A stretch of DNA of 30,829 bases from a virus: positions 1 through 30,829 of IMG/VR virus record IMGVR_UViG_3300037041_000256. One strand, 5' to 3'. Within the stretch, counting starts at the first letter, position 1; each line of letters begins with the position of its first letter. Shown piece after piece: positions 1-30,829 of the stretch. The position numbers and the translations under genes are program-made. The notes below the pieces were generated by a model. The model had not been told where the DNA came from, did no database searches, and was given only the letters and a program-made list of their open reading frames with translations.

Positions 1-146
1 AGATAGTTCACTTTGAGAGATCGCTGTAGTATTCTCTGATTGACGAGTAACTAAGTTACCGTTATCATGCTTATACATAAGCATCGGATAAAGCTCTACC
101 ATTGTCCACCATGCAGTAGGCTTAACAATATACTCATTTAATAAAG
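1..146. repeat. Terminal direct repeat, left copy
   Basis: The first 146 bases recur at 30684-30829. The only difference I find is A at 127 against G at 30810. The repeat sits inside a protein-coding gene and the mismatch is a silent Ile codon change (ATT/ATC on the minus strand). This is best read as the overlap of a circular or circularly permuted genome, not as a physical end. Confidence 0.95.
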
Positions 147-351
147 TTTCATAGACTCCTGCTAACGTGCCATTCTCTATCTCACTTTTAATCTTATTAG
201 TTAGATTAGTACCTAACCACAAAGTGATGTACTTATCTTGAGCCAAGTAAATTGCAGGGCGAATTAAGTTAGTATCTACAGCTTCATTCAGCTGAGTATA
301 TTTCTTAAGGAATTCCTCGTTAATGAAAAGTATTTCGGGTGCTATTGCCAT
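1..351 (-). CDS. Head-completion / connector protein (DUF6712-like), N-terminal part
   Basis: The gene starts with ATG at 351, twelve bases after the portal stop, and runs off the left edge. Through the terminal repeat it continues at 30829-30459, giving one protein of about 191 residues. The visible N-terminus begins MAIAPEILFINEEFLKK and continues through an alpha-helical region containing YITLWLGTNL and a Trp-Trp pair. This matches my memory of the DUF6712 family of Bacteroidota phages, small helical proteins placed directly after portal or capsid genes and thought to act at the head-tail connector. The placement after the portal supports this. The family call is from sequence pattern only; the connector role is inference. 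Confidence 0.7.
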   Translation of the reverse strand, partial: MAIAPEILFINEEFLKKYTQLNEAVDTNLIRPAIYLAQDKYITLWLGTNLTNKIKSEIENGTLAGVYETLLNEYIVKPTAWWTMVELYPMLMYKHDNGNLVTRQSENTTAISQSELS

Positions 352-362
352 TATGTTATAGT

Positions 363-2369
363 TTAATTTGTTCCTGGGTATCTGCCTTGGTCGGGCATGT
401 CAAATGGTCGAGTATTAGCTGTAGCAAAGTCTTTAGCTATATCTTTTAAAGGCATGCCTGCTCTGATTGCTTTTGCTACTGAGATAGGATCAGATGATTC
501 TAAGCCATTATCTTTTACAAATCTTCCCTTCTCACGCTTTCTGAAGTATACTCTACGCTCCCAGTTATGCTTACAATTAACTCCGCCTTTATACAACCAT
601 ACAGAATAGGTAGCTCCATTGTGGCCCATGTTAGGATTCAGCTCATTAGTATCTGATTCCATTTTAGTTAAATCTTCGTAACGGTATACATATCCATTAC
701 GTGCAGCGTTAGCCATTTGTCTACAGAACTTTCTACTCTTAGCGCTTGTATTTTTAGAGTAGGCATAACGCACTTTGTATAATCCGCTATCCATTTCAGA
801 TGGCTTATCAGGATCAGAGTAGCTTCTAACTGATGCAAGATTAACAGGCTCAGCTTCGATAAGCTCCCACTCCTCCTCATCTACTATCTCTCCCTTATCT
901 TCTAGAAATTCGCACCACCAATTCTCATCCTCTTCGGTAAAGATTGGCTTATCTGTGGGATCACTTAAATTAGTCTTTTTTTTTTGAGCAGATAGCTTAG
1001 CTACAGCGTTCCCTCCGGTAGCTTCAAACATTGCAGTAGCTACGTCTATTGGAAGTTGAAGGAACTGAACTAAGAATACAATGGCTTGCTCTTTAGTTAA
1101 GCCTCCTGTCTGAACAGCTGCTACAATTTCTAAAGCGCTTGCTATCTGTGCACCGTTATAAGTTACATCACTTACTGATGTGCCTGCTGGTGCTATAGGT
1201 GCAGCTGTGTTAGGATCAGTAGTTGCATTATCTGCAACAGTTGAATCTATTGCTGCTGCTGCTGCATCCATCTCATCAGAGAATAAGTCGTTAGATTCAA
1301 TATAAACATCAGCCATAATGCCCATACCTTTAAATACTTCCTCAATACTATCTGTAACGATTTGCTGATATGGCTCAATTATATTCTTATTAAAAATTCT
1401 GTAAGCTTGTTTCATCTCATCAGCGTTACTCCCTAATCCTCCTGCATCACGAATACCAAAAAGTAAAGGTGATGTTACTCTGTGAGCGCCTAAGATGTTT
1501 TCTCTTGACTGAGTGCTTAACTCCATCCATTGCTTATCAGCATCGGACATAGGTACTAAGTCTAAACGTGGAGCTCTATCAGCAGATTCATTAAATGTAA
1601 ATACTACCTTACCTGCCTTCTTAGCACCTACCATAGTTTCCCAATTTCTGCGGATAGCCATTTGCTCCTCAGGATCAGGAATACCGTTATTCATGTGAAG
1701 GAAATAAGACGGTGCCATACCATTGCTTAAGAAAGCTCGGTAAAATTCGCTGATTTCTCTTGTAATTTCTATGTAATTGATAGCACTATAGTAGTCAGGC
1801 TTAGGATAGTAAGCACTGCCTGGAGTCATTATCCCCACAAATAGCACCTGAGAAGGCTCATCTGCTTTTGTAGTTGGATTATACATCGGGATAAATGTCG
1901 GAATGTTCTTCTTTTTGCGCATATCATTCCAATCTTTAGAATAATAAACACCAGGTATAACATCTTCATCATTAGAAACAGCCAATCTAACATTCTCATA
2001 AGGCAAATGATTAATCTTAGCTACAGTTGTTCTATCTACGCTCCAAATAATTTCTAAGTAATAACCCCCTTGCATCTTAGCATCTAACGTAATGGGCCTT
2101 CTGATTGCGTTTAATTTCAATCTGTCTATCTCACGTTGCGCTGTTGGATTAGTGCTCTTAAATTCCTTCCCTGCTATCATGAAAGCTATGCTCATAGTTA
2201 GTGCTGAGTGCACTGGTGAGCTATAGTATAAATCTATAAGGTAATTTGGAAATGAGTTAGCTTCACCAAGCGTTACCCATCCCTTCGGAGTTTCTTTCTC
2301 GTTAGCCTCTTGAGGCATTGCTGCTCCCAAGTTAACAAGCATTGGCGCTGAGTGTGCTATCTTATCCAT
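363..2369 (-). CDS. Portal protein with C-terminal Cys/His domain
   Basis: 668 residues. Residues 1-360 have the character of HK97/PBSX-type portals: a helical N-terminus, a central region with YYSAINYIEITREISEFYR, and a LGAHRVTSPLLFGI stretch typical of the crown and stem region. It would form the DNA entry ring and dock the terminase. A low-complexity Ala/Thr/Pro linker (about 365-400) and a helical part (405-460) lead to an acidic segment. A separate domain at about 530-612 contains FCRQM, a His-Asn-Gly and GGVNCKHNWERRVYF. That domain resembles the tail end of MuF-type or XkdF-type head proteins, which I do not see as a separate gene here. The start overlaps the upstream stop by eight bases (ATGGATAA). 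The portal call is fairly firm; the C-terminal domain identity is inference. Confidence 0.85.
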   Translation of the reverse strand: MDKIAHSAPMLVNLGAAMPQEANEKETPKGWVTLGEANSFPNYLIDLYYSSPVHSALTMSIAFMIAGKEFKSTNPTAQREIDRLKLNAIRRPITLDAKMQGGYYLEIIWSVDRTTVAKINHLPYENVRLAVSNDEDVIPGVYYSKDWNDMRKKKNIPTFIPMYNPTTKADEPSQVLFVGIMTPGSAYYPKPDYYSAINYIEITREISEFYRAFLSNGMAPSYFLHMNNGIPDPEEQMAIRRNWETMVGAKKAGKVVFTFNESADRAPRLDLVPMSDADKQWMELSTQSRENILGAHRVTSPLLFGIRDAGGLGSNADEMKQAYRIFNKNIIEPYQQIVTDSIEEVFKGMGIMADVYIESNDLFSDEMDAAAAAIDSTVADNATTDPNTAAPIAPAGTSVSDVTYNGAQIASALEIVAAVQTGGLTKEQAIVFLVQFLQLPIDVATAMFEATGGNAVAKLSAQKKKTNLSDPTDKPIFTEEDENWWCEFLEDKGEIVDEEEWELIEAEPVNLASVRSYSDPDKPSEMDSGLYKVRYAYSKNTSAKSRKFCRQMANAARNGYVYRYEDLTKMESDTNELNPNMGHNGATYSVWLYKGGVNCKHNWERRVYFRKREKGRFVKDNGLESSDPISVAKAIRAGMPLKDIAKDFATANTRPFDMPDQGRYPGTN
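976..985 (-). promoter_or_regulatory. A10 homopolymer, possible slippage site in portal gene
   Basis: Ten consecutive A residues on the coding strand encode Gln-Lys-Lys-Lys at portal residues 462-465. This is between the portal core and the Cys/His domain. Slipping by -1 gives Asp then stop; slipping by +1 gives Arg-Leu-Ile then stop. Either event would yield a roughly 465-residue portal lacking the C-terminal domain. Use as a real slippage site is unproven. Confidence 0.35.
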
Positions 2370-2772
2370 TATATGCTATATCGTTATCTATTGTTAAATT
2401 CGGCTCTGTGAATCGTGGAGTAGTAATATCTTCTACTATTAAATATCCCTTCTCTATTACTCCTACTACTGCCGCATTTGTAGGATCTAAATTAGTGCTG
2501 CTATTTTGCCCGTAAACGATATAAGAAAATCGTGCTGGATAGTTAATTAATAGGCTAGCAGCTAATGGTGTATTGGCATTAGTGCCGATTTGAATGGTAG
2601 TATACCTATCATTCTGTGCTATCTGAATAGGGATAGCGTAAAGCTTTTGAAGTGTCTGCTCATTAGTTAGCTCAAGCAGATAATGCGTGTATGTATTAGC
2701 AAGCAAAAGCTCCCCTTCCTTAAGGCTAAGGTAGAGGAGCTGAGTTGCTGTATTTTTAAGTAAGTAAATCAT
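2362..2772 (-). CDS. Conserved structural protein of Bacteroidota phages, function unknown
   Basis: 136 residues. It opens with MIYLLKNTATQLLYLSLKE and is beta-rich throughout. A block reading YIVYGQNSSTNLDPTNAAVVGVIEKGYLIV lies near the end. I associate this pattern (a short beta-sandwich-like protein with an SSTNLDP-type motif) with small virion proteins of Bacteroidota phages, where the role is unknown. It lies between the tube protein and the portal, so a head decoration, neck or tail-associated role is likely. Its stop overlaps the portal start, suggesting coupled translation. No catalytic motif is visible. Confidence 0.6.
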   Translation of the reverse strand: MIYLLKNTATQLLYLSLKEGELLLANTYTHYLLELTNEQTLQKLYAIPIQIAQNDRYTTIQIGTNANTPLAASLLINYPARFSYIVYGQNSSTNLDPTNAAVVGVIEKGYLIVEDITTPRFTEPNLTIDNDIAYNG

Positions 2773-2796
2773 GCTTTAAATATAGCACAATTATAC

Positions 2797-3339
2797 TTAT
2801 AGTGTACCTGGTACTACTGTTATTTCAGTATAATCAGCCCATGGATCAGTAGTATCACCAACAGTCAAGTAGTAAGCTTTATCTTTCTCTTCTCCTGTAA
2901 ATGTAACAGTGTAACCACTCATATCACCTTTAGCTGTTCCTGAAGCTGTAGTAAATGCAGTAACTTCTACTCCATCTTTATAGCCACACATCCAAAGATT
3001 ATCATTGTTATCTAATACCCATAATACGTTACGGCCTTTAGCAATGTTTTGAAGTTGTAAAGCACGTTGTTGGCTCATTCCATGGAACATAGCTACAACA
3101 GTTTGTGTGTAGTAAACAGTGCCATTCTCGATGCTGATAGCAGCCTCTTCTGTAAATGATCCTGTGTGCTTAGGTAGTTCGAATTCGTAAACACTACCAG
3201 TTGCTAATGCAGTAACTTCGTTACCTGTAAGAGTTGCTGAGTTAGCGAATAGATCGTAAGCGCCAAGGTAGATAGCTTTAATGCCACCAATCGCCTCTTT
3301 GCAATTAATTTGAAAGCCTAATGTAGTTAAACAGCTCAT
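2797..3339 (-). CDS. Putative major tail tube protein
   Basis: 180 residues. It begins with a short Cys-containing segment (CLTTLGFQINCKEAIGGIKAIYLG). A YEFELPKHTGSFTEEAAIS region, a helical QQRALQLQNIAKGRNVLWVL segment and a C-terminal GYTVTFTGEEKDKAYYLTV strand pair follow. The order (an IGGIK opening, a repeated enquiry of test strands around a central helix, then a strand ending) resembles tail tube proteins of siphophages in Bacteroidota. Such proteins polymerise into the tail tube. It sits directly after the capsid gene, away from the main tail cluster, which is unusual. It has an A-rich leader (A9) and no Shine-Dalgarno sequence. Alternative: a head decoration protein. Confidence 0.5.
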   Translation of the reverse strand: MSCLTTLGFQINCKEAIGGIKAIYLGAYDLFANSATLTGNEVTALATGSVYEFELPKHTGSFTEEAAISIENGTVYYTQTVVAMFHGMSQQRALQLQNIAKGRNVLWVLDNNDNLWMCGYKDGVEVTAFTTASGTAKGDMSGYTVTFTGEEKDKAYYLTVGDTTDPWADYTEITVVPGTL

Positions 3340-3377
3340 GGTTATTTTTTTTTATTAGTTAAAATATCTTTGCAAAG

Positions 3378-3403
3378 AATGGGCAGCTCATAGCTTACCC
3401 ACT
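3378..3403 (-). other. Intercistronic hairpin after the capsid gene
   Basis: On the coding strand AGTGGG pairs with CCCATT (one G-T pair), with an inner AGCT/AGCT pair and a three-base loop. It lies 20 bases after the capsid stop and is followed by a CTTTGCAAAG palindrome but no long T run. It is more likely an mRNA stabiliser or attenuator than a full terminator. Confidence 0.45.
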
Positions 3404-3422
3404 CTTTTAACAAAGGAGTATA

Positions 3423-4349
3423 TTAGATATTGTTAAATCCGATAACGATATCACCAAGAACTGCAAACTGAACACCAGCTCTAAATCTCATAGCCATACG
3501 CACGTTATCAGATGCATCAGTAAAGCTCATATCTACAACCTTAACCTCGTTGAAGTCAGAGTTAAGATCTGTACCGAAAACTAAGTTTTCAGGAGTAGCT
3601 AAGATAACTACTGAATCAGAGATACCTGGGCAAACATACACATCGTATCCGTTGAAGGTCAATGGGAATTGAGCAGTACCTTGGAACGTTTGCAAGTAAC
3701 CTGCAGTAGCCAAAGCTTGACGATATAACTGTGCAGTCTTACGGTTAACGTAAATCTTCAAATCAGGTGAACCTACCAATGTAGCAGGCAATGCATCAGT
3801 ACATAATTGAAGCTTAGCAATTACGTTAGTTGCGCTTAAAGAAGCAGCGAAATCTACATCAGGAGTACCACCTTTAGCAGCATCAATTAAATATTGCAAT
3901 CCGTTGAATCCTGTAAATCCTGAAGATGGCCAGTTACCCTTCCAAATGTTGCACTCAATCTCTTGAGCTACTTTAGCAGCCAAGTGAGAAATCAAGAAAT
4001 CAGAGAAGTTAGCAGGAACTACATCGTTAATAAATCCTCTTCCTGTTTGAGCAGCTTCCCAATCTTTTGTAAATTCTGCTTTGCAAAGTTGGATATTAAC
4101 CATAAGGTCAGTAACCGTCAATACTTTTTCTTGTAAAGTAAGAGCAGAAGTTGAGTTGTCAAAGTCGCATGTAGCAGCTTTAACTAATCCTGTTGAAGCA
4201 AGAATCTTAAGTACAGCTTTGTACTTTACATTTTCCTTTACGGTAATGTAGTTGTTTGCAATAGTGTCTCCTGAAAGAACTGCTGCTGCAATATACGGTA
4301 GCGCTAATTCGCCAGCGTAGGTTGAGGTGATGGTCAAGTTATCAGCCAT
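3423..4349 (-). CDS. Major capsid protein (HK97 fold predicted)
   Basis: 308 residues. It follows a protease and a scaffold-like gene, the classical order for capsid proteins. Features that fit the HK97 fold are a helical segment with EKVLTVTDLMVNIQLCK (about 113-130), a spine-helix-like region rich in charged and alanine residues with FSDFLISHLAAKVAQEIE, and a C-terminal VVDMSFTDASDNVRMAMRFRAGVQFAV strand block ending in GDIVIGFNN. The C-terminal NVRMAMRFRAGVQFA pattern is common in capsid proteins of Bacteroidota phages. The start is preceded by an AT-rich leader with no Shine-Dalgarno site. It would form the icosahedral shell. No decoration insert is evident. Confidence 0.85.
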   Translation of the reverse strand: MADNLTITSTYAGELALPYIAAAVLSGDTIANNYITVKENVKYKAVLKILASTGLVKAATCDFDNSTSALTLQEKVLTVTDLMVNIQLCKAEFTKDWEAAQTGRGFINDVVPANFSDFLISHLAAKVAQEIECNIWKGNWPSSGFTGFNGLQYLIDAAKGGTPDVDFAASLSATNVIAKLQLCTDALPATLVGSPDLKIYVNRKTAQLYRQALATAGYLQTFQGTAQFPLTFNGYDVYVCPGISDSVVILATPENLVFGTDLNSDFNEVKVVDMSFTDASDNVRMAMRFRAGVQFAVLGDIVIGFNNI

Positions 4350-4364
4350 TTTGTTTTTGTTTTA

Positions 4365-4943
4365 TTATTTGTTTTTATATTTTGCTACTATAGCACGAGT
4401 TCTATCTTCGATATTGCTCATTGCTTTTATGTTTAAAGGTGCTTCGTTTGAAGCTTGGCGTGACTGCTTAACAGTTGTTGCCGCTGGTGCTTGTGAAAGC
4501 TCAGTAATCTTGCTCTCAGCAGCGCTTAACTTAGTTTCGAACTCAGTGATGATATTGTTTAACAATCCCTCTACTTGTTCTTTGCTGTAAGTCTCAGCTA
4601 CTTCTTGCTCTACTGTTACTTCTACTTCTGTAGAAGGCTCTTCAGCATCAGCGATAGATGCGATTAAACCACTTGCTACAACAATCATTTTACCGTTGTC
4701 TAAAGTGTATTCGCCATCTGCTAAAGGTGAAGGATTGCCATCTGCATCCATTACGAATATCTCTACTCCCTCAGCCCATTCGGCAGCAGGTGAATAGATC
4801 ATAGTGCCATCCATCAAAGCGCCCTCAGCCATCATCTCTACCTTAGTAGTTTCAGCTACAGGACTCTCTTCAACAGATAACTTCACTCCATGCTTCATAA
4901 GCTGCGGAGCGAACTTTTCTAAAATTTCAGAAATCATGTTCAT
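4365..4943 (-). CDS. Capsid scaffold-like protein
   Basis: 192 residues, acidic, with Glu/Ala/Thr-rich low-complexity stretches. A small beta domain at about 40-92 contains GEYTLDNGKMIVVASG. It is followed by an acidic linker and a predicted coiled coil (about 120-150, EQVEGLLNNIITEFETKL). The C-terminus is basic and short (RAIVAKYKNK), as in scaffold proteins whose tail binds the capsid protein. It lies between the protease and the capsid gene. Scaffold proteins guide procapsid assembly and are removed or cleaved before packaging. An equivalent beta domain with an LADGEYTL-type motif occurs in proteins beside XkdF proteases, as far as I recall. The role rests mainly on position and composition. 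Confidence 0.65.
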   Translation of the reverse strand: MNMISEILEKFAPQLMKHGVKLSVEESPVAETTKVEMMAEGALMDGTMIYSPAAEWAEGVEIFVMDADGNPSPLADGEYTLDNGKMIVVASGLIASIADAEEPSTEVEVTVEQEVAETYSKEQVEGLLNNIITEFETKLSAAESKITELSQAPAATTVKQSRQASNEAPLNIKAMSNIEDRTRAIVAKYKNK

Positions 4944-4968
4944 AGTTTATAATTATTAGTGGAAAAAA

Positions 4969-5568
4969 TTACATATTCATTTCAAGCGCAGCAGCTAATT
5001 CAGCTAATAGCTTCTCAAGATCCTTCTCTTCTACCTTAGTCTCAGCCATTGGAGTAAACCATCCCTCTATTGAGAAGCCCTTAACTTCGCCATTCTTTAC
5101 AGCTGCCCAAGTAGCATCATCATCTACCTTTACCCCTATCATCCAGGTACCATCCGGTAACTCAAAGCCATAGTTATCTCCCTTATCATTACCCATCTTA
5201 ATCCAAGATTCAACAACAGTTAAGTTGTTTACAGGCATCTCATGCTGGATAGTGTGGTTATGGTGCATGTTACGCTTTAGGAATTCCTGAGCAGTTTGCT
5301 CAATAGTTTCTTTTGAGTAAGTGATAAAGTATTTCTCTCCATTACCATCATAACGTACTATAGGCTGATTAGGAATCAGTGCAGGGCCGTATAACATACG
5401 CTTTTCTCCATCCTCTACTCTTGCTAATAAGAGATTAGCTTTGGATAGTGCTACAAAGTCTACCATTATAGCAGGCTCACTAACAAGGCTCACAGCGTAT
5501 ACTCCCATGTTATCCTCTTCTTCTCCTAAGCCGTATTCAATTAATTTTATTTCACTCATAGGTTTCAT
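4969..5568 (-). CDS. Prohead protease, XkdF-like (peptidase S78 type)
   Basis: 199 residues. The N-terminus has the GVYAVSLVSEPAI pattern and YGPALIPNQPIVR, typical of XkdF-like putative serine proteases. A His-rich stretch (MHHNHTIQHE, residues 101-110) and NLTVVESWI (115-123, Ser121) are the likely catalytic His and Ser. KGFSIEGWF (163-171) is the conserved strand after them. The enzyme would cleave scaffold and capsid N-termini during maturation. It is shorter than some relatives, which carry a C-terminal Cys/His domain; here a similar domain is on the portal. Two starts are possible: ATG at 5568 or ATG at 5559; the second overlaps the upstream stop as ATGAGTGA. Confidence 0.82.
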   Translation of the reverse strand: MKPMSEIKLIEYGLGEEEDNMGVYAVSLVSEPAIMVDFVALSKANLLLARVEDGEKRMLYGPALIPNQPIVRYDGNGEKYFITYSKETIEQTAQEFLKRNMHHNHTIQHEMPVNNLTVVESWIKMGNDKGDNYGFELPDGTWMIGVKVDDDATWAAVKNGEVKGFSIEGWFTPMAETKVEEKDLEKLLAELAAALEMNM

Positions 5569-5704
5569 TTATTTCAAAAATTATAGCATCAATTATTTCG
5601 TCTATGATAGTATCAGTATCTTCTAATCCTGTTCTATCAATTTCAGATAGTGCGTTTCTTACTCCTCTTGCTACGCACTTTTTTAATAGTGGAAAATTCG
5701 CCAT
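5552..5704 (-). CDS. Small hypothetical protein upstream of the protease
   Basis: 50 residues, beginning MANFPLLKKCVARGV and ending in an acidic segment with DTDTIIDEIIDAIIFEIN. It fills the otherwise empty gap between the tape measure and the protease. Its stop overlaps the protease start (ATGAGTGA if the second Met is used), a sign of coupled translation. The alternation of charged and isoleucine residues suggests a short amphipathic helix pair. No family recognised. Confidence 0.55.
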   Translation of the reverse strand: MANFPLLKKCVARGVRNALSEIDRTGLEDTDTIIDEIIDAIIFEINETYE

Positions 5705-5709
5705 ATTTG

Positions 5710-7791
5710 TTATAAGTATGATTGATCTATTATCTTTTGACGTGCCTCTAAAGCGTTAGCTACATTGCCTGCTAACACATAGGTCTCTACTGTACCCGGT
5801 GCATTGTTATTGAAGTTACCTCCGCTAAAGTCTACAGCTGGAGCATTAGCTTGAGTATTAGTAGCACCTCCGCCCTGATCCATTGAAGTATTAGGAGCTC
5901 CTCCACCAAATTGAGTTTTAGCTATCTTAGCTACGTTAGCAAATCCCATCACACCAACCGCAACAGCTTGAGCTATCTTAACTGATGTTGGAACAGTCTC
6001 AGGTGAATTAAGAGCTTTAACGATAGCTGAGTAAGTATCTACTAAAGACATTGCTATATTAAGCGCTTTATTTACGTTAAACTGTCTGCGTGCAGTTTTT
6101 TCTGTGCGTGCAGTAAAGCTTTCATTAAGTGCAGTTAATGCAGATAAGCCTTGAGCTACTGTATCTACTCTTAACTGAGCCTCAGCTTGAGCATATTTCT
6201 TAGTGATTGCTAATTCTTCTTTAGCTTGCTTATCTTTTAATACCTGAGCATTTTGGCCGTAATATTCAGCCTCAGTAATAAGCTGAAAATAATGCTCTCT
6301 AAGTTGCTTTAATTCTAAGTCTTGAGCAGATAAGCCAGCTTCATAAATACCTTCTTGAATAGTCTCAATTATAAGATTTTCATCTGCCATAGCTACGGCT
6401 AAAGCATCATTATAAGCTTTTTGTTTGTCAAGCTTTTTCTTATTTTGAGCATCTTCTAAATCAGATTCTCTTTGATTCTGTGCTGTAAGTAAATTTATAA
6501 TAGAATTGTTATACCACTCCTCTACTAATTTTAAATCAGCTTTATTTTTTTTAGCTTCTTTCTTTTTTACCTCATATTGTTGCCTTAGTATTTCTAACTC
6601 ATATTCATTAGTAGTAACACTGTCCTTTAAAATAGCATTTCTTAACTCTAATTCAAATGCTTTACGTGCATCTAATTCGGCCTGATATGCATCATGATAT
6701 TTTTTATCTATTGCTTTATTAGTGCTATCAATACCATTTAATAATTGTTGAGCATTATCTTCATATACCCTAATATCATATGCATTCCCTACTCCACTAA
6801 ATGTTAACGAAGTATCTGCTTTAAGTTTAGCTAGCTTATCCCTTGTTTCTTCTAAAGCACTATTATATTTTTCAGCTGCTTTTGTTTTTTCTTCATCTTT
6901 TGTTAATTGCTTATCTCCTAAACGTGCAGCTTCTGATACTATAGCATAATAATCCATAATATGCTGAGTTTCTTCTTGAAGTTTTTTAGCCCTTAACTCA
7001 TCTCTTTTTAATCTTGCTTCATTTTGCTTATCTTCATCATCATTTAATTTAGCAATTTTTATCTTAATTTGCTCTTGCTTAATTTCAGTCTCTAATAATT
7101 GCTGAGATAGTAAGTATTGTTTGTATAAAGAATCACCATAAATTTTAGAATAAGCAATCTTATTTTTTATTGCTTTTTCTTGAGCGTTTAATATACTAAG
7201 TTCACTTTCTAAGGCCATTTTCATTGCGCCCTTACCACTAACTAAATCGGTAAATTCTTTCCAATAAGATATTATAGCAATAAGAATAGGTATTAAAAGA
7301 AGAATAGGATTCTTTTTAATCACTTCGCCTAATACCCTAAAGCCTTGCACTCCTGCAGCTAACATTGCTTTAAGTGAATTACCTAAAGCTTTTATATCTA
7401 TTCGTGCAAGATTACCGCTGAATGTCTGAACAGATTGAGTTAATCCTTCAAAGTCTAAGTTGCTAAGTTGCTCACCCATGATGCCGAAGGTATTACTCAT
7501 CCCCTCAATAGCAGGACCTGTATTTCCTTTAACAGCCTCGGCAGCATCATTCATTCTATCCTTAAGCTCACCCATCTTAATGGATAGCTCATTAAACTTT
7601 TCAGTGCCCAGCTCAGTCTGATCTTGCTGTTTCTTTAATTCAGCATATTGCGCTTTAAGAGTCTTAGTGGATTTATCTAAGTGTACCGTAGATTCATCTA
7701 CTTTTTTTATCTCCTGATTGATATCCTCTAAACCTGTAAACGTGCCTTCATCATCAAATGAAAGCTTTAATATCATTTCTTGTGTAGCCAT
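5710..7791 (-). CDS. Tail tape measure protein
   Basis: 693 residues. The N-terminal 90 residues are a coiled coil rich in Lys and Glu (KTLKAQYAELKKQQDQTELG), followed by a helical region. A membrane-type segment lies at 161-177 (NPILLLIPILIAIISYW). Long coiled-coil stretches cover about 185-530, a second hydrophobic region about 590-640, and a Gly/Asn-rich tail follows. This is the plan of siphophage tape measures, which set tail length and help DNA cross the host envelope. At about 1.5 angstrom per residue the tail would be near 100 nm. The start overlaps the previous stop as TAATG. No lytic domain is visible. Confidence 0.85.
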   Translation of the reverse strand: MATQEMILKLSFDDEGTFTGLEDINQEIKKVDESTVHLDKSTKTLKAQYAELKKQQDQTELGTEKFNELSIKMGELKDRMNDAAEAVKGNTGPAIEGMSNTFGIMGEQLSNLDFEGLTQSVQTFSGNLARIDIKALGNSLKAMLAAGVQGFRVLGEVIKKNPILLLIPILIAIISYWKEFTDLVSGKGAMKMALESELSILNAQEKAIKNKIAYSKIYGDSLYKQYLLSQQLLETEIKQEQIKIKIAKLNDDEDKQNEARLKRDELRAKKLQEETQHIMDYYAIVSEAARLGDKQLTKDEEKTKAAEKYNSALEETRDKLAKLKADTSLTFSGVGNAYDIRVYEDNAQQLLNGIDSTNKAIDKKYHDAYQAELDARKAFELELRNAILKDSVTTNEYELEILRQQYEVKKKEAKKNKADLKLVEEWYNNSIINLLTAQNQRESDLEDAQNKKKLDKQKAYNDALAVAMADENLIIETIQEGIYEAGLSAQDLELKQLREHYFQLITEAEYYGQNAQVLKDKQAKEELAITKKYAQAEAQLRVDTVAQGLSALTALNESFTARTEKTARRQFNVNKALNIAMSLVDTYSAIVKALNSPETVPTSVKIAQAVAVGVMGFANVAKIAKTQFGGGAPNTSMDQGGGATNTQANAPAVDFSGGNFNNNAPGTVETYVLAGNVANALEARQKIIDQSYL

Positions 7792-7988
7792 TATACTATG
7801 CTATAAATTGTTAATGTAATTAAGCTAAGTAGCCCTATAACTATAGTGTAATTAATAGCTCTTATTTGCCATATCTTAAGCTTTGCGTGATGGCTACCTA
7901 TTGCATGCTGAAAATTCTTACTCTTGCCTTGTGCTCCAGCACGTAACAAAGTCATGCTAATCAGTATATCTTCTTGTGGATTTGTCAT
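7791..7988 (-). CDS. Small membrane protein between tail genes
   Basis: 65 residues. The N-terminal half is polar and basic (MTNPQEDILISMTLLRAGAQ, then a Lys/His-rich part). Residues 46-64 form one hydrophobic segment (TIVIGLLSLITLTIYSIV). It is linked by ATGA to the upstream tail gene and by TAATG to the tape measure, so it is co-translated with both. It may assist tape-measure loading or be a minor tail component. I recognise no family. Confidence 0.6.
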   Translation of the reverse strand: MTNPQEDILISMTLLRAGAQGKSKNFQHAIGSHHAKLKIWQIRAINYTIVIGLLSLITLTIYSIV

Positions 7989-10900
7989 ATTATAGGTGTA
8001 CGTTGGAATTTACTTTGAGTGTATTGAATTGTTGCGCTAACTACTGCCGTTTTACCGGTTAACTTGCACGTGATGTACGGTGCTATTTTATTACTTACTA
8101 CTGGCATGTACAAATCAAACAAGCTCGCACCAAATCCACTATAAAATTGGTTAACCAAAATTGGAGTAGAGCTAAACTGAGTTGTTTTATCTTTCCATAA
8201 CATAGAGCTGTATTCTAAGCTTGCTACTCGGCCTGTAAAGTCGGTTACATTATAGTCATATTCAAGTATAGAAATGTATACTTTAACCATCCATACCGTC
8301 TCAGTAGGCATCACTATAGAGCCACCGCTAATACCATCTAACAATAGATTGATATTTGTAGGATTAGCATTTAAAGCACCTAACCCCATAAGCTGAATAA
8401 AGCCATGCTGACTGCGCCCTGGTATAGTTGTTCCAAAGTTGCTTGTTCCATCGTGCCATGTACCTCCACCAAAATGAACGCCTCTTACATCAGCCTCTGC
8501 CCATTTGCCCATTACAGCAGTGCCCTCAAGATTAGGCCGAATAAAGTTTCGATAGCCCATAGCTTGGCTATAATTATTGTTAGGGCTAATATTATGACCT
8601 GAACCACTAACTAAAATTCGCTCGTTATTATTTTCTATCTCAGCTCTATTCACATTGCCCATACCGGTAGCACTCTTTTGGTTACCACTTGTATTAGTGA
8701 TATTGCTACCTCCTGTATTATTTGGTGATCCGATTATACCCGGTCCACCTGGAGTGATTGTACTTGCAAAGCAGCGCCCTTTAGCTGTGCTCCATGTGTA
8801 GCCATAAAACTCGCAACATTCCTGTGAGCCATAGCTTGTATCCCCATCGTAATCTAAAAACTCTACAGCTCCTGTGCTTATGTTAATAGTAGATGGAGTG
8901 TATTGGCATAGCGCTCCAATATCTAACAAGCGCATGAGCTTGCACTTAGTAACTTGCTCTTCTGCTACAATGTAATCTGTTAACTCAATTACTCTCCACC
9001 AAGAATCCTTAATCCAAATCTTATCATTAAATTTTAGCCCAAATACATCAGTTACGGTAAGTTGAAAATAAGCCTCCATTATCTTTTGCTCATCATCGTA
9101 AAGCTCAGAAATATACTCTCTCCAATATCTATCAAACAGCGTATGTAATGGCATAACTTCTATTGGATGCGGAGGAATCTCCTGCCCGAAGTTTAGATCA
9201 TTAGTGCCTATAGCTGTTGGTATAGATTGATAGTGGCTAAGTAAAGGTATAACGGTAAAAGTTGAATCCTCTGCTACCTCATCGTATACCATCACTACAG
9301 CACTTTCTGCAAATGTTCTTCTGTAAAGTATGCGAGGTCCAGGTGTCATAAATTCACCCTTCTCATTAAAATACTTAGGTATAATGTAATTAGTATTAGG
9401 AATTAAATCACATGGTGAAGCTCCAAAAGTTAACTCTACTGTATAATCACTTGTACTAAAATCATTTGCAGGATCATTTAAGCGAAGCTCTCCATAGATA
9501 CGCTGCGCTCCTGTCTTATATTTAGCATTAAAGAAATCACCTTGCTCTTTATAGCTCCACTTTAATACTCTCTTTCTTACATCTGATGCTGGTGTTAAGG
9601 TGATGTCTTTAGATAGATCTAACTTACCGGTCCAATCGTAATCTGCTCCGCTGCCCAAATACTCCACCATTGGAATAATCTCAATAGCATTAGGTAAATT
9701 AGGATTAGGTACAAGCACAGCATTGAACATTTTAAGAATATCTTTAATGTAATCTATCTGCTTCATCTCAGGTGCATTGTTAGCTATCTGCACTGGATAG
9801 GCATAGCTTAAACCACTAACATAAGAGAATTCAAAAAAGCTATTAATGCCAAAGCCATCTGTTTGAATCTCTATTAATGGTGAGCTACCTGGATGCGCTC
9901 TAACCACAACAGTATAAACATCTCCCTGTTGTACATCTAACTGAAAACTACTAAAAACACTAAAAGGATTTACAGGAGTAGTAGGCTGAAATCCTTGAGT
10001 AATATAATTATATTGATAAGATGTAGGACCTACTCCTAATGTAGTTGGAAATGGTATCAAATCAGTTACGCTACCTCTTACACGTTGCAGCATTACATCA
10101 TAAAAGTGCTGAGTATTTGCAGAATATCCTGTAGTATCTACTTCTACCTGCAATTTAATTCTTACACCTGCTTGGAAAGTACCCTGCGCTGTGTAGGCAT
10201 TAGATGCCCAGCTGTTAGATGGATCACTTACCTCATGCCATCCTGTTAATTGTTTCTGATTATAACCATTAGCACCTGCTACATTTAAGTTAAATGCTGT
10301 ATTTGATGTAAAATCTACCTTAAATTTAGCTTCGTCATTACTTAAACCTTCCGTTCTTGGCGCTGTAATATAAGGCACGTACATTTTTTCGAGCTCATCA
10401 TTCAGCGTATCTCCGCTATAAGTAAATCCTGCCTCTGTAATTATCTTATTAAGTAACCATTTAGCCTGAAGTGCTAAAGTTAATTCACCGGTATAGATAG
10501 GATTAACATCACTAAATATCCTTCTACTCCCTATTGCAGTATCCTCACTCCAATTCTGCCCTCTATCAGTTAGCGTGTAACAGATAGCTCCTCCAAATAA
10601 TGTAGATTCATTAATATCATTAATTGTAGCATACTCACTTTCATGAGCTAAATCAGTATAGTCTAATTGACTAATCATCTTATCTCCTACACTGCGAGCT
10701 AAATCAACAGTCTCTCCAAAGAATGCTATAACGAATTCATGTATCTTACCCTGATGCGTGACTGCTTGCTTAAATTGGATATGGCCCTCAGCTATTGGTA
10801 AAGTATTAACGCTAAGCGTTGCATCTATCTTTCTAAGTACGTTAATCTGAGTAGTGTCATTGTTAAGTAAGCTTGGCTCATATTGTTGGCCAAAGAAATC

Positions 10901-11074
10901 TACGTTAGCTTTAGTTGCAGGTATTCTAAACTCTCTTGAGAATGCTCCCCTGGTAGTGAATTCAGAAACGCTATTAAAGTTAGATGAATAGCTGATGCTC
11001 TCATTTTCGTATAGGTCCACCAAGGTAGCAGCTCCATTGCTAGCTGTTACTGTTAACAATACTTCTGCTCTCAT
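7985..11074 (-). CDS. Large distal-tail / baseplate protein with fibre-like C-terminus
   Basis: 1029 residues. The N-terminal region has DLYENESISYSSNFNSVSEF followed by SREFRIPATKANVDFFG. I recall this pattern from large tail proteins of Bacteroidota phages located next to the tape measure. A Cys-rich signature (ECCEFYGYTWSTAKGRC, about 749-765) marks the end of the tail domain. After a Gly/Asn/Ser-rich linker, a head-domain-like section (NYSQAMGYRNFI, about 830) recalls trimeric adhesins. A beta-rich end follows. It probably forms the tail tip or baseplate hub with a receptor-contacting part. Overlap with the upstream stop is ATGA. The exact function is inferred from size and position. Confidence 0.7.
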   Translation of the reverse strand: MRAEVLLTVTASNGAATLVDLYENESISYSSNFNSVSEFTTRGAFSREFRIPATKANVDFFGQQYEPSLLNNDTTQINVLRKIDATLSVNTLPIAEGHIQFKQAVTHQGKIHEFVIAFFGETVDLARSVGDKMISQLDYTDLAHESEYATINDINESTLFGGAICYTLTDRGQNWSEDTAIGSRRIFSDVNPIYTGELTLALQAKWLLNKIITEAGFTYSGDTLNDELEKMYVPYITAPRTEGLSNDEAKFKVDFTSNTAFNLNVAGANGYNQKQLTGWHEVSDPSNSWASNAYTAQGTFQAGVRIKLQVEVDTTGYSANTQHFYDVMLQRVRGSVTDLIPFPTTLGVGPTSYQYNYITQGFQPTTPVNPFSVFSSFQLDVQQGDVYTVVVRAHPGSSPLIEIQTDGFGINSFFEFSYVSGLSYAYPVQIANNAPEMKQIDYIKDILKMFNAVLVPNPNLPNAIEIIPMVEYLGSGADYDWTGKLDLSKDITLTPASDVRKRVLKWSYKEQGDFFNAKYKTGAQRIYGELRLNDPANDFSTSDYTVELTFGASPCDLIPNTNYIIPKYFNEKGEFMTPGPRILYRRTFAESAVVMVYDEVAEDSTFTVIPLLSHYQSIPTAIGTNDLNFGQEIPPHPIEVMPLHTLFDRYWREYISELYDDEQKIMEAYFQLTVTDVFGLKFNDKIWIKDSWWRVIELTDYIVAEEQVTKCKLMRLLDIGALCQYTPSTINISTGAVEFLDYDGDTSYGSQECCEFYGYTWSTAKGRCFASTITPGGPGIIGSPNNTGGSNITNTSGNQKSATGMGNVNRAEIENNNERILVSGSGHNISPNNNYSQAMGYRNFIRPNLEGTAVMGKWAEADVRGVHFGGGTWHDGTSNFGTTIPGRSQHGFIQLMGLGALNANPTNINLLLDGISGGSIVMPTETVWMVKVYISILEYDYNVTDFTGRVASLEYSSMLWKDKTTQFSSTPILVNQFYSGFGASLFDLYMPVVSNKIAPYITCKLTGKTAVVSATIQYTQSKFQRTPII

Positions 11075-12360
11075 GCTGTATAATCGTTACTGAATTTTAA
11101 CATCAATTCTAAATCATTCTTTATGTAGCTACGTGTTTTAATAGCTGTGTAATTATTGCTATCAATCACAACAGGAGTAGCTGAGCCATCAGGATTAATG
11201 ATGTAAACCGATTCACTATAGATTAGATTCTTAAGATATTCAAATTGCCCTTCAGTTAAGAAGTCTGTTCTGATCCGTAGCATCTTCTCTACAAATGGGC
11301 TGCGCTCAGTTAGGCCTCTATCGTAAGTATTAAATGTGAATCCTGCTCCATGATAATCAGCTGTGCCGTAGTTACCTACTACCTTTCTGTAGCGCTTTCT
11401 TTCTACTGAGTAAGATTCCTCAGAGCGTTTAGTAAAATTAAAGTAATCCCATCCACCTCTGCTATTAGTCCATCCTAGTCTAACCTTATCAAATCGGCAT
11501 TCATCTGCTGCTTTAAATACAGCTATTGAGCGAGCGCATGGCGCACTGGCTGAAGTTCTAAAGTTAATTAGGTAATGATTCCATGTAGCTTGCAAGCCAA
11601 ATGCAGCATCTATGTTAGCCGGTAATAGGGGTAAGTGATTAATATAGCCTTCAGCTATTACACATGCTAAAGTATCAGTCTGCAGTAATGATCCTGCTGC
11701 ATTAAATTGTAGTATCTGTAAGTTGTTTATGGCATTTCCAGTTAAGCTTGCGCCATCATCAGCAGGAATAGTAAGCACTCCGTAATCATCATTAAATCCT
11801 GTTATGCCTATAGTGTTAGCGCCTAGTGAGTATTGGCTTAATACATCATCCATAGCGTAAGTGCTACGCACTAAATCACTCATGATGTAGCTTGTGGCTG
11901 AGTCTAATGCAAAGTAAGTAGCAGGATCAGGATTAAAGCCATCACTAATTTGAAACGCTGCATTTATTAATGAAGCTGCTCCTGTCAATGGGTAAGCTGT
12001 AGCCTGCTTTTCAAATACACCAAGCACCTCATAGCCTTCATAAATGTTAGTAGCTACAGTCATGATATTGCGAGCTGTGTAATCATCTTGCACCGTTGTG
12101 GATGCGAATAGAGAAGGCACAGCATCAGTGCTGTTAACTCCTAAATCCATCTTAGAATAGACCACAGGATAAAGGTCAAACACTAACGCACCGTTTAAGT
12201 TAGGCTGCACGTAAAAAGTATTAGCTGCTCCTCCGTTAACACTTACCTCTACTACATATCTAAAGCCAGGCTGCCCTATGTTAGAGGATGTAGCTACCAC
12301 TATCAGTTTTTGCTTTAGTGCTGTGTATGAATAAGGTTGTTGTTCTATTATAATTGCCAT
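11071..12360 (-). CDS. Distal tail-like structural protein
   Basis: 429 residues, beta-rich. It opens with MAIIIEQQPYSYTALKQKL and has an immunoglobulin-like N-terminal part (FRYVVEVSVNGGAANTFYV). The C-terminal third includes LGWTNSRGGWDYFNFTKRSEESYSVERKRYRK, which I recall as a conserved block in tail proteins of Bacteroidota phages. Its start overlaps the previous stop (TAATG) and its stop overlaps the next start (ATGA). The position between a gp10-like protein and the large distal protein suggests a Dit-like or baseplate wedge role. Confidence is moderate on tail association, low on the exact part. Confidence 0.6.
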   Translation of the reverse strand: MAIIIEQQPYSYTALKQKLIVVATSSNIGQPGFRYVVEVSVNGGAANTFYVQPNLNGALVFDLYPVVYSKMDLGVNSTDAVPSLFASTTVQDDYTARNIMTVATNIYEGYEVLGVFEKQATAYPLTGAASLINAAFQISDGFNPDPATYFALDSATSYIMSDLVRSTYAMDDVLSQYSLGANTIGITGFNDDYGVLTIPADDGASLTGNAINNLQILQFNAAGSLLQTDTLACVIAEGYINHLPLLPANIDAAFGLQATWNHYLINFRTSASAPCARSIAVFKAADECRFDKVRLGWTNSRGGWDYFNFTKRSEESYSVERKRYRKVVGNYGTADYHGAGFTFNTYDRGLTERSPFVEKMLRIRTDFLTEGQFEYLKNLIYSESVYIINPDGSATPVVIDSNNYTAIKTRSYIKNDLELMLKFSNDYTA

Positions 12361-12983
12361 TATACAGGTTTAATATTAGTTAGTTTTCGTGTCTGATTTA
12401 ATATGTAGACATTTACAGCGTCAGCCATTGCCTCATTTAATCGGCTACCATATTCAGGTAGTGTTTCTAAATAGGCATCTCTCCAATAATACAGAGGAGC
12501 TATACCCTTCTTTTCAATACTCTTAGCCATTGCTATTGCTACACCTAAGCGCTTCTGCTCATCTTTGTTAACTGCGCTCTTAGCGAACTTAGTCATCTTG
12601 CCAGTGTCTCCCATTGCACGTAATCTAATCTTCTTTAGATTCATCCAATTCAGAATATCAGGTACCGGAGGCTTAGCTGCTCCTGCTGCAAAGCGTGTAT
12701 CTATCCCTTTATAGTTACTCTCTTTACCCTGTCTACCATACTCTACCCACTTGCCGTAATCAGCTGATGAGTTGAATGAGATAGATGGAGTAGTACCGGT
12801 AACATCCATGTCATAATACAATGAAGCTGCGAGTGTACCTGTAGTATTAGCTTTGCGCTTCTTTCCGTATCTTGTTTGCTGGATACGAATGTTTGAGCGT
12901 GCCCGATCAGTAACGGTCTCACCAAAATCTAAGAGCACATCATACAGTGCTCCCTGTTCAAATAGTTCAGCTAAGATGCTCAT
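12360..12983 (-). CDS. HK97 gp10-like head-tail/tail completion protein
   Basis: 207 residues, basic. The segment TTGTLAASLYYDM followed by SISFNSSADYGKWVEYGRQ has the pattern of the HK97 gp10 group. In that group a helix, an SLxxxM-type strand and a YGxxVEYG motif sit together. These proteins usually cap the tail or join it to the neck. A C-terminal extension (about 90-207) is rich in Lys and Ala and is longer than in compact members. Here the gene is inside the tail cluster, after the fibre and far from the portal, which is unusual for the family. Confidence 0.6.
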   Translation of the reverse strand: MSILAELFEQGALYDVLLDFGETVTDRARSNIRIQQTRYGKKRKANTTGTLAASLYYDMDVTGTTPSISFNSSADYGKWVEYGRQGKESNYKGIDTRFAAGAAKPPVPDILNWMNLKKIRLRAMGDTGKMTKFAKSAVNKDEQKRLGVAIAMAKSIEKKGIAPLYYWRDAYLETLPEYGSRLNEAMADAVNVYILNQTRKLTNIKPV

Positions 12984-13001
12984 AGTTATTCGCTCTGTTC
13001 G

Positions 13002-13160
13002 TTAGGCATCGCCTTTCAGTCGCTTGAGTTCCTCAAACATTTCAAGAAGTTGCGCTTCTTTTTGAGCTATCAATTCTTCTTGCGTTGGTTCGTCTACTTC
13101 GATGAACTCAACTCTTACAAGTCCTGTTTCATTATAAATTTCTTTTCTTATCTGTGCCAT
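13002..13160 (-). CDS. Small helical protein after the tail fibre
   Basis: 52 residues: MAQIRKEIYNETGLVRVEF, then a Glu/Gln/Lys-rich amphipathic helix (EELIAQKEAQLLEMFEELKR). It starts 20 bases after the fibre stop and ends before the gp10-like gene. Many phages place a small assembly chaperone or accessory just after a fibre gene, and the helix-rich composition fits that, but I cannot assign a family. An AT-rich leader precedes its ATG. Confidence 0.55.
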   Translation of the reverse strand: MAQIRKEIYNETGLVRVEFIEVDEPTQEELIAQKEAQLLEMFEELKRLKGDA

Positions 13161-13179
13161 ATTTTTTTATTTTAAAATT

Positions 13180-16100
13180 TTATTCTTCAGTAATGATGCT
13201 TAGAAAAACAGCAGGACAGTTAATACTTTGTGGTATAAAAAAAGCTGGATTAACTGTAGCAGGTACAGAACCATAAGCATAAGATGTTGTTGACAAAAAC
13301 CAATTCGTTGCACCGCTTTCATTATCTGTTACGGGAATCATAGAATTAGGACTATACTGAGTTAATGTAGGTCCTACTGCACTTGTCATAGTTCCAATCC
13401 AATATTTTGTCCCTTTAGTAAATCCACTAAAATAATTGAAGTCATATTTTGGACCTGTTGATGAACAGGACATACTAGGACCTTCATATAATTTGGTAAG
13501 AGGTCTTCCTCCTGAATCTGAAAATATAACAATTTTGCAATTTACAGCAGATGCAGTTGTAACATTTATTATAAACGCTCTTACAGCACCAACCAGAGGC
13601 AATAAAAAATCATTGTTAGGAACAAACGGCATTAATGTAATTCTGTTTGTAGCAGTAGTACAAGTAGTGTTAGCTGCGCTATTGGTTTTTAATCCGTATG
13701 TATAATCTTGTATAGGTTGTGTTATAAGGTGTGGTCCTCCTGCGGTACCACCTCCTCCTCCTCCACTATATTGAGGGATGTTTAAGGTAGCACCTGTTAA
13801 AGTAGCTGCGCCACTTGTCCCTGTTGTGGTTAAAGTCAACGCTGCTTGCTTGTTATTGAAAGTAGTCCAATTCGCAGCAGTTAACGCTCCTCTATTTGTA
13901 GCAGAAGCATCAGGTACATTCAAGGTTATTACAGGCGTTGTTGTTCCATTTGCAACCGTTGAACTTAAATTCGTTCCTGTTGTTCCAAGTGTCAACGCTG
14001 CTACGCTTGTAACCGTTCCACTTCCTCCTCCTCCTCCAACAACCAAATCACCACTACCAAGAATTGAATTACCGTTGATTGTCTTGATGTTAGTAGCACT
14101 AACAAGTGTTGCTTGTTTAGCGTTTAACGCAGTTTGTGTTGCGGTTGAGATAGGCTTGTTAAGGTCAGTTGTATTGTCTACATTGGCTAATCCTACTGCT
14201 GTTTTATCTAACGTTTGAAAAGTCTTATCACCTCTATAATACTGACCTGTTGTTCCTGCTGTTATTGTTGGTTCAACTGCTATATTCCCACTACCAAGTA
14301 AAGATGTAGAGTTGATTGTCTTAATATTAGTACCACTAACTAACGCTGCTTGTTTGTTGTTAAACGTTGTCCAATCTGCGCTGCTTAAATAACCATTCAC
14401 TAAACTAGTGGCGGCAGGCATACTAATAGCAGGCGTTGTTCCTCCCGAAGATACAACAGGAGCAGTACCTGTTACTGATGTTACACCGCCAATATATTGC
14501 GGAATGTTCAAAGTGTTTCCTACTAACGTTGACGCTCCACTTGTTCCTGTGGTAGTTAGCGTTATTGTACCTTGCTTAGCGTTTAACGCTGTTTGCGTTG
14601 CTGTGCTTATTGGTTTATTTGCGTCGCTGGTGTTGTCAACATTCGCCAAACCTACCGCTGTTTTATCTAATGTTTGAAACGTCTTATCCCCTCTGTAATA
14701 TTGTCCCGTTGTTCCTGCGGTAATCGTTGGCTCTACCGCTATGTTACCACTACCTAAAAGAGTAGTGCTATTGATAGTCTTTATGTTAGTGCCGCTAACA
14801 AGAGCGTTCTGCTTATTGTTGAAGGTTGTCCAATCTGTAGAACTTAATGCACCTGTTACACTCGTAGATGCTAAAGCTAATGACAAAGCCTGTGTACTTA
14901 ATGACAATCCGTTTGCAGTACCTATTGTAACTGCGTTATGTCTTGCAGCAGTATTAGCAGCTACATTTGTGTTTGCGTTAACTCTTGCTTCTGTGTAGTA
15001 CAAGTTTGTTACTTCGGATATGTCCGCTGTGGTTAAACTTACTGCTCCAGTAAAGCCATTTACTGATGAAACAGCATCAGTATTATCTACTTTATCCCAA
15101 GTAGTACCGTTGAATACTGCCCAATCTCCAATCTGCCAAGCCGTAATTCCGTTTAAGTTTGTAGAACCTGCTACGTTTACTATGTAGTAATAACCTTTAG
15201 TTCCTACGGAACTTGTTAATGTAGGTGTATTTGTAGACGCATTCCATACACCTTGAAAAGTAACCCCACCTAATAACCCCGATATTTGATTTTGAACTTT
15301 ACCAAATGCTAATAAAATACTATCTGTATCTGCAATAGTGCCGCCACCTGCTAAATTTAGTCCTGTAAGCACTTTGCCTATAACGGCTGAATTGCTTAAA
15401 GTCGTATTAACACTTCCTGGTCCTGTGGCAGTAGCTTCACCAGTTAACGCAGTAATATAATTACCTGATGCTTGTTTGTTATTAAACGTAGTCCAATCTG
15501 CTGAACTTAATGCGCCTCTATTGGCTGCGCTTGCTGTTGGAAGGTTAAACGTATGCGTACTTGTCGCTGATGAGATACCGAAGTCAGTGCCACTTGTTCC
15601 TGTTGCGAAGTTCTGCACCTGTGCCGTTAAGCCATTCAATGCAGTAACACCTGTTGAGAAGGTAGTTATTACTTGACAAAGATGACTGTTCTCGGTGTGA
15701 AGTTTAATTGTTCTGCCCGAGTGCGTAACGTAGATTCTAACCGCTAATCTATCAGTAGCCGCTAACGTAGTTTGAGGTATAGCTAACGCACTAACATAAA
15801 GGTCTATTGCCGTTCCGTTGGTGATGCCTTCGGGAGTAGCTGAATTAGACGCTATTAAAGATAAGGTTGCTCCATCCCATTTATACAATTCAATATAAAA
15901 TGAAGGAGTGCCACCGCTACTGGATGCGCTGAAATATGTTTCAAAGTTCCAATTTCCTGCTGGTATTTCTAACTGATTCGGTACATTCGCATCTGTAATA
16001 AAAGACTGAATGTAACCATTTGCTGCTATTGTGAAATCTGTTCCTGCACCTAAGATAGGAGTTCTGTCCATTTCCTTAAATGCTACACCGCCAAATGTTC

Positions 16101-17511
16101 CTTGCGCTACTGATCCGTTTAAGTAGAAAGATAACGAAGCACCTCCGCCTGATGAAGCAGGAAAGTTAGCTAAACTGCCATCACCTCTGAGATATTGCAG
16201 AGTAGTTCCAGTTGGTGTGTTGAACTTGCCGTTGAAAATTAACCAATCACTCGAAAGTAAATATCCATTAGTCGTGCCATTAGCAGATGACATAGATAAA
16301 TTAGGAGTAGATCCACCTGTAGATGACATTGGAGCAGTAGCCGTAACAGCCGTAACCGTTCCACCTGAAGGTGCATTATTGGTAATGGTAAAGTTCGGAT
16401 ATGTACCCGTTACTGCTATACCACTCCCTGCCGTCAAAGCCACTACCTGATCGGGAGCTGAGTTAGTTACCGTAATGCTTCCGCTACTTGTTACCGGGCT
16501 ACCGCTTACGCTTATTCCCGTTCCTGCCGTTACACCTACGCTTGTTACTGTTCCATTTGTCAGCGTTGGCTTGTTTAATATCTGCGCTACCCCACTCGTT
16601 GCGTTCCAATCGGAGTTGACCTGAGCTGCAGGGATAGTAGGCTTATTGAGAATCTGAGCTACTCCACTAACTGCATTCCAATCGCTATTAACTTGGGCCG
16701 CTGGTATAGTCGGCTTGTTATCTAAATCATCATAGTCATTACTAAAGGCAGTAGCTCCTAAATCAGCAGTGTTAGCCTTTAAAGCTATCTCAGCTTGCAG
16801 AGCTGCAATGTCATCCACTATAGAAATGATAACAGCGCAATCAGGTAGAGTCTCACAGGTCAGTCCTATGTTATCTATCAGCTGATGCCATCCTTTTACA
16901 CCTTCAGCATCTGTACCATAATAGTAAGTGTTGCCTGGAGTTTCCTCGTCATTAACTAATGAGACATTAAAGCCCTGCTGAGTGATGCTCTTAATGAATG
17001 TAAGATAGTTATTTGCTTCGCTTGGTGAATCTGTAGGAGTGTTATAGTTCCAGCTCGCAGGGATAGAACAGGCTGACCAATCATAGTCTAAGCTCAGTTC
17101 TATTATCCCTGTTACACCGGTTAAGGTGTGAGTGTACTGCTCTACAAATGGCTCAGCATTTACCGGGCGAGTAAGCACTACATCTGAGCCGAACATATTG
17201 CCCAGGTAAATCTCGTTTATTAAATCTTGAAATATCAGTGAGCAGTCAGTAATACTCTCCGCTTGATAGCCTGTCTTATCTTCCTTATCTCTTGGTAGAT
17301 CACTAATGAATATCTCAAAGCTGAAGCTCCGAGTACCTGGTGCGTAGTTAATAGCACGTGGCTTAACGTGCAGCCAAGGCCACTCTGCCTCTTTCTCTAA
17401 ATCGGCTTGGCTAATCTCACCATGAGTAAACCTACGCAGCTGAAAGTGTCCTGCTGCAAATTGTCTAAAACGGTCTACTATGACGTTATATGTATAATTG
17501 ATTGTGCTCAT
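13180..17511 (-). CDS. Tail fibre with tail-terminator-like N-terminal domain
   Basis: 1443 residues. Residues 1-150 form a separate domain with AAGHFQLRRFTHGE, EWPWLHVKP and LSLDYDWSACSIP. This recalls a free-standing tail-completion-type protein of Bacteroidota phages. It is followed by a junction (150-250) and then repeat-rich fibre. Two copies of KPTIPAAQVNSDWNA and a third partial one occur at 266-316. LSSxDWTTFNNKQ-like units occur at about 419, 668, 889, 1042 and 1210. An 88-residue block is duplicated (893-980 and 1046-1133). A Gly-rich hinge (about 1158-1164 and 1249-1258) precedes a C-terminal globular receptor-binding candidate (about 1260-1443). It would attach at the tail tip and bind the host surface. 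The start follows an AT-rich leader. Confidence 0.8.
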   Translation of the reverse strand: MSTINYTYNVIVDRFRQFAAGHFQLRRFTHGEISQADLEKEAEWPWLHVKPRAINYAPGTRSFSFEIFISDLPRDKEDKTGYQAESITDCSLIFQDLINEIYLGNMFGSDVVLTRPVNAEPFVEQYTHTLTGVTGIIELSLDYDWSACSIPASWNYNTPTDSPSEANNYLTFIKSITQQGFNVSLVNDEETPGNTYYYGTDAEGVKGWHQLIDNIGLTCETLPDCAVIISIVDDIAALQAEIALKANTADLGATAFSNDYDDLDNKPTIPAAQVNSDWNAVSGVAQILNKPTIPAAQVNSDWNATSGVAQILNKPTLTNGTVTSVGVTAGTGISVSGSPVTSSGSITVTNSAPDQVVALTAGSGIAVTGTYPNFTITNNAPSGGTVTAVTATAPMSSTGGSTPNLSMSSANGTTNGYLLSSDWLIFNGKFNTPTGTTLQYLRGDGSLANFPASSGGGASLSFYLNGSVAQGTFGGVAFKEMDRTPILGAGTDFTIAANGYIQSFITDANVPNQLEIPAGNWNFETYFSASSSGGTPSFYIELYKWDGATLSLIASNSATPEGITNGTAIDLYVSALAIPQTTLAATDRLAVRIYVTHSGRTIKLHTENSHLCQVITTFSTGVTALNGLTAQVQNFATGTSGTDFGISSATSTHTFNLPTASAANRGALSSADWTTFNNKQASGNYITALTGEATATGPGSVNTTLSNSAVIGKVLTGLNLAGGGTIADTDSILLAFGKVQNQISGLLGGVTFQGVWNASTNTPTLTSSVGTKGYYYIVNVAGSTNLNGITAWQIGDWAVFNGTTWDKVDNTDAVSSVNGFTGAVSLTTADISEVTNLYYTEARVNANTNVAANTAARHNAVTIGTANGLSLSTQALSLALASTSVTGALSSTDWTTFNNKQNALVSGTNIKTINSTTLLGSGNIAVEPTITAGTTGQYYRGDKTFQTLDKTAVGLANVDNTSDANKPISTATQTALNAKQGTITLTTTGTSGASTLVGNTLNIPQYIGGVTSVTGTAPVVSSGGTTPAISMPAATSLVNGYLSSADWTTFNNKQAALVSGTNIKTINSTSLLGSGNIAVEPTITAGTTGQYYRGDKTFQTLDKTAVGLANVDNTTDLNKPISTATQTALNAKQATLVSATNIKTINGNSILGSGDLVVGGGGGSGTVTSVAALTLGTTGTNLSSTVANGTTTPVITLNVPDASATNRGALTAANWTTFNNKQAALTLTTTGTSGAATLTGATLNIPQYSGGGGGGTAGGPHLITQPIQDYTYGLKTNSAANTTCTTATNRITLMPFVPNNDFLLPLVGAVRAFIINVTTASAVNCKIVIFSDSGGRPLTKLYEGPSMSCSSTGPKYDFNYFSGFTKGTKYWIGTMTSAVGPTLTQYSPNSMIPVTDNESGATNWFLSTTSYAYGSVPATVNPAFFIPQSINCPAVFLSIITEE
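14113..14835 (-). repeat. Duplicated 88-codon block inside the fibre gene
   Basis: Residues 893-980 (14572-14835) and 1046-1133 (14113-14376) match at 84 of 88 positions. They share GTNIKTINST, GQYYRGDKTFQTLDKT and AVGLANVDNT. In a 90-base sample covering the central part, the DNA differs at about 14 positions, all silent. A third, partial copy lies at 1132-1158. The DNA has drifted while the protein stayed fixed. Confidence 0.85.
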
Positions 17512-17526
17512 ATCTTATAGTGTAAA

Positions 17527-18266
17527 TTAAGACAGCTTTTGTTGTAATGCGTTTGCGTAATCCATAGCGTAGGTTAAATGGGTAAATATTGTGGATGCTC
17601 TTGTGTTGGTTATAGCATCAAACTTAGTTATATCTCTCTCAGCCATCTCCTCAATTACGTGCCACCATTGGTACACGCTTGCTAATGTTTCACCTCTTCT
17701 GCTAATTGACTGATCTCCCTCTTCAACATCTCCAGCTCCTGCTCTAAATATTCGGGTGTACTGTTCACTAAATCGTTTCTGAGTGTCGAAAAAAAAAGCA
17801 GCGCAGCATTCACATTGGCTAAATTCATCTTCCTCATTTGAGGCACATACTTCATGTGAGTAGTGCTATCATAATCCTCTATCTTGTATTGCAAGTTAAT
17901 CTCAGCTGTTACCGGTCTATAGAGAATGCACATAAGCTCAGGCATCTGATGGGGGAAGTTCTTGCTAAACTCAGATAGATCTAACCACTCTCCAAAGGTC
18001 ATGCTCTTTAGATCAGGATGAAAGCCGAACTTAACTCCATCAATCTCTATGAACTGCTGAAATATCTTCTCGTCATTCTTTAAGCCTGCTGCATAGGTGC
18101 TAACTATTTTATCAATAGTAGGCATGTCTATCTTCCTGATGTCATCACGCTTCAATCCTGTGATAGCTTGAATCTGAGATATGCTATCTGTACCGGCAGC
18201 TATAAAATCTACATAAGTACCCAGTGTCTGATCTGAATACTTAGTGCTAATTATTTTCTCGCTCAT
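17527..18266 (-). CDS. Tail assembly chaperone GT fusion by -1 frameshift
   Basis: Reading the 194-residue chaperone frame to Phe159 and slipping back one base within the T9 run (17789-17797) opens a frame of 87 further codons ending at the TAA at 17527-17529. This frame starts FDTQKRFSEQY and contains YQWWHVIEEMAERDITKFD. It has no start codon of its own before the internal ATG at 17643. It would give a 246-residue protein. In lambda and many siphophages the equivalent pair gpG and gpGT is made this way from a slippery run just before the tape measure genes. The WWHVIEEMAERDITKFD block recalls C-terminal domains of chaperone-type proteins in Bacteroidota phages. The evidence is an uninterrupted long frame, a heptamer-type slippery run and position in the tail cluster. 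Confidence 0.75.
17682..18266 (-). CDS. Tail assembly chaperone, short form (gpG-like)
   Basis: 194 residues. It is mostly helical with a MSEKIISTKYSDQTLGTYVDF opening and a middle part (FGEWLDLSEFSKNFPHQMPELMCILYRPV). The middle part resembles the phage proteins of this position in Bacteroidota phages, which carry a typical G-W-L-D-L motif and an RPV motif. A T9 run at codons 157-160 separates the frame into a body and a short Leu/Glu-rich helical tail. The non-shifted product should dominate. Overlap with the upstream gene is ATGA. The assignment depends on the frameshift and on tail-module context. Confidence 0.65.
   Translation of the reverse strand: MSEKIISTKYSDQTLGTYVDFIAAGTDSISQIQAITGLKRDDIRKIDMPTIDKIVSTYAAGLKNDEKIFQQFIEIDGVKFGFHPDLKSMTFGEWLDLSEFSKNFPHQMPELMCILYRPVTAEINLQYKIEDYDSTTHMKYVPQMRKMNLANVNAALLFFSTLRNDLVNSTPEYLEQELEMLKREISQLAEEVKH
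17789..17797 (-). promoter_or_regulatory. Slippery T9 run for programmed -1 frameshift
   Basis: The coding strand reads CTT-TTT-TTT-TCG at codons 157-160, nine T in a row. It fits an X-XXY-YYZ slippery pattern with X=Y=T. Slipping by -1 enters an 87-codon open frame; slipping by +1 was not examined. A downstream stimulator structure was not modelled. Confidence 0.7.
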
Positions 18267-18484
18267 AACTTCTCTATTTCTTTTTTAACTTCCATCCAAT
18301 AAATATCTTTTAAAGACATGTACTCACTTTCTTTATCGTCTACAACTGCTTTAATTAATTCATCTACTGCAATTAAAGCGCATTGCTTTGCATCTTCTTT
18401 AGCTTCCTCATCGTAAAGCAAACCTGCTCGCAAATATATCCAATACTTATCTACTAATTCTTTAGCTTTTAATTGTGCAATCAT
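18263..18484 (-). CDS. Small conserved phage protein, helical
   Basis: 73 residues, charged and helical, with AKELVDKYWIYLRA and an EDAKQCALIAVDELIKAV segment, ending in YWMEVKKEIEKL. I have the impression of a recurring small protein of Bacteroidota phages with a CALIAVDE-type core, but no function comes with it. It is chained by ATGA overlaps with the small terminase upstream and the chaperone downstream, so it belongs to the packaging-tail junction. Confidence 0.6.
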   Translation of the reverse strand: MIAQLKAKELVDKYWIYLRAGLLYDEEAKEDAKQCALIAVDELIKAVVDDKESEYMSLKDIYWMEVKKEIEKL

Positions 18485-18888
18485 ATGTTAGTACCATCAA
18501 TAGTTATGTTAATGCTCTTTATCTCTGTGCTAAGCTCTTGCCTCTCTATGTAACCTCTCTGCTTGCCTTGAGTCTTAAGGTAAAAGATTATAGCTGAAGT
18601 GTTAGGTGCATCTTTAATAGTTACTATCTCACCATCGTGAGTTAAGGCTTGGCGCTCTGCTCCCTCCATCAGCTTCTTAAGCTGTGATTCTGCAAAGTCA
18701 AGCGCTACATTCTTAAGTGAAGCTACAGCAGCATTATACTCAGGATCATCTTTTAGCCAAGCGTAATGAGTCTCTCTACTCATACCAATAGCAGCTGCTG
18801 CTTCCGTTACATTGCCAAGGCTATTAGTTAGAGCTTGTAACATTGCATCTTTTTTGATTGTCAGTTTTTGTGAATGCTCCTCACTCAT
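18481..18888 (-). CDS. Terminase small subunit (helix-turn-helix)
   Basis: 135 residues. A helix-turn-helix lies at about 14-46: AMLQALTNSLGNVTEAAAAI then GMSRETHYAWLKDDPEY. This is the layout of phBC6A51-type small terminases. A linker helix (about 55-75) and a segment reading NTSAIIFYLKTQGKQRGYIE, common in such terminases, follow. It should recognise the packaging site and stimulate the large subunit. It is about 2.7 kb downstream of the large subunit gene instead of beside it. The start overlaps the stop of the preceding gene (ATGA). Confidence 0.78.
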   Translation of the reverse strand: MSEEHSQKLTIKKDAMLQALTNSLGNVTEAAAAIGMSRETHYAWLKDDPEYNAAVASLKNVALDFAESQLKKLMEGAERQALTHDGEIVTIKDAPNTSAIIFYLKTQGKQRGYIERQELSTEIKSINITIDGTNI

Positions 18889-19238
18889 GCTAACTTATTC
18901 TTAAAGTGTGTTATTAACTGCTCCATCTTACTATCATAGTATTTAGCAAATGTAGTAAATCCCTCTGAATCAACCTCATAAACTCTAAACATTGTGTTCC
19001 TCAATCTCTGTGATGGCTTTTTGAGTGTATCTTCTAACTCTGATTTAAGTGATTCTACTGCATCTAACTCTTCTCTTCTAAAGCTCTCATCTTTAAATGC
19101 AAGATAGCCGAACTGATTGGCTGTACCGAACAGTTCAGCAGCCTGTGCTGGTGTGAGCTCGTTAGTGCCAAAGGTAAGTTTTAAAGTCTTATCCTTGCGA
19201 GTGCCTACTGATTCTAATTGTGCCGGTATTAATATCAT
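18885..19238 (-). CDS. Conserved protein upstream of the small terminase
   Basis: 117 residues. It begins MILIPAQLESVGTRKDKTLKL, followed by FGTNELTPAQAAELFG, a charged helical section and an MFRVYEVDSEGFTTFAKYY block. I recall the opening pattern from genes beside small terminases in Bacteroidota phages. No enzyme motif is visible. Translation is coupled to the small terminase by ATGA. It may be a packaging accessory, though that is inference from neighbourhood. The leader contains one of two GTAATACAAAA repeats (19241-19251). Confidence 0.6.
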   Translation of the reverse strand: MILIPAQLESVGTRKDKTLKLTFGTNELTPAQAAELFGTANQFGYLAFKDESFRREELDAVESLKSELEDTLKKPSQRLRNTMFRVYEVDSEGFTTFAKYYDSKMEQLITHFKNKLA

Positions 19239-19279
19239 ATTTTTGTATTACAGTCTAAGAAAACTACAATAATTTTGTA

Positions 19280-19429
19280 TTACGATCCACAATAAAGGCA
19301 ATCCTCATCCTCTCCACCTTCACCAGCATTTAGAATCTTCTCACATTCTTTATCTATTTGTTCATCATTCCAGGTAGGGTTAAACATCTTTACCTGAGCC
19401 CTCAAAAAGTTATATTTATTATCACTCAT
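19280..19429 (-). CDS. Small acidic Cys-containing protein
   Basis: 49 residues: MSDNKYNFLRAQVKMFNPTW, an acidic middle and a C-terminal CLYCGS. The paired Cys motif suggests a metal-binding or disulfide end. It fits in the space between the 480-base non-coding stretch and the next gene. It follows an AT-rich leader and has no frame break. I recall short proteins with a W-NDEQIDKEC type middle and a C-x-x-C end in Bacteroidota phages, with unknown role. Confidence 0.55.
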   Translation of the reverse strand: MSDNKYNFLRAQVKMFNPTWNDEQIDKECEKILNAGEGGEDEDCLYCGS

Positions 19430-19439
19430 TTACTTTAGT

Positions 19440-19925
19440 TTAATGTTAATTATGCATATTGCTTAGTGTAATTAGCTATTAGCTTTAGCTATTAACTAAT
19501 GCTTAGAGCTTAGATGCTGAGCTAAATGAGAGATAGAAGTATCCTAGCACAAAGATTACTCAATGTGTTAGGCTCTCATCTAAATGACTATCTCATGCTT
19601 GTCGCTTGAGTGCTTCGCCATTATGAATTAGTGTCATCAGCAATGTGCACTAACATGGTATCTACCTTTTAGAGATATTGCCATCCCTAAGTAACCTGGA
19701 GCTTATACCTTAGCCATACTCCTGAGCTTTGTTACTATCCCGCAGTAGCTCGTTTCATTCTTTACACTGCTGTTAAACGCTTCCCTCTGTAAAAAATATA
19801 GCCCTAAGGATGTGTAGGTGAGTCCATCCAAAGGGCGTATAAAACCTTAAATCAAATGTCTAACTGTAGTCTCACCCTGTGACAAATCTATAGGTAAAAA
19901 TGTTACGACATTCATTTGTTAAAAA
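19440..19925 (-). ncRNA. Candidate structured non-coding RNA or packaging region
   Basis: There is no frame longer than about 15 codons on the minus strand. The stretch holds at least six hairpins. They are at 19899-19912 (AATGT/ACATT), 19801-19836 (two 5-bp stems split by a 2x2 internal loop), 19742-19770 (GCAGT/ACTGC), 19690-19736 (AGTAAC/GTTACT), 19628-19653 (6 bp) and 19543-19572 (CCTAGCACA/TGTGTTAGG, one G-T pair). Bases 19526-19532 pair with 19573-19579, or alternatively 19530-19536 pair with 19588-19594, so two folds exclude each other. The strand shown is the transcription direction; I cannot exclude a DNA-level role such as a packaging site. Confidence 0.45.
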
Positions 19926-20117
19926 CTATTTAGGCTGTTGAAAACGCAGCACAGTAATGTATATCCAAAAAGGCAGCCATACAAAGCCTGTAAAGATAAC
20001 ACCCATGTAAGCATACCAATGAAAGTTAGATAGGTGTCTCTGATGCTTGTAAATGTTTGTGCAGAGTATGCCAGTGTGCAGTAGAAAGCCTACTAAGTAG
20101 ATAATTAATAGTGTCAT
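19926..20117 (-). CDS. Small two-pass membrane protein
   Basis: 63 residues with two hydrophobic segments, about 2-22 (TLLIIYLVGFLLHTGILC) and 35-58 (ending WLPFWIYITVL). They are joined by a His/Asn-rich loop. Translationally linked by ATGA to the Cys-rich protein gene upstream. Its stop marks the start of the non-coding stretch. The role is unknown; superinfection control or an envelope function would fit a small membrane protein in this place. Not a typical holin position. Confidence 0.55.
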   Translation of the reverse strand: MTLLIIYLVGFLLHTGILCTNIYKHQRHLSNFHWYAYMGVIFTGFVWLPFWIYITVLRFQQPK

Positions 20118-20641
20118 ATTTTTTTACGTTTAGCTTTTCGTTTCTTTATACGCTCAGGTGTGAGCTCTAAGTTAGTTAATTCTATCAGTGCTTGAGCTGA
20201 TTCTGCTTTTTTTAAATCTTCTAATAAATGCTTCTCTAATTTATCTAACAGCTCATTCATACATGGAGTGCAGGTAGTAAAGCTCTTGTTATCTTTAATG
20301 CCAAGATACTCACGTCTCAGTTTAAACAGATGCTCCATCTCTCCTCTTTCTACTTTGCCTCGCTTTCTAATAGCTCTAATTTGTTCTAGCGTTGGCATCT
20401 GCCAATCTTGTTGGTTAAGCATTGGCCATTTCTTAGCTGGGCAGCTTGTTACTGCATAAGATGCTAAATGATCTATAGGGCAGCCGCATGGTTTAAAGAC
20501 TACACCGTCTAATGTAGTAGGCTTTTTAAATGGATTGATAGCATTAATAGGAGGTCCGCATGTCTTATAGCGCTCATTAAATACAGGGCATGCCTTGCAG
20601 ATGTTTATCCTTGCTTCATAATCTGATGCGTTAATCATCAT
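20114..20641 (-). CDS. Cys-rich, probably zinc-binding protein
   Basis: 175 residues. Cys15 and Cys18 (CKAC), Cys28, Cys52 and Cys54 (CGC) and Cys67 form a zinc-ribbon-like N-terminal half, ending in a CPAKKW-type motif. A second pair, Cys124 and Cys127 (CTPC), lies in the middle. The C-terminal part is a charged helix ending with a very basic KRKAKRKKI. Proteins with a CxxC...CGC...CPxxKW pattern occur in Bacteroidota phages, with unknown function. It follows the sigma-like gene and could bind nucleic acid through the basic tail. Function inferred only from composition. Confidence 0.6.
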   Translation of the reverse strand: MMINASDYEARINICKACPVFNERYKTCGPPINAINPFKKPTTLDGVVFKPCGCPIDHLASYAVTSCPAKKWPMLNQQDWQMPTLEQIRAIRKRGKVERGEMEHLFKLRREYLGIKDNKSFTTCTPCMNELLDKLEKHLLEDLKKAESAQALIELTNLELTPERIKKRKAKRKKI

Positions 20642-21138
20642 ATCTGTAGTGAATTACGTAGTGTTGTTTTAGCTTTTTGAATTGTTCGGTAAAGATAAGC
20701 TAAAGGTATTCCTGTTTCTTTAGCCAGTGCCTGATAACTGAAATCATCTAATGCATAAAGAAAGAATAGCTCACGCTCGAAGTATGGTAATCTGCTGATG
20801 AAGATATCTAACTGCTCATTCTCAAGTCTCATGCCTACACTCTTGTTCACATCATCTATGATATCATCTTTCAAATCATTGCGTATCTTCTCAAACTTCC
20901 TCAGCGTATAGTTAAATGAGCTATTACTACATCGTGCAGCAAGTCTAATGCTATTACTTACATAGTTATTTAGCTTATTTCTGTTATGAATATCCTGCAG
21001 CTTATCCTTATCTGATTCTAATATCTTAAGTAGTGTATCGTGTAATAACTCATCCGCTACATCTGCACGCACTACGCTATGCGCCACTCTGCGCCACTCT
21101 AAATAACACCTATCGAATTCAGAGCGCCAGGTATTCAT
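20638..21138 (-). CDS. RNA polymerase sigma-70-like factor
   Basis: 166 residues. The N-terminal part (5-80) has region 2 features, including VADELLHDTLLKILES and NNYVSNSIRLAAR. Residues 110-160 have a region 4 pattern: ISRLPYFERELFFLYALDD, FSYQALAKETGIPLAYLYR, IQKAKTTLR. This suggests an ECF-like factor, perhaps directing host polymerase to late phage promoters; region 4 contacts the -35 element. It is overlapped by the nuclease gene upstream by 20 bases. Whether it is active is uncertain, since ORFs of this type are common in Bacteroidota phages and uncharacterised. Confidence 0.7.
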   Translation of the reverse strand: MNTWRSEFDRCYLEWRRVAHSVVRADVADELLHDTLLKILESDKDKLQDIHNRNKLNNYVSNSIRLAARCSNSSFNYTLRKFEKIRNDLKDDIIDDVNKSVGMRLENEQLDIFISRLPYFERELFFLYALDDFSYQALAKETGIPLAYLYRTIQKAKTTLRNSLQI

Positions 21139-21463
21139 CTATTACTATTTTAGCCTCATCAAAACTTCTGCATACAAAAGCCATGTAATTTCTCTGATCT
21201 AAATTCTTCCTCCACTCCTTTTGGCTCTGACTCACTACACCCTTAGCTGTTTTCATTTCGATAGCTAAGCCATGCCATTCCTTTCGTGGCTCATAGATAA
21301 AGATGTCAGGAAAGCCTTTCACGTATCCTGTGCGCTTCATCTTGACTGCCTGCTTCATAGAAGTGCGAACACCTCCAGCGCTAGCACAATACAGAGCTTT
21401 TGGATATTGAGCCACTAAGTAGTTAATAACTGCTTCTTGTATTAGAGCTTCCTCATTCTTCAT
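21119..21463 (-). CDS. VRR-NUC domain nuclease
   Basis: 114 residues from ATG at 21463. A frame extension to a TTG at 21481 is possible (120 residues) but less attractive. The VRR-NUC features, numbered from the TTG, are Glu16 in EEALIQEAVINYL, GVRTSMKQ, GFPDIFIYEP (Asp59), AIEMK (Glu75 and Lys77) and SQSQKEW. Together they match the PD-(D/E)XK fold of this family. In phages such proteins are thought to resolve branched DNA or repair ends, here near the terminase. The stop overlaps the sigma-like gene by 20 bases. A TAATTTTG element (21469-21476) lies just before the start. Confidence 0.8.
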   Translation of the reverse strand: MKNEEALIQEAVINYLVAQYPKALYCASAGGVRTSMKQAVKMKRTGYVKGFPDIFIYEPRKEWHGLAIEMKTAKGVVSQSQKEWRKNLDQRNYMAFVCRSFDEAKIVIDEYLAL

Positions 21464-21468
21464 GTGCT

Positions 21469-21476
21469 CAAAATTA
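21469..21476 (-). promoter_or_regulatory. Possible Bacteroidota -7 element before the nuclease gene
   Basis: TAATTTTG matches the Bacteroidota TAnnTTTG -7 consensus on the coding strand, five bases before the ATG at 21463. I see no matching TTTG at 19-21 bases upstream, so it is only a half match. If it works, the transcript would be leaderless or nearly so. Confidence 0.25.
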
Positions 21477-21493
21477 GACAATTAACTTATGCG

Positions 21494-21525
21494 CTATCCA
21501 CATCTTGTTAACATACTTATTCACA
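21494..21525. promoter_or_regulatory. DnaA-box-like sites, candidate origin
   Basis: TTATTCACA at 21517-21525 fits the TTATNCACA DnaA consensus. CTATCCACA at 21494-21502 has one mismatch. Both face the same way, 23 bases apart. A further CTATCCATT starts at 21549. Downstream comes an AT-rich stretch with GGTTTA twice (21568-21579) and ATTGATT twice (21581-21594). The phage encodes a DnaA domain IV protein at 26461-26949. The match of factor and site is suggestive only. Confidence 0.4.
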
Positions 21526-21598
21526 TAGGGATTAAGCAATATATTTGGCTATCCATTTTAGCCTTTTGGTTTAGGTTTAGATTGATTATTGATTGCGG

Positions 21599-21633
21599 AA
21601 TAGCCTTGCAAACGTGCAGGGCTATTTTATTTT
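21599..21633 (+). terminator. Strong hairpin with T-rich tail, plus strand
   Basis: AATAGCC-T-TGCA, loop AACG, TGCA-G-GGCTATT forms a 12-bp stem including one U-G pair. On the plus strand TTATTTT follows. On the minus strand only an A-rich lead precedes it. As a terminator it therefore faces plus, although all genes are on minus. It overlaps the end of the large terminase gene. Confidence 0.6.
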
Positions 21634-22951
21634 AAATGAATGCGTACTTAGTGTAGTTCCTATTCAGCTCAAAGTAAGCTCTCATCATAATAGCATCTGC
21701 TATATCGGGAGATATCCCTCCGGTGCGCTGGCTAATTGTATCTTTAGATGTTACTCTTAACTTACCTTCTTTATCAGGATCTACTCGCCTCACTAACTCA
21801 AGCTCTTTAATTATATCTTCCTGATATCTAATAGGGAAGGTTATCTCATTCTTATCTATCAGCTCCCCAAGTCTAAAATAGCAGTCAGCTTTTAGGTTCA
21901 TGTACTGAGTGCCTCTAACTGCTTTGCTACCATTCATAAATTCTCTGCATCGTAAACTGTCAACAAGGCCACCGCCTACCCCATCAGCATCTGCAAGCAC
22001 GTTGGATAGCCTAACACTGTGCTCATTCATTAAGCGCTGTATTTCTGCCTTTACTTCATCCTGTCTCTTTTGCTTAAGCACTACTATGTCAATACAGCTT
22101 AATCCCTTCCATACGCACAGTACAGTTCTATCCTTTCCAAGCCGAGCTATGTCTGCTGTGATATATCCCTCTCCTACATTCATTGGCTCTCTAAAGCAGC
22201 GCATAAGCTCATCATACATGTATAATCTATCTGAGCTGTTATCAAATTCCCAGTCTCCCTCAAGCAAGCGCTTTCTATCAGCTTCGGGTAATCGTGTAAG
22301 GCTTGTAACGTAGCTTTCAGGTAGGTACAAATTGTCCCCAGGTAGCGCCTGAACAAAAGCAAGATGCTCAGGTAGATTCTGATTCTTATAGGGTAAGTAG
22401 AATTGGTTATAGATCCATCCCTTTGAAGGATTGCAAGTGAGTAATATCTTAGGCTTAAGCCCAAACTCGTTTAGCTTATACCTGATACGTGAGCTAACAA
22501 TAGAATAAGCTTTCTCAGTTATCTCTGTAGCTTCGTCAATAAATGCATCTGTAATTTCAAGGCCACCTAAATCCGTCATCATCGGATCTGATGGGTACAA
22601 AAACAAATCGGCAAGTATAATTTCTGAGCCATTGCTGAACTTAATAATATGGCTCTGCTGATTATAAATGAAATCTTCGCCTGCCTTTAATCCTATCTCA
22701 TGAGCCACTTGAAAAAAGGTAGCCATTGTAGTTTTTTTAAGCGTATCTAATTTAGCTCGGCCTATTAGCGAGCGTGTACCTGGATACTTTAAACGTCTAA
22801 GAATTTGCCACATGCAGCCTAGCATAGTCTTACCTCCTCCTGCTGCTCCTCCATAAAGGATAGTTTCAACGTCTGAGTCTACTGATAAGAATTTAAGTGC
22901 CTCGCTTTGCCTTGTTAGTGGCTTAAAATTATAATCTATTTGTCTCGCCAT
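21632..22951 (-). CDS. Terminase large subunit
   Basis: 439 residues. The ATPase has Walker A GGAAGGGKT (34-42), Walker B DAFIDE (135-140) and a coupling motif LLTCNPS (about 170-176). The nuclease part has TADIARLGKD (Asp267), ADADGVGGGLVD (Asp321/323) and SPDIADAIMM (414-422), the RNase H-like acidic set. It cuts and pumps phage DNA into the procapsid through the portal. The start overlaps the metallophosphoesterase gene by 16 bases. The length is normal for the family, with no truncation. Confidence 0.96.
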   Translation of the reverse strand: MARQIDYNFKPLTRQSEALKFLSVDSDVETILYGGAAGGGKTMLGCMWQILRRLKYPGTRSLIGRAKLDTLKKTTMATFFQVAHEIGLKAGEDFIYNQQSHIIKFSNGSEIILADLFLYPSDPMMTDLGGLEITDAFIDEATEITEKAYSIVSSRIRYKLNEFGLKPKILLTCNPSKGWIYNQFYLPYKNQNLPEHLAFVQALPGDNLYLPESYVTSLTRLPEADRKRLLEGDWEFDNSSDRLYMYDELMRCFREPMNVGEGYITADIARLGKDRTVLCVWKGLSCIDIVVLKQKRQDEVKAEIQRLMNEHSVRLSNVLADADGVGGGLVDSLRCREFMNGSKAVRGTQYMNLKADCYFRLGELIDKNEITFPIRYQEDIIKELELVRRVDPDKEGKLRVTSKDTISQRTGGISPDIADAIMMRAYFELNRNYTKYAFI

Positions 22952-23814
22952 TGTACAAAATTAGGTACAATGAGGTGAGTATCAACAGGTTTCTTAATTC
23001 TTTCTAAGTTTAATTCTAATAGATAAGCACCTAATGGTTTAGGAGGTCTCATACGTTCTACGTGAAAGCCCATAAAGCCTTCATCATATTCCTCTTTATA
23101 AGAAGCTGTACGAATGTGATGCACATATCTCATGTTTATTCTATAGCCTCCATTAGAGCTATGAGATAATTCCTCTACCATGTCAGCATGGTGATAAAGC
23201 TCATGTACGTGCCCGGTCCAAATGCAATCAGCTCCATCTATCATTACACCCATACGGTTATTTTGAATTACTCCCTTAGTAACTACTCCACCTCCTCCTG
23301 ATCCATGATAATACTTTGTCTTAAATACAAAGGTGCTAGTCTTACTAGCTTGCACTCTGTGAATCCACCATCCACCATAACCACCTACCAATACACTAGA
23401 GTTAGCTTCTCTGTTTAATCCACTTACAAAGCGCTCTATTAAGTCAGTCTCACAGTTCTTTATAATTGCAGTCTCATGATTACCATATCCCACAAATATC
23501 ATAAGGTGAGCGTATGGCTTAAACCAATCAATAGCAGTATTAACAAGTGCATCTAAGTAGTTAGCTACGTTATGCTCAGGAAGTATATCCTGCTTACTTC
23601 TGCGAGGATCGTACTTACCCTGCATGCAGCAGAATAAATCACCATTAACAGCAAAGTAGATATTTTCAGCTAAGCATTTATCTAAATGCGCTTTTAGTAG
23701 CTTCCTGTCGCAATGGGGATTATCCCAGTGCAAATCACTCATCATTAAAAACTTATCACCGCTTTTGCATGTAGTGATAATGACATTTCTACCCTCTCGA
23801 GATGATGTAATCAT
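22936..23814 (-). CDS. Calcineurin-like metallophosphoesterase
   Basis: 292 residues. The motif set is complete: DLH (Asp27, His29), NGD (57-59), GNHE (111-114), YYHG (His170) and GHVH (201-204). This is a two-metal phosphoesterase. Such genes occur beside terminases in several phage groups; the substrate is unknown, and nucleotides, DNA ends or a host signal are possible. A Gly-rich loop lies at 171-176, and a Trp-Trp-Ile-His stretch at about 149-152. It overlaps the preceding gene by 26 bases and the large terminase by 16, so it belongs to the same transcript. Confidence 0.88.
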   Translation of the reverse strand: MITSSREGRNVIITTCKSGDKFLMMSDLHWDNPHCDRKLLKAHLDKCLAENIYFAVNGDLFCCMQGKYDPRRSKQDILPEHNVANYLDALVNTAIDWFKPYAHLMIFVGYGNHETAIIKNCETDLIERFVSGLNREANSSVLVGGYGGWWIHRVQASKTSTFVFKTKYYHGSGGGGVVTKGVIQNNRMGVMIDGADCIWTGHVHELYHHADMVEELSHSSNGGYRINMRYVHHIRTASYKEEYDEGFMGFHVERMRPPKPLGAYLLELNLERIKKPVDTHLIVPNFVQWRDK

Positions 23815-24145
23815 TTGTAATTATATTAGATTTAAGCTCCTGAAAATTCTTTTTGAATTGGTTATAAGGTACGTCTATTACTATTGCATTATCAATGCCT
23901 TGCATAAGCGCCAGAGTGCGCTCACCTACGTAGTATGTGCCATCTTTTCTAAACTCTACCTCAGCCTGAATACCTACGCATTGGCGAGCATCAAACATGA
24001 AAGGAATATCCTCAGCGTATGTAGACTCTAGGCCTATATCTTCTGAGTAATTCCACTGTATAATCGTGCAGCTGCATAGCTCAGGCAGTAGTTTAGCGTT
24101 TAAATCTATCTGCTCCTTCTTTCTTTTAAATAGATTCATGTTCAA
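23789..24145 (-). CDS. Hypothetical protein at the start of the late block
   Basis: 118 residues: MNMNLFKRKKEQIDLNAKLL, a central section with EDIPFMFDARQCVGIQAEVEF and a C-terminal section ending IITNDYIISRG. There are two adjacent ATG choices (24145 and 24139). It is the first gene after the strong terminator at 24154-24182, so a promoter for the late block should lie nearby. TAACCTTTG just upstream comes close to the -7 consensus but has three bases instead of two between TA and TTTG. I do not recognise a family. Confidence 0.6.
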   Translation of the reverse strand: MNMNLFKRKKEQIDLNAKLLPELCSCTIIQWNYSEDIGLESTYAEDIPFMFDARQCVGIQAEVEFRKDGTYYVGERTLALMQGIDNAIVIDVPYNQFKKNFQELKSNIITNDYIISRG

Positions 24146-24153
24146 AGGTTAAT

Positions 24154-24182
24154 AAAAAAGCCGAGCAATGAGCTCAGCTTTT
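24154..24182 (-). terminator. Rho-independent terminator ending the early block
   Basis: On the coding strand AAGCTGAGC, loop TCATT, GCTCGGCTT forms a 9-bp stem (one T-G pair) followed directly by TTTTTT. It lies between genes ending at 24224 and starting at 24145. A second hairpin (ACTAACA/TGTTAGT, 24193-24212) is a few bases upstream. Confidence 0.85.
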
Positions 24183-24223
24183 CAAATTAGTTACTAACAT
24201 CTATTTGTTAGTGGAAGAAATGC

Positions 24224-24439
24224 TTAATCTGTTTCCCCTCCAAATGTTTCGTTGTAGTATTGCTCACCGCTATGACTAAATGAATAATAACCTTCGTGAT
24301 GAGATTCAACAATCTCCTCCTTGTGCATTGCTTTGGCTTCTAAATACGCTATTATGTATTCAGAATCTTCGGTAAGTAAAAGACCTTTTCTTTTTAATTG
24401 TTGAACAAATTTGTCTATACTACTTTGTTTCTTTTCCAT
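24224..24439 (-). CDS. Small conserved phage protein
   Basis: 71 residues. SSIDKFVQQLKRKG at the start, then AYLEAKAMHKEEIVESHHEG and a tail with GEQYYNETFG. I recall this three-part pattern (SSIDWLxxQL, AKxMxKEQI, EQYYNETF) from many small genes of Bacteroidota phages, without a known function. It is the last gene of the early block and is followed by the terminator. The leader repeats an AACTAAAAACTAAAAATT-type stretch also seen before the next gene upstream. Confidence 0.65.
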   Translation of the reverse strand: MEKKQSSIDKFVQQLKRKGLLLTEDSEYIIAYLEAKAMHKEEIVESHHEGYYSFSHSGEQYYNETFGGETD

Positions 24440-24455
24440 AATTTTTAGTTTTTAG

Positions 24456-24764
24456 TTATAACTCACGATATTTCTCAATCAATTCTTCTGTAATAAAAGA
24501 GGATGCTGGTTTACTTTGAGAGTAAGTATTACCTGCACGTTTAGGTCCTCCTCCATCATCACTTAACATTACTTCATTTGTTGAGAATTTTGTTCCTCTT
24601 TCATTGTACCATTCGAGAGCTTGATTATATGTCTTATAATGCTTACTGGTTCTTGGTCCATAACCATCCTCCCAATTGCCCCAAAATGTTTTAGTTTGAC
24701 CTACATAGTCTACTGAACCATCAAAATTGGTTCTCTTTACAATTCTCTTTTGTCTGCAAAACAT
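24456..24764 (-). CDS. Hypothetical protein
   Basis: 102 residues, basic. TNFDGSVDYVGQTKTFWGNWEDGYG suggests a beta hairpin with aromatic residues. The central HYKTYNQALEWYNERG is a short helix. The C-terminal part (EVMLSDDGGGPKRAGNTY) is polar and perhaps disordered. I do not recognise a family. It lies in the early block, with a short leader rich in A and T. Early phage proteins of this size often modify the host, but nothing here tells which target. Confidence 0.55.
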   Translation of the reverse strand: MFCRQKRIVKRTNFDGSVDYVGQTKTFWGNWEDGYGPRTSKHYKTYNQALEWYNERGTKFSTNEVMLSDDGGGPKRAGNTYSQSKPASSFITEELIEKYREL

Positions 24765-24782
24765 AATTATTTAGTTTTTAGT

Positions 24783-24977
24783 TTATAATTTTTCCTCCCG
24801 AATCTCTATCTTAAATAGCTCTTTGAGTATCTCAATCTCATGGTCTTTCCAGTTGCTAATTCCATTTTCTCTGAGGCAGTAATTACTTTGCTCAATGCCT
24901 AATTTAAAGGCTATGTATTCCTGCTTATATCCATAAAATAAACGGTAGCATTTAATTGATTTGTGAAATGGTATCAT
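24783..24977 (-). CDS. XRE-type helix-turn-helix protein
   Basis: 64 residues. YKQEYIAFKLGIEQSNYCLRE has the helix-turn-helix spacing of Cro/CI-like regulators (about 17-37), with a short C-terminal helix ending KELFKIEIREEKL. It is small, like Cro, with no dimerisation domain. It could regulate the early promoter. Start overlaps the upstream stop (ATGA). Without an integrase a lysogenic repressor role is unlikely. The HTH call is from pattern only. Confidence 0.6.
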   Translation of the reverse strand: MIPFHKSIKCYRLFYGYKQEYIAFKLGIEQSNYCLRENGISNWKDHEIEILKELFKIEIREEKL

Positions 24978-25717
24978 GATTCCTTAATTATTTTTTTAAT
25001 GATGTCTATGTAAATAAGTCTGCTCAGCTCTATCTTTTGCAAGCTATCAAATTCTTCTTGGGCAGATGAACCTAAAACTACTCGGTTAGATGCTTTGAAT
25101 TTAGCCTCTGTTTTCTGCTTAGCAATATCTTCAAATCGTGCCCATACTTCTGCATCCCATTCCGATTTCTTATAGATGCCCTGCCTGAATAATCTTTGGC
25201 AGTTGTAAGGTGCAGAGATTTCTACCCAGGTATCCTTACCATCTTGCCATCTTTGAACGTCAGTGTGCAGTGCAGTTAGTGGATCAGTAGGCTCAGCTCT
25301 TATAATCTCAGGCTCCGGTAATATAAGCGCCTTGTTTAGCTCTCGCCATACTTTGCTCTTATATTCTTCATAGCGCTTAAACACATCACTCATAAAAGCT
25401 ACGCTAAATAGATTAAATGCATCTATTCTGTCAAAGTCTTTACCTATTGCATTGTATAAGAAAGCATTTTGCCAATCTTTAACTGATGCCCATCGGTGAG
25501 CTGTATCTACTACTTGCTTAAGTAGCATAACTTCTATATCCGAAGGTAGAGATTTAATGCCGTTAACTACAGCAGCTTGGGCTATGAGCTCTCTGAATTC
25601 TTGTTCAGATAGTGAGCGTATCTTAGGTGAGCTCAGGCAGTCTACTAAGTTCATTTCTTCAGCGCTTAGTGAACGATTGAAGCTCTGAGGTACTGATGCG
25701 GCCAATTCTTTGCTCAT
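24974..25717 (-). CDS. Conserved phage protein, probable replication module
   Basis: 247 residues, helical. LVDCLSSPKIRSLSEQEFRE leads into a region with GIKSLPSDIEVMLLKQVVDT, followed by AFNLFSVAFMSDVFKRYEEY. I associate this layout (PKIRxL at the start, a GIxxLP motif, an L-x-x-Y end) with genes beside replication factors in Bacteroidota phages. The function has not been assigned to my knowledge. There is no ATPase or nuclease motif. The N-terminal overlap with the previous frame (59 bases) is large but the frame is intact. Confidence 0.55.
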   Translation of the reverse strand: MSKELAASVPQSFNRSLSAEEMNLVDCLSSPKIRSLSEQEFRELIAQAAVVNGIKSLPSDIEVMLLKQVVDTAHRWASVKDWQNAFLYNAIGKDFDRIDAFNLFSVAFMSDVFKRYEEYKSKVWRELNKALILPEPEIIRAEPTDPLTALHTDVQRWQDGKDTWVEISAPYNCQRLFRQGIYKKSEWDAEVWARFEDIAKQKTEAKFKASNRVVLGSSAQEEFDSLQKIELSRLIYIDIIKKIIKES

Positions 25718-25982
25718 CTTGTTCTGTTTTATTTTGGTTTATATCTCTTGCTTTCCACTGATCAGCAGCAGCTCTCCAGCTCTTCATACTGTTCTTACCT
25801 ACCTTCCATCCATTGCTCTCATAAAAGCAGTAGAATCGTTTAGATAAATCTACATCATCTGTGTAGGCTATGATGTCGGATAGTGATGGAGGTGTAAATT
25901 TGGTAGAAGGTGAGCGCTTTGTTTCAAGCGCTTTAACCCTCTCCTCTAGCGCTTCTATGCGCTTTAATAAGATAGTCATCAT
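25659..25982 (-). CDS. Conserved small phage protein, replication-associated pattern
   Basis: 107 residues. A short coiled coil at the start (ALEERVKALETKR) is followed by FTPPSLSDIIAYTDDVD, a RFYCFYESNGWKVGKNSMKSW block and AAADQWKARD. The FTPPxLxDVxxY and FYESxGWxVGKxxMKxW pattern is familiar from C-terminal parts of replication-related proteins in phages, including those of Bacteroidota. It probably contacts a replication partner. It overlaps the following gene by 59 bases in another frame. Confidence 0.6.
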   Translation of the reverse strand: MMTILLKRIEALEERVKALETKRSPSTKFTPPSLSDIIAYTDDVDLSKRFYCFYESNGWKVGKNSMKSWRAAADQWKARDINQNKTEQDEQRIGRISTSELQSFTKR

Positions 25983-25994
25983 TTGGTTTATTGA

Positions 25995-26444
25995 TTAGTG
26001 ATTCGCCAAATATAACAGAAATCTCTTCCACCAAGGCAATGCTACTGCTTTTTTTGCTCTTGGTTTAGAAATTCTTTTAACTTCTACCTTAGGCAAATTC
26101 ACTAATCCAAGCATATCGGTATTAGCTTTAGGTAACTGGTTGTAACCGGTTACTGATTTATACTGTAAGTTTTGCTTGTTATGATATTTAGTCTGCAAAT
26201 TCATCACTCTATTGTAAGATTTTCTTGATAAAATAGGCTCAGTTACGATATACTCATTCCAAGCAATTTTTTGTATTACGTTAGTCATCCTAAAGTAACC
26301 TACAAAATTTGTAGATAAACCTAAATGCAATAATGAATCAGTAGCTTTTTTAGTTTTAGCTATTAAATCTATAGCCTCTTGTAACCTTTTAATTGTTACA
26401 GGCTCAGGATTTTTACTTGAAAATTTAATTGTGGTTTGTTTCAT
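25995..26444 (-). CDS. Hypothetical basic protein
   Basis: 149 residues, strongly basic. The N-terminal half is helical (EAIDLIAKTKKATDSLLHLG). The middle YFRMTNVIQKIAWNEYIV resembles a DNA-binding helix but does not match a family I know. The C-terminus is rich in Lys and Arg (VEVKRISKPRAKKAVALPWW) and ends in a short hydrophobic piece. DNA binding is a plausible reading from charge and location between the DnaA-like gene and replication genes. Its start context AATAATCATG recurs at other early genes. Confidence 0.5.
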   Translation of the reverse strand: MKQTTIKFSSKNPEPVTIKRLQEAIDLIAKTKKATDSLLHLGLSTNFVGYFRMTNVIQKIAWNEYIVTEPILSRKSYNRVMNLQTKYHNKQNLQYKSVTGYNQLPKANTDMLGLVNLPKVEVKRISKPRAKKAVALPWWKRFLLYLANH

Positions 26445-26460
26445 GATTATTGATTATTAA

Positions 26461-26949
26461 TTATTTACTTAATCTGTTAAATGCTCGGTTTAAATCTTGG
26501 CTATCAATGTGATTTAGAATTTGCTCTACTCCAGCTCTATACATGTTATCAGTTTCAATCAATCCCTCAACATGCTTAACAGCGTGCAGCACTGTTGCAT
26601 GATGCCGATTAAATACTTTACCTACATCATAGAAGCTCATGCTGGTACCTTTGCGAATAATCCACATGGCTATTTGCCTAACATCATTTAGCTCACGCTT
26701 TCTACATTTGCCTTTCATCTGATTCCAATCCACCTGAGTGAGCGTGCAGATAATCTTCATCATGTCATTAGTGAGCTTCTCGTTAATTGATTCCACCTCT
26801 CCGTTTATTGATTTCCAATTAAGCTCAGAGATTTGGCTATCACTAACTACTCTGATTAAGTTATCTATGCGCTTGCGTGCAAAGTGTTGCTGATCTGATG
26901 GTATAAGCAGAATTAAATCTGCTATCTTTCTTTCTAGTACGTGACTCAT
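26461..26949 (-). CDS. DnaA domain IV DNA-binding protein
   Basis: 162 residues. The C-terminal part carries the DnaA signature, FNRHHATVLHAVKHVE (113-128), preceded by the helix that reads DVRQIAMWIIRKGT (89-102). The N-terminal half (1-75) is helical. The AAA+ ATPase domain of bacterial DnaA is missing. Such a protein could bind DnaA boxes and recruit or block host initiation. The CTATCCACA and TTATTCACA sites at 21494-21525 are candidate targets. Its start overlaps the HTH gene stop (ATGA). Confidence 0.85.
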   Translation of the reverse strand: MSHVLERKIADLILLIPSDQQHFARKRIDNLIRVVSDSQISELNWKSINGEVESINEKLTNDMMKIICTLTQVDWNQMKGKCRKRELNDVRQIAMWIIRKGTSMSFYDVGKVFNRHHATVLHAVKHVEGLIETDNMYRAGVEQILNHIDSQDLNRAFNRLSK

Positions 26950-27179
26950 TTGCTATCCTTCATTAATTCGATTATGTATGGTATCTCTTCCTCAGTTATT
27001 GTAGCGAGCTTTCCTATGTGCGTTACCTTCATAGTGAATGGCTGCTTAATAAATTTTTGGGCTGTTGGGTAACTTACCTCCAGCACCTCCGCAAAGTGGG
27101 CCACAGTCAAAAAATGACTGCGTACCCAGCTGTGGAACGGTGTTAATTTAGAATGGCATTTCATCGTCTGAACTTTCAT
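26946..27179 (-). CDS. Small helix-turn-helix DNA-binding protein
   Basis: 77 residues. FHSWVRSHFLTVAHFAEVLEVSYPTAQKFIK has a clean helix-turn-helix (about 15-46) with a Phe-Ala-Glu-Val-Leu turn. It is followed by a short beta/helix end (HIGKLATITEEEIPYIIELM). It is a likely regulator of the early block or a replication factor. It is linked to the DnaA-like gene by an ATGA overlap and overlapped by the upstream gene by 32 bases, so the three form one translational unit. Confidence 0.65.
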   Translation of the reverse strand: MKVQTMKCHSKLTPFHSWVRSHFLTVAHFAEVLEVSYPTAQKFIKQPFTMKVTHIGKLATITEEEIPYIIELMKDSK

Positions 27180-27822
27180 TTGTTACTGCTTTAATTTGTA
27201 CTGCTTCTACTGCTTCGCCCTTAAGCCATGCTAAGAAAATCTCAGCGGTATCTAACACATCACCTGGCTTGCTGCCTTTCTGCTCTTTGCAGAATAGCAC
27301 AGCGTTATTAAGTGCTACTGATTTAGAAATAGAGTTCTGAACATCAGGGCTTTCTTTGCGGTAATTAACTGCGCTATTCACCGCACCATTTGGAACAGAA
27401 GATGGGCCACTATACTGCATTGGATTCTGAAGCTTAAAGTTAGTAGTCTTTCTACCTGTTGGCCCTGTGCGCTCTTCAGATGTGTAGTGAATAGTAGCGC
27501 CTACTGCAATCTTCGGGCTGTTCATATCCTTTACTCCTACTTGACCTACTTCATTTAAACCATTATTTGACTCTACTACTAAATCAAAATAATGAATAGC
27601 TCCTGATGGGCCATCCCATGTTCTTACAAATTTCTGACTTTTTACAATTCCTTGATTCATAACTGTTTGTTTTATTTTGTTTTGATTAATATATCCTTCT
27701 AACTTGTCTGCTAACTTTTCTTCCATCTCATCCCAATCTATCTCAGGCTTGAGCTTTTGCCAATTAGGCTCTCTTGTGTAACTCATCGGGGTTATTTTGA
27801 AAGTATGAGCGCCATGATTCAT
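27148..27822 (-). CDS. Single-stranded DNA-binding-like protein
   Basis: 224 residues from ATG 27822, or 212 from ATG 27786. The second choice overlaps the upstream small gene less and looks better. It ends in an acidic tail with SSDDEMPF, which matches the DDDIPF-type tail of SSB proteins that recruits host replication partners. Residues about 55-130 (GIVKSQKFVRTWDGPSG to KTTNFKLQNPM) could be an OB-type barrel. A C-terminal helix (ISKSVALNNAVLFCKEQKG) follows. It would protect ssDNA in replication. The OB part is weakly supported; the C-terminal tail is the main evidence. Confidence 0.65.
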   Translation of the reverse strand: MNHGAHTFKITPMSYTREPNWQKLKPEIDWDEMEEKLADKLEGYINQNKIKQTVMNQGIVKSQKFVRTWDGPSGAIHYFDLVVESNNGLNEVGQVGVKDMNSPKIAVGATIHYTSEERTGPTGRKTTNFKLQNPMQYSGPSSVPNGAVNSAVNYRKESPDVQNSISKSVALNNAVLFCKEQKGSKPGDVLDTAEIFLAWLKGEAVEAVQIKAVTNESSDDEMPF

Positions 27823-27919
27823 AGACTACTTTATTTACCATTTCATTGAACTCTAACTCCTCTCCCGGTAGTGAGCTCTGCACGCAGATGAATCTGCTTT
27901 GGTAGCGATCAGATAACAT
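27764..27919 (-). CDS. Small hypothetical protein
   Basis: 51 residues: MLSDRYQSRFICVQSSLPGE, then EFNEMVNKVVYESWRSYF and a polar end. The start overlaps the upstream gene stop by eleven bases and the frame is intact to TAA at 27764-27766. It fills the gap between the neighbouring genes. It overlaps the SSB-like start region. The compact overlap pattern is like the other early genes, hence I accept it. Confidence 0.55.
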   Translation of the reverse strand: MLSDRYQSRFICVQSSLPGEELEFNEMVNKVVYESWRSYFQNNPDELHKRA

Positions 27920-28139
27920 AGCGGTCGCTCATAAAGTAATCGTGTATATTGCTTTCTCCTTCGCTCTCAAATTGGTAGAGAAAAGTGCCATCATCAGGGA
28001 ATACCTCCCCATGTTTTTTAGCAGTTGAGAAATCAGTTAGTGAGTAACTGTGAGCTGATGTGTACAGCTTCCATCCGCATCCTTCGGCATCCCACCGAGA
28101 TACGATAACCTTACCGGTTATGTTGTTTGGTTTATTCAT
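27909..28139 (-). CDS. Small hypothetical protein
   Basis: 76 residues. It has mixed composition with beta-type segments (GKVIVSRWDAEGCGWKLYTS) and an acidic end (ESEGESNIHDYFMSDRYVI). It uses an AATAATCATGA start context shared with three other early genes, which supports the start. Its stop overlaps the small gene downstream by eleven bases. I do not recognise a family and see no catalytic motif. Confidence 0.5.
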   Translation of the reverse strand: MNKPNNITGKVIVSRWDAEGCGWKLYTSAHSYSLTDFSTAKKHGEVFPDDGTFLYQFESEGESNIHDYFMSDRYVI

Positions 28140-28164
28140 GATTATTAATTAAGTTGCTAATATA

Positions 28165-28401
28165 CTAAATTCTTTTAATACTAATTACCACCTCATCATT
28201 TTCCCACTCATACAATGCGCCTTCGTTATACTCTTCTATCCATACTGGAGTATAATCAAATTTGTAAATCTTCATGAGTAGTGGTAGCATCTGCTGCGCT
28301 ACTTCCCATGTATCTGCTATGAATAGGTTAGCTGTGCCTAAACGCTCAGCTATTGAGATTGCTACCTCGTCTAATGGTGTAACTACTACATGGTACTTCA
28401 T
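28165..28401 (-). CDS. Small hypothetical protein
   Basis: 78 residues. MKYHVVVTPLDEVAISIAER and LFIADTWEVAQQMLPLLMKI look like alternating strands and helices. The end VWIEEYNEGALYEWENDEVV is acidic. An ATGA overlap joins it to the gene upstream. No function recognised. Its size and acidity are like anti-host proteins of early phage blocks, but this is only a class resemblance. Confidence 0.5.
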   Translation of the reverse strand: MKYHVVVTPLDEVAISIAERLGTANLFIADTWEVAQQMLPLLMKIYKFDYTPVWIEEYNEGALYEWENDEVVISIKRI

Positions 28402-28580
28402 AGTTCTACCTCCTTAGATAATAAGATAGTCTTTGTAGGTATCCAGGTAATAGCTTCCTCATACTCGGCTTTAGCCTCTTCAAAGGTTGCAAATGATTTC
28501 TGATAGCTGCCATCAATTTTAAGATAGTAGCGAGTGCCATCATACTTGGCTTGTTCTTCAATTTCAAATAGTTTAGTCAT
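28398..28580 (-). CDS. Small hypothetical protein
   Basis: 60 residues: MTKLFEIEEQAKYDGTRYYL, then KIDGSYQKSFATFEEAKAEY, then a strand-like end (TKTILLSKEVEL). The pattern of a short beta pair and a helix with SFATFEEAKAEYEEA is a common small-protein shape in phages (a DGxxQKxF strand then an F-x-x-A-x-x-E helix). The start has the AATAATCATGA context. Coupled to the next gene by ATGA. Confidence 0.55.
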   Translation of the reverse strand: MTKLFEIEEQAKYDGTRYYLKIDGSYQKSFATFEEAKAEYEEAITWIPTKTILLSKEVEL

Positions 28581-28582
28581 GA

Positions 28583-28699
28583 TTATTTAGTTGTTAAATT
28601 GGTTTCTATTTTTTCTAACTGTTGAGTGTCTGCATCGAATGATCCTCCGATGAGTAAGCCTGCTATCAGCATGGCGAGAAAGAGTAGTGCTTTTTTCAT
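28583..28699 (-). CDS. Short secreted or membrane-anchored peptide
   Basis: 38 residues: MKKALLFLAMLIAGLLIGGS followed by a polar end. Residues 3-20 form one hydrophobic segment, as in a signal or anchor. It is the first gene after the strong promoter (28722-28752), so it should be highly expressed early. It starts 20-30 bases below the predicted start site. Short phage membrane peptides can act in exclusion or lysis timing, but nothing specific is visible. It also ends directly before the next start. Confidence 0.6.
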   Translation of the reverse strand: MKKALLFLAMLIAGLLIGGSFDADTQQLEKIETNLTTK

Positions 28700-28721
28700 T
28701 TGCTTATTGATTTAATTTTAG

Positions 28722-28752
28722 CAAATGTACTACAATATTTTAGATATGCAAA
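28722..28752 (-). promoter_or_regulatory. Bacteroidota-type promoter for the early block
   Basis: On the minus strand TTTG (28749-28752) is followed by 19 bases and TACATTTG (28722-28729). This matches the Bacteroidota consensus TTTG, 19-21 bases, TAnnTTTG in every fixed position. The first gene starts at 28699. A second -7-like element TAACTTTG lies at 28773-28780 but lacks a good -33 partner. Confidence 0.85.
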
Positions 28753-28799
28753 AAAAACCTTACTAATATTAGCAAAGTTATAAACAAAGATTTGTTAAT

Positions 28800-29198
28800 T
28801 TAGAAAAGTATAGTGAAGATAATACCCCCTACAAATGAAATAGGGATACCTATTAGCGCTGCGCTGCGCCAAGATTGTTTACGTGCAGCTTCTTTATTCA
28901 GCTCTTGCTGTGCTGCGCTTAGATTAATTGCCATGCGCTCGTTTAGTAGAGTATATTCATCTATAGATTTCTGCTGATCCTTAATGACAAAATTTTGTAA
29001 ACTATCACTTTTTGTCAATAAGACTACCTGAGTTTTAAGATAATCACGCTCAGCTTTTAACTTAAGTAGCGCTCTTACTTCACTACTCGTTAGACTGACC
29101 AGGGTATCTCTCTGAGGCAAGGCTTGAGAGTAGATTGTGCATGGCACGCTTGAGCCCATTACGGTCAAGAGAATCAATAGCGCTAATGTTTGCTTCAT
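28800..29198 (-). CDS. Spanin-like protein with C-terminal membrane segment
   Basis: 132 residues. It has a signal-type start (MKQTLALLILLTVMGSSVPC), then a coiled-coil region with LTSSEVRALLKLKAERDYLK and many Gln and Lys, and a C-terminal membrane segment (ALIGIPISFVGGIIFTILF). The Cys20 region is not a clear lipobox. The layout suits a spanin or other envelope-disrupting protein that acts after the lysis enzyme. It overlaps the previous gene by 116 bases in another frame, as Rz1 does with Rz. I recall an LVSLxxxEVRxLLxLKAERDY pattern from lysis-region proteins in Bacteroidota phages. Confidence 0.6.
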   Translation of the reverse strand: MKQTLALLILLTVMGSSVPCTIYSQALPQRDTLVSLTSSEVRALLKLKAERDYLKTQVVLLTKSDSLQNFVIKDQQKSIDEYTLLNERMAINLSAAQQELNKEAARKQSWRSAALIGIPISFVGGIIFTILF

Positions 29199-29439
29199 AT
29201 CTTTCTTTGTTACGTTCTAATTGCACATTCAGTTGTTCAATTTCTAACATGCGCTGCACGTTAGTAGCTTCTAATGAATCAATAACATGCGTAGCTCTGT
29301 CTGCTCTGCGCTCATAACCTTCAATAGCTTTCTTGCTATCCTTTAAAGCTATGTATAATAGCTGAATAATAATGCAGATGGTGAGCGCTACTACTATAAC
29401 TGCAGCTGCTTTAATTTGATCCTTCGTTTGTTGAGTCAT
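29083..29439 (-). CDS. Putative i-spanin-like membrane coiled-coil protein
   Basis: 118 residues. An N-terminal membrane anchor (about 11-32, AAAVIVVALTICIIIQLLYI) is followed by a periplasmic-type coiled coil (KDSKKAIEGYERRADRATHV, then QLNVQLERNKERYEANISAI). The C-terminus is short and polar. This is the plan of Rz-type inner-membrane spanins. The next gene begins inside it in another frame. The role is inferred from topology and place. Confidence 0.65.
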   Translation of the reverse strand: MTQQTKDQIKAAAVIVVALTICIIIQLLYIALKDSKKAIEGYERRADRATHVIDSLEATNVQRMLEIEQLNVQLERNKERYEANISAIDSLDRNGLKRAMHNLLSSLASERYPGQSNE

Positions 29440-29656
29440 TTGATTTCTTTTTAGTAAAGATAGATTCTATAACGGTTAATCCCAAGCCTCCACCGGCTAA
29501 AATTAATAAGCCATCAAACATGTATTCAGGAGTTTTATACTCTGTGAATGTACCAATATAAGATAAGTTGATGCATACAAGTAATGCTATTATAGACGCT
29601 ACTCTTTTAGAGCTTGCATCTCCCTCGTTACTGAATATGCTTTTAAGCCATTTCAT
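29411..29656 (-). CDS. Holin-like membrane protein, two segments
   Basis: 81 residues. MKWLKSIFSNEGDASSKRVAS is followed by a first hydrophobic stretch (about 20-37) and a second (about 49-67, GLLILAGGGLGLTVIESIF), with a short basic end. The SKRVxSxIALLVxINL and FDGLLILAGGGLG pattern recalls small holin-like proteins next to lysis genes in Bacteroidota phages. It would form pores to release the lysis enzyme or dissipate the membrane potential. Overlap with the spanin gene is 29 bases. Confidence 0.65.
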   Translation of the reverse strand: MKWLKSIFSNEGDASSKRVASIIALLVCINLSYIGTFTEYKTPEYMFDGLLILAGGGLGLTVIESIFTKKKSNDSTNEGSN

Positions 29657-29826
29657 TTCTTTTTACGCATCTTATAGATGGTGTAAATAGATGCAGCTGC
29701 AGATAAGATTAAACAAAATATCTTTAATGCAAATTCAACATCTAACATCCATGCTGGCACTGATAACAAAATGCTGCTCACTGTACCGGTTACTCCCTCG
29801 GCTACTTGCTGTTGATGGTTGCTCAT
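29653..29826 (-). CDS. Small holin-like protein, one segment
   Basis: 57 residues: MSNHQQQVAEGVTGTVSSIL, a hydrophobic stretch (about 33-52, FALKIFCLILSAAASIYTIY) and a basic tail (KMRKKK). A charged tail next to one hydrophobic segment fits a class III-type holin or antiholin. It is linked by ATGA to the lysis enzyme upstream and by ATGA to the 81-residue holin-like gene downstream. Function inferred from topology and position. Confidence 0.6.
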   Translation of the reverse strand: MSNHQQQVAEGVTGTVSSILLSVPAWMLDVEFALKIFCLILSAAASIYTIYKMRKKK

Positions 29827-30368
29827 AATTCGTGCAGTAGTGTGTAGGTAAATGACTTCTTACCACTCTTAATACAGGCCTGAATAAGCTCTTTAAATTG
29901 CTTAGGATTGTTTAGTACCTGGCATCCAGCACTCCACTTATCTACGTTCTTTGATTCAGCAGATTCATTTGCACGATGGATGTTAATTCCAAATAGGCCT
30001 GTATCTTCTTTACCTTGCTCCTCAGCTACGCTATCTTTATCAGAATCTCTAAACACTGTTACCTTTTTAGACTGCTTTAATGCGGTGTATTTGCCCTGAT
30101 GCAAGCCAATAACATAACTGTCTACATATTGTCCTACCTTCAAAACTGCTGTGCCTAAGTTATTTATAGGATTGTTCAGCCAAAAAGTACCTGGATTAGT
30201 AGTACCGGTATACCAATTCACCTGATCACCTTGCACCAATCCTATTAAATCATCAAATTTGTTAGGCTCGTTAGCTTTACTTCTGATTCCTACCACGTGA
30301 ATAGTAGGCCACTTATAGCCAAGCTCTGTGAATTGAGCTTTAAGCTCTTCGATTATTGGTGCTTTCAT
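29823..30368 (-). CDS. Putative lysis enzyme with L,D-transpeptidase-like motif
   Basis: 181 residues. The region GLFGINIHRAN to VDKWSAGCQVL has His131, Ser146, Gly148 and Cys149. This matches the His-(n)-Ser-x-Gly-Cys motif of YkuD-type L,D-transpeptidases and phage peptidoglycan-cutting relatives, though the spacing and context differ from standard members. A YTGTTNPGTFWL segment (about 53-64) resembles the substrate groove entry. It is upstream of two holin-like genes, the usual lysis order. No signal peptide. Possible alternative: another Cys peptidase acting on the cell wall. Confidence 0.65.
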   Translation of the reverse strand: MKAPIIEELKAQFTELGYKWPTIHVVGIRSKANEPNKFDDLIGLVQGDQVNWYTGTTNPGTFWLNNPINNLGTAVLKVGQYVDSYVIGLHQGKYTALKQSKKVTVFRDSDKDSVAEEQGKEDTGLFGINIHRANESAESKNVDKWSAGCQVLNNPKQFKELIQACIKSGKKSFTYTLLHEL

Positions 30369-30456
30369 TGCGTAATTCTTTATCTCGTTTAGTTAAATAG
30401 ACCTTAAGCTTTCGCTCATAATCTTTCCTAGTTTGCTGCTCCTTTGTTAGTTTCAT
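30340..30456 (-). CDS. Small basic helical protein
   Basis: 38 residues: MKLTKEQQTRKDYERKLKVY, then LTKRDKELRNESTNNRRA. It is a highly charged single helix. The start follows two bases after the head-completion gene stop and the stop overlaps the lysis enzyme start region by 29 bases. I do not recognise it. Its compact fit supports expression, but its length makes the call uncertain. Confidence 0.4.
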   Translation of the reverse strand: MKLTKEQQTRKDYERKLKVYLTKRDKELRNESTNNRRA

Positions 30457-30458
30457 TC

Positions 30459-30829
30459 TTAGTTAGTAAAGTTACGAATTGAGAATCTACTCCATGGATT
30501 AGCTGAATCGTTAGCAGATCTGCTAAATGCTATTTGACTCTGCCTGTTAACTACACGAATGGGTGTAATATCAGGTGAAGTATTATTGCTATATTCAGGA
30601 TAGTCTGAGTTATTAGCACAAAGATAATCTACCAATCTTTGAGTATAATAGTTAGCATTCTCACGTGCCATATCTCGTAAAGAAGATAGTTCACTTTGAG
30701 AGATCGCTGTAGTATTCTCTGATTGACGAGTAACTAAGTTACCGTTATCATGCTTATACATAAGCATCGGATAAAGCTCTACCATTGTCCACCATGCAGT
30801 AGGCTTAACGATATACTCATTTAATAAAG
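30459..30829 (-). CDS. Head-completion / connector protein (DUF6712-like), C-terminal part
   Basis: The frame runs unbroken to the right edge and continues in the left terminal repeat at 1-351, giving about 191 residues. The local ATG at 30785 is internal. The visible part includes WWTMVELYPMLMYKH and LRDMARENANYYTQRLVDYL, a helix-rich sequence with a Ser/Asn-rich end. It belongs to the same gene as 1-351 and is not a separate protein. Confidence 0.7.
   Translation of the reverse strand, partial: LLNEYIVKPTAWWTMVELYPMLMYKHDNGNLVTRQSENTTAISQSELSSLRDMARENANYYTQRLVDYLCANNSDYPEYSNNTSPDITPIRVVNRQSQIAFSRSANDSANPWSRFSIRNFTN
30684..30829. repeat. Terminal direct repeat, right copy
   Basis: Matches 1-146 except G at 30810 against A at 127. 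The change is silent in the gene that crosses the join (Ile codon). It supports a closed circle or circularly permuted genome. Confidence 0.95.

Follow-up and report, generated by a model that had tools for sequence, protein, structure and literature searches.

The closest described systems to the locus reported here are the two-component spanins, such as Rz/Rz1 of phage lambda, and the unimolecular spanins (u-spanins), such as gp11 of phage T1. In the former, an inner-membrane subunit (i-spanin) with one N-terminal transmembrane domain (TMD) and a long periplasmic helix is paired with an outer subunit (o-spanin) that is a lipoprotein with a lipobox, the two genes being adjacent, overlapped or embedded in the lysis cassette. 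According to the available text of the 2018 survey by Kongari et al. (PMC6139136), overlapping spanin genes are common, being present in 228 of 677 phages, and no spanin was assigned in 91 of the 677, including Bacteroides phage B124-14 and two Croceibacter phages; other topologies were not considered in that survey. For Bacteroidota phages, the accessible part of a paper on Porphyromonas phages (PMC10367356) mentions spanins and, independently of these, Q-rule proteins without a known function. The accessible part of a Crassvirales review (PMC10136315) treats spanins in general terms, and the words spanin, Rz1, endolysin, holin, lysozyme and lysis are absent from the text of Yutin et al. 2021 (PMC7886860). 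In the open literature, with most subscription papers outside its scope, no paper was found that joins spanin with lipobox and Bacteroidetes, u-spanin with Flavobacterium, or spanin with Bacteroidota and signal peptide.

The window analysed here is the whole of a virus record of 30,829 bases (IMGVR_UViG_3300037041_000256). Its first and last 146 bases (1-146 and 30684-30829) form a terminal direct repeat of 99.3% identity, and on account of this match the window is probably a complete genome; IMG/VR classes the record as one without end repeats. The large terminase is closest to that of Flavobacterium phage 11b (47%), then to that of Cellulophaga phage phi10:1 (44%), so the host of this phage is likely a member of the Bacteroidota, as judged from these sequence affinities. 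A megablast of the first 25 kb against named phages gave no match, and tblastn against named phages gave none for the 81-aa gene or for the two overlapping genes, A and B, that are the subject of this report. The features of the locus are as follows.

29823..30368, minus strand: endolysin-like protein, 181 aa; matches phrog_3000 (unknown function) with E 1.4e-35 and phrog_33083 'endolysin' with E 7.2e-13
29653..29826, minus strand: 57-aa protein, holin candidate with one hydrophobic segment
29411..29656, minus strand: 81-aa protein, holin candidate with two hydrophobic segments; no family assigned
29083..29439 (29439-29083), minus strand: gene A, 118 aa, i-spanin-like
29356..29409, minus strand: transmembrane segment of A, residues 11-28, its sole hydrophobic segment
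29167..29283, minus strand: heptad-like stretch of A, residues 53-91, with invariant residues; spacing judged by eye
29083..29198, minus strand: A/B overlap, 116 bases including the stop codon of A; B in the +1 frame
28800..29198 (29198-28800), minus strand: gene B, 132 aa; no family assignment
29127..29198, minus strand: signal region of B, residues 1-24, a hydrophobic core behind a basic start
29124..29132, minus strand: Tyr-Ser/Gln (YS-Q), residues 23-25 of B, predicted signal peptidase I site of the Q-rule type
28866..28883, minus strand: basic flank RKQSWR, residues 106-111 of B; K107, W110 and R111 invariant in 25 members
28803..28865, minus strand: C-terminal hydrophobic segment of B, residues 112-132, with no basic tail

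On the minus strand, the order of transcription is the endolysin-like gene, the 57-aa gene, the 81-aa gene, gene A and gene B. Conservation of this cassette was counted over 85 loci including the window, taking for each gene only those loci with enough flanking sequence. All 84 such loci have gene A and all 82 have the 81-aa gene; the endolysin is present in 78 of 79 and the 57-aa gene in 73 of 82. This supports A and B being the last two genes of a conserved lysis cassette. A PDB search with the endolysin returned chance-level nanobody matches only. Eight relatives (L010, L011, L014, L017, L018, L034, L051 and L052) carry about 167 extra bases between the 57-aa and 81-aa genes, an insert that gives room for one further small gene. 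At 28583-28699 of the window (minus strand) there is also a peptide of 38 aa that looks exported (MKKALLFLAMLIAGLLIGG...); a relative of it lies 3' of B in 64 of the 76 loci with enough flank. Between B and this gene, at 28722-28752 (minus strand), is the only match in the window to TTTG-N17-21-TAnnTTTG, a promoter pattern of the Bacteroidota type; since 0.93 chance matches are expected in the window, only its place is suggestive.

The first-pass annotation had described two genes that share 116 bases in different frames, and both the coordinates and the frame relationship were borne out. It had also held that relatives keeping only one frame open would speak against such a pair. A viral scan with B confirmed 88 relatives, 80 of which were used for the counts, and all 80 of these loci encode both A and B, so this condition did not refute the pair. 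The overlap is 116 nt long in 74 loci, 98 nt in four and 95 nt in two. One locus is an exception in part: gene A of L056 appears to carry an indel near its 5' end (L056:2712-2790), which leaves its frame open for only 92 aa, starting with GTG at residue 27, and the genes upstream are shifted by one base; this is either a sequencing error or a broken gene. Two loci (L070 and L071) have B cut by the contig end; with these left out, the removal of near-duplicates at a 95% nucleotide cut-off leaves 67 loci, the window included. Among bacterial genome contigs, none of 185 pattern matches was confirmed.

Variation within the overlap was compared with that in the remainder of A, using 59 gap-free sequences. 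For A, pooled synonymous difference is 0.28 inside the overlap versus 0.55 outside, and the third-position entropy is 0.50 versus 0.95. The non-synonymous/synonymous ratio in the overlap is 0.32 for the A frame and 1.06 for the third frame; at 0.69, the B frame is weakly marked by this ratio, and the case for B therefore rests on individual codons of A. Ala99 of A is GCC in 61 of 61 sequences (0.11 expected from family usage), Leu104 is CTC in 61 of 61 (0.06 expected), and codon 105 ends in A in 61 of 61 (0.26 expected). These fixed choices preserve, respectively, P19, S24 and Q25 of B. A chance test, in which the residues of A were kept and its codons drawn anew according to family usage (three loci, 20,000 draws each), left the B frame open in 1.6-2.2% of draws. 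An open frame with its ATG and a hydrophobic core was obtained in 0.39-0.55%, and one that in addition had S24-Q25 in 0 to 0.035%.

Protein A looks like an i-spanin. Its predicted model has the one N-terminal TMD and the long periplasmic helix of that class, with AlphaFold placing helices at residues 3-93 and 96-111 (mean pLDDT 82, pTM 0.35). Residues I53, L56, N60, I67, L70, Y81, I88 and L91 are invariant in 25 members of the family, and a cysteine beyond residue 32 occurs in 0 of 81 copies. Weak matches to an Rz-like PHROG were obtained with 22 of these 25 members (E up to 0.1, best E 0.00049), and A scores 15 bits against NCBIfam LysB, for which the cut-off is 92.75. It should be mentioned that the weakness of the Rz-like matches is a point against our preferred reading, as coiled coils give such matches by composition.

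Protein B was described in the first-pass annotation as having a C-terminal membrane segment and no clear lipobox, and both statements hold for the window. Its hydrophobic segments span residues 5-22 and 115-132. AlphaFold predicts helices at residues 2-17 and 38-131 (mean pLDDT 71.5, pTM 0.26), and the models of A and B are both long single helices; only one of 25 members of B matches the Rz-like PHROG. The signal region closes with [YF]SQ in 81 of 81 copies, the window included. Under the Q-rule of Bacteroidetes, signal peptidase I leaves an N-terminal Gln (PMC5837995, available text), and the signal region of B fits a substrate of this kind, with cleavage predicted at this place. The strict lipobox [LVI][ASTVI][GAS]C, a consensus taken from the accessible text of Kongari et al. 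(PMC6139136), is found in 0 of 81 copies. Cys20 is present in all copies, preceded by Pro or Lys, and was considered as the lipidated residue; it was rejected because its codon is dictated by Met100 of A and the base that follows, so that its invariance is not independent evidence. A looser, PROSITE-like lipobox pattern occurs in 17 of 81 copies through a variable Cys16. The window is not among these, having Ser at position 16, where L, C, F, S or Y is found across 75 copies. Beyond residue 25, a cysteine is present in 19 of 81 copies, and the mature B of the window would have none. At the other end of the protein, the stretch that begins at the third residue behind WR and runs to the terminus is free of K, R, D, E and H in 79 of 79 complete copies, and the 12 residues preceding the last segment have a net charge of 0 to +4 (79 copies).

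A lipoprotein encoded elsewhere in these genomes was also looked for. A strict filter detected the genes with lipobox plus tail, or for a lipoprotein, of 11b, phi10:1 and 6H and missed those of B124-14 and B40-8 (two of five controls), which a looser filter detected; the looser filter was applied to the window and the strict filter alone to eight related records. On the coding strand of the window, the only candidates are internal starts in a 1443-aa gene, and the strict filter gave none. In the eight related records, the only candidate of the strict filter on the strand of B is a copy of B itself with Cys16 (G011). The candidates in G001, G003, G004 and G008, together with the second one in G011, were not considered further, being on the opposite strand from B, and G002, G006 and G010 have no candidate under this filter. 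An A/B-type pair was not seen in B124-14 or in the two Croceibacter phages. It is noted that B124-14, spanin-less in print, has a 138-aa open reading frame with a lipobox-like LTSC signal (L088:5374-5790, minus strand), which resembles one in B40-8.

Homologues of the endolysin led to a similar layout in crAss-like phages. A tblastn search with the endolysin returned 26 phage records, and the surroundings of 13 were examined. In all seven Crassvirales among them (cr271_1, ctcc615, crAss002, cr107_1, cr8_1, R. jaberico and cr127_1), an overlapping pair lies near the homologous endolysin, with an N-TMD gene within about 300 bases after it. The second protein has an export-type N-terminus, a basic flank and a hydrophobic tail followed by 0-1 trailing residue, the tails of five of the seven ending in one Lys. 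Compared with A/B, these pairs differ in having little sequence similarity, in their overlap of 74-125 nt (if an upstream ATG is used), and in a lipobox-like LLSC near the N-terminus of the second protein in three of seven; crAss002, cr107_1 and cr127_1 have, by eye, a Gln instead at the likely cleavage place. Alignment of B with the crAss-like B by hhalign (probability 75%, P 2.6e-5) weakly supports homology at the level of sequence. A homology of A with the crAss-like A was considered and is not supported, as hhalign gave no match. The same layout is absent near the endolysin in the other six of the 13 (DAC16, SJC03, two uncultured phages of 635-642 kb, Pseudoalteromonas ACA1 and Bdellovibrio phi1422). 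In ACA1, a P2-like phage, the endolysin homologue lies between the tail tube and tail assembly chaperone genes (L165:3411-4031). The crAss-like pairs are annotated as hypothetical or by unrelated names, and the first gene of ctcc615 is unannotated. The annotated starts of crAss002 gp7 (L164:4068-4538) and of similar genes in L161, L166, L167, L168 and L169 look misplaced downstream, cutting off the export signal, which upstream ATG codons bring back.

Candidates for u-spanins were found in three of nine Bacteroidota phage records scanned, two of the nine having been scanned in part. These are Flavobacterium phages 11b and 6H, where the gene adjoins the endolysin, and Cellulophaga phage phi10:1, where it lies elsewhere; all three genes are annotated as hypothetical. 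T1 gp11 and these three candidates (four of four) carry a tail behind the TMD with a charge of +2 to +3, and B has none. No sequence match was obtained between B and gp49 of 11b.

Considering these observations together, we propose, with somewhat more confidence than doubt, that A and B form a spanin-like pair, independent of lipidation, that would disrupt the outer membrane following cleavage of the wall by the endolysin. Protein A would be an inner-membrane protein with its N-terminus inside, its C-terminus outside and a coiled coil in the periplasm. Protein B would be exported by Sec and cut at YS/Q by signal peptidase I under the Q-rule, with no lipid attached, so that mature B would be held in a membrane only through its C-terminal hydrophobic helix. 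The helical part of B would pair with A, and this coil pairing would draw the two membranes together once the wall is cut. The tail of B may enter the outer membrane from the periplasm, a protein anchor thereby replacing the lipid anchor, with A as the anchor in the inner membrane. We infer the cleavage of B, its interaction with A, the membrane of the tail and the disruption of the outer membrane from the features described above, as we do the function of the pair. Points against this proposal are that B is without the lipoprotein signal that defines outer spanin subunits, and that T1-type function needs one; that lipidation may occur in part of these families, given the looser lipobox in 17 of 81 copies of B and the LLSC of three of seven crAss-like proteins; that five of seven crAss-like tails end in a Lys; and that six of the 13 endolysin relatives have no such pair nearby.

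Whether the tail of B resides in the outer or the inner membrane is nearly balanced. By default, Sec leaves a hydrophobic C-terminal segment in the inner membrane, and as an ordinary stop-transfer segment there the tail would leave the pair without an outer-membrane anchor. Were the tail the inner-membrane end of a u-spanin, a B without the lipid would have lost its outer link; were it the outer anchor, the lipid would be dispensable. Within the family, A and the tail are conserved and the lipid signal is not, and some crAss-like proteins possibly have a lipobox and the tail together. This pattern, with the absence of a basic tail, leads to our slight preference for the outer membrane. An arrangement with both proteins in the inner membrane, B being type I (N-out, C-in) and forming an antiparallel coil with A, would need a host partner in the outer membrane or would act by pushing on it. 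The Sec default and the similar predicted lengths of the two helices agree with such an arrangement, and a type I inner-membrane protein is named, in the text available from Kongari et al. (PMC6139136), as an untested possible i-spanin. The basic flank of B would then be periplasmic with no basic cytoplasmic tail, contrary to the positive-inside rule, and no outer partner is known; we regard this arrangement as rather unlikely.

Alternatively, B itself may be u-spanin-like: its tail would sit in the inner membrane, a non-canonical cysteine (C16 where present, or C20) would carry the lipid at its N-terminus, and A would be an accessory. Candidates of such a kind, which adjoin the endolysin in 11b and 6H and are also present in phi10:1, argue for this, as do the looser lipobox at C16 and the presence of C20 in all copies. 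The variability of position 16, with Ser in the window, and the constraint from A on C20, which follows Pro or Lys, argue against it; the selection for S24-Q25 points to signal peptidase I, and B lacks a basic tail. We regard this reading as improbable. Small membrane or exported proteins beside holins can be regulators, and A and B could accordingly time lysis in the manner of an antiholin, or exclude superinfecting phages, with no disruption of the outer membrane. The strict pairing, the overlap and the last place in the cassette suit spanins better, and in seven of seven crAss-like phages examined the endolysin is likewise followed by such a layout of two genes; a role of this kind appears very improbable.

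A broader form of the preferred reading, that of a spanin-like pair with an outer-membrane tail, may be suggested as a speculation that we consider unlikely as a whole. Bacteroidota phages, crAss-like phages included, would use a lipid-free spanin whose outer subunit is exported under the Q-rule. Its charge-free, glycine-containing C-terminal helix would anchor in the outer membrane like a fusion peptide, the overlapping gene would supply a coiled-coil partner in the inner membrane onto which the subunit zips, and the lipobox of some relatives would be a dispensable extra. Regardless of this extension, the A/B pair is a concrete and testable candidate for lipoprotein-free outer-membrane disruption in another group of Bacteroidota-type phages. 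It can be recognised by its layout, in which an N-TMD gene is overlapped by a second gene whose product combines an export signal, a coil, a basic flank and an uncharged tail, and it may aid the annotation of lysis genes in crAss-like gut phages.

Compared with the known systems, B resembles the unimolecular spanins (T1 gp11 and the candidates of 11b, 6H and phi10:1) in its N-terminal export signal and in a C-terminal hydrophobic segment that may be transmembrane. It differs from them in having neither a lipidation signal nor a basic cytoplasmic tail, in a periplasmic part predicted to be helical rather than beta-rich, and in the second overlapping gene, A, that lies beside it in 80 of 80 relatives, where u-spanins are encoded by a single gene. 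As far as its sequence can tell, B lacks the lipoprotein signal by which both o-spanins and u-spanins are defined. With respect to lambda Rz/Rz1, B differs from the o-spanin in having no strict lipobox, a signal of the Q-rule type and a C-terminal hydrophobic tail, and the periplasmic cysteine for an intermolecular disulfide is present in 0 of 81 copies of A and 19 of 81 of B. In common with Rz/Rz1, A and B are an overlapping pair that ends the lysis cassette, the first protein would be a type II inner-membrane protein with a periplasmic coil, and the export signal of the second is encoded inside the first gene. The comparison of the pair with Rz and Rz1 in the first-pass annotation thus stands for the layout, the place at the end of the lysis cassette and the conservation of both frames, and falls short for the lipoprotein signal of the second protein and the periplasmic cysteines; A and B are better said to work like a two-component spanin than to be one.
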